DNA of 64,000 bases from Fibrobacter sp. UWB13. Lineage in GTDB: Bacteria; Fibrobacterota; Fibrobacteria; Fibrobacterales; Fibrobacteraceae. The stretch spans positions 186,001-250,000 of the forward strand of contig NZ_FXAX01000002.1 in NCBI RefSeq assembly GCF_900177805.1. Reading direction: 5' to 3'. Each line of letters starts with the position of its first letter. Positions within the stretch are counted from its first letter, which is position 1. Shown here piece after piece: positions 1 to 64,000 of this stretch. A model generated the notes under the pieces. It was not told where the DNA came from. It was given only the letters and a program-made list of their open reading frames with translations, and did no database searches. The translations under genes and the position numbers were made by a program.

Positions 1-1
1 C

Positions 2-124
2 AACATAGACGGTCAAAGCACCCCCTGCAATGTCAAGGCGCTTCAGATTTGGACTAAAGGCGCGAATGATGTTCCGGTCTTATCTGCCGTTTATGGACAC
101 ATCGATATTTCAAAACAAGGTTAG
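2..124 (+). CDS. C-terminal fragment of a signalling protein, probably HD-GYP/REC-type response regulator
   Basis: Only the last 40 codons are in the window; the reading frame is open from base 2 to the TAG at 122-124. The peptide ends PVLSAVYGHIDISKQG. It aligns by eye with the last residues of the complete REC/HD-GYP protein at 4344-5864: PCNVKALQIW and LSAVYGHIDI here against PCKIKVQQCW and ISVYGCVEFF there. It is therefore probably the C-terminal PAS-like domain of a paralogue. The HPt gene follows after only 9 bases, so the two are likely co-transcribed. The family assignment rests on this short match only. Confidence 0.55.
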   Translation, partial: NIDGQSTPCNVKALQIWTKGANDVPVLSAVYGHIDISKQG

Positions 125-133
125 GATAAATTT

Positions 134-484
134 ATGACACTCTCTGAATTTTACAGCTCTCTCGGTGAATCATTGGACGAAGTTCTTGAAAGACTCCGCA
201 TGGAATCTCGCGTTGCAAAGTATTTGGGACTTTTTTTGAACGATCCGAGCTTTAATGAACTCAAGACAGCCTTTGCCGGAAACAACGCCAAGACGGCATT
301 CCGCGCAGCACACACGCTCAAAGGCGTTGCCGCCAATCTCGGACTGAACAAGCTCTCCGCATCGAGTAGCGCACTCACCGAAGACCTGCGTCCGGAAGCA
401 TTTACCGCCAATTCTCAGGCACTCCTCGAAAAAGTCGAAGCAGACTACGTTGCAGCAGTGGCTGGAATCAAGCAATTGACCTAA
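134..484 (+). CDS. HPt (histidine phosphotransfer) domain protein
   Basis: A 116-residue protein that is one HPt domain. HPt proteins are four-helix bundles that carry a phosphoryl group between the receiver of a hybrid kinase and a final response regulator. The signature is seen directly: AAHTLKGVAANLG with the phospho-accepting histidine at residue 60 and the following Lys-Gly. No signal peptide or membrane segment is present, so it is cytoplasmic. It lies just behind a regulator fragment and next to a hybrid kinase, which itself lacks an HPt domain, so it is a natural relay partner for that kinase. The partner assignment is inferred from position. Confidence 0.9.
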   Translation: MTLSEFYSSLGESLDEVLERLRMESRVAKYLGLFLNDPSFNELKTAFAGNNAKTAFRAAHTLKGVAANLGLNKLSASSSALTEDLRPEAFTANSQALLEKVEADYVAAVAGIKQLT

Positions 485-499
485 TTACTCAGCTTCACT

Positions 500-530
500 G
501 GATCCTTCCGCTTTCAGCGTCAGGATGACG
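500..530. repeat. dispersed short repeat, GGATCC...AGGATGAC family, copy 1
   Basis: Starts GGATCCTTCC, contains a small palindromic core and ends CAGGATGACG. Related copies lie at 20975-21010, 39138-39180 and 63944-63971, all intergenic, with the same edges and different cores. This copy sits between the converging HPt gene and hybrid kinase gene. Confidence 0.6.
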
Positions 531-536
531 GAGTAG

Positions 537-2921
537 CTATTTCTTGAGATACTTCTTCAACGCGTCTTCGAGTTGGGCGATGACGATGGGCTTTGCCAAG
601 TGACCATCCATGCCCGCTTCGAATGACTTGCGACGGTCTTCATCAAACGCATTTGCCGAAAGGGCAATAATCGGAATTCGCTTGTCCGGGAACATCTGGC
701 GAATAGTACGCGTCGCCTCAAAGCCGTCCATTACCGGCATCTGGATATCCATCAAAATGCAGTCGTAGTAGTCGGGACCTTTTTCTTTTAAGCGTTCCAC
801 TGCGATGGAACCATCTTCTGCCGATTCCACGACAACACCAGCACTTTCCAAGATATCTTTGGAAATTTCGAGATTCAGCTCGTTATCTTCGACGACTAGA
901 ACCTTAAAGCCCTCGAACGAAACCGCTTCCTGCTCGGAATGCGCAAAGCGCACCTGTTCAACGTCTTCGGGATGTTCCTGAATGCGCATCGGGATACGGA
1001 TAGTAAACTTGGACCCTTCCCCTACCTTGCTATCCACTTCGATGGAGCCTTCCATCATATCGATAATGCGCTTGGTAATTGCAAGTCCAAGACCTGTTCC
1101 CTGCTGCTTACTGACTGTAGATGTCCGCTCACGGGAGAATTCATCAAAAAGGTGCTGCTGGTATTCGGCACTCATGCCGATTCCCGTATCCTTGATGACA
1201 ATCTGGTACAGTCCATAGCCTACCCGTTCCGACGGAATCTGGGATATATCCACCGTCACAGAACCGCCCGAAGGCGTGTACTTCACCGCATTCGAGACGA
1301 CGTTGATGACTACCTGATTCAAACGCAAGAAGTCGACATAAACATATCGATTCTGGATATCATGTTGCGCAAAATCAAAGTGAACGTTTTTCTTTTCGGC
1401 AAGGGAACGGAGCATCGGCACATAATCTTCGCTATTTTCACCCAAATTCACCGGATTCAAATCCAGTTCCACCTTGCCACTTTCAATGCGAGACATGTCC
1501 AGCACATCGTTGATTAAGGACAAAAGATGTTCACTCGAAAGTTTAGACTTATTGAGGCAATCAAGCGCTTTAGCCTTGTCATCGATATTCTTGACCGCCA
1601 TGTCGGTAAAGCCAATCATCGCATTCAGCGGCGTGCGAATGTCATGCGACATGTTGAAGAGGAAGGCGCTCTTAGCCTTGTTCGCAAGTTCCGCCTTTTC
1701 GAGATTCGCCATTTCGCGTTTTGTCTCGGCATCGACGCTATGGAAACCCGCAATCACATGGTTCTTGAAGTTTTCGTCCTTGACGAATTTAATTTGGTAG
1801 TAAATATCTTCGCCACCGACCTGCAACCTGAAGTTGACAAAGTACATGTGTTCCCGTTCCACCATGTCGAGAACTTTTGCAGGTTCTGTCGCAGCGCAGA
1901 ACGATTCGCGATCGCTCGGGTGGACTACCGTATCGACAAGCACTTCCAGACGTTTGCCGAAATTGTTGATTTTGGACCAACCCGGTACCATCTCATCAAA
2001 CATCGGGTCAAAGCGATAGTGCACCTCGGATAGCGTTTCATAATCCACGTACACCACGCAGCCAAAGTCATCGGACAAACCCGAAATCACAGCCATGTCG
2101 CGGTTAGCAATCGCCTTGCGTTCCGCCTTGGCGGATTCCTCTTCATCGACGTTTTCAAGCGTCACGACAATGTGGTTTTCGGAATCTGGAGTTCGAGTCG
2201 CCTTCAAGCGGTAATAAACCAGGCGCCCGTCAAACGAAAAACGGAAAGAGACCGAGACGGCGCGATCATTTTCGAGATCGCGAAGCAGTTTTTCCTTGTC
2301 GATAAATTCCTGAACAGCCTCCCAGTCTTCCCTGTAAACAACCTTTTCCAAAGCCTGTTCAAAGCCCGCAAAAAAATCACTACAGTTCTTGGCATCGAGA
2401 GTCTTCACGACACCTTGGGCGTTAAACTCAATGAACGAATTGTCATTGATATCGACGTAATAAATATTGTCGAAACCATCGCCAAGCGTGTTTGCAATAT
2501 CGGAATACTGGTCTAGTTCACGCAAGTGCATCTTGAACTCAATCTGTTCGGTCACGTCGGTGCAACAGCCTTCAAGGCGCACCCCCCGCTTGTACTCGTC
2601 ATTGCGCTTGCCGTGGTTTTGCAAGAATATGACCCCGCGAGACTGGTGGTTCCAGGCGTATTCCAGTTCGGACATTTCACCACGATTCATCTGCTCTACA
2701 AATTCGGCATACGCCTCATAATACGAGAGGTCTACGTTATTGCACCACAAGTTGTAGAGGTCTTCGGGGAGCGTTTCTTCGGGGAATCCAAGAATTTGGA
2801 GAAGAGCCTTGTCGGCATACATTCGTGGAGGGCGACCTTCATCTACTTCGATGACCCACAAGCCGACGCCTGCACTAGACAGAATCGCATGAGTCAAGTC
2901 TGACGATTCAAGACAGTCCAT
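537..2921 (-). CDS. hybrid sensor histidine kinase (three PAS-like units, HisKA, HATPase_c, REC)
   Basis: A 794-residue cytoplasmic hybrid kinase. Three PAS-like sensor units occupy about residues 1-405; the later two contain the YYVD/VYVD strand motif. A short helical linker leads to the dimerisation domain with H-box FNMSHDIRTPLNAMIGF, phospho-His at residue 426. The ATPase domain shows the N box (NVVSNAVKYTP), DTGIGM and GTGLGLAI. A C-terminal receiver (KVLVVEDNELN, then LMDIQMPVMDG) has its phospho-acceptor at D725. No membrane segment is seen, so it senses something in the cytoplasm. A GGAGGAG sequence lies upstream of the ATG. The phosphate probably passes to an HPt such as the one at 134-484. 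The ligand is unknown. Confidence 0.93.
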   Translation of the reverse strand: MDCLESSDLTHAILSSAGVGLWVIEVDEGRPPRMYADKALLQILGFPEETLPEDLYNLWCNNVDLSYYEAYAEFVEQMNRGEMSELEYAWNHQSRGVIFLQNHGKRNDEYKRGVRLEGCCTDVTEQIEFKMHLRELDQYSDIANTLGDGFDNIYYVDINDNSFIEFNAQGVVKTLDAKNCSDFFAGFEQALEKVVYREDWEAVQEFIDKEKLLRDLENDRAVSVSFRFSFDGRLVYYRLKATRTPDSENHIVVTLENVDEEESAKAERKAIANRDMAVISGLSDDFGCVVYVDYETLSEVHYRFDPMFDEMVPGWSKINNFGKRLEVLVDTVVHPSDRESFCAATEPAKVLDMVEREHMYFVNFRLQVGGEDIYYQIKFVKDENFKNHVIAGFHSVDAETKREMANLEKAELANKAKSAFLFNMSHDIRTPLNAMIGFTDMAVKNIDDKAKALDCLNKSKLSSEHLLSLINDVLDMSRIESGKVELDLNPVNLGENSEDYVPMLRSLAEKKNVHFDFAQHDIQNRYVYVDFLRLNQVVINVVSNAVKYTPSGGSVTVDISQIPSERVGYGLYQIVIKDTGIGMSAEYQQHLFDEFSRERTSTVSKQQGTGLGLAITKRIIDMMEGSIEVDSKVGEGSKFTIRIPMRIQEHPEDVEQVRFAHSEQEAVSFEGFKVLVVEDNELNLEISKDILESAGVVVESAEDGSIAVERLKEKGPDYYDCILMDIQMPVMDGFEATRTIRQMFPDKRIPIIALSANAFDEDRRKSFEAGMDGHLAKPIVIAQLEDALKKYLKK

Positions 2922-3039
2922 GATTTAGTATCTCCTCCGACAAGAATATCCCTTCCAACGGGCGTCTCCAGTCGCCCATGGATATAAAATACACTTATTT
3001 TTTGGACTTGTTTGAGAAAAGACGAATAAAGTCTTGGAT

Positions 3040-4188
3040 TTAAGCCTTCGCTTTCGCTTTTTTACGGCGCCAGATTTTAAATTCCATGTAAAGTGTACTA
3101 ACCGTATAGATAAAGAGGAGCAAAAGGATGGTATTCTTCGGACGGTTCAGGTTGCAAATGCCCCATGCAAACGTAATGATGGGCAGATGAATCAAGTACG
3201 GGTAGAAAGACGCACGGCCAACACGACGCACAAGCGGGATGCAGAAAAACCTTGCCAAGAAGCCCTTGCCCGAAAGCAGACTCACCACAAACATACCGTA
3301 AATGAAAATCGGAAGGCTATGGTGGATGAAGTAATTATAGCCAGGGTTCGCATCCGGGCGCATGAGGAAGAGGCTTCCGTAAAGTGTGAGGAGCAAAAGC
3401 GCCTGAGCCACACCGCTCACATAATCTTTCTTGAAAACGTCAAAGACGCCCTCATTGTAAAGGCGATAAAGCACCATGCCAAACAAGTATTCAAAAACGC
3501 GCACCGGTGCAAACATGTGGAAAAAGCGGTATTTGGCATCGAAACCATTAAACCATAAATTGCCCGAATTGCCATACACGACCGCCCAAAGGATTCCCGG
3601 AACGAACACTCCGCCAAAGAGAATCCAAAGTGTACGGCGGTTCTGCTTGATAAGCCAGCGGCTAAACCACGGCGTAATTGCATAGCAAAGGAAAAAGCTC
3701 GTCAAGGACCAGGACGGTTCATTCAACTTCATACCAAGATCGGGGACAATCGACCACGTGAGCGTGAGGTGCATGATGAGGCTCCGCCACGGGTGGAACA
3801 TCTTAGCTAATCCCGCCGAAGCGCAATCGCCAATTTCAGAAAACGCAGGCAGATGCGTGTAGCCGCTCATCTTGAAGACAACCAACACAAACATGAGGAG
3901 CGTCATAAAGAAGTGCAAGCGGTAAAGCTTTGCAATGCGGCTGAACATGAACGGGATGACCGGGATACTGCGGTCCGGGTCGCTGTACTTGCTTGCGAAA
4001 AGGAAACCGGCCAGCACATAGAAAATCCCCGCAGCAAAAGCTGGTGCCGAAATGATGGGCATTACCCACTTGCAATCGGACATGTACACAAGGGCATTGG
4101 AACTGCCCAAATGGAGCATGACAATGTTTAAGCTTGCGAGGAGACGGAGACCGTCTATAGCGGGGAAGTAATTTGCTGGTTTCGGCAT
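3040..4188 (-). CDS. acyltransferase 3 family membrane protein (OafA/YrhL type)
   Basis: A 382-residue polytopic membrane protein. The N-terminus FPAIDGLRLLASLNIVMLHLG is the typical opening of acyltransferase family 3: DGLR, then a hydrophobic helix ending in the conserved His. Roughly ten hydrophobic segments follow, and the C-terminus is lysine-rich. Members O-acylate (often O-acetylate) cell-surface glycans or exopolysaccharides at the inner membrane. Nothing nearby identifies the acceptor; it lies alone between two signalling genes. No strong Shine-Dalgarno is visible before the ATG. The family is clear, the substrate is not. Confidence 0.88.
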   Translation of the reverse strand: MPKPANYFPAIDGLRLLASLNIVMLHLGSSNALVYMSDCKWVMPIISAPAFAAGIFYVLAGFLFASKYSDPDRSIPVIPFMFSRIAKLYRLHFFMTLLMFVLVVFKMSGYTHLPAFSEIGDCASAGLAKMFHPWRSLIMHLTLTWSIVPDLGMKLNEPSWSLTSFFLCYAITPWFSRWLIKQNRRTLWILFGGVFVPGILWAVVYGNSGNLWFNGFDAKYRFFHMFAPVRVFEYLFGMVLYRLYNEGVFDVFKKDYVSGVAQALLLLTLYGSLFLMRPDANPGYNYFIHHSLPIFIYGMFVVSLLSGKGFLARFFCIPLVRRVGRASFYPYLIHLPIITFAWGICNLNRPKNTILLLLFIYTVSTLYMEFKIWRRKKAKAKA

Positions 4189-4343
4189 TTCGAGGAAAAT
4201 TTAGAAAAACATGGTGATTTTGCGCAAATGGAAGGGGTATTTTGATTTTTCACGGGTCAAAACGCTCTTTTTCGCTACATTTTTCTTAAATTAAAGAAGT
4301 ACAACCACTTAAGAAAGAGAAAATAAATATTGGTGTTTCGACC

Positions 4344-5864
4344 ATGAGCAACGAACGCGCAAAAATTTTGATTGTCGATGATGACGCCATGAACAGAGTC
4401 GTACTTTCGGACCTGCTCTCTGACGAATATGATATCATCGAAGCAAAAGACGGTGACGAGGCCATCGGGATTCTTGAAACAACGGCAAAAGACATTACGC
4501 TCGTCTTGCTAGACATGATTATGCCAGGACGAGACGGTCTCCAAGTTCTTGAAGTCATGAACGAAAAAGGGTGGATCAAGGGAACCCCGGTCGTGATGAT
4601 TTCAGCAGAGACCTCCACCCCTCAAGTGGAAAAAGCTTTTTCGCTCGGCGTGACCGACTTTATCTACCGTCCGTTCGACCAGATGGTCGTGCAGACGCGA
4701 GTTCGCAATACAATCAATCTTTATGTGAAGCAGATGCAGCTTTCGGAACTTGTGGCTGACAAGATTTACGAAAGGACGCGAAACAGCGACATGCTGATTT
4801 CCATCTTGAGCCACATTGTGGAATTCCGTAACGGAGAAAGCGGCCAGCACGTTCTGCACATCAAAAAGATTACAGACATTCTTTTACGCGCATTGCTCAA
4901 GCGCACCCAGGATTACAAGATTACCGAAGAAGAAATCGGCACTATCGCTACAGCATCTTCGATGCACGATATCGGTAAGATTACGATTCCCGACGAGATT
5001 TTGAACAAGCCCGACAAGCTCACAAAAGAAGAATTCGACATCATGAAGCAACACTCCATGAACGGTGCCAAGATGCTCGATGCCATCCAGTTCTTCAAGA
5101 ACGAGCCGTTGATGAAATTCGCCTACGACATTTGCCGTTGGCACCACGAGCGCTGGGACGGACGCGGTTACCCCGACGGTCTCAAAGGGAACGAAATCCC
5201 CATCAGCGCCCAAGTCGTCTCCGTTGCCGACGTATACGATGCCCTTACCAGCGAACGCTGCTACAAGAAGGCGTTCAGCCATGAGAAGGCTCTCGAAATG
5301 ATCCGCAACAACGAGTGCGGCGTATTCAACCCTTTGCTTTTGGAATGTCTCGGAGATGTCGCTGACACATTGCCCAAGGAATTGAACGACCAACGCACAA
5401 GCAAACTCAGCGATGCCGATTTTGCCAAGATCGCACGTTCGATTTTCGAAAGCACCGAAGAAAGTTCAGACAACATTATTTACGAGCAGTATCGGAACGA
5501 ACGCCGGAAGAGCCAATTCTTTGCCACGCTGCATCGTGGCGTTACATTCGAATACACTTACGAGCCCTCCATGCTGAAACTCGAGGCCAAGAATGCAAAA
5601 TCCTTGAGTTTCCCCAAGACTATGATTGAGCCAGAAAACAATAGCGAATTCTGGAACATCTTTGGGCGCGAGAACTGGGATGAATTTGCAAAGCTTTTGC
5701 ACGATCCGCAGCTGAACAACGACTCGTTCACGTTCAATAGCGAGATGCGAGTCAAAGGCGAAAAGCGTCCGTGCAAGATTAAAGTCCAACAGTGTTGGAA
5801 CAGGCGCGATCCGGAGAATCCGGAGCTCATTTCCGTCTACGGATGCGTGGAATTCTTTAAGTAA
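4344..5864 (+). CDS. response regulator with HD-GYP domain and C-terminal PAS-like domain
   Basis: A 506-residue soluble protein. Residues about 5-125 are a receiver (ILIVDDDAMNR; phospho-acceptor D57 in LVLLDMIMPGRDG). Residues about 145-340 are an HD-GYP phosphodiesterase domain with SSMHDIGKI (the HD pair) and HHERWDGRGYPDG (HHE and GYP). HD-GYP proteins hydrolyse c-di-GMP to pGpG/GMP. Residues about 385-506 resemble a PAS-like fold and recur in the truncated gene at the window's left edge. Output is probably c-di-GMP removal under control of a histidine kinase; the flanking hybrid kinases are candidates. The ATG is preceded by AAGAAAGAGAAAATAAAT, a purine-rich but non-canonical leader. 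Confidence 0.92.
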   Translation: MSNERAKILIVDDDAMNRVVLSDLLSDEYDIIEAKDGDEAIGILETTAKDITLVLLDMIMPGRDGLQVLEVMNEKGWIKGTPVVMISAETSTPQVEKAFSLGVTDFIYRPFDQMVVQTRVRNTINLYVKQMQLSELVADKIYERTRNSDMLISILSHIVEFRNGESGQHVLHIKKITDILLRALLKRTQDYKITEEEIGTIATASSMHDIGKITIPDEILNKPDKLTKEEFDIMKQHSMNGAKMLDAIQFFKNEPLMKFAYDICRWHHERWDGRGYPDGLKGNEIPISAQVVSVADVYDALTSERCYKKAFSHEKALEMIRNNECGVFNPLLLECLGDVADTLPKELNDQRTSKLSDADFAKIARSIFESTEESSDNIIYEQYRNERRKSQFFATLHRGVTFEYTYEPSMLKLEAKNAKSLSFPKTMIEPENNSEFWNIFGRENWDEFAKLLHDPQLNNDSFTFNSEMRVKGEKRPCKIKVQQCWNRRDPENPELISVYGCVEFFK

Positions 5865-5896
5865 TGGTGATCCCGGCACAGAGGCCGGAATGACAA
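5865..5896. repeat. dispersed short repeat, TGGTGA-CCCGGC...GCCGG-TGACA family, copy 1
   Basis: Reads TGGTGATCCCGGCAC then GAGGCCGGAATGACAAC: an inverted repeat CCGGC/GCCGG with conserved flanks. A near-identical element is at 11734-11765, and relatives with altered cores lie at 17813-17842 and 17905-17935. It begins right at the end of the HD-GYP gene, so it may serve as a transcript end, although no T-run follows. Confidence 0.55.
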
Positions 5897-6011
5897 CGGA
5901 GCCGAGCGATGCAGAAATATGCTTGCATGTTTCTATATCCGAGGCGAACAAGTCAAGCCCCGTTAGGGGAATGACATTGTAAAAAGCACGGGCATGACGG
6001 TATGCGATAAT

Positions 6012-9000
6012 TTATCCTAAGAATTTACGAAGGACTTTCTTGAGTTTTTCAACGTCAATGGGCTTTGCAATATGCTCGTTCATGCCAGCATCCATAGCAG
6101 CTTTGCGGTCTTCTTCAAACGCATTCGCCGTCATCGCTATAATCGGGACTTTCTTGAAGTAATCATCGCGCAAAGACCTGATCTGACGAGCGGCTTCGAG
6201 ACCGTCCATCACAGGCATTTGCACATCCATCAAAATCACATCATAAGCGCCCGGCTTTGCCATTTTGAGTCTTCCTAAAGCGACACAGCCATCTTCGGCA
6301 TAATCGACGACAAAGCCCATTTCTTCAAGAACGCTTTGCGCAATTTCACGGTTGAGCTCGTTATCTTCAACAAGAAGGATTTTCTTCCCGGCAAAGTTCG
6401 CAGACTCATCGCATTCCACTTTCGCATCGTCTTTCAAAACGCCTATGGCACGAGCCAAGACATCATGCATTTCTGTCAGGAACAGCGGTTTGCTTATAAA
6501 CGATGTCACACCCGCTTCGCGCGCACTCTTTTCAATGTTTGCACAGTCGTAAGATGCCATGACGATAATCGGATTATCATTCCCCGGAATCATGCGCAGT
6601 TGTTCCACAGCGTTGATGCTTTCCATATCGAGCAATCGGTCATCAAGAACGATGACGGAATAGCATTCGTGGCGATCAACAGCTTCTTTTGCACGCAGCA
6701 CCGCTTCACGGCCATACATTGTCCATTCTGCACGCATTCCCAATCGACGCAAAAGGTTTGTCGCACTGGAGCATGCATTATAATCGCTAGCGACAACGAG
6801 AGCGCGGGCATTCTGCAACGCATCGAGATTCGTCAAATCCGCAGAAGTATCCTGGATTTTCAGTTTCAGATGAATGATGAATTCCGTTCCCTGATTAGGG
6901 GCGCTCACAACATTTATGGAGCCTCCCATCATATCGACAATTTTCTTGGTAATGGACATGCCAAGCCCAGTCCCTTGCGTCTTGGAAATCGTTGAGGTGC
7001 GTTCGCGTTCAAACGGTTGGTACAGGACTTTCAAGAATTCCGGGCTCATGCCGATGCCATCATCCTTGACATGGAACTCGTACGTTCCCGTTTTTTCATC
7101 ACTAGCGGTCTGACGGACAAACACGTGGATATTACCGCCCACCGGCGTAAACTTGACCGCATTTGAAAGCAGGTTGATCAGCATCTGATGCAAGCGCAGC
7201 TTGTCACAAATAACAAGTTCGTTCTCGATATTGAACGTATCCATGTAAAGGTTTTGCTGTTTTTCACTCGCCTGACCTAAAACAATCGTATTCAGGTCAT
7301 GCATGATTTCGGACAAGTTGCAGTTTACCTCTTCAAGGCGAATCTTGCCCGACTCAATGCGGCTCATATCGAGAATATCATTGATGAGCGAGAGCAAATG
7401 CGTACTCGAAACGACAGTCTTGTTCAAATAATTCTTGACCAGCACAGGATCATCCAAATTATTCAGCGCAAGGTTTGTAAAACCGATAATGGCATTCATC
7501 GGCGTGCGGATGTCATGCGACATGTTCGAAAGGAACATCGTCTTTGCATTGTTTGCCTTTTCAGCCTGCACAAGAGCCTGTTCCAAAAGCTTCTGCTGTT
7601 CCTCAAGTTCCCGCTTCTGTTCCGCAATCTTTGCGTCCAGTTCCATCTTTTGTGCGGTTATATTGTCAATGAACATGAACGCCATAATAAAGGTCACCGG
7701 CACGCCATTTCTACGTTCCAGAACAAACGTCGTCACGCGACGCCATTCACCCTTGAGCGCACGGTAGCTGTACTCGCGCTTATCGACATCTGCCAAGTAT
7801 GAACGCATAAAATCAACGTTCGCCATGTTTTCCCAAGTTTCGCGGAACTCCGGCAAGACCTCCTTGCTGAACTCAAGAATAGCGCTACTGTACTTGATAA
7901 AGCCGCCATAAGTTTTACCTTTCTCGTAAACCGCCGATTCACGGATACTGCGGACAGTATCGTCTTCGAGATTCACAAAATAAACGCCAAAATAATCTTC
8001 ATAAAGCTTGCTATCAACATAGCGGTTTAGAATTTCGGCATCCTTGTCGGCAAAACAAACTACAACAGCACGCGGTGTTTCATTTTGCGAACCGACTTTC
8101 ACGAACTTTATCTCGCTAAAACGGGTTCCTCCAGTATCGTATTTTCTGTAGTGCGCTATAAACGATTTTTGGCCTTCAAGCAGTTTCTTGATATGTTCAA
8201 TAGAAGCAAAATCACCAATTCTTTTCTTATCGAGTTCATGGACAAATCCGTTGACATACGCCTTGAACACTTTAGAATAACATTTATCGTGTTGATACAG
8301 CTTTCCGTAATTGACTTCAGCATAGTCGCTCACCGTGTAAGGCGTAAACGTATCCGTATCAAGATCGACATAGTAGACTGAGGTGAATTCCGTCGCAAGC
8401 ACATTGATAATGTCGAAGTTGCGTTCCATGTTGCGTTCGCGCTCTTTACGGGCAAGGACTTCCTTGTGGATATTGGCAACAGCGATAATAATATGATCGT
8501 CAGCGGCCTTGGACCAAAGCGCCTTAAGGCGGTAGTATTGAGGCTCGCCATTGACCATAAGCCTGTATTCGGTTGAAAAGGTTTTGTCGCCCTCAAGCTG
8601 AGAAAGCAAAAAATCCTTATTCATGACCGAAGTCAACCGTTCAACATCTTGCGGGTAGATAATCTTCTTGATGTCTCTCGTACATTCTTCGAAAAAGTTT
8701 TGGCGGCTCATCAGGAGCTTGAGCTTGATATAGCTACTTTCCTGGTTGAACACGTCGTACGAATTGTCATTCAAGTTCACATAGTAAATAATTTCGTACT
8801 CAATGCTCAACGCATTTGCAATTTCGGAAAATTCGCGGTTCATCACGTCCGAACGTTTTTCTTCGTCGCGGTCTGCAATGCCAAGCACTACCACAGGCGA
8901 TTTTTCATCGGAAACCCGGACGAATTTCATCTGGAAATAGCGGCCATCGCGATTCTTGTAGTCCACCTCGAAGTGGCTCTGCCTCGAAAACCTTTCACGA

Positions 9001-9647
9001 ATGCTCTCGATCGACGCTAAAGTCAAAACGCGCTTGGCATCTCCGCTACTTACAATTTCTTTGGCATATTTCTCTAAAGCCTCGGAATAGAGCATCTCGC
9101 CGCGAAGCTCTTTTTCAAAAATGCGTGCCGTCTGCGACTTGACATAGGAATGCATTTTTTCCGAATCAAGATCGATGCGGTAAAGTGCATTGAATTCCAT
9201 GGCAAGGGCCTGGATAACGCGGTAGCCTTCCTCGACCTTCATGCGTTTGCGGATTTCGTCATCGACATTCAAGAAGCAGATGGCCATGTGGTCTTCATCA
9301 CGGCCACGGGTCACCTGGAGCTTGCAATAGCGTTCCTTGCCTGTTACAATCTCACGCACCACAAACGAGAAACTGCTTTCTTTTTTAAGGCGGCCTCGGA
9401 CATAAGCTACAGATAGCATATCCTTCAGCACATCGCGGTCATCGGGATGGACATCTTCGGAAATAAACTTCTGGAGAGCGGATACGGCGTTATCGCCATC
9501 GCCATACTTTTTTTCAAGGCCCTTTTTGCGATAGTAAACGACATACGAGAAATCCAGCAAATTCACATAATATGCGGAAATGAACTGTTCGTAAAATATT
9601 TCCGAGAACAGTTCAGCGTATGCAACCTGATTTTCACTATCACTCAT
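6012..9647 (-). CDS. large hybrid sensor histidine kinase (five PAS-like units, HisKA, HATPase_c, two receivers)
   Basis: A 1211-residue protein without visible membrane helices. The first ~660 residues hold about five related sensor units, each around 130 residues and marked by a strand such as AYYVNLLDFSY, IYYVNLNDNSYDVF or VYYVDLDTDTF; the same motif occurs in the kinase at 537-2921. A coiled-coil (about 665-705) leads into the H-box FLSNMSHDIRTPMNAIIGF with phospho-His 711. The ATPase domain has NLLSNAVKFTP, DDGIGM and GTGLGMSI. The first receiver (about 940-1055) looks degenerate at its acidic pocket. The second (about 1085-1205) is complete, with D1141 in LMDVQMPVMDG. An AGGGAG Shine-Dalgarno precedes the ATG. 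The ligands are unknown. Confidence 0.92.
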   Translation of the reverse strand: MSDSENQVAYAELFSEIFYEQFISAYYVNLLDFSYVVYYRKKGLEKKYGDGDNAVSALQKFISEDVHPDDRDVLKDMLSVAYVRGRLKKESSFSFVVREIVTGKERYCKLQVTRGRDEDHMAICFLNVDDEIRKRMKVEEGYRVIQALAMEFNALYRIDLDSEKMHSYVKSQTARIFEKELRGEMLYSEALEKYAKEIVSSGDAKRVLTLASIESIRERFSRQSHFEVDYKNRDGRYFQMKFVRVSDEKSPVVVLGIADRDEEKRSDVMNREFSEIANALSIEYEIIYYVNLNDNSYDVFNQESSYIKLKLLMSRQNFFEECTRDIKKIIYPQDVERLTSVMNKDFLLSQLEGDKTFSTEYRLMVNGEPQYYRLKALWSKAADDHIIIAVANIHKEVLARKERERNMERNFDIINVLATEFTSVYYVDLDTDTFTPYTVSDYAEVNYGKLYQHDKCYSKVFKAYVNGFVHELDKKRIGDFASIEHIKKLLEGQKSFIAHYRKYDTGGTRFSEIKFVKVGSQNETPRAVVVCFADKDAEILNRYVDSKLYEDYFGVYFVNLEDDTVRSIRESAVYEKGKTYGGFIKYSSAILEFSKEVLPEFRETWENMANVDFMRSYLADVDKREYSYRALKGEWRRVTTFVLERRNGVPVTFIMAFMFIDNITAQKMELDAKIAEQKRELEEQQKLLEQALVQAEKANNAKTMFLSNMSHDIRTPMNAIIGFTNLALNNLDDPVLVKNYLNKTVVSSTHLLSLINDILDMSRIESGKIRLEEVNCNLSEIMHDLNTIVLGQASEKQQNLYMDTFNIENELVICDKLRLHQMLINLLSNAVKFTPVGGNIHVFVRQTASDEKTGTYEFHVKDDGIGMSPEFLKVLYQPFERERTSTISKTQGTGLGMSITKKIVDMMGGSINVVSAPNQGTEFIIHLKLKIQDTSADLTNLDALQNARALVVASDYNACSSATNLLRRLGMRAEWTMYGREAVLRAKEAVDRHECYSVIVLDDRLLDMESINAVEQLRMIPGNDNPIIVMASYDCANIEKSAREAGVTSFISKPLFLTEMHDVLARAIGVLKDDAKVECDESANFAGKKILLVEDNELNREIAQSVLEEMGFVVDYAEDGCVALGRLKMAKPGAYDVILMDVQMPVMDGLEAARQIRSLRDDYFKKVPIIAMTANAFEEDRKAAMDAGMNEHIAKPIDVEKLKKVLRKFLG

Positions 9648-9751
9648 AATCGCTCCCTTTCTGCAATTAATTAAAATACATCAATTTTATGGATTAAGGT
9701 ACAACAATCCCTATAAAAACCCTATTTTTCGTTTTTTTTGATTTTTCGCAC

Positions 9752-9788
9752 AAAAAAGAACCTTCGAGGGGGTACCTCGAAGGCCTTT
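9752..9788 (-). terminator. intrinsic terminator of the first GH10 gene
   Basis: Inverted repeat CCTTCGAGG / CCTCGAAGG with a short loop, followed in the minus direction by a T-rich tract (TTCTTTTTTG). The same hairpin recurs behind the other two GH10 genes. Confidence 0.85.
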
Positions 9789-9835
9789 GGGTGTAAAAGA
9801 CTCCCTATGAGGGAGTTATGGATTAGGAATTCTAG

Positions 9836-11602
9836 TTAGCGGGCGATACGGACCGACTTCACTTCACCATTCTTGACAGAACGGAGCATATAGACGCCCT
9901 GGACCTTGATGGCACTCGTGTTCTTGAGCGTTGTCACAGCTTCGTCCATGGAGTAGGCACTCATGCGACCGATACGCACACCGTTCACGTCAAAGACGTA
10001 GTAGTCGCTGACTTCCGGATATTCGTAGCGAACCTGGGTCTGGATAGCGATAGGCGGATCATCACTATCGCCCTTTGTGAAGTTGATATAGTCGATATCG
10101 AAGTATTGCTTAGTCACATCCAGACGGAGGATATGCTTACCCGCCGGCAGCGTCACTTTTTTCTTCACATCAGAGAATTCATCGAAGCTAGAGCCTGAAA
10201 CATCGAACTCACCGATAGACTTTCCGTCAATGGAGAGTTTGAAGGAGCCAGAACCATCCGTAGCGACAGATGCCGTAGCCGTGTAGTCGCCCGCTTCTGC
10301 GATGTCGACAGAGTATTCCAGCCAGTCACCGGTCGTGTTGTAGCCAACAATGTATCCGGTCGCCTTCTTGTAGATATCGACATCCGCCGCATCGGTCTTG
10401 CGGTAATCGGAATCACCGTGGTTTTCTGGGTCACCATCGCTGTAAGACACATTGCTGACGCCATCGGTTTCGCCGACGCCGGTAATGTCAAAGTCTTCGA
10501 CTTCAATCTTGCCCGGGATTGCCAAAGCAGAGCCCTTGAACGGCTTGCGCGGCACCGGCTCAGGCGGTACATACGGAGCAAAGAGACCCGTATTATCCTT
10601 ACCGTCTTTGAGATGTTCCTTGAAGTACTGCTTGAGCCAAGTCATTGCCGGACGATCGCTACCATTCTTGATAAGACCGGAGTTTCCGTTCGTGGTCCAA
10701 GTGGCGCCGTAAATGTATCCCCAGAGGGTAATGCCTGCGACCTGAGGAGATTCCCAGAATGCGGGAATCTGTTCGGAGTAGCGCTGTTTCTGCTGGTTGT
10801 CGTTATCTGTACCGATATCGTATTCGGTAATGAAGAGCGGCATCGGTTCGCCCTTGGCATTCTTGACGCTATTCTGGATTTTGTTCAAAGCACTCTTAAA
10901 ATCGTTGGCGTTCATATCGGTCAAGTCATGAGCCTGCTGACCATAAGCATCGACCGGAGCACCCTGCTTCACGAGTTTGTTCACGAGGTCGATACCTTCG
11001 TTAATCTGCCACCTGAACGTGTTGTAGTCGTTGTAGATAAGGATTGCCTTCGGCCAGCGTTCGCGCGCCATCTTGAATGCAGTTGCCACGAATTCGTAGT
11101 TGCCGTTATCGCCACCGAGAGCCGGGATAATGTTGTTGTTTCGGCCATAACCGGAGTGGTAGCTGCCACCCGACTTGATGGCTTCATTCACCACGTCAAT
11201 CATTTCGAGATCGGGGTAATGAGCGGCAACGGCATCGAACCATGCGGTAATCGCCTTCTTGGTTTCGTCCGTGCTAAGGCCATTGAGCCAGTTCGGGTAC
11301 TGGGAGCCCCACACAAGAGCGTGGAACTTGAACTTGCCACCATTCTTTTTTGCCCAATTATAGCAAGCATCGCAGCCCGACCAATTGTAACGACCGCGAG
11401 TGCCTTCGATGGACGCCCACTTGCATTCGTTTTCGGCGGTAATCTGGTTCCAATAAGTCCCGAAATCGGACTGAACCTGGCCACGAGTTGTAATATTTCC
11501 TAGAAACTTTGCACCGCCATCGGCCATGCCGGGGCCTGCAAAGGAACTCGCTGCACCCAATAGGGCAACAGACACAAAACCCTTAATGAATTTTGATTTC
11601 AT
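9836..11602 (-). CDS. GH10 endo-1,4-beta-xylanase with CBM6 and C-terminal sorting-type module
   Basis: 588 residues. The signal peptide covers about residues 1-22, cleaved near SSFA-GPG. The GH10 domain (about 26-335) has acid/base E140 in MIDVVNEAI and nucleophile E260 in LFITEYDIG, so it should cut the xylan backbone with retention. A short Pro-rich linker leads to a CBM6 (about 360-510; IPGKIEVEDFD, ENHGDSDYRK, GDWLEYSV), which binds xylan or cello-chains. The last ~65 residues (YYVFDVNGVRIGRMSAYS ... YMLRSV) are the C-terminal module shared by most enzymes here, probably for export or surface anchoring. The start follows AGAGGATGTTGGAAA. It has its own terminator and a putative operator at 11687-11710. 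Confidence 0.95.
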   Translation of the reverse strand: MKSKFIKGFVSVALLGAASSFAGPGMADGGAKFLGNITTRGQVQSDFGTYWNQITAENECKWASIEGTRGRYNWSGCDACYNWAKKNGGKFKFHALVWGSQYPNWLNGLSTDETKKAITAWFDAVAAHYPDLEMIDVVNEAIKSGGSYHSGYGRNNNIIPALGGDNGNYEFVATAFKMARERWPKAILIYNDYNTFRWQINEGIDLVNKLVKQGAPVDAYGQQAHDLTDMNANDFKSALNKIQNSVKNAKGEPMPLFITEYDIGTDNDNQQKQRYSEQIPAFWESPQVAGITLWGYIYGATWTTNGNSGLIKNGSDRPAMTWLKQYFKEHLKDGKDNTGLFAPYVPPEPVPRKPFKGSALAIPGKIEVEDFDITGVGETDGVSNVSYSDGDPENHGDSDYRKTDAADVDIYKKATGYIVGYNTTGDWLEYSVDIAEAGDYTATASVATDGSGSFKLSIDGKSIGEFDVSGSSFDEFSDVKKKVTLPAGKHILRLDVTKQYFDIDYINFTKGDSDDPPIAIQTQVRYEYPEVSDYYVFDVNGVRIGRMSAYSMDEAVTTLKNTSAIKVQGVYMLRSVKNGEVKSVRIAR

Positions 11603-11686
11603 TTTCCAACATCCTCTTTGGTTAGTACTCTAACACTATTATAAACTTATTCTCATTTTCATCAGTTTATTCAAGATTGCGAAAAT

Positions 11687-11710
11687 TTATCATTGCCAAA
11701 ATGTCGACAA
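11687..11710 (+). promoter_or_regulatory. putative hemicellulase-regulon operator (GH10 #1)
   Basis: Core ATTGCCAAAATGTCGACAA, a slightly degenerate copy of the pseudo-palindrome found upstream of most enzymes in the window. It is 85 bp from the start codon and 44 bp from a perfect TATAAT (minus strand, 11638-11643). The factor that binds it is not known. Confidence 0.55.
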
Positions 11711-11733
11711 ACAGAAGTTTACATTGTACGAGA

Positions 11734-11765
11734 TGGTGACCCCGGCACGGAGGCCGGGGTGACAA
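11734..11765. repeat. dispersed short repeat, TGGTGA-CCCGGC family, copy 2
   Basis: TGGTGACCCCGGCACGG then AGGCCGGGGTGACA, an inverted repeat almost identical to 5865-5896. It lies between the operator of the first GH10 gene and the terminator of the second. Confidence 0.6.
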
Positions 11766-11770
11766 AGCAC

Positions 11771-11808
11771 AAAAAAAGAACCTTCGAGGGGAACCTCGAA
11801 GGCCTTTG
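11771..11808 (-). terminator. intrinsic terminator of the second GH10 gene
   Basis: CCTTCGAGG / CCTCGAAGG hairpin with a T-run in the minus direction, the same sequence as at 9752-9788. Confidence 0.85.
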
Positions 11809-11860
11809 GGTATTTAAGGCTCCCCGTTTGGTTTAGGGGAGTTATGGATTAGGATTCCTT

Positions 11861-13687
11861 TTAGCGAGAGATACGCACGGACTTCACAGCACCATTCTGG
11901 ACAGAGCGGAGCATGTAGATGCCGTTGTTCTTGACTTCGTTAGAGCTCTTGAGAATCTGCATGGCTTCGTTCATGGAGTAAGCGTTCATGCGGCCAAGGC
12001 GGACACCGTTTGCGTCGAAGACGTCGTAGCTGCCAATTCTCGGAGCCTGATACTGAATCTGCTGTTTGATGGAGATCGGCGGTTCATCGCCACCACCCGG
12101 ATTGTCAGCAACTTCACCCTTCACAAAGTTGATGTAGTCGATGTCGAAGTACTGCTGAGTCACGTCCATGCGGAGCACGTGCTTACCGGCCGGGAGCGTC
12201 ACCTTCTTCTTCACGTCGGAGAAGTCGTCGTAGCTTGTGCCAGTGACTTCGAATTCAGCGAGAGACTTGCCATCGAGAGAGAGCGTGAATGCGCCCGTGC
12301 CTTCGGTAGCAACAGAAGCGATTGCGGTGTAGTCGCCAGCTTCGGCAATGTTGATGGTGTATTCGTACCAGTCACCCGTAGTGTTGTAGCCGAGAGCAAC
12401 GCCAGTAGCCTTCTTATAAAGGTCAGCACCGGTATCCTTGCGGTAGTCGGAGTCGCCATGGTTTTCGGAATCGTCGCCATAGGATTCGTTGCTCGTACCG
12501 TCTTCGTTCTTGCCCTGGCCCGGCTTATCGAAGTCTTCGATTTCAATCTTGCCCGGAACAGCGAGAGCTTCGCCCTTGAACGGTTCCTGCGGAACAGGGT
12601 CAACCGGAGTGAGAACACCTGTATTGAGGCCAGTCGTGTTCACGCCCTTGTTGCTCTTGAGGTACTCCCTCATCCACTTCAAAGCGGCGCGGTCCTGGCC
12701 ATTCTTGACAATGCCGGAGCAGCCACTCGCAGTGCCGTTACAGTCGAGCCAAGTGCGACCATAAATGTAGCCCCAGATGGTAATGCCGGCAATGTGTTCG
12801 TTTTCCATGAAGTGAGAAATCTGTTCGGAGTAGCACTGCTTCTGGATATTGTCGTCGGTAGTTGCAATGTCGTATTCGCTGATGAACATCGGGGTCTGGG
12901 TCTTGTCCCAAATTTCCTTGAGCACACTCTTAAGGGTGTTGATGCTCAAGCAGGAGCCGCCACCACCGGTACCACCAGCGCCACCGCCCTGGCTCATCAT
13001 GTCGTGAGCCTGCAAACCGTATGCGTCAACCGGAGCACCGTTTTTCTTGATGGTCTGGATAAGCTGAATACCCTGATCCTTGTTCCACTGCACCGTGTTA
13101 TAGTCGTTATAAATGAGGATAGCCTTCGGCCAACGTTCGCGCGCCATCTTGAAGGCGGTCGTTACGAACTGGTAATTGCCACCATTATCGCCACCGAGTG
13201 CCGGAATGATGTTGTTGTTCTTGCCATAAGGAGAATGATAGCTGTTGTTGCCCGTACGGATAGCTTCGTTCACCACGTCGATCATTTCGAGATCGGGGTA
13301 ATGTTCCTTGACCGCATCGAACCAGGCGGTAATCGCCTTCTTCGTTTCGTCTGTGCTAAGGCCATTGAGCCAGTTCGGATACTGGGAGCCCCACACCAAA
13401 GCGTGGAACTTGAAGTGCCCCCCGTTCTGCTTTGCCCAGTTATAGGCAGCATCGCAGGCACCCCAGTTGTAACGGCCACGAGTACCTTCGACGGAACCCC
13501 ACTTACAGCCGTTTTCGGCCGTAGCCTGGTTCCAGAGCGCAGTAAAGTCTGAGCCGACACTATTACTCTGGGTAATGTTACCAATGAACTTGGCCGCGCC
13601 ATCGGCAAGGCCTGGACCTGCGTAAGAACTTACTGCACCACCCAAAAGTGCAGCAGCCAATAAACCTTTCAAATATTTTGATTTCAT
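11861..13687 (-). CDS. GH10 endo-1,4-beta-xylanase with CBM6 and C-terminal module (glycine-rich insert)
   Basis: 608 residues from the ATG at 13687. That start gives MKSKYLKG, matching the neighbouring paralogue and its GAGGATGTGGAAA leader; an upstream in-frame ATG at 13702 overlaps the Shine-Dalgarno. Signal peptide about 1-23, then GH10 (acid/base E141 in DVVNEAI, nucleophile E271 in FISEYDIA). A glycine-rich stretch (residues 231-245, SQGGGAGGTGGGGS) interrupts the catalytic domain shortly before the nucleophile strand and is absent from both paralogues. CBM6 follows (IPGKIEIEDFDKPG, ENHGDSDYRK), then the shared C-terminal module ending RSVQNGAVKSVRISR. Predicted xylan backbone hydrolase, secreted. 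An operator lies at 13774-13797. Confidence 0.95.
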   Translation of the reverse strand: MKSKYLKGLLAAALLGGAVSSYAGPGLADGAAKFIGNITQSNSVGSDFTALWNQATAENGCKWGSVEGTRGRYNWGACDAAYNWAKQNGGHFKFHALVWGSQYPNWLNGLSTDETKKAITAWFDAVKEHYPDLEMIDVVNEAIRTGNNSYHSPYGKNNNIIPALGGDNGGNYQFVTTAFKMARERWPKAILIYNDYNTVQWNKDQGIQLIQTIKKNGAPVDAYGLQAHDMMSQGGGAGGTGGGGSCLSINTLKSVLKEIWDKTQTPMFISEYDIATTDDNIQKQCYSEQISHFMENEHIAGITIWGYIYGRTWLDCNGTASGCSGIVKNGQDRAALKWMREYLKSNKGVNTTGLNTGVLTPVDPVPQEPFKGEALAVPGKIEIEDFDKPGQGKNEDGTSNESYGDDSENHGDSDYRKDTGADLYKKATGVALGYNTTGDWYEYTINIAEAGDYTAIASVATEGTGAFTLSLDGKSLAEFEVTGTSYDDFSDVKKKVTLPAGKHVLRMDVTQQYFDIDYINFVKGEVADNPGGGDEPPISIKQQIQYQAPRIGSYDVFDANGVRLGRMNAYSMNEAMQILKSSNEVKNNGIYMLRSVQNGAVKSVRISR

Positions 13688-13773
13688 TTTCCACATCCTC
13701 ATAGGTTAAGAGTCCCATACAACCATTATAAACATATCTTTGTTTTTAAAAATCGCCCCAAAAAGTCCAAAAT

Positions 13774-13797
13774 TTATCATTGACAAAATGTCCATAA
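13774..13797 (+). promoter_or_regulatory. putative hemicellulase-regulon operator (GH10 #2), best copy
   Basis: Core ATTGACAAAATGTCCATAA, with the dyad GACAAAATGTC at its centre. It is 87 bp upstream of the ATG at 13687 and 44 bp from a perfect TATAAT (minus strand, 13725-13730). It is the closest match to the consensus derived from all sites in the window. Confidence 0.65.
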
Positions 13798-13828
13798 TGG
13801 AATTTTTACAAAGCCGAGGTGACATAGT

Positions 13829-13866
13829 AAAAAAAGGACCTTCGAGGGTGAGCTCGAAGGCCTTTG
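13829..13866 (-). terminator. intrinsic terminator of the third GH10 gene
   Basis: Hairpin CCTTCGAG / CTCGAAGG with loop GGTGAG and a following T-run in the minus direction (TCCTTTTTTTAC). It is the same terminator family as behind the other two GH10 genes. Confidence 0.8.
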
Positions 13867-13912
13867 GGTATTTAAGGCTCCCCCATTCGGGGAAGTTATG
13901 GATTAGGATATT

Positions 13913-15790
13913 TTAACGGGTCACGCGGACGGATTTTACCATGCCGCTCTTGACGGAACGAAGCAGGTAGATTCCCTGGACCTTGATGGCGCTCGTATTC
14001 TTGAGGGTCGTCACGGCTTCGTCTACGGAGTAGGCGCTCATGCGGCCGAGACGGACGCCGTTCATGTCAAAGACATCGTAATCGCTGAGAACCGGGTAAT
14101 TCATGCGGAGGTTCGAGTGGATGGCATCCGGAATTTCTTCTTCGATCGGTTCGGGGTCGGTAGCGTCCTTGCCCTTCACGAAGGTGAAGTAGTCCACGTC
14201 AAACCAGGCGCCGGTTACATCCATGCGGAGAACATGTTTGCCTTCCGGGAGAGTCACGTTGGCCTTGACCTTGTTGTAGTCGTCATAATTTTCTTCACCT
14301 TCCTTGGCGGCGGGGACAGTAATCTTTTCGGTAAGCGCCTTGCCATCGAGAGAGAGTTGGAAGCTGGAGGTAGAACCTGCGGCAGCCACGGCGGCAAACA
14401 TCGTGTAGTCGCCCGCTTCCTTCACGTTCACGGTCCATTCGAGCCAGTCGCCTTCGCTGTTGTAGCCCACGATTACGCCGGTCGCCTTCTTGTAAAGGTC
14501 AACGCCCGTGTCCTTGCGGTAATCGCTATCGCCGTGGTTTTCGGAATCGTCGCTGTAGGACTGGTTGCTCGTACCGTCTTCGTTGACGCCCACACCCGGA
14601 ATATCGAAATCTTCGGCTTCGACCTTACCCGGAATGGCAATCGCTTCACCCTTGAACGGAAGCTGCGGTTCGGGTTCAACCGGAGTGAAGGTCACATCGT
14701 TCTTGCCCTTGCTCAAGTTCTTGGCGAAGTAGTCTTCGAGCCAGTTCATGGAAGCGCGCTTGCGGCCATCCTTTTCGATAAGGCCGGTGTTTGCAACCCA
14801 AGTAGAACCATTGATATAGCCCCAGATGGTAATGCCTGCGACCCAAGGAGTTTCCCACATGAACGGAATCTGGTTTGCGTAATCGTTTTTCTGCTTGGTA
14901 TCGTCGGCTTCGCCGATATCGTATTCCGAAACGAGGAGCGGGAGGCCCGTCTCGTTATGGATACGGGTCATCTTGCTTTCGAAATCGGACTTGCTCATGC
15001 CCTTGCAGTCGTGAGCCTGCTGACCGTAGGCATCGATCGGAGCTCCATTCTTGACGATTGTCTGGATGAGTTCGATACCTTCGTTGATCTGCCAGGAGAG
15101 CGTGTTATAGTCGTTATAGATAAGCACAGCCTTCGGCCAGCGTTCGCGGGCCATCTTGAAGGCGTTCGTGATAAAGTCGTACTGGTGCTTGCCATTTACA
15201 ACGCGGTCACCGCCGAGGGCTTCGATAATGTAGGAGCCGCCGCATTCGGTATCGTCGGTGCTGTGGCCTTCGGCACCTGCAGCAGGCTTGCCGTAACCAG
15301 AGTGGTAGTTGTTACCCGCCCAAATAGCTTCGTTCACCACGTCAATGTATTCGAGGTCCGGGAACCTCGCGGCAACGGCATCAAACCATTCGGTGATGTA
15401 CTTTTTGGTGAGTTCTACGGTAATGCCCGGATTTTTCTTTTTGCAGAGGAAGTTCGGGTACTGGGAACCCCAAACGAGGGCGTGGAACTTGAAGTGGCGT
15501 TCGCCCGGTTTTTCCTTGGCCCACTTGTAGGCGCTTTCGCACTTGTCGAAGTTGTCCCAGGCGAACTTGCTTGTACCGCTGTTGCCATTAGAAAGGGAAT
15601 GGATAGAACCCCACTTACAGCCGTTTTCGGGTGTAATCTGGTTCCAATATTGAGCAAAGTCGCTACGAATCTGGCCACCCGTAGTGATATTACCTAAGAA
15701 TTTAGCACCGCCATCGGCAAGGGCAGCGTTAGCAACGGAGACAAAACCAGCAACGGCTACTGCAGCCAAAGAGAGAGACAGTTTTCTCAT
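13913..15790 (-). CDS. GH10 endo-1,4-beta-xylanase with CBM6 and C-terminal module (third paralogue)
   Basis: 625 residues. Signal peptide MRKLSLSLAAVAVAGF... cut near residue 22. The GH10 domain has acid/base E154 (YIDVVNEAI) and nucleophile E289 (LLVSEYDIG). Compared with the two neighbours it has insertions around residues 66-80, 114-125 and 168-205, so its active-site loops differ and it may prefer another xylan type. CBM6 (about 395-545; IPGKVEAEDFD) is followed by the shared C-terminal module ending LLRSVKSGMVKSVRVTR. That module is nearly the same as in the first GH10, while the catalytic domains have diverged more. GAGGATTAGG precedes the ATG. The operator is at 15876-15899. Confidence 0.95.
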   Translation of the reverse strand: MRKLSLSLAAVAVAGFVSVANAALADGGAKFLGNITTGGQIRSDFAQYWNQITPENGCKWGSIHSLSNGNSGTSKFAWDNFDKCESAYKWAKEKPGERHFKFHALVWGSQYPNFLCKKKNPGITVELTKKYITEWFDAVAARFPDLEYIDVVNEAIWAGNNYHSGYGKPAAGAEGHSTDDTECGGSYIIEALGGDRVVNGKHQYDFITNAFKMARERWPKAVLIYNDYNTLSWQINEGIELIQTIVKNGAPIDAYGQQAHDCKGMSKSDFESKMTRIHNETGLPLLVSEYDIGEADDTKQKNDYANQIPFMWETPWVAGITIWGYINGSTWVANTGLIEKDGRKRASMNWLEDYFAKNLSKGKNDVTFTPVEPEPQLPFKGEAIAIPGKVEAEDFDIPGVGVNEDGTSNQSYSDDSENHGDSDYRKDTGVDLYKKATGVIVGYNSEGDWLEWTVNVKEAGDYTMFAAVAAAGSTSSFQLSLDGKALTEKITVPAAKEGEENYDDYNKVKANVTLPEGKHVLRMDVTGAWFDVDYFTFVKGKDATDPEPIEEEIPDAIHSNLRMNYPVLSDYDVFDMNGVRLGRMSAYSVDEAVTTLKNTSAIKVQGIYLLRSVKSGMVKSVRVTR

Positions 15791-15875
15791 ATACCTAATC
15801 CTCGTACACGGTTAATACCCATAACCATTCTAAACATATCCTCTTTTTGAGAATATGTTCAGAAAAAGCAATTAC

Positions 15876-15899
15876 ATATTATTGATAAAAAGTCCATAA
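15876..15899 (+). promoter_or_regulatory. putative hemicellulase-regulon operator (GH10 #3)
   Basis: Core ATTGATAAAAAGTCCATAA, 86 bp upstream of the start codon at 15790 and 44 bp from a -10-like TAGAAT (minus strand, 15827-15832). Confidence 0.6.
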
Positions 15900-15918
15900 C
15901 GGAATATTCGTAATGGAG

Positions 15919-15960
15919 ATGCCCGATCATCCCCGTCAAGCGAGGACAGGCGTCGGGCAT
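15919..15960. repeat. long inverted repeat between GH5 and GH10
   Basis: ATGCCCGA and TCGGGCAT bracket a 26-base interior. A partial further copy of the edge (GGCGGGCATGACA) follows at about 15971-15984. It resembles the other dispersed intergenic repeats. It lies downstream of the GH5 gene and may end its transcript, but no T-run is seen. Confidence 0.5.
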
Positions 15961-15987
15961 GAGAGGCTTCGGCGGGCATGACAATGC

Positions 15988-17646
15988 TTACTTGATGCGG
16001 TGGCCGGTGAGGTCGAAGTGGCGGCCGTTTTTCTCGACAAAGAGCTTGTTGTTTTGGACGCGGAGGCGCGGGGAGGAGTTTTCGAGAGTGCGCACGGAGG
16101 AAGCGCGATTTGCGCGGATTCCGACGGTTTCTTCGCATTTTTCGCCTTCGCAGAATTCGAGCCAGTCGATGTTTACGTAGTTCCCGACGACGAGCATTTT
16201 AAGCACGTGTTCGCCCGCAGCAAGCTCGCCCACCTTGGCCTGGACGGCGCTATAGGTGGTCCAGTCTTCGCCTTGCGTAGCGATGATGCTATCGGAAACC
16301 GCCTTGTCATCGACAAAGAGCTGCACGCCAGCCTTCTCGGAAGCAGTCGCCATCTGCACGGCAACGCTATACGTTGCGGTCTTTTCGACGTTCACCGTGT
16401 ATTCCATCCATTCGCCGGCTTGCGTGTAGCCAATGGCATGGCCCTTGGAGGCGTCCGCAGAATCAAGAGCAACAATGTCCACGGCGTCCTTGCGGTAGGC
16501 CTTGCCTTCGTTGTCGGTCGATTTGTCGTAGAACGAGACGCGGCTACCACCGAGGTCGTAATTTTCGGCCTGAATTTTTCCGGGGAGCGTTGCAGGCTTA
16601 CCGGCGATGGCTTTTCCGTCTGCATCAAGGCCGCCAAACGGGTCCTGCTGCGGAGGCGTTGTTTCAACCGTATCGGCCCAGGCCATCTGCATGCGGTCCA
16701 CACCGGACTGGTTCACTATCTGGAGCTTGGTGTTTACGCCTTCCCCGCTGCGCTTGGTCATGCTGTACCAGTCGCCATCACGGAGACCCGGCCAGTAGAA
16801 GCTGCCCATTTCCCATTCGCGGAGCTGATCGGACATGCCGCGAATGTAAGCGGTGAAGTAGTTGGTCGGAGCCTTGTTGTAATCCTGATAGTCGTAATGC
16901 ACGCCCGCCTTGTCGCCAGGACTCATGGCGCCGCCCCATTCCGTGCAGACGGTGCGGTCGATGTACTTGCCAACCTTGCCCTTGAAGCTGTTTTTCCAGC
17001 CCTGTTCAGTGGTGATGCTCATGTTCCAGAACGTGTATTCGTGAACGGCAAAGAGGCAGCCTTCAAAGCGCGGGTCGTCAGCGATGTCCGGAACGTTCCA
17101 AGCGAGGCCGGAACCATCGAGCAAAATGTGGTCGCGCGGGACGTTCGGGAATTTCTTGAGCCAGTCCGCATAGAGATTGCGAAGGTCCGTCTTGTTATAC
17201 ATGTGCGGTTCGTTGAAAATTTCAAAGTAGGCGTTCGGATGGTCGCCGTATGTTTCGACGAGTTTCGCCCACATTTTCCACCAATCGTCCATGTTCTTGG
17301 GCCCCGCAGGCTGCGCAGGGCCCCAGTAGCCCATAGCCACTCGACCATGTTCAAGAGCAGCATCCAAAGCACCCGAATACATGTCAAAAGCTTTAAGAAT
17401 GGTCGGTTCGTTCACCGGCATGCGCACGCTGTTTGTACCAAGCACTTCCTGGAACTGCCCGACAATACGGTCTGCAATGGCATAAGCCGATTCATGATTG
17501 TCGGAAAGGCTTAAGCCCGAAAGCACAAGAACGTCCGAGACGAAGTTGTCGCGCTTATCCGCCCAGTTGACTCCGCGGAATTGGCTTGTAACGGCGAATG
17601 AGTTTGCGCAAAGAAGAAAAGCTAAACCAAGAACTCTCTTTTTCAT
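15988..17646 (-). CDS. GH5 endo-acting glycoside hydrolase with CBM6
   Basis: 552 residues. Signal peptide about 1-18 (LLCANSFA-V). The GH5 domain (about 22-320) has acid/base E146 in EIFNEPH and nucleophile E236 in VCTEWGGA, plus the early RMPVNEP strand. GH5 enzymes cleave cellulose, mannan, xyloglucan or xylan; the sequence alone does not settle which. CBM6 covers about 360-495 (LPGKIQAENYDLGGSRV). The C-terminus (KLFVEKNGRHFDLTGHRIK) differs from the module shared by the other enzymes and is a shorter end type. GGGAGGATCTC precedes the ATG. A weak operator-like site is at 17735-17753. Confidence 0.9.
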   Translation of the reverse strand: MKKRVLGLAFLLCANSFAVTSQFRGVNWADKRDNFVSDVLVLSGLSLSDNHESAYAIADRIVGQFQEVLGTNSVRMPVNEPTILKAFDMYSGALDAALEHGRVAMGYWGPAQPAGPKNMDDWWKMWAKLVETYGDHPNAYFEIFNEPHMYNKTDLRNLYADWLKKFPNVPRDHILLDGSGLAWNVPDIADDPRFEGCLFAVHEYTFWNMSITTEQGWKNSFKGKVGKYIDRTVCTEWGGAMSPGDKAGVHYDYQDYNKAPTNYFTAYIRGMSDQLREWEMGSFYWPGLRDGDWYSMTKRSGEGVNTKLQIVNQSGVDRMQMAWADTVETTPPQQDPFGGLDADGKAIAGKPATLPGKIQAENYDLGGSRVSFYDKSTDNEGKAYRKDAVDIVALDSADASKGHAIGYTQAGEWMEYTVNVEKTATYSVAVQMATASEKAGVQLFVDDKAVSDSIIATQGEDWTTYSAVQAKVGELAAGEHVLKMLVVGNYVNIDWLEFCEGEKCEETVGIRANRASSVRTLENSSPRLRVQNNKLFVEKNGRHFDLTGHRIK

Positions 17647-17734
17647 GAGATCCTCCCTTTTTTATTAACCTACTATCCCCACCCATAAATATATGCTATT
17701 GGATGTGGAATGTCGTATGCGTGAATGCAAGTTG

Positions 17735-17753
17735 TTTTGTCAATTTATCAATA
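17735..17753 (-). promoter_or_regulatory. weak operator-like site upstream of GH5
   Basis: In the gene direction it reads TATTGATAAATTGACAAAA, two half-site-like elements in an altered arrangement. It is 89 bp from the ATG at 17646 and 42 bp from a -10-like TATATTTAT (17685-17693). It is kept mainly because the spacing fits. Confidence 0.35.
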
Positions 17754-17755
17754 GG

Positions 17756-17915
17756 AAAAAGCCCAGGGCTACGAGAGCCCCAGGCTTTGTGAGTGAGGAG
17801 GAAAGTGTGTAAGGTGCCCCCGGAATAAATCAGGGGAGACATAACACGAAAAAGCCCGGGGCTACGAGAGTCCCAGGCTTTGTGAGTGAGGAGGAAAGTG
17901 TGTAAGGTGCCCCCG
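17756..17915 (-). terminator. two tandem copies of a terminator hairpin downstream of GH95
   Basis: A 67-base unit at 17756-17822 recurs at 17849-17915 with two differences seen by eye. Each unit opens with a hairpin (AAAGCC...GGCTTT outer stem, AGGGCT/AGCCC inner stem) that in the minus direction ends in a run of five T, then GTGAGTGAGGAGGAAAGTG. The remaining interval of each copy (17813-17842 and 17905-17935) is a relative of the CCCGGC dispersed repeat. The pair would end transcription of the GH95 gene. Confidence 0.7.
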
Positions 17916-17937
17916 CAACAAGTGCGGGGTGACAAGT

Positions 17938-20937
17938 TTAATGGACAGTGAGTTTCATGGTCTTTTGCATGGAGCCGCTCTTGACGATGGCAAAATACAT
18001 GCCCGGTGCAAGAGGTGCGCCAACGCCAAATTCTGCGAGACCGTCGCCGTGACCGCACTGCGTACCGATGAACTTGCCGTTCACACCAACGAGATGGACA
18101 ACGTAATCATTAGCCGGTGCATTCACCATCAGCGCAATGGATGCGTGAGAGTACGGCACGCGACTTACGGAGAGCGAAGCATTACGCATGACCGGCATTG
18201 CAACAGATGTCGGGTCGGCTTCAAGATTGTACCAGTCTACGTTGCCAAGGTAAGTGTCTTCGCCAGTGTACGTGAACGTGAGCTTTTGCTTGCCCGCCGG
18301 GAGCGTAATCTTCGTAGTTGCTTCATACCAATCGTTCCAGCCCTTAGACTTTGATGGGTCAATGGAGAGCGTTCCGAGAATCTTGCCCGTAGAATCCGTG
18401 ACCGTGATGACACTTTCTTTTTCGGAGCCTGTGGCAACGCGACCCGTCAAGACGTAGCTACCTGCAGCCGGGACATTTATGTAGTACTGAGTCCAATCGC
18501 CATCGTTAATCCAGCCAATGTTCGGAGTGCCAAGAGAATCTTCTTCAATTTGCACGCCGTCCATAGCCACATAGTTTTCAGCCTGAATTTTGTCCGTAAT
18601 TTCGAGCGGTTCGAACGGAGCGTTCGTCACCTTGAGATTGCCATCGAATTCATAGACCTTACCAGCAACAGTCGCGGTAGAGTACTTGTTTGTACCCGAA
18701 ACAACATTCAGCGTGCTACCCACGAGCGACTTGATGGCCACATACGTGAGCTTGCCGCCCTTCCATGCCATGGAATCAATTTCGAAACCACCGCGAGCGC
18801 GGATGCCCTTCACGGAGCCGTTTGCCCACTGCGACGGGAGAGCCGGGAGCAGGTTAATTCTGTTGTTGTGGCTCTGCATGAGCATTTCGTTCACGCCAGA
18901 GACTGCACCGAAGTTACCATCAATCTGGAACGGCGGATGCGCATCGAACAAGTTATTGTAAGTCTTGCTCGGCGTGAGAAGCATGCGAATCATTCTGTAA
19001 GCATGGTCGCCATCGTGCATGCGCGCCCAGAAGTTGATTTTCCAAGCAAGAGACCAACCGGTGGCATCATCGCCGCGCTGTTGCAGCGTAACGCCAGCGC
19101 CCTTGATTAAGTCCGGAGTTTCTTCCGGAGTAATCTGAGCACTCGGGAAAAGGCCGTACAAGTGAGAAATGTGACGGTTCTTGTTGTTCGGATCATCCCA
19201 ATCTTGGAGCCATTCCGTAATTTGTCCGTACTTACCCGTCTTTGTCGGTGGGAGGCGCTTGACGGTTGCTTCCATCTTGGCACGGACATCTTCGTCAACG
19301 CCGAGAATCTTGGAAGCTTCAATCGTGTAGTTCAAAACGTCGCGGATAATCTGGTTGTCCATCGTCGGACCAAAGCAAACGTTATAGCCACCATGGTCAT
19401 TTTCCGGGGAATCGCTCGGAGCGGTGACTAAATACTTGTTGCCCGTAGTCGGTTCTTCGACGAGGCTGTTTACGAAGAAGAGTGCAGCCCCCTTCATTGT
19501 TGAATAAACGTCCTGCAGGTACGCCTTGTCCGTCGGATTGTAGAGGAAGTGTTCCCAAAGGTGAGTCGTGAGCCAGCCAGCACCTGTCGGCCAAAGTCCC
19601 CACGCACCGTCAATCGGAGCAGAGCGGTTCCAAAGGTCGGTATTGTGGTGTTCTACCCAACCTTCATCCACGCCCCAGTGCACCTTGGCGGTCTTTTCGC
19701 CCTGCGGCACCATGGACTTGATTTTGTCAATGAGCGGCCAAACGCATTCTTCGAGGTTGCCGGATTCTGCCGGCCAGTAGTTCATTTCGAGGTTGATGTT
19801 GGTGGTGTACTTACTACCCCAAATCGGGTTTGTGTCCTTGTTCCAGATGCCCTGCAAGTTGGCCGGCTGCCCGCCCTTGCGAGAACTAGCGATGAGCAAA
19901 TAACGACCATACTGGTAATGAAGCTCTACAAGAGACGGGTCATTTGTGGAATTGAAATTCTTGACGCGGGTGGAGGTGATGTCGCCTGCGCTCTTGTCCG
20001 CCGTACCGAGGTCCAGCTTGACGCGGTTGAAAATCGTCTGGTAATCCTTGAGATGTGCTGCAAGCAAATCTTCATAGGACTTCTTTGCAACCTTCGACAT
20101 GATTTCGGATGCAATAGCACCCGGATCGCCACTCACATCGTTATAAGACTTGAAGTTTGTAGCGGTCGTGAGGATAAGCGTTGCGCTATTTGCGCCCTGC
20201 ACGTTGATGTTGCCGTTGGATACAGAAACCGTGCCACCATCGGTAACAACAGTCAAGCGATTCTGAAACTTGATGGAATTGACCGTGACATCGTAAATGA
20301 GCGTGTTGCCGCTAGAGGTCATGCGGTTATTGCGATGCGGAGTCGTCATCGTTGCACCAAAGCTTACGGAGCCATCCTTATCGGCAGAGAGATGCACGAC
20401 AATCACGTGATCGGGATAGCTTGCGAAATATTCACGGGTATGCTTGACGCCGCCCACCGTGTAGGTAGTCTTTGCGATTGCAGTCTTGAGGTCAAGTTCA
20501 CGTCGGTAATTGGAAGAACCCTTGTGCGAAGTAGAAATCACAAGATCGCCCACCGGCTGGAAACTTGCAGGCCCCGGTCCAATCATGTACTGGCTCACGA
20601 TGGATTCTGCCGTGCGATAGTCGCCACGCCATAAGGCGTCACGGGCATCTTTCAAATGGCTTGCCGCCCCCTGCTTGTTGTTATCGCCAGGGCCGCCCGA
20701 CCAGACCGTACTTTCGTTAAGGCCGATGTAATCCTTTTCGACACCACCGTAGATGAGGCCACCCATGTAGCCGTTACCAATCGGGAGCGCATTCGTGAAT
20801 TCGGAACCGGCATCACTATTGTACCACAGTGTAAGCGGATTGTCCGTTGTCGCGGCGACATTCGAAAAGGCTACGGCACAAGCTATTGCCGCAGAGCCAA
20901 GGATTCGGCTTGCTAAAGATTTCTTTGTTCTAAACAT
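17938..20937 (-). CDS. GH95 alpha-L-fucosidase-type glycoside hydrolase with C-terminal CBM
   Basis: 999 residues from the ATG at 20937, chosen because TGGAGAA sits just before it; an in-frame ATG at 20949 lies upstream of that Shine-Dalgarno. Signal peptide about 1-29 (ending FSNVAAT). GH95 hallmarks: LWYNSDAGSEFTNALPIGNG, GLNESTVWSGGPGD, INLEMNYWPAESGNL, FGPTMDNQIIRD and IDGNFGAVSGVNEML. These enzymes are inverting and remove terminal alpha-L-fucose, or L-galactose in some members, e.g. from xyloglucan or arabinogalactan. Residues from about 790 form a CBM6/35-like domain (KIQAENYVAMDG). The final ~70 residues resemble a divergent sorting-type tail (GVNGKFIGTQ ... GMYFAIV). Confidence 0.9.
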   Translation of the reverse strand: MFRTKKSLASRILGSAAIACAVAFSNVAATTDNPLTLWYNSDAGSEFTNALPIGNGYMGGLIYGGVEKDYIGLNESTVWSGGPGDNNKQGAASHLKDARDALWRGDYRTAESIVSQYMIGPGPASFQPVGDLVISTSHKGSSNYRRELDLKTAIAKTTYTVGGVKHTREYFASYPDHVIVVHLSADKDGSVSFGATMTTPHRNNRMTSSGNTLIYDVTVNSIKFQNRLTVVTDGGTVSVSNGNINVQGANSATLILTTATNFKSYNDVSGDPGAIASEIMSKVAKKSYEDLLAAHLKDYQTIFNRVKLDLGTADKSAGDITSTRVKNFNSTNDPSLVELHYQYGRYLLIASSRKGGQPANLQGIWNKDTNPIWGSKYTTNINLEMNYWPAESGNLEECVWPLIDKIKSMVPQGEKTAKVHWGVDEGWVEHHNTDLWNRSAPIDGAWGLWPTGAGWLTTHLWEHFLYNPTDKAYLQDVYSTMKGAALFFVNSLVEEPTTGNKYLVTAPSDSPENDHGGYNVCFGPTMDNQIIRDVLNYTIEASKILGVDEDVRAKMEATVKRLPPTKTGKYGQITEWLQDWDDPNNKNRHISHLYGLFPSAQITPEETPDLIKGAGVTLQQRGDDATGWSLAWKINFWARMHDGDHAYRMIRMLLTPSKTYNNLFDAHPPFQIDGNFGAVSGVNEMLMQSHNNRINLLPALPSQWANGSVKGIRARGGFEIDSMAWKGGKLTYVAIKSLVGSTLNVVSGTNKYSTATVAGKVYEFDGNLKVTNAPFEPLEITDKIQAENYVAMDGVQIEEDSLGTPNIGWINDGDWTQYYINVPAAGSYVLTGRVATGSEKESVITVTDSTGKILGTLSIDPSKSKGWNDWYEATTKITLPAGKQKLTFTYTGEDTYLGNVDWYNLEADPTSVAMPVMRNASLSVSRVPYSHASIALMVNAPANDYVVHLVGVNGKFIGTQCGHGDGLAEFGVGAPLAPGMYFAIVKSGSMQKTMKLTVH

Positions 20938-20974
20938 AGTGTTCTCCATTAACCCAAAACAACACCGTTTTCAT

Positions 20975-21010
20975 AGATCCTATCGAGTTCTACGAACTCT
21001 CCAGGATGAC
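20975..21010. repeat. dispersed short repeat, GGATCC...AGGATGAC family, copy 2, in the GH95 leader
   Basis: AGATCCTATC, then GAGTTC-TAC-GAACTC, then CCAGGATGAC. It lies between the -10-like element and the start codon of the GH95 gene. The operator-to-start distance here is about 46 bp longer than for the other enzymes, close to the size of this element. Confidence 0.6.
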
Positions 21011-21030
21011 AATTTTCCCTTATATAAAAT

Positions 21031-21047
21031 ACCCCTCGGAGAGGGGT
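21031..21047. other. small hairpin in the GH95 promoter region
   Basis: ACCCCTC-GGA-GAGGGGT with flanking A- and T-rich bases. It lies between the operator at 21074-21090 and a -10-like TTATATAAG (minus strand, about 21019-21027). It could be a bidirectional terminator or part of the promoter. Confidence 0.4.
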
Positions 21048-21073
21048 TTTCATATAGGTTTGGAATTCTTCTC

Positions 21074-21090
21074 ATTGATTTTTTATCAAT
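21074..21090. promoter_or_regulatory. putative hemicellulase-regulon operator (GH95), perfect palindrome
   Basis: ATTGATTTTTTATCAAT is a nearly perfect palindrome with half-site ATTGAT. It is about 50 bp from the -10-like element but 137 bp from the start codon, further than elsewhere because of the repeat at 20975-21010. Confidence 0.5.
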
Positions 21091-21153
21091 AGAAAAGGGT
21101 CTCATCGACCAAAAATCTTTTTGAATGCAAAATGTACGTCATGCGGGCGGCAT

Positions 21154-21196
21154 AAAAAAAGTCATCGCGGGGCGCTGTTGGAAGCCTCGCGATGAC
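21154..21196 (-). terminator. intrinsic terminator of the GH2 gene
   Basis: GTCATCGCG / CGCGATGAC arms around an 18-base loop, followed in the minus direction by seven T. It is just downstream of the GH2 stop codon. Confidence 0.8.
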
Positions 21197-21217
21197 AGTT
21201 CTTCAATCGATTATTTC

Positions 21218-24736
<3,519 letters not shown>

Positions 24737-24744
24737 CTAATTCA

Positions 24745-24771
24745 AAAATACCCCCAAAAAGAGGGTATTTT
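24745..24771. terminator. bidirectional terminator-like hairpin between GH2 and the accessory island
   Basis: AAAATACCC / GGGTATTTT. It can end the minus-strand gene at 24823-25272. It also overlaps a -10-like TATTTTT (minus strand, 24744-24750) expected for GH2 from the spacing of the neighbouring operator. Confidence 0.55.
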
Positions 24772-24791
24772 ACAAGTGATTTTGCTAGTTT

Positions 24792-24810
24792 CGTGGATAT
24801 ATTGTCAAAG
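24792..24810 (-). promoter_or_regulatory. putative hemicellulase-regulon operator (GH2)
   Basis: In the gene direction it reads CTTTGACAATATATCCACG. It is 77 bp upstream of the GH2 start, the shortest spacing of the set. It sits within 15 bases of the end of the first gene of the accessory island, so the island boundary is just beyond it. Confidence 0.5.
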
Positions 24811-24822
24811 GGAGGGGTGTTT

Positions 24823-25272
24823 TTAGAGCCTTTTATGTTGCAATTTGGAATATTCTTCCGCAAAAGCACTCTTGCTCGGGTCCCATTCTTCGCCGGTCCA
24901 TTCTCTTACGTAATTTGCTGTTTCTTCGAAATCAATGCAATGGTAAAATGCGCCATCGCGGACTTCGCCGTGGCCAATCCCCCACTCTATCATGTCTTCG
25001 GACTGCCAGTCAATTTTGAAAATGAGCCCGTCTTTCGCCATTTTTTCGTAAATAGGAATCGGCGGCAAATCTTCCGTATCAAAAGAAACCTTTCCGCTTA
25101 ATATGGCACGCAATTCAAGGCCCTCGCCATTTTCGTTCTCACGGGCATCATTTTCGGCGTATTCGGGGAGAACCCTCGCAAGCGAAAAATTCCCATCGCC
25201 TTCGCCATAGAGCTTGATGAACTTTTCAATCTGTTCATCGTCCATCGTAATATAATTATAGACTGAAAACAT
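24823..25272 (-). CDS. unknown acidic protein
   Basis: 149 residues from the ATG at 25272, which follows AGGAGGTCCTTC; an upstream start at 25317 would overlap the preceding gene. I do not recognise the family. The sequence is acidic, mixed alpha/beta, with aromatic-rich C-terminal strands (WGIGHGEVRDGAFYHCIDF, REWTGEEWDP) and no signal peptide or membrane helix. It forms a unit with the zinc-ribbon-like gene upstream (25 bases apart). Small acidic proteins next to restriction genes are sometimes immunity proteins, but nothing here shows that. Confidence 0.75.
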   Translation of the reverse strand: MFSVYNYITMDDEQIEKFIKLYGEGDGNFSLARVLPEYAENDARENENGEGLELRAILSGKVSFDTEDLPPIPIYEKMAKDGLIFKIDWQSEDMIEWGIGHGEVRDGAFYHCIDFEETANYVREWTGEEWDPSKSAFAEEYSKLQHKRL

Positions 25273-25297
25273 GAAGGACCTCCTGATAGCGTAAAAG

Positions 25298-25843
25298 TTA
25301 GTCCGGGAAATGTGCAAGATAAGCGTCTTTCAGCACATCGTCATGAGAATCGATGATTCGTTTCAGTTCGGGGATTAAGGATTCCACATCACTTCCGTTC
25401 TTCAACGATTCCTCGATAGGAAGCAACGATTCGTCACGAGTCTTTTTGTAGAGAAGGTCGATTAGTTCCTGAGCACTAGAGCTATCAAGCGTAAGGTCTT
25501 CGGAATGGTCCAAAGCATAGCACTCATACACAGATTCCAACCCCTCGACGGAACACCCTGCAGAGTTATCGTCCAGCCAAAGGATGAAATACCGACAAAC
25601 TTCCTTGCCGTCCTTATTTTTGCAGTAAAATTCACGCCGCCAGTACGTGACATCGACTTCCATTTCGTTTCCGCAATGTGGGCATGTGTCATCAGATGGG
25701 ATCGTAGAGCAAACCTTGACGAAATTCAGGCGTAAGTCCCCTGCGACCTCTGCAAAATTCGGACTCATTGTAGATTCCTTTCCGCATTCAGAACACGAGA
25801 CACTAACCTCTTCAGAAAAGACGAAAATTTCATCGTTTGACAT
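25298..25843 (-). CDS. unknown protein with N-terminal zinc-ribbon-like cysteine pairs
   Basis: 181 residues. Two CxxC pairs near the N-terminus (SCSECG at about 16-21 and CPHCG at about 54-58) suggest one zinc ribbon, reminiscent of CpXC-type proteins. The rest is acidic and helical, ending in a likely coiled region. It has no signal peptide. The start is secure: AAAGGAGGTTCATT precedes the ATG. A promoter-like block at 25864-25903, almost repeated upstream of the next small gene, lies directly before it. Function unknown. Confidence 0.75.
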   Translation of the reverse strand: MSNDEIFVFSEEVSVSCSECGKESTMSPNFAEVAGDLRLNFVKVCSTIPSDDTCPHCGNEMEVDVTYWRREFYCKNKDGKEVCRYFILWLDDNSAGCSVEGLESVYECYALDHSEDLTLDSSSAQELIDLLYKKTRDESLLPIEESLKNGSDVESLIPELKRIIDSHDDVLKDAYLAHFPD

Positions 25844-25863
25844 AATGAACCTCCTTTATTGCT

Positions 25864-25903
25864 TTTGAATGGTTATAATATAGATACCGTATGCGACAAA
25901 TGG
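25864..25903 (-). promoter_or_regulatory. promoter-like block, copy 1
   Basis: In the minus direction it has a TTGTCG, then 16 bases, then TATAAC. The ~40-base block is closely similar to 26121-26160. It lies about 20 bases before the zinc-ribbon-like gene. Confidence 0.5.
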
Positions 25904-25911
25904 AGACTGAA

Positions 25912-26082
25912 TTATACAAGTTCCTTCAATCGTTCTTCAACATCTTCTAATTCAGCATATGTACCTACTAACCCAATTGACGCTCCTTCACCTTTTTCTT
26001 CGGCTTCTTTAATTGTCCGCTTTAGGATTTCTCTTAGTTCAAGTAAATCTTTTTTGGACATTGTCGGAACATAATTTGCCAT
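25912..26082 (-). CDS. small unknown protein (56 residues), charged helical
   Basis: A short gene supported by a strong Shine-Dalgarno (CGAGGAGGTTCTT before the ATG at 26082) and by a promoter-like block upstream. The product starts MANYVPTMSKKDLLELREIL, continues with a Lys/Glu-rich helix and ends DVEERLKELV. It looks like an amphipathic helical or coiled-coil peptide without membrane segment. No family recognised. It could be an antitoxin-like or regulatory peptide, but no toxin partner is evident. Confidence 0.65.
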   Translation of the reverse strand: MANYVPTMSKKDLLELREILKRTIKEAEEKGEGASIGLVGTYAELEDVEERLKELV

Positions 26083-26120
26083 AAGAACCTCCTCGATTTT
26101 TGAAGTCAGTCAGAATTCAT

Positions 26121-26160
26121 TTGAATGGCTATAATATAGATTCAGCATACGACAAATAAA
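26121..26160 (-). promoter_or_regulatory. promoter-like block, copy 2
   Basis: TTGTCG, 16 bases, TATAGC in the minus direction, with flanks matching the block at 25864-25903. It lies 39 bases upstream of the 56-residue gene. Confidence 0.5.
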
Positions 26161-26232
26161 GACGCATTCGTGGATTTATATTACTTTGCAAGGCGGTCGA
26201 CCCTACCGCAGATTTCGAGAAAAATCTATATT

Positions 26233-26595
26233 ATGGACATGGCTAAATCGAGTAACAACCCGGCATACGCAATCATGAGAGAATACCCGGTCGGCGGCCA
26301 ACTCGTCGTTTACGCATCGCCCCGCAGGGAACCCCTGCAAAAAATTCTGGACGACTCCCCCGAGTTGGGCACCATCGTAAAAAAGGATTTCGGTTTCGAC
26401 ATCTCTGGAATCGATAAATTCTACAGCGTCAATATCAAGATCTTGCCCGAATACGAGCAATATTCTTGCGATGCAGGAAAATACTTTCTCGATTACGCGG
26501 ACGCCTCAAAGCTCGCAACCGGTGAAGAAGAGATTATGGCTCCGGACACACCGCCTCTCGTTTTTGAGGTCGTCGTGATCAGAGTTGTGCAATAA
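26233..26595 (+). CDS. unknown small soluble protein
   Basis: 120 residues from the ATG at 26233 (MDMAKSSNNPAYAIMREYP). An in-frame ATG at 26170 is possible, but the intervening bases look like promoter sequence (AAAATCTATATT just before the chosen ATG) and no Shine-Dalgarno is seen for either start. The protein is mixed alpha/beta and alternates hydrophobic strands near the end (PLVFEVVVIRVV). No family recognised. It is the only plus-strand gene in this part of the island and converges with the zincin-like gene. Confidence 0.6.
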   Translation: MDMAKSSNNPAYAIMREYPVGGQLVVYASPRREPLQKILDDSPELGTIVKKDFGFDISGIDKFYSVNIKILPEYEQYSCDAGKYFLDYADASKLATGEEEIMAPDTPPLVFEVVVIRVVQ

Positions 26596-26606
26596 AAGAT
26601 TACTTT

Positions 26607-27479
26607 TTATTTCTCATAAAGCTTTTCCGCCTGCTGCAAAAGAGTCTGGTTAAACTCTATCGGCTGGCGGACAATCTCGCGGAACAAAGCCTCAAGACGC
26701 AGATCATCAACATTGCCCAAGTTCCCCTTGATGTATTCCACCCAGTCCAAGAGGGCGTCAATTTTGAAGCACAAAAGCCACTTGGCATTTTTCCATGCCT
26801 TCCAATCAAATACCCGATTGGAACGGAACAGATTCAAACCCAGCGCATAATTCGCCGACTGTGTTTTTACGAAATCCGTGACATATTCCATCCGGTCAAA
26901 TCCATTGGTCGTTGACGGGCCGACAGAATCTAGGTAATAGAGGGCAATCATGTTAGCCAAAGGCTCCTCAACCCATGTTTTCAGACAATAAAGGCCCGAC
27001 GTTGGAGCATCCATAATAGCATGCCCCAGCTCGTGAACCAAGGTCAGAGCCGTAGTGTATTTTGAATCCTGCCATTTCTGATGCTGGTTGCGAATTTTTT
27101 CGTATGAGACCCAAATTTCTGGTCCCTGGTCCTGAAACTCGCCCTTAGGGAGGTAGAGGCCGATGGGATCACCCCTATCTACTAGAGCCGTTTCTAGTTT
27201 CCAAAACCGATCTTCATCCACGATATCATGGAGTTTACGTAAATCATCGGAAACGCCACAATCAATCGCCAGGCCCTTTTGGTTGATGGTCTTTTCACTG
27301 ACGAAAAAAATAGGGATTTCGAGGGCCTTGCTGTAGATGCCGTAACCGCACTCTTCTTCAGCAGGAGCTATAATGTGCTTTTCAAAATACATAAGCATAT
27401 CGTCTGACGGCATAACCGTCTCTGACGTGCCTGGCTCTTGTTGGAATTTGATTTTGTTCACGAATTTTGGCTTTGGCAT
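26607..27479 (-). CDS. zincin-like metallopeptidase-type protein (HExxH), function unknown
   Basis: 290 residues without signal peptide. The motif LVHELGHAIMDAP gives H149-E150-x-x-H153, and a downstream EEPLAN (E171/E172) is positioned as a possible third zinc ligand, as in gluzincin-like folds. The N-terminal third has no recognisable domain. HExxH proteins of this size near restriction genes can be regulatory proteases, but the substrate cannot be inferred. It lies in the same direction as the McrBC genes, 172 bases behind McrC and separated from it by a terminator-like hairpin, so it probably has its own promoter (TATATATTA upstream). Confidence 0.75.
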   Translation of the reverse strand: MPKPKFVNKIKFQQEPGTSETVMPSDDMLMYFEKHIIAPAEEECGYGIYSKALEIPIFFVSEKTINQKGLAIDCGVSDDLRKLHDIVDEDRFWKLETALVDRGDPIGLYLPKGEFQDQGPEIWVSYEKIRNQHQKWQDSKYTTALTLVHELGHAIMDAPTSGLYCLKTWVEEPLANMIALYYLDSVGPSTTNGFDRMEYVTDFVKTQSANYALGLNLFRSNRVFDWKAWKNAKWLLCFKIDALLDWVEYIKGNLGNVDDLRLEALFREIVRQPIEFNQTLLQQAEKLYEK

Positions 27480-27533
27480 TAGATATGCTTCACTTTTTTC
27501 TTGGGGTAATATATATAAAATTTATGGGTATAC

Positions 27534-27553
27534 AAAAAAGCCTCCGCGGAGCT
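27534..27553 (-). terminator. probable terminator of the McrBC operon
   Basis: GCTCCGCGGAGGC followed by six T in the minus direction. The stem is short but G+C-rich. It lies 100 bases past the McrC stop codon. Confidence 0.5.
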
Positions 27554-27651
27554 ATTTGGGGCGGCACGGGAGCTATTTCGTTAGAGATACGTTCAAGGCG
27601 ATAATTTCTTTTTCATGTTCAAAACAGAGCGATTTGATGATACATTTTGCA

Positions 27652-29058
27652 TCAACTATTCAAAAAAAACTTCAATCGCTCAATAAACGCATCTTCGGCA
27701 TCCGCAACAGAATATTTGGAGTCCAACACAGAACAATCATCCATCCCTTTATAAATTCCATCAACCATAAACTTTGCTTTACTACCATCATGCACACGAT
27801 ATTCTTCAGTTAAGCCATAAAGACTCGCTTGATTTTTTTCCAACACCTTTTGAGAAAGCGGGTATATCAAACCGCAGCGGATGTCTTTCACGCCCCGTTC
27901 TCTATAATAGCCTGCATAGGAATGTATTTGAAAAAGGTCTTCTCTATCAACATCGCTATATTTTTTATAAACTCCATCCATTCTCTTGAATTTGGCATCT
28001 AGTACAGCAATACAACTTCCATCATCTTTCCGCAAAACAAAATCGGGACGATTTTCACGTTTAAAGAAACAATCCTGATACAAGTTTATTTTTTCTTGAG
28101 CAGAAACACTCCAACCATCTAATCTTGTTTGCAACAGATGTTCCAAATAAACTTCCCAAAGCGAAGCCACATCTAATAAATACCCCGAAGCAATTGCACT
28201 GTCCTTCGCATCCGGCAGGATGGCATTATGCCTTATTACAATTTCTGCAAATTTCAACGTTTGCTTAAAATCTGCAAACATTGGATTGTTTAACACTCGG
28301 TGCGTTTGAGCTTTCAGAATAGTTTGTTGCGAAGGAAATTTTCCTGAGTAAGATGCATTTAACTCATTCTTTATTAAGTTTAATCTCTTAAAATTCTTCT
28401 CTATTTCGCCTCTGCATGCTTTTAAAGCAGTAAAAAGAACATCTACAACACACTGAACATAATGCCGCTCATTTTTTTGTGACGAGATTCGTCCCATAAA
28501 CGGAAAATCTTTTTTGATATAGTTCTGGATATCTAAGCCACCGTGAACTTTTATATCATGATACCGTTGCTTAGAATATTCTTGAGGAAGCCCCATGACA
28601 GAAGCACGCTGCAAAGAGCTTAAAAAGAGATATTCTATCAGCGGAAAATCACTGTGATCTTTTCTTTCGCCATTATCTTCAGTTTTATCAATATAAATAT
28701 GATTTGCGTAATTGAGCATCTGTTCATACAGAGCATTACTGCAATCCGGTTTTATATTAAACAAAACATCGCCATAGGAAATACGACCAGCATACAAGCC
28801 AGTCTTAACATAGAACTCATCTACATCATTTTTTCTTCTTTTTTCTATAGCAAGAACAAGCCTATCGTCTTCGGATTCAACATTACTATTCAATAGAAAA
28901 TCCTGCCGAAATGATACAACAGCAACATCTCGTTCTGCCGTTATTCGACCCAAAGAAAGTGCTGATTTTTCCGCAAGATTTTTTAATTTAGTTGAAGAAA
29001 CGCTTTCTGGCTTTTCAAAATGGAAATTTTGATTAACGGACGCATCTATTATTTCCAT
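27652..29058 (-). CDS. mcrC: McrC-type subunit of a McrBC restriction system (PD-(D/E)xK nuclease)
   Basis: 468 residues from the ATG at 29058, four bases after the McrB stop; a TTG start at 29085 would overlap McrB. The C-terminal half has the McrC pattern: a helix with WEVYLEHLL, then RPDFVLRKDDGS and AVLDAKFKRMDG. The latter supply the PD, D and DxK residues of a PD-(D/E)xK nuclease (about D339, D354, K356). McrC binds the GTPase McrB and cleaves DNA with modified cytosines; the McrB partner is adjacent. The N-terminal half is the usual McrC adaptor region. The gene is visibly AT-rich compared with the hemicellulases. Confidence 0.88.
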   Translation of the reverse strand: MEIIDASVNQNFHFEKPESVSSTKLKNLAEKSALSLGRITAERDVAVVSFRQDFLLNSNVESEDDRLVLAIEKRRKNDVDEFYVKTGLYAGRISYGDVLFNIKPDCSNALYEQMLNYANHIYIDKTEDNGERKDHSDFPLIEYLFLSSLQRASVMGLPQEYSKQRYHDIKVHGGLDIQNYIKKDFPFMGRISSQKNERHYVQCVVDVLFTALKACRGEIEKNFKRLNLIKNELNASYSGKFPSQQTILKAQTHRVLNNPMFADFKQTLKFAEIVIRHNAILPDAKDSAIASGYLLDVASLWEVYLEHLLQTRLDGWSVSAQEKINLYQDCFFKRENRPDFVLRKDDGSCIAVLDAKFKRMDGVYKKYSDVDREDLFQIHSYAGYYRERGVKDIRCGLIYPLSQKVLEKNQASLYGLTEEYRVHDGSKAKFMVDGIYKGMDDCSVLDSKYSVADAEDAFIERLKFFLNS

Positions 29059-29062
29059 ACTA

Positions 29063-30673
29063 TCACTGCTTTGGATTTTTTTCAACTATTTCTTTTACAA
29101 AAACATTTCTTGCATCGCTAAGCTTTTTTTCTAGTTTTCCTTCTTCAGGGCACAAGCTACGTAAATATTCTTTTAGTGTAGGTTTCAAATAACCATCAAA
29201 CAATTCTTCCTTATGGACCTTCTTTATGCTATTTTGCCTACATACATCCTTTATTTTAAGAAAATTAGCATGTCCAAACTCAAAAGATGCACCTAACTCC
29301 AATTTACTAGACACATCCTGTTTCACTTTTTGCATATCTTCATCAGACAATCCCTGACTTTCTTTCGGTTCACAACCTGAAATGCAATAATTCAGTTTGG
29401 CGCAAGAAATAATAAATTTGTCTACATTTCCCAATACAATATTATCACGAATAACGCTATAATCGCAATCCATCCTCACCCATTTAAATCGGCGACGCAA
29501 AGCCAAATCAAAGGCATCAATACTTTTATCAACGTCATTCATCATGCCAATAAATCGAATGTTTCGAGGAACGCCAAATTTTCCTTTATACTTTTCCTCT
29601 TCTTCATAGAAGATTTCGGAATTTGCACTATTCCGTTCTAATTCAGAGTATTGAGTTTCTATTAAATGACGTTGTTCTTTAGCATCATTTTCGATCTTAC
29701 GGAAATCTCGATAACCTGATTCTAACAGAGACAAAGTTTCACCAAAAACAGCCGAAAGATTTGCTCGATTTATTTCATCCGCAACAAAATAATACTCTTC
29801 AGATAAGTTTCCTTTAGCTTTTTTACAAAAATTCTTAAATTTGCCATTTACTAATTTTAAATTGACAGATTCATTACTTATTCCAATAGGCTTTATACCC
29901 TCGATAAAGTCTTCATAAGAATATGACGGATGAAATTGCACCCAACAAACATGCTCTTCGTAATTGTCTTCAAATTTCTTTTTCAAATATTCCTTAACAT
30001 GATAAGTCTTACCCGTTCCTGGAGCACCATAAAAGATTACATTTGGAGAATCTTCCGTCGGATAAATTCTATTACTTGAAAACTGAACCCATGTAGGAAA
30101 TGCTTTTAAAAGAAAAATTTTATCTTTTCTCGGATCGTTAGTTCCATCAGAACCTGTATTTGAAACAAGAGGCTTCAATTTTTCGTTTAATTCAGCATTC
30201 ATTTCTAGCCAAGAGCCTTTTTTTAATTGCAGCTGGCATTTTTCTTTCAAGATTCCACAACAAGATTTAAACTTTCCAACAGATGGTATAAAAGAACATT
30301 CATTATCAAATATGGAAGCAATTCTATTTATTCTTGCTTCGAAATTGGAAGCTTGTTTATTTCTTCCCTTATTAAAGAGGTTCGTTAAATTTTTTTGTAA
30401 AGACTGGAAAGTTTCTTTATCGCATTTCTCTACAAAGACCTTTATTTTTTCCAAACTTTCTTGATCCAAATCATTAATTACAGCACCATCACCTCTCGCA
30501 GAGCATATAGAATTGTCATAAACAAGGTCTTTCCAATCTTTAGGTTCATATTCTTTTGCTTTATTACGAACCTCATTCCACTTTTCGTATATATTCCATG
30601 GATATTCTGAATCAGGACATAACAGAAAATCCTGAAATAAATTTTGCAGTTCTTCGTTAATTTCTTCGCTCAT
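29063..30673 (-). CDS. mcrB: McrB-type AAA+ NTPase of a McrBC restriction system
   Basis: 536 residues. Walker A GAPGTGKT at 216-223, Walker B YYFVADEINRAN around 294-305, and the McrB-type motif MMNDVDKSIDAFDLALRRRF at 377-396 identify a GTP-specific AAA+ motor of the McrB family. The ~200-residue N-terminal domain, which in this family recognises the modified DNA, is not one I can name; it is rich in Lys, Cys and aromatics. The ATG follows CAGGAGTAAGAGAAA and lies six bases past the DUF2779 stop codon, so the genes are translationally close. It works with the following McrC. Confidence 0.9.
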   Translation of the reverse strand: MSEEINEELQNLFQDFLLCPDSEYPWNIYEKWNEVRNKAKEYEPKDWKDLVYDNSICSARGDGAVINDLDQESLEKIKVFVEKCDKETFQSLQKNLTNLFNKGRNKQASNFEARINRIASIFDNECSFIPSVGKFKSCCGILKEKCQLQLKKGSWLEMNAELNEKLKPLVSNTGSDGTNDPRKDKIFLLKAFPTWVQFSSNRIYPTEDSPNVIFYGAPGTGKTYHVKEYLKKKFEDNYEEHVCWVQFHPSYSYEDFIEGIKPIGISNESVNLKLVNGKFKNFCKKAKGNLSEEYYFVADEINRANLSAVFGETLSLLESGYRDFRKIENDAKEQRHLIETQYSELERNSANSEIFYEEEEKYKGKFGVPRNIRFIGMMNDVDKSIDAFDLALRRRFKWVRMDCDYSVIRDNIVLGNVDKFIISCAKLNYCISGCEPKESQGLSDEDMQKVKQDVSSKLELGASFEFGHANFLKIKDVCRQNSIKKVHKEELFDGYLKPTLKEYLRSLCPEEGKLEKKLSDARNVFVKEIVEKNPKQ

Positions 30674-30679
30674 TTTCTC

Positions 30680-32728
30680 TTACTCCTGACAGTTTTTCCT
30701 GAAGTATTCCCAGATGCGGACCATTGCGAGGGTGTCGACTTCGCAGTATTTGAGGGATGCCTGACGGATTGCTTCGGTATGCAGCTTGTTGAAGCGACCG
30801 GCTTGCAGCATCACGTAATCGAGCTTGCTGATGCCACCGCAGTTGATTTGTTTTTCATCGTTCCAGATGTCGGAATCGTCGAAATCGGCAGGGAACTTGT
30901 TTGCATCAACATTCGCGGCAAACTCTTTTAACATCGGCAAATTATGGTAGGGGTCCATATCGTCGCCGTAATGGTCGCGGAAATAAGTCTCATCACTAGC
31001 CAAAATGGCAGGAAACACCTGCTTGATGGAATTGGAACTCCCCATCATCGGATGGTAGAAGTATTTTTGAGCGACCGCCTTCAAATCCAACATATCACGG
31101 GGTCCTGCAGTAAACGGATACTTACAACTTCCCGTCGGGTGCGTAATTTTTTCAATAAAGCGAACCAGCTCGTCCTTGTCGGATTCGTCTGATTCTATCA
31201 ACTGCTCTCGAATAGCGTTGAGAATAATATTTTCATGTTCTGCATAACGGAAGATTGTTCCGTCATCATTGTCCAGTTGTTTTTTCAGTTCACGGACAAA
31301 TTTAAAATTCGGATTTACTCCCGCCTCTAGCGAAATGAACTCTCCCCCACGCCCTTCTTTGTGTTCATAATGTCCATCCTCATAACAGACATGGTGAGAG
31401 AACTGGTAGGCAACTTCTTCGTTCGGGCGCGAGCCCTTGAACAGCGGGACAGCACCTTGATAAGTTTCAAAATCGATAAAATGCAGCGGATAGGTCCACT
31501 TCGCCATTTCAGCTTTCGCGGCAGCCTTCAAGAAAGTCGGAGCCACTTCACCGGTCTTTACGCTGTGAACATGCAAGAAACGCAGGTCATTATCCGAAAG
31601 TTTCGTGCGTTTTTGGAACGCTTCAGGAGTCGCATCTTCAGCAGGAACATATTCGTATTCGTTGATATCGGTCAGGAGAAGCATTTTCTGTTCAAGCCAG
31701 CCATTGCCCTTGAGACTTGGCGGCAGTCCCTTTGAACCACCCTTGACATCTACAATGCAAGGTTTCCCTGCAATATCAACTCCAAGCATATCCTTGAAGA
31801 ACTCTGCACGACCATCTTTCTTGCCAGCTTTGCGTTCCTCGTCTGTGGCATAGAACGGGCACTTGAAATTTTTCACATCAACTTTACAGAGGCTATAGTC
31901 CTTGCGGTTGTTGACATACATGTCCGTAACTTTTTCGACAAAATCCACAAAACAACCATTAAATTTTTCATTAGCAATTTCAGGAATTTCATCATTGATA
32001 ATCTTGTCACAGAGTTCATCCACATCGATAACGCGGGCAATGTTATTTTTGCCCTGCAATTTTTCACGAATGTCCGAAGCACATTCTACTTCGCGATGAC
32101 CATCCTTGAACTTAATCTGTAACAGCGAGCTCAAAGAATCAACATCGCTTACGGCATCCGTGTTTACAAGCATCAGCTTGGCACGAACTTTGAGGTGCGA
32201 ATATTCCTCAAAGAACTTGGTAAACTGCTGCACCACGTATTTCTGGAATGTAACATCCAAAATCTTATCTAGGTAATCCGATTTGAACTTGCCGCCGCGA
32301 CCGTCAAAAGAATACAGCGGATCATCGGCACCAATCCCCTTCGACTTGACTTCAATAATTTCGAGGGTATCGCCCCGCTTGTGCAAGATATCGACATAGA
32401 CCAAGAAGTTGTTCGTGCCAAAGGCGGCTTCAGCCACATCGGCATTTTCCATACGGAGAAAGCGCATCGTGTCTACAAGGGTTTTCATCTGGGCAGGAAC
32501 CGGCGAAAGCGTCGGATCCCTGCGGATGATGTTCTCGTCGGGAACGCCCTCGTAAACGCGGGCAAGTGCACCAAACTGGTCGCCCACTTCGGCAATGCCA
32601 TCGACTCCATCAAAGTGGTAGGCGTAGTCTTTGGAATTGCGGTAGTAATACGCATACATCGCACATTCTACCGCCTGGTTGAACGCCGACTTGGTGAACT
32701 TTTTCTCGTGATACTTGTTGTCGAGCAT
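30680..32728 (-). CDS. DUF2779 family protein, RecB/Cas4-like and DEDD-like nuclease signatures
   Basis: 682 residues. The N-terminal part has a PD-(D/E)xK-like core (D113 in YVDIL, E126-V-K128 in IIEVKSKG), as in RecB/Cas4-type nucleases. The C-terminal part has LHFIDFETYQGAVPLFKG and later YAEHENIILNAI and DMLDLKAVAQKYF, the pattern of the DUF2779 domain, which looks like a DEDD-type exonuclease fold. No signal peptide. GAAGGTATT precedes the ATG. It lies between the DUF285 array (42-base gap) and McrB (6-base gap), which suggests one transcript. A role in DNA processing for the restriction system is inference. Confidence 0.8.
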   Translation of the reverse strand: MLDNKYHEKKFTKSAFNQAVECAMYAYYYRNSKDYAYHFDGVDGIAEVGDQFGALARVYEGVPDENIIRRDPTLSPVPAQMKTLVDTMRFLRMENADVAEAAFGTNNFLVYVDILHKRGDTLEIIEVKSKGIGADDPLYSFDGRGGKFKSDYLDKILDVTFQKYVVQQFTKFFEEYSHLKVRAKLMLVNTDAVSDVDSLSSLLQIKFKDGHREVECASDIREKLQGKNNIARVIDVDELCDKIINDEIPEIANEKFNGCFVDFVEKVTDMYVNNRKDYSLCKVDVKNFKCPFYATDEERKAGKKDGRAEFFKDMLGVDIAGKPCIVDVKGGSKGLPPSLKGNGWLEQKMLLLTDINEYEYVPAEDATPEAFQKRTKLSDNDLRFLHVHSVKTGEVAPTFLKAAAKAEMAKWTYPLHFIDFETYQGAVPLFKGSRPNEEVAYQFSHHVCYEDGHYEHKEGRGGEFISLEAGVNPNFKFVRELKKQLDNDDGTIFRYAEHENIILNAIREQLIESDESDKDELVRFIEKITHPTGSCKYPFTAGPRDMLDLKAVAQKYFYHPMMGSSNSIKQVFPAILASDETYFRDHYGDDMDPYHNLPMLKEFAANVDANKFPADFDDSDIWNDEKQINCGGISKLDYVMLQAGRFNKLHTEAIRQASLKYCEVDTLAMVRIWEYFRKNCQE

Positions 32729-32770
32729 AATACCTTCGTTTTAATTAGTCCGTCAAAAATTAGTTAAAAA

Positions 32771-33694
32771 TTATTCTTTGTACCACTTTGGGGGATTATC
32801 TTCCAAGGGTGAGCCAGTAAACATATCGGACATATCGTCCACATTGCCGACATCCCACTTGGAAATATCACCTTTAAACTTAGAATAAAAGAACAAGTAA
32901 CTCATATCAGTTATTCGGGACACATCTATAAAATTCAGATCACATTCATTTCCAGACTTTGCAATAGCCGCATCAATTAAAGCTGCCAAATGATTGCTAT
33001 TTTGAGCAACTACTTTCTTTCCAGAAATATCATAAATTTCCCATTTGGGTAATTTTTTTTCGTAAATAGACTTTTCAAACGTCTTATTGACCTTACAATC
33101 CAAAGACACATGCCATGTATCGATATTTCCCTGAAATTTAGATCCGAAAAACATGCGCATCATATCGTTAACATTAGACACATTCCATTTACTAATATCA
33201 CCATTAAAATCAGAATCCTGAAACATATAACTCATGTTTGTGACTTTTGACACGTCCCATTCGCTAATATCACCATTGAAACCACAATCTTCAAACATAT
33301 AACGCATGTTTGTGACATTAGAGACATTCCATTTGCTAATATCGCCATTAAAATCAGAATTTCTAAACATATCCTGCATATTTACAACATTAGACACATC
33401 CCATTTACTGATATCACCATTAAATTGGACAAGAGCACTATCATTAAATAGCTCACTCATATCGGTAATTTTAGACACATCAATGAAATTCAAATCACAA
33501 TTCTTTCCATTCTTTTTAATGGCGACCTTTATTAATTTCCTTAAATCATCTCGATTTTTTGCGACAACCATTTTTTGTGCAGCAGTCTTTTTCGCAGCCA
33601 CCTTTGGGGCTTCTGCAGATTTTTTAGGAGCAGGAGCCTTTTTCGCTCCAACAGCCTTTTTTACCTGTTTCTTTGCTTTTGCTTGTTCAGTCAT
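32771..33694 (-). CDS. DUF285 repeat protein with lysine-rich N-terminal tail, paralogue A
   Basis: 307 residues from the ATG at 33694 (MTEQAKAKKQVKKAVGAKK), chosen to match the other paralogues and the conserved AAAAGGCTGGTAAAT leader. After the Lys/Ala/Pro tail comes a cap (VVAKNRDDLRKLI ... [14 protein letters not shown]), then five 24-residue repeats of type [20 protein letters not shown]. A second cap (VVAQNSNHLAALI ... [14 protein letters not shown]), one more repeat and the C-cap NPPKWYKE follow. DUF285 repeats form leucine-rich-like solenoids, usually on surface proteins; here there is no signal peptide. It is the last gene of the array, 42 bases before DUF2779. Confidence 0.82.
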   Translation of the reverse strand: MTEQAKAKKQVKKAVGAKKAPAPKKSAEAPKVAAKKTAAQKMVVAKNRDDLRKLIKVAIKKNGKNCDLNFIDVSKITDMSELFNDSALVQFNGDISKWDVSNVVNMQDMFRNSDFNGDISKWNVSNVTNMRYMFEDCGFNGDISEWDVSKVTNMSYMFQDSDFNGDISKWNVSNVNDMMRMFFGSKFQGNIDTWHVSLDCKVNKTFEKSIYEKKLPKWEIYDISGKKVVAQNSNHLAALIDAAIAKSGNECDLNFIDVSRITDMSYLFFYSKFKGDISKWDVGNVDDMSDMFTGSPLEDNPPKWYKE

Positions 33695-33738
33695 ATTTAC
33701 CAGCCTTTTTTCTTTCGCATTTTGGGTCATCGTTAAAA

Positions 33739-34659
33739 TTATTCCTTGTACCACTTTGGAGGATGCTTTTCCAAGGGAGAACCCGCGAACATATCATACA
33801 TACTTACATCATCTGACACCTTCCATTTACTGATATCGCCATTGAATTGAGATTCACTGAACATACAGCTCAAATCCTCAACATTTGACACATCCCATTT
33901 GCTGATATCACCATTAAATGGAGTTTCTCTAAACATATCATTCATATCCGTAACATTAGATACGTTCCATCGACTGATATCGCCATTAAATGGAGAACAC
34001 GCAAACAACGAACTCATATCGGTTATTTGCGACACATCAATAAAGTTCAAGTCACATTCGTTTCCATTTTTCACAAGAGCCGCATAAATCAAAGCTTCCA
34101 AATGATTTCTGGTTTGTGCAACGACTTTCTTTTCAGATATGTCAAATATTTTCCATTTGGGCAATTTGTTTTCATTAACAGACCTTGCTAACAAACCGTA
34201 AACATTACATTCTAAGGAAACATTCCATTTATCAATATTCCCCTGAAATTCAGAATTTTCAAACATTTCACACATATCTGTTACATTGGAAACATCCCAT
34301 TCGCTGATATCTCCATTGAATGGAGACTCCCAAAACATATGGCGCATATTTGTGACGTTCGAAACATCCCATTTGCTGATATCACCATTAAATTCGCTTT
34401 CATAAAATAAGATTTCCATATCCGTAACTTTGGACACATCGATGAAATTCAAATCACAATTTTTTCCATTCTTTTTAACAGCTGCTTTTATCAACTTCTT
34501 TAAATCATCCTTATCTTTAGCAACAACCGTTTTTTGAGCAACGGTCTTTGATGCAGCAGCGTGCTTTGGGGTTGCAGTTGCCTTTGGAGACGTCGTAGTC
34601 TTCTTGGTTGCAGTAGTCTTTTTAGCAGTAGTTGTCTTTGCTTTTGTTTGTTCAGTCAT
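33739..34659 (-). CDS. DUF285 repeat protein with lysine-rich N-terminal tail, paralogue B
   Basis: 306 residues. The tail (MTEQTKAKTTTAKKTTATKK...) runs to about residue 45 and is made of Lys, Thr, Ala and Pro, like histone H1 or AlgP tails. Two cap-plus-repeat blocks follow, with three repeats each; the first ends in the variant FQGNIDKWNVSLECNV and a KLPKWKIFDIS spacer. The C-cap is SPLEKHPPKWYKE. No export signal. Starts at the conserved leader. Function unknown; the solenoid should bind a protein or other ligand, and the tail should bind nucleic acid or another polyanion. Confidence 0.82.
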   Translation of the reverse strand: MTEQTKAKTTTAKKTTATKKTTTSPKATATPKHAAASKTVAQKTVVAKDKDDLKKLIKAAVKKNGKNCDLNFIDVSKVTDMEILFYESEFNGDISKWDVSNVTNMRHMFWESPFNGDISEWDVSNVTDMCEMFENSEFQGNIDKWNVSLECNVYGLLARSVNENKLPKWKIFDISEKKVVAQTRNHLEALIYAALVKNGNECDLNFIDVSQITDMSSLFACSPFNGDISRWNVSNVTDMNDMFRETPFNGDISKWDVSNVEDLSCMFSESQFNGDISKWKVSDDVSMYDMFAGSPLEKHPPKWYKE

Positions 34660-34702
34660 ATTTACCAGCCTTTTGCTTTCGCATTTTTGTTATAGTTAAA
34701 CT

Positions 34703-36124
34703 TTATTCCTTGTACCACTTGGGAGTCTTCTTTTTCAGGGGAGAATCCGCAAACATATCGGACATATCAACATTTTTCGACACGTTCCATTTATCAAGAT
34801 TTCCTTGAAATTTAGAAGATGCGAACATTTCACTCATTGTCTCAACGTTTGACACATCCCATCCGCTGATATCACCATTAAAAATGGAATTTTTAAACAT
34901 AAGCTTCATGTTTGTAACATTCGACACATTCCATTTACTGATATCACCATTGAATTGCGATTCTCGAAACATATGACTCATATCTGTAACGTTTGACACA
35001 TCCCATTTACTGATATCGCCATTAAAATCCTTATAACAGAACAAGCTTTCCATATCGGTAATTTTAGACACATCGATAAAATTCAAGTCACACTTATCAC
35101 CATTTTTCGTAATAGCCGCACGAATCAAAGCGTCCAAATGATTTCTGTTTTGAGCAACGACATTTTTTGCAGAGACGTCAAAGATTTTCCATTTTGGAAC
35201 ATATTCTTCATTATCAGATCCATAAAACAATTCCGATACATTACATTCTAAAGAAACATTCCATTTATCAATGTTCCCCTGAAATTTGGAATTTGCAAAC
35301 ATATTGCGCATATCCGTAACATTCGACACATTCCATTTGCTAACATCTCCATTAAATTCTGAGCCATCGAACATGCCGGTCATATCAGCAACTTTTGATA
35401 CATCCCATTTACTGAGGTCGCCATTAAATTGCGTTTCACTGAACATGTTGGACATATCAGTCACATTTGAAACATCCCATTTACTGACATCGCCATCAAA
35501 TTGAGAGTTACAGAACATGCTAGACATATCAGTCACATTTGAAACATTCCATTTGCTGATATCGCCATTAAAATTCGAATATTGAAACAGGCAACTCATT
35601 ATAGAGACATTCGACACATTCCATTTACTAATATCACCATTAAACGCAGATTCTTCAAACATCTGTTGCATATTAGAGACATTTGAAACATCCCATTCGC
35701 TGATGTCTCCATTGAAAGGCGTTCTCAAGAACATTCCCATCATGTCCTTTACCTTGGAAACATTCCATTTGCAAACATCACCGTTAAAAGCAGACCATGC
35801 AAACATGGCTTTCATATTTACAACATTTGACACATCCCATTTGCTGATATCACCATTAAATTCGCTATTCGCAAACAAATCGCTCATATCCGTAACTTTA
35901 GATACGTCAATGAAATTCAAATCGCAATTTTTGCCATTCTTTTTAATAGCGGCTTTTATCAATTTAGTTAAATCATTTTTGTCTTTAGCAACAACCGTCT
36001 TTTGTTCAGCGGTCTTTTTGGCAGCTGTAGTTTTCTTAGTTTCTACAGTTTTCTTGGCAGTAGTTGTCTTTTTAGTGGCAGTAGTCTTTTTCACTTGTTT
36101 AGTTTCTTTTGTTTGTTCTTTCAT
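34703..36124 (-). CDS. DUF285 repeat protein with lysine-rich N-terminal tail, paralogue C (longest)
   Basis: 473 residues. The tail MKEQTKETKQVKKTTATKK ... AEQKTVVAKDK is followed by a cap and nine repeats, a VPKWKIFDVSAKNVVAQN spacer and second cap, four more repeats, and SPLKKKTPKWYKE. It has about thirteen 24-residue repeats, twice the number in paralogue A. The repeats vary mainly at the two positions after M and the four after MF, i.e. at the edge of the predicted solenoid, while the FNGDISKW and VSNVT framework is kept. That is what would be expected if the variable edge is the binding face. Confidence 0.82.
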   Translation of the reverse strand: MKEQTKETKQVKKTTATKKTTTAKKTVETKKTTAAKKTAEQKTVVAKDKNDLTKLIKAAIKKNGKNCDLNFIDVSKVTDMSDLFANSEFNGDISKWDVSNVVNMKAMFAWSAFNGDVCKWNVSKVKDMMGMFLRTPFNGDISEWDVSNVSNMQQMFEESAFNGDISKWNVSNVSIMSCLFQYSNFNGDISKWNVSNVTDMSSMFCNSQFDGDVSKWDVSNVTDMSNMFSETQFNGDLSKWDVSKVADMTGMFDGSEFNGDVSKWNVSNVTDMRNMFANSKFQGNIDKWNVSLECNVSELFYGSDNEEYVPKWKIFDVSAKNVVAQNRNHLDALIRAAITKNGDKCDLNFIDVSKITDMESLFCYKDFNGDISKWDVSNVTDMSHMFRESQFNGDISKWNVSNVTNMKLMFKNSIFNGDISGWDVSNVETMSEMFASSKFQGNLDKWNVSKNVDMSDMFADSPLKKKTPKWYKE

Positions 36125-36145
36125 ATTTACCAGCCTTTTAATCCT

Positions 36146-36985
36146 TTATTTTTTCAAGGAGCTTTCCTTGTACCACTTGGGAGGTTTCTTTTTCAATGGA
36201 GAATCATCAAACATCATCCCTATAATTTTCACTTTAGATATATCCCATTTGCTAATATCACCATTAAAACGAGAATTAGAGAACATGCTGAACATATTGG
36301 TAACATTTGATACATTCCAATCGCTGATATTGCCATTAAACTGAGAACCATCAAACATCAAGGACATATTTGTAACCTTAGACACGTTCCACTTACTGAT
36401 ATCGCCAGTGAATTTCGATTCTTGGAACATCATGAGCATTTTCTTTACTTTAGATACATTCCATTGACTGATATCACCATTAAATTGAGAACCGTAGAAC
36501 ATTCCAGACATATCTGTAACATTTGAAACATTCCACTTGCTGATATCACCATTAAATTGAGATTCACTGAACATATCTTGCATATTCTTTACCTTAGATA
36601 CGTTCCACTGGCTAATATCGCCATTAAACTGAGACTGACTGAACATAAATGTCATGTCCTGAACTTTAGACACATCCCACTGACTAATATCGCCATTGAA
36701 TTGCGATTGCATAAATAAATTGCTCATATCCGTAACATTTGATACGTCAATGAAATTCAAATCACAATTTGTACCATTCTTTTTAATGGCGGTTTCTATC
36801 AATTTAATCAAATCATTCTTGTCTTTAGCGACAACTGTTTTTTGACCAGCGGTCTTCGGTGCAGCAGTTTTCTTTGGTGACGCTGTAGTCTTCTTGGTTG
36901 CAGTTGCCTTTGGAGACGCCACAGCCTTCTTAGCAACCGTAGCCTTTTTAGCTGTAGTTGTCTTTGCTTTTGTTTGTTCAGTCAT
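36146..36985 (-). CDS. DUF285 repeat protein with lysine-rich N-terminal tail, paralogue D
   Basis: 279 residues from the ATG at 36985; an in-frame ATG at 37012 belongs to the conserved intergenic spacer. One cap and seven repeats, several with SQWNVSKVKNM in place of [11 protein letters not shown], then SPLKKKPPKWYKE with a few extra residues at the end. The DNA encoding part of the tail (36831-36966) is identical to 37773-37908 in paralogue E, so the two exchanged or duplicated sequence recently. No signal peptide. Confidence 0.82.
   Translation of the reverse strand: MTEQTKAKTTTAKKATVAKKAVASPKATATKKTTASPKKTAAPKTAGQKTVVAKDKNDLIKLIETAIKKNGTNCDLNFIDVSNVTDMSNLFMQSQFNGDISQWDVSKVQDMTFMFSQSQFNGDISQWNVSKVKNMQDMFSESQFNGDISKWNVSNVTDMSGMFYGSQFNGDISQWNVSKVKKMLMMFQESKFTGDISKWNVSKVTNMSLMFDGSQFNGNISDWNVSNVTNMFSMFSNSRFNGDISKWDISKVKIIGMMFDDSPLKKKPPKWYKESSLKK
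36831..36966. repeat. 136-base perfect direct repeat within DUF285 tails (pairs with 37773-37908)
   Basis: Base-by-base comparison shows identity with 37773-37908 over 136 positions, whereas the solenoid repeats of the two genes differ at many positions. It encodes the Lys/Ala/Pro/Thr tail in both genes. It marks recent duplication or gene conversion and could support recombination between paralogues. Confidence 0.85.
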
Positions 36986-37030
36986 ATTTACCAGCCTTTT
37001 TTTCTTTCGCATTTTGGGTTATCGTTAAAA

Positions 37031-37996
37031 TTATTCCTTGTACCACTTTGGAGGTTTCTTTTCCAAGGGAGATTCCTCAAACATACGAGACATGTCTATA
37101 TCTTTTGACACCTTCCACTTGCTGATGTCACCATTAAATTGCGACTTTCTGAACATAAAGGACATATCGCCAACATTCGACACATTCCACCGGCTAATAT
37201 TTCCATTGAATTGCGATACCGCGAACATACCGGACATATCTTTAACATTCGATACATTCCACTGACTTAGATCTCTATTAAATTTACTTTGACAGAACAT
37301 TTTGGACATATTTTTAACATTTGACACGTTCCATTGACTAACATCACCATTAAATTGCGAAAAACTGAACATACTAGACATATCATCAACATTCGATACA
37401 TTCCACCGGCTGACATCTCCATTGAAATGCGTTCCTGCAAACATGCTAGTCATGTCCTTTGCTTTTGATACATTCCACTGACTTATATCTCCATCAAATC
37501 GCGAAGCTTGGAACATACATCCCATATCTTCAACTTTCGAAACATTCCACTGGCTGATATTTCCATTGAATTGCGATACTGCGAACATAAAGGACATATC
37601 TTTAACATTTGACACATCCCATTTACTGATATCACCATTAAATTGAGATCTATGAAACAGATTGCTCATATCGGTCACTTTAGAGACATCGATGAAATTC
37701 AGGTCACAATTTGTACCATTCTTTTTAATGGCAGCTTTTATCAATTTCATCAAATCATTCTTGTCTTTAGCAACAACTGTTTTTTGACCAGCGGTCTTCG
37801 GTGCAGCAGTTTTCTTTGGTGACGCTGTAGTCTTCTTGGTTGCAGTTGCCTTTGGAGACGCCACAGCCTTCTTAGCAACCGTAGCCTTTTTAGCTGTAGT
37901 TGTCTTTGAGGATTCTGCAGCTTTTTTGGTGACTGTTGTCTTTTTGGCGGCAGTAGTCTTTTTCACTTTTTTCGTTTCTTTTGCCTGGTCTTTCAT
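37031..37996 (-). CDS. DUF285 repeat protein with lysine-rich N-terminal tail, paralogue E
   Basis: 321 residues from the ATG at 37996 (MKDQAKETKKVKKTTAAKK). The tail is the longest of the set, about 75 residues, and includes the stretch duplicated in paralogue D. One cap and eight repeats follow (SQWNVS and SRWNVS variants; one unit reads FNRDLSQW), then KWKVSKDIDMSRMFEESPLEKKPPKWYKE. It is soluble by sequence. The upstream spacer repeats the leader of the other genes but reads AAAAAGGACAAGTGAAT instead of GGCTGGTAAAT. Confidence 0.82.
   Translation of the reverse strand: MKDQAKETKKVKKTTAAKKTTVTKKAAESSKTTTAKKATVAKKAVASPKATATKKTTASPKKTAAPKTAGQKTVVAKDKNDLMKLIKAAIKKNGTNCDLNFIDVSKVTDMSNLFHRSQFNGDISKWDVSNVKDMSFMFAVSQFNGNISQWNVSKVEDMGCMFQASRFDGDISQWNVSKAKDMTSMFAGTHFNGDVSRWNVSNVDDMSSMFSFSQFNGDVSQWNVSNVKNMSKMFCQSKFNRDLSQWNVSNVKDMSGMFAVSQFNGNISRWNVSNVGDMSFMFRKSQFNGDISKWKVSKDIDMSRMFEESPLEKKPPKWYKE
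37773..37908. repeat. 136-base perfect direct repeat within DUF285 tails (pairs with 36831-36966)
   Basis: Second copy of the tail-coding repeat, in paralogue E; the first copy is in paralogue D. Confidence 0.85.
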
Positions 37997-38040
37997 ATTC
38001 ACTTGTCCTTTTTGCTTTCGCATTTATTTACTGTTAAATT

Positions 38041-38991
38041 TTATTCCTTGTACCACTTTGGAGGATCACATTCCAAAGGAGATCCAACAAACAATTCAAA
38101 CATATTTGCGTCTTTTGAGACCTTCCATTTACTGATGTTACCGCTGAATTCAGAATCTGCAAACATGGCTTCCATTGTAGTTACTTTGGACACGTTCCAT
38201 TTGCTGATGTCGCCATTGAATCGGGACCGATCAAACATAGAATTCATGCTAGTCACATTCGATACGTTCCATTTGCTGATGTCGCCATCGAACGGAGATT
38301 CTTTGAACATAAAGTCCATACTCGTCACATTTGACACATTCCACTGACTGATGTCACCATCAAATTGCGAATCAGCAAACATAAAACTCATGTCGGTCAC
38401 ATTGGATACATCCCACTTGCTGATGTCACCGTTGAAAGCCGATCCGCAGAACATAAAGTTCATACTCGTCACATTTGATACGTTCCATTTGCTGATATCG
38501 CCACTGAACGGAGTATGTTTGAACATAGAGTCCATCGTCGTCACATTTGACACATTCCACTTACTGATATCGCCGTTAAATCGGGACCCTTCAAACATAA
38601 ATCTCATATCAGTCACATTGGACACATCCCACTTGCTGATGTCGCCATTAAATTTGCTTTCCATGAACAGTTCGTTCATTTCCGTAACTTTAGATACGTC
38701 AATGAAATTCAAATCGCAATTTTCGCCATCCTTTTTTATGGCAGCTTTTATCAGCTTTATTAAGTCATTTTTGTCTTTCGCGACGACAATTTTTTGTTCA
38801 GAGGATTTTTTAGTTGCTGCGGGCTTCTTGGCAGCAGCGGGTTTCTTGGTTGCAGTTGCCTTTGGAGACGCCACTGCCTTCTTGGCCGTAGGAGACTTTT
38901 TAGCAACCGTAGCCTTTTTAGCAGTAGTTGTCTTTGATGATTCTGCAGCTTTTTTGGAGACAGCTTTCTTTGCTTTTGCCTTTTCAGTCAT
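38041..38991 (-). CDS. DUF285 repeat protein with lysine-rich N-terminal tail, paralogue F (first gene of the array)
   Basis: 316 residues. Tail [20 protein letters not shown] ... [12 protein letters not shown], one cap ([14 protein letters not shown] ... [14 protein letters not shown]), eight repeats and [11 protein letters not shown]. It is the promoter-proximal gene of the array. The upstream sequence has the AAAAAAAGGCTGGTAAAT leader and an AT-rich stretch with GTATATTTAAT. All six paralogues share direction, leader and end, and the gaps between them are 18-44 bases, so they are probably one transcript that may continue into DUF2779-McrB-McrC. Confidence 0.82.
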
Positions 38992-39042
38992 ATTTACCAG
39001 CCTTTTTTTGAAATTAAATATACTCTAAAAAACACTATGTAC
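38992..39042 (-). promoter_or_regulatory. probable promoter and leader of the DUF285 array
   Basis: In the minus direction: TTTTTTAGAGTATATTTAAT (a -10-like TATATT), then the AAAAAAAGGCTGGTAAAT leader before the ATG at 38991. No operator of the hemicellulase type is present here. Confidence 0.4.
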
Positions 39043-39093
39043 GCCAAAAACGTTTCAAAAAGCTTACGTTTTTAAGAAATACCATTTTTGAAC

Positions 39094-39127
39094 AAAAAAA
39101 AACGGCAACCCGGAGGTCGCCATTTTG
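39094..39127 (-). terminator. intrinsic terminator of the GH43/GH141-like operon
   Basis: GGCGACC-TCCG-GGTTGCC hairpin (minus direction) followed by a run of nine T. Confidence 0.8.
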
Positions 39128-39137
39128 AAATGTTACT

Positions 39138-39180
39138 GGATCCTTCGACTTCGAGGCTACGCCTCTTCGCTCAGGATGAC
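39138..39180. repeat. dispersed short repeat, GGATCC...AGGATGAC family, copy 3
   Basis: GGATCCTTCGACTTCGAGG, a CTACG centre, then CCTCTTCGCTCAGGATGAC. It lies between the terminator and the stop codon of the GH43 gene. It is the longest copy in the window. Confidence 0.65.
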
Positions 39181-39188
39181 ACGCTGCG

Positions 39189-41255
39189 TTACTTCACGAG
39201 GACGCGGAAGGTCTTGGACTGACCAACGCTGCGGACCATGTACACACCCGGCGTAAAGCCTGCGGCGCGGATGGACTTAGCAACGCTCTGACCGTTGACT
39301 TCGACGTTGCCGAGGAACTTGCCGGTCATGCCAAAGACTGCGTAAATCTTTTCAGGAATCTGGAGTTCCACGCGAGTCTTCTGGAGTGCAATCGGGCTTT
39401 CTTCGCAGTCAAAGCCCATGCAGAACTTGAACCAGTCTACGTTCACGAAGTTCCCGACAATCTGCATTCTGAGTACATGTTCGCCCTTCGGGATTTCCTT
39501 GGTCTTTGCTTCAACCGTAGAATAATGATCCCAATCTTCGCCCTTCTCGGCCTTGATGACATCGGTAATTTCCTTGCCATCAACGTAGAACTGGACGCCG
39601 ACATCATCAGATGCCGTAGCCATGTTCAAACGAACCGTGTATTCAGACGCAATCTGGTTATCGATAGTGTATTCCACCCATTCGCCATCTTCGGTGTAAC
39701 CGAGAGCATAGCCCTTAGACTTGTCCGCAGAGTCAATTTGCACGATGTCCACTTCATCTTCGCGATAGGCGCCGCCCTTGTTTTCGCGGTCGTTATCGTA
39801 GAAGGCCTTGTTGTGACCACCGACATCGTAATCTTCCGCTTCAATCTTGCCCGGGATTGCAGATGCGACTTCCTTGAACGGGGTCTGCGGAACAGCAGTC
39901 TTTTCGCTTTCCATGTACCAATAGTCGAAATCGAAACCGCCCTGCTTGACGACGAAGAACAAGTCTTCAACGCCTGCGGCATCGCTCAAGTCGAAGGTGT
40001 TTTCTTGCCAGCTAGAGCTTGCCGGGATGTTCATCGTTGCAAGTGTTGCTCCAGTTTCGGACTTGGCATGGAGTTCAATCTTACCGCCATTACCTCTCGT
40101 GCAAACGATGATGCGGTCTGCGCCATCACCCATGTCCACGGAGCGAACCTTTGTATAGAAGTTCGAGCCCATGTTGGTGAGGTAGACGTTATCGCCCTGC
40201 TTTGCCACATGCTTGATGATGGTGTACCCACCGCTCTTGTCAACGTTAATGCCACCGACCCAAGACTTCGTTTCGGCTTCAACGCGAGTGAACGGGTCAA
40301 GGTTCTTGATCGGCTTCTTGACGCCATCATTCGTAGACTTGATGGTCGGAATTGTACCGTCAGCATTCCAGGTGAATTCTTCGACGGCGGTAGAACGGCT
40401 ATAGCCACCGCCACTCACGTTCTTCTGGTTGTGATAGAAGAAGAAGCTACGGCCCTTGAAGTCAATGAGACCGGAATGGTTTGTGAACGCAGTCCCGTTG
40501 CCCTGATCCATGATGACGCCGCCCCACTTCCACGGACCCGTCGGAGAATCACTGGTGGAGTAAGAAATCTTTTCGGGCACGCCATGGGAAGCGTAAATCA
40601 TGTAATATTTTTTGTCACGCTTGTGGATCCACGGGCCTTCTGTGTAAACGGAGTTTCCGCTCGGAGAGAAGCCACGACTCATATCCGTCACCTTGATATC
40701 GCCATCGAACTCAATCATGTTTTCTTTGAGCTTGGCGTAATAGAGCTTCGGGTTGCCCCAGTAGAGCCATGCCTGGCCATCATCGTCAATCCAAACGGTC
40801 GGGTCAATGTAATCCCAGTTCGGACCTGCAAGATGCTGACCATTACGAGCATCCTTGAACGGACCTTCCGGCTTGTCGGCCACAGCGACGTTAATAGCGC
40901 GGCCACCGCGAGTCGATTCTACAGTCACGTAGTAGTAATACTTGCCATTGCGACGAACAACTTGAGCAGCCCAGTCACCGTTTTTCTTGGCATTGCCACC
41001 AAAGCTTTCATTCGTGAGGATAAGCTCGCCCATATCGGTCCAGTTCACCATATCGGTGGTGCAAGAAACACGCCAGCCGTGCATGGTAAAGAAGGAACCG
41101 CCTTCGTCGTTACCCGTGTACACGCAGACGGTATCGCCAAACACAACCGGAGCCGGGTCAGGCGAATAGTACGTCTGGATAATCGGATTTTCAGCAAGCG
41201 CATTGGACGCAAAACCAAGTCCAAACGCGAGAAGTATTTTACTAGTCATCTTCAT
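39189..41255 (-). CDS. GH43 arabinofuranosidase/xylosidase-type enzyme with two CBM6-like modules and C-terminal module
   Basis: 688 residues. Signal peptide about 1-21 (SNALA-ENP). The five-bladed GH43 domain has general base D33 (SPDPAPV), D151 (YIDPTVW) and general acid E206 (TEGPWIHK), so it is an inverting enzyme. A first CBM6-like domain (about 335-460, RVEAETKSWVGG), a second (about 468-605, IPGKIEAEDYDVGG) and the shared sorting-type tail (YAVFGMTGKFLGNVEV ... GVYMVRSV) follow. It should remove arabinose or xylose from arabinoxylan. GGGGTGAAAT precedes the first ATG; Met3 is an alternative start. Only 19 bases separate it from the GH141-like gene upstream, so they form an operon. Confidence 0.92.
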   Translation of the reverse strand: MKMTSKILLAFGLGFASNALAENPIIQTYYSPDPAPVVFGDTVCVYTGNDEGGSFFTMHGWRVSCTTDMVNWTDMGELILTNESFGGNAKKNGDWAAQVVRRNGKYYYYVTVESTRGGRAINVAVADKPEGPFKDARNGQHLAGPNWDYIDPTVWIDDDGQAWLYWGNPKLYYAKLKENMIEFDGDIKVTDMSRGFSPSGNSVYTEGPWIHKRDKKYYMIYASHGVPEKISYSTSDSPTGPWKWGGVIMDQGNGTAFTNHSGLIDFKGRSFFFYHNQKNVSGGGYSRSTAVEEFTWNADGTIPTIKSTNDGVKKPIKNLDPFTRVEAETKSWVGGINVDKSGGYTIIKHVAKQGDNVYLTNMGSNFYTKVRSVDMGDGADRIIVCTRGNGGKIELHAKSETGATLATMNIPASSSWQENTFDLSDAAGVEDLFFVVKQGGFDFDYWYMESEKTAVPQTPFKEVASAIPGKIEAEDYDVGGHNKAFYDNDRENKGGAYREDEVDIVQIDSADKSKGYALGYTEDGEWVEYTIDNQIASEYTVRLNMATASDDVGVQFYVDGKEITDVIKAEKGEDWDHYSTVEAKTKEIPKGEHVLRMQIVGNFVNVDWFKFCMGFDCEESPIALQKTRVELQIPEKIYAVFGMTGKFLGNVEVNGQSVAKSIRAAGFTPGVYMVRSVGQSKTFRVLVK

Positions 41256-41277
41256 ATTTCACCCCATTTTCCCTAAA

Positions 41278-43875
41278 CTACTTCACCTGAATCATTTTGC
41301 CAAAGGCCTTGTTCACGCTCTGGACAAAGTAGACTCCAGACTTAAAGTTCTTTGCATGCATTGCCTGCATCACAGAGCTTGTCGTCGGCATGCCCATCAA
41401 GCGGATAGCACCCATGTGATGACCGCGGATATCGAACACGTTCAGCGTAGAGCTGCGAGAGATATCCATGTTCAAACCGTAACGGACGCTCGGCTTGATC
41501 GAAAGGATTTCTTCCTTGGACTTGCCAAACTTGATCCAGTCAATGTTCAGGTAAGTACCCGTGATAGCCACGCGAAGCACATGTTCACCAGCTTCAAGAG
41601 CGGTGGTCTTTCCTTCGACCACGTCGTAAGTGTTCCAGTCTTCGCCCTTCGGGGCGACAATCGTATCGCTGATAGCCTTGCCATCCAAGAAGAGCTGGAA
41701 GCTAGAGCCTTCGAGACCAGAAGCCACGTTTGCAAGGAACACGTATTCACCAGCTGTGACATTCACGGTGTATTCCATCCATTCACCAGCTTGCGTGTAA
41801 CCCACAGCGTAGCCCTTAGACTTGTCCGTAGAATCAATCTGAGTGATGTCCACGCCATCTTCGCGGTAGGCGCCGCCTTCGTTCACAAAGTCCTTATCGT
41901 TGAAGGAAACGCTCTGGCCACCTTCATCGTAGTTTTCCATTTCGACGGTGCCCGGGATGGTCATGTTTTCGACAAACGGAGCCTGCGGAACCACGTTGGA
42001 GAAATCCGGAAGCGGGATGGTGTTGATGCGATCCCCGATGTTTTTGAATTCGCCCTGGAGGCCTGCTGCTTCGGCAACAGAAGCGATGTAGCCATTGTTG
42101 TTCTTTTCGGTAAACTGACCCGGAGCGTTACGGCCAACGCCACTCGGAGCGTTCTTGTAAGAGTTGTTTTCGACAGCAAAGCCACTAGAGCCTTCGTCAA
42201 GATAAATCGGCAAAATCCAGTAATCCGACCACTTGGACTGGGACATATCATGGATGTAGTTTTCCTTGATTTCGCTACCCGTGCCCTGGTTGCTCAATGT
42301 ATAAATCGGACCGGAGTCGCAAAGCAAACGGGCAATGTGGTGGATGTTGTTCTTATTAATTTTGTTGTTCGTCATGGCTGTTTCGCTCTTGGTCCAGCCA
42401 TAACCCACAGAGATACCGGAATAGTTTGTATAAGACACTTCGTTATTTTCAATGACGACATAACGCGGATACCCGGCGGCAATGCCCACAGCACCCTGAT
42501 GTTCATTCGTCACGTTTGTCACGAGGTTGTAACGGATTGTATCGCGGGTACTGATTTCGTCCTTGTCTTTCGGATTGTACGGGATGTGAATTTCGGTCGT
42601 GGAGTCTTGAGAGAACTTGCCGAGCATAATGCCGCAGCCGCCGATTTCATAGAATACGTTGCCTTCAATCACGTCATCATTTGTACCAGAGACAAAGTCA
42701 AGACCAGTTGCAGCCATCTGCGTGAACGTGCAATTCTTGATTTTGAAATGGTGCGCATTTTCGACGCGGAAACCAGCATCCGGACGCCAGAGGAGGAACT
42801 TGTTAGAGCCAAGACGGCCGTTTTCAGCCATGACTTCGATGTTGAACATACTTGCCTGCAAATCCAGGAAGCCTTCTTCGCTCGGACGCAAGAAATTGGA
42901 GTTTGCAAAGGTTATGCCTTCAAAAGACATGTAACCAACTTTGTTCTTAGTATCCTTACCGAGAATGCTGAAGAGCGTATTGACGCGCGGAACGACAACA
43001 TTTGCGGTCGCCATGCTTTCGCCTTCACGGGCCTTGTAGTAAAGCGTGTTGGTCGATTCGTCGAGGTACCATTCACCCGGCTGGTCGATAAATTCGTATG
43101 CGTTTTCGAGGTAGTAGACCTGCTGCTTCGGCGGATTACTCATGAAAGCGGTACCGAGCATCGGGTACTTGCGGCGGAAAAGCTTGCTTCTTTCAGGATC
43201 CTGCGGTTCAAACTTGAAGGTATTGCCCTGCTGAGAAATCTTGTCAAGACGCAAGATGCTTTCGGCCCATGCAATCATCAAATGGATTTCGACCTTCTTC
43301 GGATTCTTCCAGTCCGTAGACTTGACATCGCTGCTGTTCAGGAGGAAGGCGCTGCCGGCAGAGTCCACTTTGTTCAAGCGGAAGAAGTTATGGTCGCCGT
43401 TATCGAGCAAGTTCGGCATACGCGCGCGAATTGCCTTTTTGCCGTTCACGTACATTTGGCGGAAACGGGCATCGACACCTTCGACCTTCCAGATATTGTT
43501 CTTTTCATCGTGAATCGTCCAGCCAGACATCGGGATACCGCCCGTAATAAGCGGAGTTTCGTTCGGATAGGCTTTATAGCGGACGTAGAAACCATCCTTA
43601 CCGCCATCAGCCTCAGTAAAATTGACCGTAGACGAAAGCTGATAGGTTCCGCCACGAAGAATGACGGAAATATCTCCCGTCATGGTACCGTTGATGGCGC
43701 GCACGGCCTTTTGGGCCTGCGTAATCGTCTTGAACGGGGCCTCTTCGGTACCCTTGTTGGAATCGCTGCCATTGGGAGCGACATAGAAAGTAGCCTGATC
43801 AGCGGCGGTAGCAACAGTAACACCCAGGAAGAGTGCAGAAACTGCGGCAAGATGACCAATTGTTTTGAAGCTCAT
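41278..43875 (-). CDS. right-handed beta-helix glycoside hydrolase, GH141-like, with CBM6 and C-terminal module
   Basis: 865 residues from the ATG at 43875, which follows GAGGTTAGGT; the earlier GTG at 43887 overlaps that site. Signal peptide about 1-25. The N-terminal FYVAPNGSDSNKGTEEAPFK, the LRGGTYQLSSTVNFTEADGG segment and the long run of helix rungs (VIEGNVFYEIGGCGI, VIENNEVSYTNYSG, INKNNIHHIARLL) indicate a parallel beta-helix. The opening fits GH141, a family with alpha-L-fucosidase and xylanase members; pectate-lyase-like or GH120 folds are alternatives. CBM6 (about 645-775) and the shared tail (NVFDIRGHHMGAIRLMG ... GVYFVQSV) follow. It is the first gene of a two-gene operon with GH43. 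Confidence 0.8.
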   Translation of the reverse strand: MSFKTIGHLAAVSALFLGVTVATAADQATFYVAPNGSDSNKGTEEAPFKTITQAQKAVRAINGTMTGDISVILRGGTYQLSSTVNFTEADGGKDGFYVRYKAYPNETPLITGGIPMSGWTIHDEKNNIWKVEGVDARFRQMYVNGKKAIRARMPNLLDNGDHNFFRLNKVDSAGSAFLLNSSDVKSTDWKNPKKVEIHLMIAWAESILRLDKISQQGNTFKFEPQDPERSKLFRRKYPMLGTAFMSNPPKQQVYYLENAYEFIDQPGEWYLDESTNTLYYKAREGESMATANVVVPRVNTLFSILGKDTKNKVGYMSFEGITFANSNFLRPSEEGFLDLQASMFNIEVMAENGRLGSNKFLLWRPDAGFRVENAHHFKIKNCTFTQMAATGLDFVSGTNDDVIEGNVFYEIGGCGIMLGKFSQDSTTEIHIPYNPKDKDEISTRDTIRYNLVTNVTNEHQGAVGIAAGYPRYVVIENNEVSYTNYSGISVGYGWTKSETAMTNNKINKNNIHHIARLLCDSGPIYTLSNQGTGSEIKENYIHDMSQSKWSDYWILPIYLDEGSSGFAVENNSYKNAPSGVGRNAPGQFTEKNNNGYIASVAEAAGLQGEFKNIGDRINTIPLPDFSNVVPQAPFVENMTIPGTVEMENYDEGGQSVSFNDKDFVNEGGAYREDGVDITQIDSTDKSKGYAVGYTQAGEWMEYTVNVTAGEYVFLANVASGLEGSSFQLFLDGKAISDTIVAPKGEDWNTYDVVEGKTTALEAGEHVLRVAITGTYLNIDWIKFGKSKEEILSIKPSVRYGLNMDISRSSTLNVFDIRGHHMGAIRLMGMPTTSSVMQAMHAKNFKSGVYFVQSVNKAFGKMIQVK

Positions 43876-43970
43876 ACCTAACCTCACGTTTAAAAACCAA
43901 ACATAGTTTGCCCTAACAACACTTTAAAATTATTCTCGAAAATGCGTTTTTTTCATGTTTTAAGGCGAGA

Positions 43971-43992
43971 TATTGTGGACTGTTTATCCATA
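43971..43992 (-). promoter_or_regulatory. putative hemicellulase-regulon operator (GH141-like/GH43 operon)
   Basis: In the gene direction the core is ATGGATAAACAGTCCACAA. It is about 96 bp from the ATG at 43875. A -10-like element (ATTTTAAAGT) lies about 43921-43930. Confidence 0.5.
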
Positions 43993-44046
43993 GCTATGGG
44001 AGTGTGGAATATTCTTTTTTAGAAGGAGTACCGCGACAAAAAACAC

Positions 44047-44076
44047 AAAATGCCCCGCGGGAGTGCGGGGCATTTT
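44047..44076. terminator. strong bidirectional terminator behind GH27
   Basis: AAAATGCCCCGC / GCGGGGCATTTT, a perfect 12-base-pair stem with a 6-base loop. It serves the GH27 gene on the minus strand. Confidence 0.9.
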
Positions 44077-44125
44077 GAATGTGTGAGGAGAAATTTCGCG
44101 AGAGGGCGGCGTCCTCCCTAGTCTT

Positions 44126-46021
44126 TTACTTAGCGACGTTTACGCGGTAGATTTGGCTACCCTTGACGGAGCGCATCATGTACGTGCCACGGGCGTAGCC
44201 AGCGTTTTCGAGAGCCTGCGACATGCTTGCACCGTTCAAGTCCACGCGGCCGAGGTGCTTACCCGTAGCGCTGAACACGTTATAGGAGTTTTCGGATTCA
44301 AACGACGTGAGATGAACCTTATTCAGCCCCACCGTTCCATCGGTAAACTCAATCCAGTCAATGTCCATCCAGTCACCGGTTACCGTAAAGCGGAGAATGT
44401 GTTCGCCTTCGGTCAGGCTCACCTTCGCTTCAACCGTGTTGTAGTCATCATAATTATCTTCGCCAGATTTTGCCTGCGGAACAGCAATTTCTTCGGTAAT
44501 GTCCTTCCCATCCATGGAGAGCTTGAAGCTCGAGGTGCTATTAGCAGAAGCCACAGAAGCGCTCATTGTGTAAGTACCCGTCTTGGCAACGTTCACGGTG
44601 TATTCGAGCCATTCGCCAGCCTGGTTGTAACCAACGATAATGCCAGAAGCCTTCTTGTAAAGGTCCACGCCGGTACCCGGGCGATAGTCAGAGTCGCCAT
44701 GGTTTTCGGTATCATTTTCGTTGTAGGTGGTGTTGCCCTCACCCACGCCGTTGATGTCAAAGTCTTCCACTTCGATTTTTCCCGGAATGGCGAGAGCCTT
44801 ACCCTTGAACGGTTCGCGAGGAACAGGCTTGAGAATCAAACGGAGCAGTGCAGAGCCGTGAGCCGGGAGTTCGATAGAAACGCGGGAAACCGGTCCCAAG
44901 TCCTTCTTTTTCCATGCATCGCGGACTTCTACTTCGCCTTCTACGCCAATGTCTTTAAAGTTGCATTCGACGGTCTGGGTAGAATTGTTGTTATTGAGAA
45001 GCGCCACGGCGATATCGCCATTTTTCAAAGGCTTGGTCCAAACCTGCTTGCCATTCTTGTCAGAAATGCGGTGGCCCTGAACGCCAAGAGAGTCCTGGTT
45101 GATGGCAATCATGTCCTTGTTCAGATAAAGTTCCTTGGTCTCGTTGCTCATGTTGCGTACGTCGGAACTGATCATGATGGGGGCCGCCATGATGGACCAC
45201 ATCGTCATCTGGGAGCGCTGTTCCTCGTAAGAGAGTCCACGGTTGCCCACTTCGAGCATGTCCGGATCGTTCCAATGGCCAGGCTTTGCAATTTGCCAAT
45301 ACTTGTTGTTCGCATCGATAATTTCGTAGACGCCGCGGTACCACGAAGTGGAAATCCATTCGGGACCAATGTCGAAAGTGGTGCGCCAGAGGTTAGCAAT
45401 TTTCGGCATCCAGTCCTTGTATTCCCACATGCAAATGCTGAACACGATGTCGCGTCCGGAATTGCGGAGAGCGTTGGACATTGCAGTGTAATCTTTTTCC
45501 TGCGTTCTCGGATCCGAGTCGCAGTTATCGTACTTCCAGTAGTCCACGCCCCATTCAGCCAATTTCTTGGCGTCCTGAACTTCGCGGCCATTGGAGCCAC
45601 TTTCACTCTGCCAGTTGCTATTGTAATGGTGGCAGGTGCGTTTGCCACGGTCGCCGTAAAGACCGAATTTCAGGCCTTTCTTATGCACGTAATCGGCAAT
45701 GGCCTTCATGCCACTCGGGAAAGTCTTCGGGTTGTTCTGGAGGTTGCCCTGGGCATCGCGCTTGGTGTCCATCCAGTTATCGTCAAGGTTCAGGTAGATG
45801 TAGCCCGCATCCTTCAGGCCGGAATTGACCATCGCGTCGGCAATTTCCTGAATCTGCTTTTCGTTGATGTTTTCGTGGAAAACGTTCCAGCTGTTCCATC
45901 CGAGCGGGGGCGTAAGCACCAAGCTATCCGGATGCGCAAAGGCTTGGGAAACCAATCCCGCTAAAGCCAAAGAAGCTAGCACTCCAAACTTGCGACCATT
46001 TTTCTTGTTCAAACCAAACAT
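44126..46021 (-). CDS. GH27 alpha-galactosidase with CBM6 and C-terminal module
   Basis: 631 residues from the ATG at 46021, which follows AGGAGTGCTT; a GTG at 46027 is too close to the Shine-Dalgarno. Signal peptide about 1-29 (SQAFA-HPD). GH27 hallmarks: LTPPLGWNSWN, YLNLDDNW, nucleophile D165 in DYWKYDNC, and the acid/base aspartate at about D217 in LWRTTFDIG. The enzyme removes alpha-galactose, e.g. from galactoglucomannan or galactosylated xylan. An antiparallel beta domain precedes CBM6 (about 405-545; IPGKIEVEDFDING). The shared C-terminal module (YNVFSATGKHLGRVDL ... GTYMMRSVKGS) ends the protein. It is transcribed divergently from the conflict-type cassette at 46226. Confidence 0.94.
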   Translation of the reverse strand: MFGLNKKNGRKFGVLASLALAGLVSQAFAHPDSLVLTPPLGWNSWNVFHENINEKQIQEIADAMVNSGLKDAGYIYLNLDDNWMDTKRDAQGNLQNNPKTFPSGMKAIADYVHKKGLKFGLYGDRGKRTCHHYNSNWQSESGSNGREVQDAKKLAEWGVDYWKYDNCDSDPRTQEKDYTAMSNALRNSGRDIVFSICMWEYKDWMPKIANLWRTTFDIGPEWISTSWYRGVYEIIDANNKYWQIAKPGHWNDPDMLEVGNRGLSYEEQRSQMTMWSIMAAPIMISSDVRNMSNETKELYLNKDMIAINQDSLGVQGHRISDKNGKQVWTKPLKNGDIAVALLNNNNSTQTVECNFKDIGVEGEVEVRDAWKKKDLGPVSRVSIELPAHGSALLRLILKPVPREPFKGKALAIPGKIEVEDFDINGVGEGNTTYNENDTENHGDSDYRPGTGVDLYKKASGIIVGYNQAGEWLEYTVNVAKTGTYTMSASVASANSTSSFKLSMDGKDITEEIAVPQAKSGEDNYDDYNTVEAKVSLTEGEHILRFTVTGDWMDIDWIEFTDGTVGLNKVHLTSFESENSYNVFSATGKHLGRVDLNGASMSQALENAGYARGTYMMRSVKGSQIYRVNVAK

Positions 46022-46109
46022 AAGCACTCCTGTATCCTAAGTATTAATCATCCCCAAACTAAAAATACCCCCTAAAAAACAAAAAAATTAAAGGAATTAC
46101 ACATGTTCC

Positions 46110-46135
46110 TTTGACATTTTATCCACGATGGATAA
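46110..46135 (+). promoter_or_regulatory. putative hemicellulase-regulon operator between GH27 and the vWA/FtsK cassette
   Basis: Core TTTGACATTTTATCCACGA, followed by TGGATAA. It is 89 bp from the GH27 ATG and 44 bp from a -10-like TATTTTT (minus strand, 46061-46067). It is also about 90 bp upstream of the first gene of the divergent cassette. Confidence 0.5.
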
Positions 46136-46180
46136 GAATCAACATTTTTTAGGGCAAAACTTCAAAATTTGGGATAATCA

Positions 46181-46225
46181 TACTATTTTTTACAGGTAAT
46201 AAGAAAATGATAAGGAGTTTAAACA
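46181..46225 (+). promoter_or_regulatory. probable promoter end and RBS of the vWA/WXG100/FtsK/UDG-like cassette
   Basis: A -10-like TACTAT at 46181-46186 is followed by an AT-rich leader with AAGGAG eight bases before the ATG at 46226. No confident -35 is seen. Confidence 0.4.
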
Positions 46226-46720
46226 ATGGCCGTTGATTTAAGCAAGTTTAAAAAGAAAGTAGAAAAGAAGCTGCCTATCTTGTTTTTAGTGGAAGAAAAT
46301 AACCATACCAGTCTATCTGCCGATGTAGTGGCGAACATTTTGGAATCCTGTCTAAGAAAAAACATTCACACGGAATTTATGCTTTTTTCCTTTGGCTCCG
46401 AATGGACTTTGAAATTTCCAAAACTAAATAACAATATACCTCACTTTGCGGATCTGGAACATACTAATCTAAGGGAACTACAGCGAATTATCCAAGAAAT
46501 AAGACCATCGAGTCAAACTTTTCTTGGATCGGCATTAGAAGTATGCAAAGCCATTCTTGACGACCCGGAAACAACAAAACCGGACAGGTATAAACCCGTA
46601 GTCATTATAATTGCTTCTAGAGTTCCCGCACAGGGATGGGAAGAACACTTTAAAGATTTATTAAACAACGGACGTAGTTCCAACGCTCAAGTTTACTGGC
46701 TGTATAAAAGTAACACCTAA
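46226..46720 (+). CDS. vWA-fold protein with degenerate metal-binding site (TerY-like)
   Basis: 164 residues, no signal peptide. The pattern of a small vWA domain is readable: a first strand LPILFLVEENNHTS at the place of the DxSxS metal site, FMLFSFGSEW, the SSQTFLGSALEVCKAI helix at the place of the G-T-x-L motif, and KPVVIIIASRVPAQGWEE where TerY-type proteins read TDG-x-P-T. The Asp residues of the metal site are missing, so it probably binds partners without Mg2+. AAGGAG precedes the ATG. First gene of a six-gene plus-strand cassette; it may act as a scaffold for the WXG100/FtsK components. The fold is inferred from pattern only. Confidence 0.7.
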   Translation: MAVDLSKFKKKVEKKLPILFLVEENNHTSLSADVVANILESCLRKNIHTEFMLFSFGSEWTLKFPKLNNNIPHFADLEHTNLRELQRIIQEIRPSSQTFLGSALEVCKAILDDPETTKPDRYKPVVIIIASRVPAQGWEEHFKDLLNNGRSSNAQVYWLYKSNT

Positions 46721-46774
46721 GTTAGTTGAAACGCTCTAATCTTCAAATTTTCAGTTAAAACGGAGATAAAAACT

Positions 46775-47074
46775 ATGGGATTTGCATCACTTTCATTCGG
46801 TGTTGTACCGAATATAATCACAAACAATACAATAAACAAAAAAGACTTGAACTCACTCGCAAAACGTTTTGAGAAAGTCGTATTCAAAGACATATTCGAA
46901 GGTTTCGGTTTAAGTTTCAACTATGAGAACGATTTCGCCGATGAAATCGTATCATCCTTCAAATTAGAACCTTTTGACGACGTACCTGCAGAAAAGCCCG
47001 TTGAGTTTACCGCTCCAGGTTTTGAAGGCGAGTTTGGCGATGGTGCAGATGCTAAAGGCGACGGAGTCGTCTAA
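46775..47074 (+). CDS. small unknown protein with acidic glycine-rich C-terminus
   Basis: 99 residues. The N-terminal ~20 residues are mildly hydrophobic (GFASLSFGVVPNIITNN) but lack the charge pattern of a signal peptide. The middle is a charged helix (LNSLAKRFEKVVFKDIFEGF). The end is acidic and flexible (DDVPAEKPVEF ... GEFGDGADAKGDGVV). CGGAGATAAAAACT gives a good Shine-Dalgarno. I do not recognise the family. It lies between the vWA-like and WXG100-like genes, 23 bases before the latter. Acidic C-terminal tails are common in chaperone- or adaptor-like partners, but that is only a suggestion. Confidence 0.7.
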   Translation: MGFASLSFGVVPNIITNNTINKKDLNSLAKRFEKVVFKDIFEGFGLSFNYENDFADEIVSSFKLEPFDDVPAEKPVEFTAPGFEGEFGDGADAKGDGVV

Positions 47075-47097
47075 TATTCAAGCAAGAAGGAGTTTAT

Positions 47098-47370
47098 ATG
47101 TCCATGAACGTTGCCGCAAATCCAGATGAAATCATCCGATTCGCAAATCAGCTCCAAAGTTATATTGAGCACCTGCAAGAAGAAACATCATCCATTTCTT
47201 CAGCCTACAATCAAGTCGGCAACGAATGGTCCGACGGCAAGTACGCAGAACTAGGCGAAGCACTCGATGCCATGAGAAGCCAAATGCAGGCTTTCTGTGA
47301 AAAAGCAGAAGAACAAATTCCGCATTTGCATAACATGGCGGAACGATTGTACGAATACCAGCAAAGCTAG
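47098..47370 (+). CDS. WXG100/ESAT-6-like helical hairpin protein
   Basis: 90 residues, predicted as two long amphipathic helices joined by a turn with W44-S-D-G47 (VGNEWSDGKYAEL). That is the layout of WXG100 proteins, with the Trp in the turn and about 40 residues on each side. The classic W-x-G is changed to W-x-x-G here. Such proteins are substrates or co-effectors of type VII secretion and are docked by FtsK/SpoIIIE-type ATPases; such an ATPase is encoded two genes downstream. GAAGGAG precedes the ATG. Finding it in a diderm Fibrobacter-type genome is unusual. Cys67 is the only cysteine. Confidence 0.72.
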   Translation: MSMNVAANPDEIIRFANQLQSYIEHLQEETSSISSAYNQVGNEWSDGKYAELGEALDAMRSQMQAFCEKAEEQIPHLHNMAERLYEYQQS

Positions 47371-47378
47371 GCTCAATC

Positions 47379-47588
47379 TTGTTTCATGATGCAATAAATA
47401 GTACCCACCGGTACATGAATCATTTTACGGAAAACGTCAAGGAAGGAACTTTTGCAAGTTCCTTTCCTGTTGATGTCATCGAAAAGATTATTGAAGAAGA
47501 AACTGAACTGCAAAAAGCGTATGACGAAGGCCAGCAAAAGACCATGCGAATTGACCAGCTGCTGAGCGAACTGAGGGCCATGGTATAG
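47379..47588 (+). CDS. very small helical protein between the WXG100-like and FtsK-like genes
   Basis: 69 residues if the TTG at 47379 is used, or 57 from the ATG at 47415; neither start has a convincing Shine-Dalgarno. The second half is a charged helix (VIEKIIEEETELQKAYDEGQ ... IDQLLSELRAMV). It fills the gap exactly and ends 12 bases before the ATPase start. It may be a second, shortened helical partner of the WXG100-like protein. An inverted repeat (47443-47464) lies inside the gene and could hide or expose the region in the mRNA. Confidence 0.55.
   Translation: MFHDAINSTHRYMNHFTENVKEGTFASSFPVDVIEKIIEEETELQKAYDEGQQKTMRIDQLLSELRAMV
47443..47464. repeat. perfect inverted repeat inside the small gene
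   Basis: AAGGAACTT-TTGC-AAGTTCCTT, a 9-base-pair stem with a 4-base loop. No T-run follows, so it is not a normal terminator. It sits between the WXG100-like gene and the ATPase gene and could adjust their ratio. Confidence 0.6.
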
Positions 47589-47600
47589 GAGATTTATTTC

Positions 47601-50270
47601 ATGAAAAATTCCATAATAGAGATTTTCAGAAATATGGACGAGGCTTTTAGCAAGCATCACCAGGCATGCAAAGCAATCACTTCGCAATATGGAGAAAGAC
47701 CTACAGGCGCCAAGCTCCAAGAAAGAAATGAAAAGGTCAAGTTAGCGAACCAAATATACGACGACGGAATAAAACTCCTCCCCAACATCGATTCTCTGTG
47801 TTCGGAAATTCGAAGTAAGCAACCTATTCTGAAAAAATTATCAAAATCATTCATAAACGAAACCTTTGACATTCCCGACAGCATCGCACTTGGATTATAT
47901 ACCTTTAAATCCAATTACCTCAAACACAAATCAAACGGAATCGATACCGATGAAATAAATGTTCCACACATGCATCGGTTCCCCATTGAAAAGCCAATGT
48001 ACATCGAAAACATCAAGGAACAAGCGCATCTTTTTCAAAAAATTATGCTTCGTTTGATGTTCACACTCCCGATGGACAGGCAAGAGTATTACGTCTATGA
48101 TCCTGTCGGACTTGGCGACATCGTAATGAATTTCAACCTTCTTTTCAAGAACGAAAAGTTGTTTCCACAAAAGAAGGTCATGACAAGCCAAGCAGACCTT
48201 AAGGAAGCCCTTAAAAAAGTCAAGGAATACATTAATTCCTTGAACGAAACCGCATTTAGCCCCACGGAAGGCATCACAGATTGGCTTAGCTACAACAGGC
48301 GAATACTCGAGGATTCCTCTGATTCCGAAAAAAAGAAATTGTTGCCTTACAAGGTGTTCATTTTCTCGGATATCGCCAATGAAATGGACCAGGAATGCTT
48401 TGACATGATCAAGGTCATCATTAACCAAAGCGCCAAATGCGGACTTTTGGTGATGTTCTCTTTTAATGAAGACTTGCTCCATTCCGAAGACCGAGTGTAT
48501 AGTCGCCGAAGACTCGAAGTTCAGCGAATTGTAAACGAAAGCATGGCTCTGCACAAAATGGTCGATGAGCCTGACGAAATCAAGGGTTTCAAGATTATCA
48601 AAGTAGCTCCAACCGGAGAAGATTTTCCGTCACCGCAAAAGTTAGGCGAATGTTTACGAGCATTGGATAAAGCAGTATCGGAACGTTCCAAGACAATGTT
48701 TGCATTTGACGATTTGCTGTCCGAAAAGAATCGAGCCGCAGGAAATTCCACGGAAGGCTTAAGCATTCCTGTAGGCTTTACGACTTCTGGTGGGCAAAAT
48801 GTTTCTATGGAAATTGGAGACGCAACACCTCACTTTTTAGTCGGTGGCATTACGGGTTCTGGAAAATCCAATTTCTTGCACGTTTTGATCATGAGTGCCT
48901 GTTGGAAATACACTCCAGACCAAATGGAACTTTACCTTTTGGACTTCAAAGAAGGTGTTGAATTCAAACAATACGGCGATGAAAAACTAGCCAACGTAAA
49001 GCTCGTAGCCACAGAAGCCAATACAGAATTTGGCGTCAAAGTTTTGGAACATCTAGATAAATTACGAAAAGAGCGATACGCGGAATTCAAAAAAAATTTA
49101 TGTAAGGATATCAAGGCGTACAATAGCGAGCCTAAAAAGAAGATGCCACGTATTCTAGTGATTATCGATGAATTCCAAGTCCTTTTTGACGGAACACAAA
49201 AAGACCGCACCATGGAAATGTTCATTATGCTTGCAAAGCAAGGACGAGCCTGCGGCATTCACATGGTACTTTCAACACAGTCTCTCAAGGGATTGGAATT
49301 TGGCAATGCGGCAAACCAGTTTGGCGGGCGAATCGCACTTAAGTGTTCTGCCGACGATTCAAAATTATTGCTAGGCGGCATATCTTCTAACAACGAAGAA
49401 GCTTCTGAACTAACGATTCCCTACGGAATTATGAATGTTTCGCAAGGGAGTATTGCAGGGAACATCAAGTTCGCCATTCCATGTGCGGTCGCATCAGACC
49501 CGGCAAAGAACCCGGTTCTCCCGAAAATCAAGATTATTAACGGAAATAAAGTTAATTCTTCAATCAAGATTTACAATGGTCCTGAATTTCCGTCTTTCCC
49601 AAACGAGGACGAATTTACAGCACACAACAAAGTGTCTGTATTACTAGGCGAGACTATCGATATTGATTCGGAAAGAAATCGTATTGAATTAACCAATAAG
49701 CCCGACAACAACATCCTCATTTGCGGTCGCGACGAGCAAATGAAAGTCAGCATGCTCAACTCTGTTATACTTTCGGCACTGCATTGCAATCGTATTGACG
49801 AGTGCGTGTATATCGGAGATGACGACGCATATTACGAAGAGTTTATTCGCGCCGGTAAAATCATCCACTTTGAATCCATTGTTGATTTTATTCAGGCACA
49901 TAAAGACAACTGGTTTGATAAACGCCGAATTGTCATATTAGACAATTGCAACTTAAAAAGGACTATATCGTTCTCATTCCCATTGTCCGATTACCCGAAG
50001 GACGAAAACAAAACAGCATTTATTCCATTCTGGTTTGACTGTTGTAAAAACGGATCCTTCATTATCGCTTTCTATGACAGAGCAAAATCCCTTAAAGATT
50101 ATGGAATTGACATTAACGCATTCAGTTATAGAATCGGATATGAACTGAATGGCGATGAAATGAATGAAGTGCTTTCTAACCGCGCACCAAACAAGATTGA
50201 TTGCAAGGGGAAAGCCTTCATGTCCTATAATTTGGAAATCAAATGGTGGTTTAAGCCATTCATGAAATAA
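47601..50270 (+). CDS. soluble FtsK/SpoIIIE-like ATPase with a second degenerate ATPase domain
   Basis: 889 residues. The N-terminal ~360 residues are helical and contain no transmembrane segment, unlike EccC/EssC or FtsK. The first motor domain (about 385-650) has Walker A GGITGSGKSNFLH (415-427), Walker B RILVIIDEFQ (about 517-526) and the FtsK-like LAKQGRACGIHMVLSTQ. A second domain (about 700-860) keeps the fold outline but has lost Walker A (ILICGRDEQMKVSML); RRIVILDNCN replaces Walker B. Tandem motors with a degenerate C-terminal one resemble type VII ATPases, where it docks WXG100 cargo. GGAGATTTATTTC precedes the ATG. It probably drives transfer or remodelling of the WXG100-like and UDG-like partners. 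Confidence 0.88.
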   Translation: MKNSIIEIFRNMDEAFSKHHQACKAITSQYGERPTGAKLQERNEKVKLANQIYDDGIKLLPNIDSLCSEIRSKQPILKKLSKSFINETFDIPDSIALGLYTFKSNYLKHKSNGIDTDEINVPHMHRFPIEKPMYIENIKEQAHLFQKIMLRLMFTLPMDRQEYYVYDPVGLGDIVMNFNLLFKNEKLFPQKKVMTSQADLKEALKKVKEYINSLNETAFSPTEGITDWLSYNRRILEDSSDSEKKKLLPYKVFIFSDIANEMDQECFDMIKVIINQSAKCGLLVMFSFNEDLLHSEDRVYSRRRLEVQRIVNESMALHKMVDEPDEIKGFKIIKVAPTGEDFPSPQKLGECLRALDKAVSERSKTMFAFDDLLSEKNRAAGNSTEGLSIPVGFTTSGGQNVSMEIGDATPHFLVGGITGSGKSNFLHVLIMSACWKYTPDQMELYLLDFKEGVEFKQYGDEKLANVKLVATEANTEFGVKVLEHLDKLRKERYAEFKKNLCKDIKAYNSEPKKKMPRILVIIDEFQVLFDGTQKDRTMEMFIMLAKQGRACGIHMVLSTQSLKGLEFGNAANQFGGRIALKCSADDSKLLLGGISSNNEEASELTIPYGIMNVSQGSIAGNIKFAIPCAVASDPAKNPVLPKIKIINGNKVNSSIKIYNGPEFPSFPNEDEFTAHNKVSVLLGETIDIDSERNRIELTNKPDNNILICGRDEQMKVSMLNSVILSALHCNRIDECVYIGDDDAYYEEFIRAGKIIHFESIVDFIQAHKDNWFDKRRIVILDNCNLKRTISFSFPLSDYPKDENKTAFIPFWFDCCKNGSFIIAFYDRAKSLKDYGIDINAFSYRIGYELNGDEMNEVLSNRAPNKIDCKGKAFMSYNLEIKWWFKPFMK

Positions 50271-50284
50271 GAGAATAAAGACAA

Positions 50285-51373
50285 ATGGGAAGAAATGTTG
50301 TAACAGACCTGAGAATATTTCAGGAAACTTGTAATGATATCCGAAATAACGAATCCTTAGTACAGGAAGCGTGTTCCCGTAGCTTGTCCGAATCCCAGCA
50401 AAAATTAGAAGAGACCCAACAAGAACTAGCTCACAGTAATCAACTTTTGCAAGAAGCAATTGCCGAAGAGATGCGCAGATTGGCAATTATGCAGGAATGC
50501 GAAGCCGAAGTCCAGGCGGCTGCGGCAGGACTTCCAGAAACAGCCGGTTGGTACGCAGACGCACAAAGGCGTTTAGCAATTGCCACTGCAGAATATGAAA
50601 AAGCTGTAGCTCACCGAATGCTCATGGAACAGCGCGTCGCCCTAGCGGAGCAATGCGTTTCAATGGCATCCAAGATGGTCGAAACGCTCATCACCAAATA
50701 CAATTACGGTCAAAATCAAATCAGCCATTATTCATCGGAAGGAATTAATCGGTTAAGCCAAGCCGATAGAGCTACAACAGAATATGTGTATGAAACGGTC
50801 AATATCGCTAATGCCAATGTAACGACACACCAATCAACCGACGCGAAAGTACAATATAATGTGTATAGTGAAAATTTAGGGAAAGAGGTTGTTTGTCTCG
50901 GATCTGTACCCGGTCAACACGAAGCTCAGGCGGGTCGCCCTTTTTCTGGTCAATCCGGGAAAAATTTGGAAGTCATACTCTCAAACTTAAATTACAATGG
51001 AAAGCCTTTATCAAGAGCAAAGGTTTCCATTGATAATAGTTGGGATAGTCCTCTTTGGATGGGAGAGCATGGTGTAACAGAAGCCCCGCTTAAGCAAGTC
51101 TGTAGTGATTCAAATTTGTCTAGACTCAATAACGAGATTGGAAAAAATACAAAGATTGTTATTGCTTTTGGGGACAATGCCTACGCTGCCGCAGAAGCTT
51201 TAAAAGCAAAATACAATTTGAAATTTGCAATCATAAAAACAGACCATCCTAGTATGGCTCATATAAACAGAACATACAAATCGCTGAAGGCAACAGAACA
51301 AGAACGTAATCTAGATCGATTAAGTCAAATGGCAGACAATATCAAAAAATCGTCTGGCGGTTTGCTGACCTAA
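50285..51373 (+). CDS. coiled-coil protein with C-terminal uracil-DNA-glycosylase-superfamily domain
   Basis: 362 residues. Residues about 20-165 form a long charged coiled coil (SESQQKLEETQQEL, AEYEKAVAHRMLMEQRVALA). Residues about 200-345 match the family 4/5 uracil-DNA glycosylase outline: GSVPGQHEAQAGRPFSGQSG at 206-225 (G-x-x-P-G...E...G-x-P-F-x-G), SIDNSW around N251, KIVIAFGDNAYAAAE at 290-304 and DHPSMAH at 320-326. The usual Fe-S cysteines of family 4 are not evident. The order of coiled-coil then enzyme resembles secreted effectors of type VII systems. Alternatively it is an intracellular anti-phage base-excision enzyme. It follows the ATPase gene after 14 bases and is last in the cassette. 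Confidence 0.78.
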   Translation: MGRNVVTDLRIFQETCNDIRNNESLVQEACSRSLSESQQKLEETQQELAHSNQLLQEAIAEEMRRLAIMQECEAEVQAAAAGLPETAGWYADAQRRLAIATAEYEKAVAHRMLMEQRVALAEQCVSMASKMVETLITKYNYGQNQISHYSSEGINRLSQADRATTEYVYETVNIANANVTTHQSTDAKVQYNVYSENLGKEVVCLGSVPGQHEAQAGRPFSGQSGKNLEVILSNLNYNGKPLSRAKVSIDNSWDSPLWMGEHGVTEAPLKQVCSDSNLSRLNNEIGKNTKIVIAFGDNAYAAAEALKAKYNLKFAIIKTDHPSMAHINRTYKSLKATEQERNLDRLSQMADNIKKSSGGLLT

Positions 51374-51451
51374 GTGCTTTTTATATATTATTTGCAGATG
51401 ACAGGGTGGCAGACCAGCCCACCTAAGATAAAAAAGAAAGGTCTAAGATGA

Positions 51452-51490
51452 GCCGTATTTCGCTATATATGTGAAATACGGCCTTTTTTA
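51452..51490 (+). terminator. strong intrinsic terminator of the vWA/FtsK cassette
   Basis: GCCGTATTTC / GAAATACGGC, a perfect 10-base-pair stem with an 11-base loop, then CTTTTTTA. Upstream, GGTGG/CCACC at about 51404-51423 forms another small stem. Confidence 0.9.
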
Positions 51491-51512
51491 TTTTGAGGAA
51501 AAACTTTATAAC

Positions 51513-51548
51513 AAAAAAGAGCGTCCCCGAAGCCAGGGAGCGCTCTTG
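51513..51548 (-). terminator. intrinsic terminator of the CE1 gene at 51575
   Basis: AAGAGCG-TCCC / GGGA-GCGCTCTT with one bulge; in the minus direction it is followed by a run of six T. Confidence 0.8.
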
Positions 51549-51574
51549 GAGAGAGAACGAAACTTTTTAGCCTT

Positions 51575-53062
51575 TTACCGATCCACCGGCAACATGAACG
51601 AGCGTGTTTTGCTACGCAAGATGTAAACGCCCTTGCCAAAGCCAGCGTTTTTCATCGTTTTTTGCATGTTCGGCACGTCGTTTTCGATGATTTCGACAAA
51701 TCCGAGGCGTTTGCCCGCAAGGTTATAGACACCGAACTTGCCAGCGGTAGTTGAGAGGCGAAGTGCCGTCGTTAAACCAACTGAAGGTTCCGCAATTTTC
51801 TTGAGCGTGACATTATCGAGCGTGAGCGTACCCGTCGAGGCGCCCGCATTGAAACTCAAACGAGAATCTTTATCGGTTGCGGCAGTCATCTGGAACTGGA
51901 AAGAATACTTCTTGGATTCCGTGCCGAGTTCGAAATTTGCCTTTTCGGTGAGGTAACTTGCCCACGGATCCGTGTGCTGTTCCACATTCACTTCGAGCGT
52001 GCGGGAGGCGCCAGCGCTAGCATCAAAGCTCACTTCGTACCACTGGCCTTTTTCGAGATGCAAGTCGTGCTGGATGAGCTGCACTTGGTAATTCTGGTCG
52101 CCAACGGCGGTGATGTTAAAATTGTACTTGCCGTTTTTCACATCGCCTGTTGCGGCGGCGCTACCGTGAGTCTGCAAAGTCCAGGCGACATCGGTCGAAT
52201 CAAAGCCGCCGTTGAAAATGCTGTCGCGGTCGGTCGGCACCTGAATTGGCGGCGGAAGCGAAGAGCCGTCCAGCGAATAATTCTTGACAAAATTCCAGAT
52301 TTCAACGCTCGTGTTGACACTGACCGCCTCGTCCATGGAATACCAGTGGCCCTTGCCTGCAATGGTGAGCAAGCGGACTTCGACGTTATCCTTGCAGCCG
52401 CTCCAGACTTCGAGAGAGGCGGCAGAACCCGGCTTGCTTGATGGATACGGCTTTGTGACCTTGGAACTTGAAGAGCACTTCTGCGCAGAAACCCAGCCCT
52501 TGAGGGTATTCACGGTGCTGTTGTAATTCACCACGTCATCGGAAGTGCCGTGGGTATGCATAATCGGCATGGCGCGCTTGGGCGAGTTCACGCCACCGCC
52601 ACCGGAAACCGGGGCAATGGCCGCAATCATATCGCCCATCTTGTTTGCCGCATGGTAGCTCATCATGCCGCCCATCGAGAATCCCGAAACGTAAACGCGA
52701 TTTTTGTCGATGCCGTACTTGTTGTACATTTCGTTGATAATCGCCTTGAGGAAATTGATGTCCTTGTCGCCACCGATGTCCCATGCCTTATTTTGGCCGT
52801 TCGGGAACACGACCACAAAGCGGGCCGTATCGGCAATCGGTTCCCACTTGGCAGCGTTCTGCTGATACGGGGCATCCTGATTCATGCCGTGCATCTGGAT
52901 AATAAGCGGACGGCCCTTTTCGATATTTCTCGGAGCATACACATTCATGGTACGGTTCGTGCCGTTCACATTAATGTTGTCTGCAAATGAAAAAGTGGTG
53001 AGACTCGCCAATACGGCAAGAGAAAGGACGCAATGCGCCTTCTTAAAAATTTTACCAAACAT
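51575..53062 (-). CDS. CE1-type esterase (feruloyl/acetylxylan esterase or PHB-depolymerase-like) with CBM and C-terminal module
   Basis: 495 residues. Signal peptide about 1-27 (TTFSFA-DNI). The alpha/beta-hydrolase domain (about 30-265) has nucleophile S129 in SGFSMGGMM, an acid in GTSDD (about 175-176) and H239 in GKGHWYSMDE. The family covers feruloyl and acetyl xylan esterases and PHB depolymerases; here xylan ester removal is the likely job. A jelly-roll domain like CBM4/22 follows (about 285-425; FNGGFDSTDVAWTLQTHG), then the shared tail (FGVYNLAGKRLGFVEI ... GVYILRSKTRS). AAGGAG precedes the ATG. A degenerate operator lies at about 53139-53156. Confidence 0.88.
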   Translation of the reverse strand: MFGKIFKKAHCVLSLAVLASLTTFSFADNINVNGTNRTMNVYAPRNIEKGRPLIIQMHGMNQDAPYQQNAAKWEPIADTARFVVVFPNGQNKAWDIGGDKDINFLKAIINEMYNKYGIDKNRVYVSGFSMGGMMSYHAANKMGDMIAAIAPVSGGGGVNSPKRAMPIMHTHGTSDDVVNYNSTVNTLKGWVSAQKCSSSSKVTKPYPSSKPGSAASLEVWSGCKDNVEVRLLTIAGKGHWYSMDEAVSVNTSVEIWNFVKNYSLDGSSLPPPIQVPTDRDSIFNGGFDSTDVAWTLQTHGSAAATGDVKNGKYNFNITAVGDQNYQVQLIQHDLHLEKGQWYEVSFDASAGASRTLEVNVEQHTDPWASYLTEKANFELGTESKKYSFQFQMTAATDKDSRLSFNAGASTGTLTLDNVTLKKIAEPSVGLTTALRLSTTAGKFGVYNLAGKRLGFVEIIENDVPNMQKTMKNAGFGKGVYILRSKTRSFMLPVDR

Positions 53063-53138
53063 TCCTCTACTCCTTGAGGTTTATTTCCCATTTTACCTAT
53101 GAAGAAAATACCTTTTGGATTGGCGATTATCACTTAGC

Positions 53139-53156
53139 GGTAAACATTTTCCATTG
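53139..53156 (+). promoter_or_regulatory. degenerate operator-like site upstream of CE1
   Basis: GGTAAACATTTTCCATTG shares ACATTTT and the flanking pattern with the better sites and is 77 bp from the ATG at 53062. A -10-like TAAAAT (minus strand) lies about 44 bp further on. It is kept because the spacing fits. Confidence 0.3.
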
Positions 53157-53198
53157 CGGTTTTGACAATGGGTTGAGAGGAGGAAATGTGTAATAGGA

Positions 53199-53372
53199 GT
53201 GTTTACAGAACACAAAAACGGTCAGGATATACACGCTTAAAAATACTTGCGTATTTCAGCGTGTGCATCCTGACCTTGGGGGTGTTTACAGAACACAAAA
53301 CGGGCTGGAAATGCATATTTGAAAACATCGTTTTCAATATGCGCTTCCAGCCCTTGGGGGTGTTTGAGGAAC
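53199..53372. repeat. tandem structured hairpin modules with conserved ends and different stems
   Basis: GTGTTTACAGAACAC at 53199-53213 recurs exactly at 53282-53296 and partly at 53360-53372. Each copy is followed by AAAA(A)C and a long hairpin: GGTCAGGAT...ATCCTGACC (53220-53275) in the first, GGGCTGGAA...TTCCAGCCC (53302-53353) in the second. CTTGGGG(G) closes each. The stems differ in sequence, yet in both the 9-bp outer stem is followed by an A/C mismatch and a T/G wobble before an inner stem. The modules fill most of the 329-base gap between the GH43 stop and the CE1 start. They may act as terminators of the GH43 gene. Confidence 0.75.
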
Positions 53373-53391
53373 TATGAATAAACTATAGAGA

Positions 53392-55728
53392 TTACTTTGT
53401 TACGGAGAGGCGGAGGGTGGTGCCGGTGGTGAGGGACTTGACGACGTACACGCCGCTTTCCTTCACAAGGCTGTTCACCTTGCTGCGCACATCGAAGTTG
53501 CTAGAAGCATCGACGCGGCCGACAAACTTACCGTTCAAACCATAGACGCTATAAGACTGTACGCCTTGCACATTATGGAGAACGCCCTTTGCCAAGCCAA
53601 CAATGGGATCCGGATCCGTTGCATTCGCACCCTTCACGAACGTAAAGTAGTCGATATCAAGCCAGGAGCCAACAACCGTAAAGCGGAGTACATGTTCGCC
53701 TTCCGGGAGTTTTACGTTTGCCTTTACCTTGTTATAATCGTCATAATTTTCTTCGCCGGAACTTGCCGCCGGAACAGAGAGTTCTTCGGTAATGTCCTTG
53801 CCATCCAAGGAGAGCTTGAAGCTCGAGGTGGAGCCAGCCGCAGCAACCGCAGCAAACATGGTGTAATCGCCTTCTTCCTTCACATTCACGGTGTATTCGA
53901 GCCAGTCGCCTTCACTGTTATAGCCCACAATGACACCGGTTGCCTTCTTGTAAAGGTCAACGCCCGTGCCCTTGCGGTAGTCGCTATCGCCGTGGTTTTC
54001 GGAATCGCCATCATAGTAAGAGGAACCATCTTTGCCCTTGCCCGGCACGTCAAAGTTTTCAGCTTCAATCTTGCCCGGGATTGCATTTGCAGGGCAGTTT
54101 TCGCCTGCAGCGCAGAACGGAGTCTGCGGAACAGGTTCAGAACCAGCGCCGTCGAGATAAATTTCATCGTTCACGTCGGTACCGACCTTGAACCAGTCGA
54201 AGTCTGCATAGCCGCCCGCCTGCTTGGTCGCAAAGTTGAAGAGGCCCCAACGCACGCCCACGAACATGTGCAAGTCGTAATTGAGTTTCACGTCACTACC
54301 GATCTTTGTCCAGGTATTGCCATCGGTGCTGTAGTAGAAATATGCAGTACCGCGGTCAATGGGCAAATCGAAATCAATTCGCAAATAAACCTTGGAGTCC
54401 GAAAGAGCTTGGCTTGCAGCTTGTCTTTCGCCGTCCTTGTTTCCAGTGTACATCACAACCTTGTAGTTGCCGTTTTCCTTAGCAAGCGCGACAAAGCCCT
54501 TGTCATCCTGCAAAGCAACGAGGCCCGCCATGTCTCCATCCTTCATGCCCTTGCCGTCAACAAGCGTACGGCCAGAACTCTTAGGGCCAAAGGAACGCTG
54601 TGTCAAAGTGTTCTTTGCATTCACGACACGGCTATCCGTGCGGCCCGTGGTAATGCGGAAAAATCCCGGATTTGCAGACAAGCTCCAGTTTTTGTTATCG
54701 GGGTTATGGTTGAACTGCCATTCGAGAGCAAGTTCGCCAGATTCAAAATCGTCACTCGTGACCATGCCGTAGCCCGGGAGCGGAGATTCCGGCAAGTCAA
54801 TTGTCGAAGGAGCCTTAGATCCGCTCGTCGGAACCGGCCAACCATCCTTCCATTCCATCGGGACCAAGTGCGACATACGACCAACCGGGCCGGAATCGCG
54901 GAACAGGAGGGCATACCACTTGCCATCGGGAGTATCGAAAATGCCACCCTGCGCAACACCGTTATCGGAGAGGAAATACCTTCCGCTGTAACCAGAGAGC
55001 AGGCTCTTGGAACGGTAAACAATTTCACTGCGGCTCTTGCCAGCCGGCCAAGAAATCGTAAACAAGTAATATTCGCCGTTCACCTTTTCCATGTGCGAAC
55101 CTTCTTGCTGCACATAGTAATTGCTGGTGCCGGTCACCTGGTTCACGCTCACGCCGCCAACCTTACCGCTCTTGCCGCCAGCCTTCACGCCGCTAGCGTC
55201 GTCGTTCAACTGCACGTAGCTAATCTGGTCGCCGCTGCCGTAGAACACCCAAACAGTGCCATCGTCATCGAAGAACAAAGAGGGGTCGTGATAGAACGGG
55301 AGCTGCACTTCGGACCACTGGCCACTTTCCACATCGGCGGTCTTGTACAAATGAGTTTTGCCCGTCGTGTAAGACGGGGTCAGCACGTAGAAAAATCCCT
55401 TGTGGTAGCGGATGCTCGATGCCCAGGAGCCCTTACCGTAGGCATCCTTGCCGCCATTCAAATTCTGCTGGTCATTGTTGGTGAGCGTCTGGTAGGCATA
55501 ACCCACCGTGCGCCACTGCGCCAAATCCGTGCTCTTGAAAACAGGCACGCCAGGCGCAAAGTGCATGGTCGTTGTGACCATGTAATAAGCATCGTCGACG
55601 CGGACAATCGAGGGGTCCGGGCTATCGACGTACATAATCGGGTTATTGACCGATACTGCAAAGCTATTCACCACGGCAAAGCCAGCGACAACGGCTGCAG
55701 CTTTTGCCATCTTACTAAACAATCCCAT
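53392..55728 (-). CDS. GH43 beta-xylosidase/arabinofuranosidase-type enzyme with CBM6 and C-terminal module
   Basis: 778 residues from the ATG at 55728, which follows AAAGGAGTGATT; the GTG at 55734 is too near the Shine-Dalgarno. Signal peptide about 1-24 (VVNSFA-VSV). The GH43 domain has D38 (YVDSPDPSI), D148 (YHDPSLFF) and E209 (QQEGSHMEK). A beta-sandwich domain typical of xylosidase-type GH43 (about 330-535; GMVTSDDFESGELALEWQFN) follows, giving a layout like GH43 subfamily 12 enzymes. Then come CBM6 (about 555-695; IPGKIEAENFDVPG) and the shared tail (YSVYGLNGKFVGRVDA ... GVYVVKSL). Likely an exported side-chain or oligosaccharide hydrolase of arabinoxylan. Confidence 0.92.
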   Translation of the reverse strand: MGLFSKMAKAAAVVAGFAVVNSFAVSVNNPIMYVDSPDPSIVRVDDAYYMVTTTMHFAPGVPVFKSTDLAQWRTVGYAYQTLTNNDQQNLNGGKDAYGKGSWASSIRYHKGFFYVLTPSYTTGKTHLYKTADVESGQWSEVQLPFYHDPSLFFDDDGTVWVFYGSGDQISYVQLNDDASGVKAGGKSGKVGGVSVNQVTGTSNYYVQQEGSHMEKVNGEYYLFTISWPAGKSRSEIVYRSKSLLSGYSGRYFLSDNGVAQGGIFDTPDGKWYALLFRDSGPVGRMSHLVPMEWKDGWPVPTSGSKAPSTIDLPESPLPGYGMVTSDDFESGELALEWQFNHNPDNKNWSLSANPGFFRITTGRTDSRVVNAKNTLTQRSFGPKSSGRTLVDGKGMKDGDMAGLVALQDDKGFVALAKENGNYKVVMYTGNKDGERQAASQALSDSKVYLRIDFDLPIDRGTAYFYYSTDGNTWTKIGSDVKLNYDLHMFVGVRWGLFNFATKQAGGYADFDWFKVGTDVNDEIYLDGAGSEPVPQTPFCAAGENCPANAIPGKIEAENFDVPGKGKDGSSYYDGDSENHGDSDYRKGTGVDLYKKATGVIVGYNSEGDWLEYTVNVKEEGDYTMFAAVAAAGSTSSFKLSLDGKDITEELSVPAASSGEENYDDYNKVKANVKLPEGEHVLRFTVVGSWLDIDYFTFVKGANATDPDPIVGLAKGVLHNVQGVQSYSVYGLNGKFVGRVDASSNFDVRSKVNSLVKESGVYVVKSLTTGTTLRLSVTK

Positions 55729-55766
55729 AATCACTCCTTTTCCAACCTAACTGGATATGATCTACA

Positions 55767-55839
55767 AGTATAATCTACCCCTTTTACATGGTTTTTACCC
55801 GCAATCGTACGCCCTTTTTATGGATTTTTTGTCAATAAC
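55767..55839 (-). promoter_or_regulatory. promoter and operator of the GH43 gene at 53392
   Basis: Operator core at 55818-55839, in the gene direction ATTGACAAAAAATCCATAA, 90 bp from the ATG at 55728. A -10-like TATACT lies at 55767-55772, 46 bp from the operator. Confidence 0.6.
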
Positions 55840-56061
55840 ACCCCATTACAACCCCGAAAACGTGTCGAAAACCGCGCCTCTTTTGTAAAAATTCCTTTTC
55901 GCAATTTTCACAACGCTTTATAATTTTTCACAACACCATTTCGCAACACCTAGGAAACATCCATCTATATTTTGTACAGGTCTAGCGAAGATCGTGGGGG
56001 ATTTGGTTGGACCGGGTGGATGAATAGAGTTTGGAATGTTTAACTATAAAAAGGAGTCGCT
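55840..56061 (+). promoter_or_regulatory. intergenic region and probable promoter of the plus-strand CE1 gene
   Basis: The 333 bases between the two divergent genes hold no gene. On the plus strand a -10-like TATATT at about 55972-55977 is followed by a leader ending AAAAAGGAGTCGCT before the ATG at 56062. A short inverted stretch TTTTCACAACGC/TTTTTCACAACACC occurs twice around 55908-55935. No operator copy is seen closer than 55818-55839. Confidence 0.35.
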
Positions 56062-57546
56062 ATGACCATGTTTAAATCCATGGCATTCGCAGGAACAGTA
56101 GCAGCACTCAGCTCACTGTCTTTCGCTTGGAGTATCGATGGCGTCGTATCATCGAAGGCCGGACAACCTCTTTCCGGTGTAAAAATTTCATCTTTCAACT
56201 ATGCTGGCTTAGAAGCCGTTTCGGCAGCTGATGGCAAATTCGCCCTCTCCTATGACGACGGTGTCGGTTTGCAGATGCTCAAGTCTGTTCAGGCTCACGT
56301 CGGTTTCAACCACAATGTTATTACCATTTCGGGCATCAAGGCCCAGACGCTTACCGTTTCTGTCATGGACGCTCTTGGCAAGGTCGCTTTCTCCAGAACG
56401 CTCCACAACGTTTTTGGTCTCGCCACGTTCGACTTGAACAAAACAAATGCTAGAGGCGCCAAATACATCCGCATCAATGCCGATGGTAACCGCAACACTT
56501 ATCAGCTCGGCAAGAACGTGACCCTCATGAAGGATGGCGACCCGCTGCCGACCCTCATGTTCGCGAAGGAAGGCTACAACAACTTCACCTACACGATGAA
56601 AAGCTTTACCGAAAGCAACGTCCAGATTACGATGGATGTCGCTTCCGCTCAGCAGTCCAGCTCCAGCCAGGCAATCGCATCGAGTTCTTCTGCCAAGCCG
56701 GAATCTAGCGCAGCCTCTTCCAGCAGCGCGAAAATTGAAGAAGTCATCAACTGCACTGGCAAGACTTACCAGGCTGGCGACCACAAGATGTCTGTGAACG
56801 TCGACGGCAAGAATCGTACGTTCATCATGCACGTGCCGAGCGCCTACAAGGGCGACAAGCCGGTACCTCTCGTTGTGGACTACCATCCGGTTATGGGTAG
56901 CGGCCAGGGCCAGCTCAGCGGTACCACTTACAAGGCTCAGACAGACCCCGAAGGCGTTATCTCTCTGTACCCCGATGGCACGAAGTCTGCTGACTCCAGA
57001 AAGATGGGTCCGGGTTGGAACGTTGGTCCTTGCTGCTCCGACGATGACGACGTGAAGTTCTCTCGCGAAATGATCAAGTCTGTCGAAGAAAAGGTTTGCA
57101 TCGACAAGAAGCGCGTTTACGCAACCGGTTTCTCGATGGGTGGCGGTATGAGTAACCATGTGGCATGCTTCATGTCTGATGTGTACGCCGCAGTTGCTCC
57201 TGCAGGTATGGACTTGAACAAGACCAACAGCGCAACCTGTAATCCGGAACGTCCGATTTCCATCATCATGTTCCGCGGCACAAACGACAACGTCTGCCGT
57301 TACCAAGGTGGCGATAGCGGATTTAACGACGGCTTGAACTTCTTGGGTGCCGAAGGCAACTTCCAGTTCTGGGCACAAAAGAACGGTTGCACAGGCTCTC
57401 CGTCCAAGAACTCCAACGGCTGTAACGAATACTCCAACTGCAAGGACGGCACGAAGGTTGTGCTCTGCACCAAGCAGGGTGGTGGTCATGAACAGGGCGA
57501 TGGCAAGGTCGGTTGGCCGTTCCTGAAGTCCTTCACGTTGCCGTAA
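56062..57546 (+). CDS. CE1-type esterase (feruloyl/acetylxylan esterase family) with N-terminal Ig-like domain
   Basis: 494 residues; the only carbohydrate-active gene here on the plus strand. Signal peptide about 1-22 (SSLSFA-WSI). An N-terminal carboxypeptidase-regulatory-like beta domain (about 24-105; GVVSSKAGQPLSGVKISS), a further beta region and a serine-rich linker (about 197-224) precede the esterase domain (about 228-494). Nucleophile S358 is in ATGFSMGGGMSNH; GTNDNVC and GGGHEQGDG supply likely acid and histidine. Many cysteines in the esterase domain suggest disulfides. It lacks the CBM6 and the shared C-terminal module, so it probably uses another export or anchoring route. AAAGGAGTCGCT precedes the ATG. 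Confidence 0.87.
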   Translation: MTMFKSMAFAGTVAALSSLSFAWSIDGVVSSKAGQPLSGVKISSFNYAGLEAVSAADGKFALSYDDGVGLQMLKSVQAHVGFNHNVITISGIKAQTLTVSVMDALGKVAFSRTLHNVFGLATFDLNKTNARGAKYIRINADGNRNTYQLGKNVTLMKDGDPLPTLMFAKEGYNNFTYTMKSFTESNVQITMDVASAQQSSSSQAIASSSSAKPESSAASSSSAKIEEVINCTGKTYQAGDHKMSVNVDGKNRTFIMHVPSAYKGDKPVPLVVDYHPVMGSGQGQLSGTTYKAQTDPEGVISLYPDGTKSADSRKMGPGWNVGPCCSDDDDVKFSREMIKSVEEKVCIDKKRVYATGFSMGGGMSNHVACFMSDVYAAVAPAGMDLNKTNSATCNPERPISIIMFRGTNDNVCRYQGGDSGFNDGLNFLGAEGNFQFWAQKNGCTGSPSKNSNGCNEYSNCKDGTKVVLCTKQGGGHEQGDGKVGWPFLKSFTLP

Positions 57547-57582
57547 TGAATTTGATTTCATAATTCATCCTATATACACCAA

Positions 57583-57616
57583 AATCGCTCCGGGCAACCG
57601 GGGCGATTCTTTTTTG
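57583..57616 (+). terminator. intrinsic terminator of the plus-strand CE1 gene
   Basis: AATCGCTCCGG-GCAA-CCGGGGCGATT with one mismatch, followed by CTTTTTTG. Confidence 0.85.
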
Positions 57617-57663
57617 CTTTGAATGCGCCGGGCAGCCTCCCCTGCACAGAACAGTCCCTATAC

Positions 57664-57696
57664 AGAAAAGAGCCCCAGCTTTCGCCGGAGCCCTTG
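57664..57696 (-). terminator. intrinsic terminator downstream of the first CE6 gene
   Basis: AGGGCTCCGGC-GAAA-GCTGGGGCTCT in the minus direction (stem with G-T pairs), followed by TTTTC. About 120 bases, with nothing else recognised, separate it from the CE6 stop codon. Confidence 0.65.
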
Positions 57697-57818
57697 TAGG
57701 AGTCACACTAATCTTCCCGTATTTATTCTCTCATTTTATTTATTAGCCGTACACAAGCCCAAGAGCAACTGCGACGACAAAGAAGAAAGCTATTTGCTTT
57801 ACAACTACCAACTCGCTT

Positions 57819-59477
57819 TTATTCATGAATTACCACCTTTTTCGTAAGAGACTTGCTTCCGCTTTGACGAACAAAGAACACGCCCTTTGCCTGCTTGCGG
57901 AGATTTGCGTTAGTCTTCACAAGTTCAATGGCGGCATCCATGCCCTTAGCGGTAAATGAACCAAGTTTAATGCCCTGCATGTCGAACACGTTATAGTTGC
58001 TTTCGGCTTCGGTCATGCTATAGCGGATATCCTTGAGTCCGATTTCCGGCTGAGAGCTCACTTCCTTGAATTCAACGTAGTCGATATCAATCCAGTCATT
58101 GGTGATTTCGAGCTTGAGTTCGTGTTCGCCCTTGGTGAGCGTTACCTTGCCACCTTCCACTTCGGTAAATGTATCAAAGCCCTTGCCTTCGTTTGCGATT
58201 TCCGTACCGACCTTCTTGTCATCGATGTAGAGGACAAAGCTACCGGTTCCGTTTTCGCCAGCGACATTGGCTGTAATTCCGTAGTCGCCATCGGCTTCAA
58301 CATTCACAGTATACTTGAGCCATTCGCCCTTCTGGCAGTGACCGACGACAATGCCCATGTTCGGCTGGTAAATATCGACATCGTTCTTGCGGAGCTTACC
58401 GCCTTCGTTGCCCTTGCTCAAATCGTAATAGGCCTTGTCGGCGCCGCCCTTGTTGTAGTTTTCAGCTTCGACCTTGCCAGGGATTTCAATCGGGTCCGTG
58501 TACGGGCCATATTCCTCGGGCGGTTCATCCGGAACTGTAGACTGGCTCGGGTCCACAAGGTTTACCGGCGGAGCATCCGGGTCAATCGTCTTGTCGATAA
58601 GCTTGAGCATTTCGGAGCAGTAGCGCTTGCCAAGTTCAATCACGCCCGCACGGCCAAAGTGGTACGGATCCTTGCCGTTACCCTGCAAGCCCTTGGAAGA
58701 GGCAAGTCCGAACTTCTTGAAATTTTGCTTGAGCTGGGCAATGCCGCCGTTTTTGCTAGAGCAGCAGTTCTGGCCTTCCTGGAGGAGTTCGCCCGCTACA
58801 AACGGCACTTCGTTTTCGTCCAAGCCAAGCGCATCAATCACGTCCTTGTAGGTCTTGTAAACGGTCTTGCGCCAGTTGGCATCGGTACCGTCACTTTCGC
58901 CCTGGTGGAAGATGAAGCCCTTGATGACGCCCACTTCCTTTGCCTTCTTGGCAAGTTCCAGAATGCGTCCCGGAGGGTTGTTGTCGTAATCCTTGGGCCA
59001 GCCCCAGTTCATGATGTCCTTGCCATCGCCCCTGAAATAAGCTTCGTACTGGTCCTTGTCGAAGGCGCGGATGCTCACAGCACCGATGGCAACCGGGATA
59101 ATGCCCACGGTCACGCCCGGCAAGGAATCGGCCATAGCGCGGCCAAAGTAGTCCGCCGGGGAGAGGTTTTCGAACGGATGGAACATCGGAGGAATTGCCG
59201 GGTACCATTCGCCCGTCTTGATAGACTGATTCGTCTTGCCGCTGCGTTGGCTTGCATTTGCATTGTGCGAAGCAAGCATGATAAAGTTCTTGGGCGGATT
59301 TGCCTGGTCCTCGGACGGTACGATATCGCCGTTGCCCGCCATGTTGGACTGCCCGTAAGCAATGTAAATATGGAAGTTCGGGTTCGGAGCCGCATTCGCC
59401 CCCACCGCAAACATAGAAAGCCCAGCAGCAACACCTGCATAGGCCAGGATTTTTTTCAATTTTCTTTCCACGCTCAT
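57819..59477 (-). CDS. CE6 acetylxylan esterase with CBM6 and C-terminal module
   Basis: 552 residues. Signal peptide about 1-29 (FAVGANA-APN). The CE6 domain has nucleophile S44 in YIAYGQSNMAGNG, oxyanion-loop residues in FIFHQGESDGTD and the catalytic His in DPYHFGRAG, an SGNH-like layout. It removes acetyl groups from xylan and so opens the chain to the GH10 enzymes. CBM6 (about 335-465; IPGKVEAENYNKGG) and the shared tail (YNVFDMQGIKLGSFTAKG ... GVFFVRQSGS) follow. The pair with the next gene corresponds to the adjacent axe6A/axe6B described in F. succinogenes; I cannot tell which is which. Operator at 59558-59579. Confidence 0.93.
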   Translation of the reverse strand: MSVERKLKKILAYAGVAAGLSMFAVGANAAPNPNFHIYIAYGQSNMAGNGDIVPSEDQANPPKNFIMLASHNANASQRSGKTNQSIKTGEWYPAIPPMFHPFENLSPADYFGRAMADSLPGVTVGIIPVAIGAVSIRAFDKDQYEAYFRGDGKDIMNWGWPKDYDNNPPGRILELAKKAKEVGVIKGFIFHQGESDGTDANWRKTVYKTYKDVIDALGLDENEVPFVAGELLQEGQNCCSSKNGGIAQLKQNFKKFGLASSKGLQGNGKDPYHFGRAGVIELGKRYCSEMLKLIDKTIDPDAPPVNLVDPSQSTVPDEPPEEYGPYTDPIEIPGKVEAENYNKGGADKAYYDLSKGNEGGKLRKNDVDIYQPNMGIVVGHCQKGEWLKYTVNVEADGDYGITANVAGENGTGSFVLYIDDKKVGTEIANEGKGFDTFTEVEGGKVTLTKGEHELKLEITNDWIDIDYVEFKEVSSQPEIGLKDIRYSMTEAESNYNVFDMQGIKLGSFTAKGMDAAIELVKTNANLRKQAKGVFFVRQSGSKSLTKKVVIHE

Positions 59478-59557
59478 TTTTATATCCCTTAATCCAAAAT
59501 TTCTATAAAGAATCTACCCAAAAAAAGCCGTTTTGTAGCACAGCAGGGCTCCATATA

Positions 59558-59579
59558 ATATGGACGTTTTGTCAATGAA
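59558..59579 (-). promoter_or_regulatory. putative hemicellulase-regulon operator (CE6 at 57819)
   Basis: In the gene direction the core is ATTGACAAAACGTCCATAT. It is 81 bp from the ATG at 59477 and about 42 bp from a -10-like TAGATT (minus strand, 59511-59516). Confidence 0.6.
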
Positions 59580-59610
59580 TTGCGAAATTCGCTCAAAAAA
59601 CGCATTTTGT

Positions 59611-59643
59611 AAAAAAAAGAGTCCTAACATCCGCCAGGACCCT
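59611..59643 (-). terminator. intrinsic terminator of the second CE6 gene
   Basis: GGTCCT / AGGACT arms around a 10-base loop, followed in the minus direction by eight T. Confidence 0.75.
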
Positions 59644-59658
59644 TCATGGAGTCTAGAA

Positions 59659-61281
59659 TTATTCGAAAACGACAACCTTCTTGCTCATGAGCTTTGTGCC
59701 TTCCTTGCGGACAAAGAACACGCCCTTAGCCTGCTTGCGGAGCTTGGCATCCGTCTTGACGAGGTTCACAGCGTTGGCCATTCCCTTTGCGGTAAACGTC
59801 CCGAGCTTTTTACCCTGCATGCTGTACACGCTAAAGTTGCTTTCGGCTTCAGTCATGTCAAAACGGACCTTTGCAATCGCGCTCGGCGGGTCTTCCTTCT
59901 TGGGCTCGCTGAACTGGATCCAGTCTATATTCACGTAGTTGGCGGTGATTTCGAGCTTGAGCACGTGCTTTCCGGCCTTCAAGGCGACCTTTTCCTTCAC
60001 GGAAATCGTCTTGTACGTATCCCAGGAATTGTCGGCAGTCTGCGGCACGGAAACATCATCCGTAATAGCCTTCTCGTCGATGTAGAGCTTGAACGCAGAG
60101 GTGGAATTACCGGCAGCAACGCTAGCATCGATATTGTATTCGCCATCAGCCTTCACGTCTACCGTGTATTCGAGCCATTCGCCAGTCTGCGTGTAGCCAA
60201 GAGCGACGCCATCGGCTGTCTTGTACAGGTCTACACCCGTATCCTTGCGGTAATCGGTATCACCGTGGTTTTCGGAATCTTCGTCACTGTAAGAGGCGTT
60301 ACTCGTACCGTCTTCGTTCTTGCCGATACCCGGCTTGTCAAAATCTTCGACTTCGACCTTGCCCGGAATAGCAATCGGAGCACCCTTGAACGGTTCCTGC
60401 GGGACAGGGTCAACAGGCGCCACGTTGATGAGCTTGAGCATTTGCTGGGCATAACGCTCACCCATGCCGCGGTAGCCTTCCACAGTAAAGTGGAGGCCGT
60501 CCCCCTTAGAGCCGTAACCCTTGGAACTTGCCACGCCAAAATTCGCAATGTACTTGGAAAGCCCACGCACACGACTGCTAAAACCGGCACACGAACCGCC
60601 ATCGACCATTTCACCGGCGACAAACGGAGTCTCCTCGGCGTTCAAACCGAGCTGCTTGAGCATGTACTCGTAAGTCTTCTTGACAATCTGTTCCCAGTTG
60701 CTCATGCCGCCATCAGTTTCGCCCTGGTGGAAGATGATGCCCTTGATGACGCCCTTTTCCTGAGCCTTCTTGGCAACTTCGATGATACGACCCATAGCAT
60801 TGCCGTCGTCACCATAAGCCTTGGCTCCGTTTTTCAGCCAGCTTTCAGCAGAGTTGAGGTAATTCTTGTAATCGTCCGGGTCAAACAAGCGGATACTCGT
60901 ACCGCCCTGAGCCACCGGAATAATGCCAATCGTCACGTTCGGCAAGGAATCTGCCATGTGGCGGCCAAACCAGTCCGCCACAGAAAGCCCCTGATTACAC
61001 TTGAACATCGGAGGCACCGCAGGGTACATCTCACCTACCGTCGGGCGACCGAGATTCGAACAAGACGTCGTCGCAAACATCTTGACACGGGGATGTTCCT
61101 TGCCGTCGATATTCTTGTCGAAGTTCGTAGCGTTACCTTCCATGTTCGACTGCCCATAGGCAATGTAAATATGGAAGTTCGGGTCCGGAGCCGCATTTAC
61201 ACCCGTTACCGCAAACATAGAGAGGCCTGCAGCAACACCTGCAATGCCCATCAGCTTTTTGAAGCTCTTTTCCACACTCAT
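59659..61281 (-). CDS. CE6 acetylxylan esterase with CBM6 and C-terminal module (second copy)
   Basis: 540 residues. Signal peptide about 1-30 (FAVTGVNA-APD). The CE6 domain has nucleophile S45 in IAYGQSNMEGNA, GIIFHQGETDGG and the histidine in GDGLHFTVEG. It is clearly paralogous to the gene downstream, and the first 40 and last 60 residues are more alike than the rest. CBM6 (about 330-460; IPGKVEVEDFDKPG) and the shared tail (FSVYSMQGKKLGTFTAKG ... GVFFVRKEGT) follow. AAAGGGAGATAGAT precedes the ATG. No operator copy is seen upstream, and only 74 bases, including a terminator, separate it from GH30, so it may depend on read-through or on a promoter inside GH30. Confidence 0.93.
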   Translation of the reverse strand: MSVEKSFKKLMGIAGVAAGLSMFAVTGVNAAPDPNFHIYIAYGQSNMEGNATNFDKNIDGKEHPRVKMFATTSCSNLGRPTVGEMYPAVPPMFKCNQGLSVADWFGRHMADSLPNVTIGIIPVAQGGTSIRLFDPDDYKNYLNSAESWLKNGAKAYGDDGNAMGRIIEVAKKAQEKGVIKGIIFHQGETDGGMSNWEQIVKKTYEYMLKQLGLNAEETPFVAGEMVDGGSCAGFSSRVRGLSKYIANFGVASSKGYGSKGDGLHFTVEGYRGMGERYAQQMLKLINVAPVDPVPQEPFKGAPIAIPGKVEVEDFDKPGIGKNEDGTSNASYSDEDSENHGDTDYRKDTGVDLYKTADGVALGYTQTGEWLEYTVDVKADGEYNIDASVAAGNSTSAFKLYIDEKAITDDVSVPQTADNSWDTYKTISVKEKVALKAGKHVLKLEITANYVNIDWIQFSEPKKEDPPSAIAKVRFDMTEAESNFSVYSMQGKKLGTFTAKGMANAVNLVKTDAKLRKQAKGVFFVRKEGTKLMSKKVVVFE

Positions 61282-61307
61282 ATCTATCTCCCTTTTAACA
61301 AACTCTT

Positions 61308-61343
61308 AAAAAAACAGGAGCCAATTGCTCGGCTCCCGTTTTT
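61308..61343 (-). terminator. intrinsic terminator of the GH30 gene
   Basis: GGAGCC / GGCTCC arms, followed in the minus direction by TGTTTTTTTAAG. It lies only 27 bases upstream of the CE6 start, so partial read-through is plausible. Confidence 0.75.
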
Positions 61344-61355
61344 AGGAATATGAAA

Positions 61356-63428
61356 TTATTTAGCCACAAAAATGCGGTAGGATTTGCCACCCAGCGACTT
61401 CACAAAGTAAATGCCATTCTGACGCACCACGCTCTTGGTCATGCGCTGGACATCGGCCTTGGTCGTAGCCATGAACTTGCCCACGAGCACGCCGTTCACG
61501 TCAAAGACACTGTAATTTTCGGCTTCAGTCGGCAAGCGGAAATTAGCACCGCGCAAACCAATTGTCTTATCGTCCGGATCGGCGGCGTCCTTGCCCTTTG
61601 CAAAGTTGAAGTAGTCGATATCGAACCAGGAACCCGTCACCGTCATGCGGAGAATATGTTCGCCAGCCGGGAGCGTTACGTTGGCCTTGACCTTCACAAA
61701 GTCATCGAAGCTCGTTCCCGAAAGTGCGACATTTTCTACAAGAGTTTTTCCATCCAAGGAGAGCGAGAAACCAGACGTCGAATTACTCGTAGCGACAGAA
61801 GCAAACATCGTGTAGTCGCCAGCTTCCTTCACATTCACGGAGTATTCGAGCCATTCGCCTTCTTCGTTATAGCCGACCACATAGCCAGTAGCCTTCTTGT
61901 AAATATCGACACCCGTGCCTTCGCGGTAGTTCGTTTCGCCACGGTCTTCGGAATCGTTTTCGCTATAAGACTTGTTGCCCTTGCCCGTACCCGGAACGTC
62001 AAAGTTTTCGGCTTCGATTTTGCCCGGGATTTCAGCGACCTTGCCACCAAACGGTTCGCGAGGTACAGGATCTGCCGGAGTGCCACTGCCCACGAGTGTC
62101 ACAATGCAGTCCTTGTTGCTTGAATTGCCGGCATCCATGGTAATCGTCACGGAGCCATTCTTGACTTCGACTTCACCTTCGTACTTTGCATTTTTCGCTT
62201 CACTTGTCGTGTACACATGGAATGTCTGGACATCGGCACCCTTCACATTGACGGTCACAGTCTTGCTATTCTTGTAGTCGCGGTTCACGAGCACCACGAT
62301 AACGCTATCGCCATCTTTGCTCTTGTATGCACTTGCAAAGACTTCCTTTTCGGGGTTTGCTGTAGCGCCCACGCGGACAGCACCCGGGCGGACAAAGCGC
62401 GCAAACTGGCTCATCACGTAACCGCGCTTAGAAATCTTGCCGATTTCGTTCTGCGGAATCTGGAGCTTGTTGCCAAAGTCCTTTTCCATGATGAGGCCGT
62501 AGCAACGACGGATGTACCACCAGGTGTACTGATTGAAATTGCCCACGACCATGGCGCGGTGGATTTCGTAAGCTACGTCCATGGCGTTCACGGTATCGCG
62601 CTTGTTGGCGTTCGCCTGGTCACCCGTATTCGTAATCGTGCGCCAGTAGTTACCGCTTCCCTGGCTTTCGGTATAGTGTTCCGTCATCCAGCGTTCGACT
62701 TTTTTCTGGTCAGCAAGGCTGTACTGGAAGAAGTTGTCTCCAGTCCTTCGGTCACTCGCGTAAAAATGCGCGCCGAGAATGTCCCAGTTCTTGAGGGCAT
62801 TGGCATCGTTCAAGACCTTATTGTAGAGGTTCTTGTCATAACGGAAGGATTCTGTAGAAATCACCTTCGCGCCATTCTTGCGCATCTTGTCGGCATAGCC
62901 CTTGGTGAAGTTGTAGATTTCGTCTGCACTCCAGCAGGCCCATTCACCGCACCAGTCCGGTTCGTTACTGATGGAGATGGCGTACAGGGGAACGCCCTGG
63001 TTCTTCATGTAATCGTTAAAGTTATTCAGGTGGTCCACATACTTCTGGTAATTCGAAGAAGCCATGTGCTGGTTCGCCCCTGCGTACGGCGATGTCCACG
63101 GAGTCGCATAAAGGATAAAGTCATCGCCGGCGTACTTTTTGGCATACTTTGCGGCCTGAACTTCCTTGTTGAAGTCATTGGAATTGGCGTAAACCGGAAT
63201 ACGGAGCGTGTTGAGGCCGATTGTGCCATCGCCCGTACCAAAAGCAAGCTTGGCATCTGCTTCGGAAAGGCCGCCACCGCCCTGCCACTGGTTGTGCACC
63301 ATGCCACCAAAACCGCGAATCACCTGGTGTTCTTCGGTCACGTCAACGTTGACCGTCGAGGCAAAAGCAGGTATAGCAAAAACCAAACCGTAAGCGGCAG
63401 CCTTCAAGACTTCACCCATGCGCTTCAT
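61356..63428 (-). CDS. GH30 xylanase (glucuronoxylanase-type) with CBM6 and C-terminal module
   Basis: 690 residues from the ATG at 63428, which follows TTAGGAGATTTACT; an in-frame ATG at 63485 would extend into the promoter. Signal peptide about 1-23 (AIPAFA-STV). The GH30 domain starts HQVIRGFGGMVHNQW and has acid/base E156 in ISISNEPDW and nucleophile E250 in ERWMTEHYTES. Such enzymes cut glucuronoxylan, often using the glucuronyl branch for recognition. The beta-sandwich partner domain (about 360-445) is present. CBM6 (about 460-600; IPGKIEAENFDVPG) and the shared tail (YSVFDVNGVLVGKFMA ... GIYFVKSLGGK) complete it. Confidence 0.94.
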   Translation of the reverse strand: MKRMGEVLKAAAYGLVFAIPAFASTVNVDVTEEHQVIRGFGGMVHNQWQGGGGLSEADAKLAFGTGDGTIGLNTLRIPVYANSNDFNKEVQAAKYAKKYAGDDFILYATPWTSPYAGANQHMASSNYQKYVDHLNNFNDYMKNQGVPLYAISISNEPDWCGEWACWSADEIYNFTKGYADKMRKNGAKVISTESFRYDKNLYNKVLNDANALKNWDILGAHFYASDRRTGDNFFQYSLADQKKVERWMTEHYTESQGSGNYWRTITNTGDQANANKRDTVNAMDVAYEIHRAMVVGNFNQYTWWYIRRCYGLIMEKDFGNKLQIPQNEIGKISKRGYVMSQFARFVRPGAVRVGATANPEKEVFASAYKSKDGDSVIVVLVNRDYKNSKTVTVNVKGADVQTFHVYTTSEAKNAKYEGEVEVKNGSVTITMDAGNSSNKDCIVTLVGSGTPADPVPREPFGGKVAEIPGKIEAENFDVPGTGKGNKSYSENDSEDRGETNYREGTGVDIYKKATGYVVGYNEEGEWLEYSVNVKEAGDYTMFASVATSNSTSGFSLSLDGKTLVENVALSGTSFDDFVKVKANVTLPAGEHILRMTVTGSWFDIDYFNFAKGKDAADPDDKTIGLRGANFRLPTEAENYSVFDVNGVLVGKFMATTKADVQRMTKSVVRQNGIYFVKSLGGKSYRIFVAK

Positions 63429-63471
63429 AGTAAATCTCCTAAAAAAGTAATCCCATATTTCTTCGTAATTT

Positions 63472-63540
63472 AAATTTATACCCATCGCGCAATCATTTTA
63501 CACCCCCAGAATAATTTTCCATTGTCAATTTGGTAATGAG
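63472..63540 (-). promoter_or_regulatory. promoter and operator of the GH30 gene
   Basis: Operator-like site 63519-63540 (plus strand CATTGTCAATTTGGTAATG), 91 bp from the ATG. A -10-like TATAAATTT lies at 63472-63480. The site is closer to the one at 63871-63895 than to the GH10 copies. Confidence 0.45.
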
Positions 63541-63746
63541 GTTTACAATGCCGCAGCCGCAAAATAAACAAATGCGTAGGCCGAGCGTCGCGGCCAAGCT
63601 TGCTTGGACATGACCGAGGCCAGCATTTGGTGCTTGAGCGTAGCGAAAGCACAAACACCTCGGAACGTTCGTCCCGAGGCGTAATGGCACCATTCAGCGC
63701 CATTAGGGTGTGTGGTTTAGGAGGACCTTTTGGGGAATCTTGAAAA
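63541..63746. other. non-coding stretch with several inverted repeats
   Basis: No credible gene. It holds GGCCGAGCGTCGCGGCC (63581-63597), CCTCGG...CCGAGG around 63657-63680 and TGGCACCATTCAGCGCCA (63687-63704), in the style of intergenic repeats. Short open frames here lack a Shine-Dalgarno and any recognisable product. Confidence 0.4.
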
Positions 63747-63785
63747 TTACGCTAAAGCAAACCGCTTTAGTCTCTCATTCAACAT
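63747..63785 (-). pseudogene. 12-codon remnant at an intact hemicellulase-type promoter
   Basis: An AAGGGAG Shine-Dalgarno is followed by an ATG at 63785, which opens a frame of only 12 codons (MLNERLKRFALA) before TAA. The operator (63871-63895), the -10-like element (63824-63833) and the start codon have the same spacing as at working enzyme genes (86 bp operator-to-start). This suggests the 5' end of a gene whose body was deleted. A short leader peptide is the alternative; the codons contain a small hairpin, CTAAAGC/GCTTTAG. Confidence 0.4.
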
Positions 63786-63870
63786 CCCATAAACTCCCTT
63801 GCAAGATTGCAAGACTTTCCACCTTAAAATTTAGGTTTCCCACCACCGAAAAACACATTTTCCCAAATTT

Positions 63871-63895
63871 TTATCATTGACATTTTGGTAACGAA
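63871..63895 (+). promoter_or_regulatory. operator-like site without a full gene
   Basis: Core ATTGACATTTTGGTAACGA preceded by TTATC. It has regulon-type spacing to the 12-codon remnant and is about 440 bp from the GH30 start. Confidence 0.5.
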
Positions 63896-63903
63896 TCGCA
63901 ACG

Positions 63904-63935
63904 AAAAAAGAGAAGCACGCGAGCTTCTCTTTTTG
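63904..63935. terminator. bidirectional intrinsic terminator at the right edge
   Basis: AAAAAGAGAAGC / GCTTCTCTTTTT, a perfect stem with a 6-base loop. It probably ends a minus-strand gene that lies beyond the window. Confidence 0.85.
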
Positions 63936-63943
63936 TAATGTTT

Positions 63944-63971
63944 GGATCCTATCGCTACGCTCCAAGATGAC
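63944..63971. repeat. dispersed short repeat, GGATCC...GATGAC family, copy 4
   Basis: GGATCCTATCGCTACGCTCCAAGATGAC. A further partial edge (ATCAGGATGACAGAG) is at the very end of the window. No gene is seen between 63936 and 64000. Confidence 0.6.
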
Positions 63972-64000
63972 AGTGTGTTTAGGCATCAGGATGACAGAGC

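Follow-up and report, generated by a model that had tools for sequence, protein, structure and literature searches.

We identified, in a stretch of 64,000 nucleotides from Fibrobacter sp. UWB13 (hereafter the window), two tandem hairpin modules that most likely end or protect the message of a gene for a xylan-degrading enzyme of family GH43. The hairpin element is real and conserved, and it is previously unnoted as far as our literature search shows, since no paper on it was found. Judging from comparison of the sequences, the modules are probably 3'-end hairpins of the GH43 mRNA and most likely act as terminators. The features of the locus are as follows.

51575..53062, minus strand: secreted esterase gene with CBM_4_9, the next gene downstream of GH43 and on the same strand
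53063..53198, minus strand: esterase upstream region, beginning after the array
53199..53281, minus strand: module 1 (stem type C), with its hairpin at 53220-53275 and the U-rich tail GTTTTTGTGTTCTG on the minus strand
53282..53359, minus strand: module 2 (stem type D), with its hairpin at 53302-53353 and the tail GTTTTGTGTTCTG
53360..53372, minus strand: boundary of the array on the GH43 side, a partial module edge (GTGTTTGAGGAAC) found in most relatives
53392..55734, minus strand: GH43 + GH43_C2 + CBM6 gene (xylan-degrading enzyme), with the modules in its 3' UTR

The motif GTGTTTACAGAACAC starts at 53199 and again at 53282, and each copy is followed by an A-rich spacer, a long hairpin and CTTGGGG. 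The initial annotation had described two hairpins with the same ends, with stems of different sequence that share a 9-bp outer stem, an A.C mismatch and a T.G pair, and with a third, partial copy of the edge behind them. All of this was borne out in both modules, and the partial edge at 53360-53372 proved to be a regular array boundary in most relatives. The predicted RNA folds of the window modules have energies of -36.8 and -36.3 kcal/mol, and none of 200 dinucleotide shuffles was as stable (z -7.4 and -7.2); over both strands of both modules, the fold z-scores against dinucleotide shuffles lie between -7.2 and -7.9. The edge that begins with GTGTTT comes in an AACAC and an AACAACC form, and the small GTGTT/AACAC edge hairpin is therefore not conserved. 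Several relatives have GTGTTTNNAGAACAACC instead, and we rejected this small hairpin as a functional part.

A BLAST search of 80 Fibrobacter genomes found relatives of the modules in eleven other genomes, and in the relatives that we read an MGLFSK-type orthologue of the GH43 gene stands at the equivalent place. We then used a covariance model built on 19 modules to search the source genome, the 80 Fibrobacter genomes and 168 genomes of the phylum. This search across Fibrobacter, which the initial annotation had suggested, returned 23 modules in 12 of the 80 genomes, with strong covariation and always between the GH43/CBM6 and secreted esterase genes. The arrays of the carriers comprise one to four modules, and the copy number thus varies between species, as had also been raised. 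No convincing module was found outside the GH43-esterase locus in the 80 Fibrobacter genomes, nor outside the genus among the 168 phylum genomes. The weak off-locus matches within the genus, in G058 (30.7 bits), G074, G035 and G012 and one in G005, all scored 31 bits or less and were taken as chance; the G058 match, the one that was read, looked unrelated. Copies of the edge motif elsewhere in the source genome amounted to two-mismatch matches, no more than the control level. A search of all GTDB representatives for the edge-plus-stem pattern gave four Fibrobacter records, together with one Bacteroidia and one Papillibacter match that were rejected for their low scores (17.7 and 9.5 bits) and coding-like sequence. 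The viral contigs searched held no modules, and Rfam 15 gave no match at gathering score, with sub-threshold microRNA-like and other hairpin matches only. A scan of 464 kb of the same genome brought up no further array of long interrupted hairpins in tandem, and the strong short-loop hairpins found there were mostly ordinary terminators with 10-15 bp stems and flanking A- or T-runs. With a single locus and nothing convincing elsewhere, the module family does not qualify as a dispersed repeat, nor as a widespread RNA family.

The structure was assessed on 19 modules, whose cells are not independent since only four stem types are present. On this basis pairing holds in 93% of cells, and 15 of the 23 stem pairs show change on both sides with pairing kept. 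The covariation score was 0.57; shuffles gave 0.21, and slid structures did not exceed 0.10. The initial annotation had argued for selection on structure, and the pairing is indeed kept despite changed sequence; however, covariation alone is no proof of selection, because template switching in replication can also create and maintain perfectly paired inverted repeats without selection on each change (PMC8794818). The paired changes are almost all from one Watson-Crick pair to another, with a near absence of intermediates between paired states, which fits template switching. On the other hand, the A.C mismatch is present in 19/19 modules and the T.G pair in 18/19, and the persistence of this doublet speaks for some selection against full correction as well, but with only four types in all, shared ancestry could contribute.

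Several lines of evidence suggest that the relevant strand is probably the minus strand and not the one read in the initial annotation. A U-rich tail, GUUUUUGUGUUCU, follows each hairpin on the minus-strand transcript, and this tail is G-U(4-6)-rich in most modules. All seven one-sided departures of the transition kind outside the fixed doublet are A.C on the plus strand, equivalent to G.U on the minus strand, and none is a plus-strand G.U. These seven cells sit in B_L011, A_L010, A_L017 and two C modules, two of them in the apical part of type C where the alignment is doubtful, and they represent perhaps four or five independent events (rough p 0.03-0.06 by our own estimate); the strand inference is therefore suggestive, not conclusive. 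The hairpin cores are more stable on the minus strand in 15/19 cases, which is not so for whole modules with their edges, and the terminator score is higher on the minus than on the plus strand in 15 of the 16 modules compared.

On the GH43 transcript module 2 is proximal, the first after the stop codon, and module 1 is distal. The order in the sense direction is the GH43 stop codon, about 40 nt, a C-rich lead, the hairpin, the U-rich tail, the next module and the esterase upstream region. The first stem-loop thus lies about 40 nt past the stop codon on the sense strand, where a terminator is expected, and no other terminator was found between the stop codon and the modules. We propose that these minus-strand units, each with a C-rich lead (AAACACCCCCAAGG), an interrupted stem of about 24 bp and then the U-rich tail, would work as tandem long stem-loops of the terminator type, which may terminate transcription and/or protect the 3' end of the mRNA and would insulate the esterase gene, apparently served by a promoter of its own. 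Three relatives that share the gene order but lack the modules (G018, G061 and G052) have a hairpin plus U-run at exactly the array position, and these canonical terminators read GGCCCCCGTTATGGGGGCTTCTTTTG, GGGTCCCCGTTTTCGGGGACTTTTTT and GGCCTCCGTTATCGGGGGCTTTTTTT, respectively. A similar lead (TTCCTCC...CACA...AAGG) precedes the terminators of G052 and G061, and the more distant G003 also has a canonical terminator at the array position. This positional orthology is the strongest clue to what we take to be the probable function. In G061 and G052 (L129 and L128 being the loci of G052 and G061) there is extra DNA between the GH43 and esterase genes after the canonical terminator; G061 has a small ORF there, about 250 codons long, and G052 has about 1.3 kb of partly coding-like sequence.

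The tail sequence of the hairpins is GUUUUUGUG; in most modules it takes the form GTTTTTGTGTTCT, with a U-run broken by G, and in some it is poor, for example GTTCTGG in module B of G008. By the classical terminator score all 16 modules lie at or below threshold (best +0.2, typically about -13), a consequence of the long stem and the broken U-run. Of the six ordinary Fibrobacter terminators compared, five were well above the threshold. Ordinary termination leaves the 24-bp stem, the fixed C.A/G.U doublet and the presence of up to four copies unexplained.

The esterase upstream region (53063..53198) is probably the promoter region of the esterase gene itself. It contains a TTGTCA/CCATTG...CAATGG block that is common to several relatives, and a weak promoter-like match on the minus strand at 53153-53126. 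Two clearly different alleles of this region occur among close relatives (window 53063-53180; the equivalent region in L061/L063 versus L062/L064), and they do not track esterase identity, which suggests recombination at the GH43-esterase locus. Further along, the window carries at 47601-51373 (plus strand) an FtsK/HerA-type ATPase gene, which has weak matches to defence proteins (SspH and mads_8); the gene immediately after it has a uracil-DNA-glycosylase-superfamily domain. These could form a two-gene defence-like system beside the xylan-degradation cluster.

Four recurring stem types were found, A (CTTGGATATACCC...), B (CCAGGAAATGGATG...), C (window module 1) and D (window module 2), together with hybrids whose left arm is of type A or C and whose right arm is a different one that ends in TTGGTTGTTCT. 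The hybrids lie in the esterase-side part of the arrays L123, L124 and L125 (G008, G046 and G001), most of them with an extra 11-bp outer stem (AGAACAACCAA/TTGGTTGTTCT), and G005 has a right-half remnant only. The number and order of types differ between species: given from the GH43 side, the array is D-C in the window, B-D-hybrid-hybrid in G008 and C-A-B in G054, and there is a single type A module in G043, G067 and G071. Types A-D are spread over both halves of the GH43 protein tree, in which G018, which has an ordinary terminator, groups as sister to the three-module G054; the arrays have thus apparently been gained, lost or exchanged between species. In our reading the array took over the place of an ordinary intrinsic terminator, and it probably evolved from one. 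The copies would have arisen by tandem duplication, the stems would afterwards have diverged into four types through paired changes, and modules may have been swapped by recombination through their near-identical edges.

RNA processing or stabilisation is the main rival to the terminator reading, and we consider it unlikely. Instead of stopping RNA polymerase, the hairpins would then act on a joint GH43-esterase mRNA, through an RNase III cut or a block to 3' exonucleases at the 24-bp duplex with its internal wobble/mismatch, and set differing levels of the two enzymes. A stem that spans about two helical turns and has a fixed irregularity inside it, the location of both genes on the same strand and the sub-threshold terminator scores are consistent with this, but the esterase gene seems to possess an upstream region of its own, and the replacement of the array by canonical terminators in sister species points to separate transcription units. 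There is also a small chance that the modules are self-perpetuating palindromes that do little, their arms being matched by template switching and the covariation being mostly mutational. Template switching is documented for RNA hairpins (PMC8794818) and predicts the near-exclusive Watson-Crick to Watson-Crick changes, and the hybrid stems of G008, G046 and G001 show rearrangement at the level of arms. Correction of the arms should nevertheless erase the A.C/T.G doublet, which is kept (19/19 and 18/19), and the array is always in the place of a terminator and not just anywhere.

Equally improbable, in our judgment, is a locus-specific regulatory RNA defined by its shape, in which interchangeable hairpin cassettes with a conserved G.U/C.A doublet would be bound by a protein or nuclease, would tune GH43-esterase output through their type and number, and would be exchanged between Fibrobacter species. 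A stand-alone small RNA or antitoxin-like RNA array on either strand is very unlikely: the units are structured, tandem and covarying, but they have no Rfam match at gathering score, no toxin-like partner gene beside the array, no promoter-like match found inside it, and a fixed place in the GH43 3' UTR. Scarcely credible is a DNA-level element, an attC-like or REP-like single-stranded hairpin for a recombinase or transposase, in which the asymmetric A.C/T.G doublet would select the strand. The modules do resemble attC and REP elements in their logic, with edges that are constant, stems that vary and an asymmetric mismatch that is fixed, and they are present or absent among sister species. Each genome has one locus only, however, with no cassettes between modules and no integrase or transposase gene adjoining the array among the neighbouring genes examined, and ordinary homologous recombination between edges can shuffle the modules. 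The suggestion in the initial annotation of a single-stranded DNA hairpin recognised by an enzyme is not supported, given the lack of copies elsewhere in the genome, the lack of a linked enzyme gene and the position of the array where an ordinary terminator stands.

Most probably, the array is an ordinary 3'-end signal in an unusual form, tandem and diversified. It offers a rare natural series among close relatives, in which one 3'-end signal takes the form of an ordinary terminator or of one to four diversified long hairpins, and it lends itself to studying how terminators grow and multiply without losing their fold, and to telling apart selection and template switching as sources of covariation. 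It may also be relevant to how a rumen bacterium expresses its xylan-degrading enzymes.

Among known systems, the modules resemble REP/BIME sequences in being intergenic, imperfectly palindromic and downstream of genes, and in having conserved irregularities, but REPs are dispersed in many copies, whereas the modules occupy one locus per genome. They share with the attC sites of integrons conserved ends, a sequence-variable stem and fixed unpaired positions, but lack R'/R'' core pairing ends, gene cassettes and a nearby integrase; GTGTTTACAGAACAC and CTTGGGG are unpaired with each other in the fold, and the modules abut directly. Hairpins cut by RNase III in 3' UTRs or between cistrons are similar in duplex length, internal mismatch and placement between two genes on the same strand. 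With intrinsic (Rho-independent) terminators, including tandem ones, the modules have in common their place after a stop codon, a G+C-rich stem base, a sense-strand tail that is U-rich though broken by G, and tandem copies, and canonical terminators fill their place in sister species. They differ from these in a stem of about 24 bp with a fixed mismatch doublet, a U-run that is interrupted and comes after a G, as many as four diversified copies that share their edges, and scores at or below the usual threshold.
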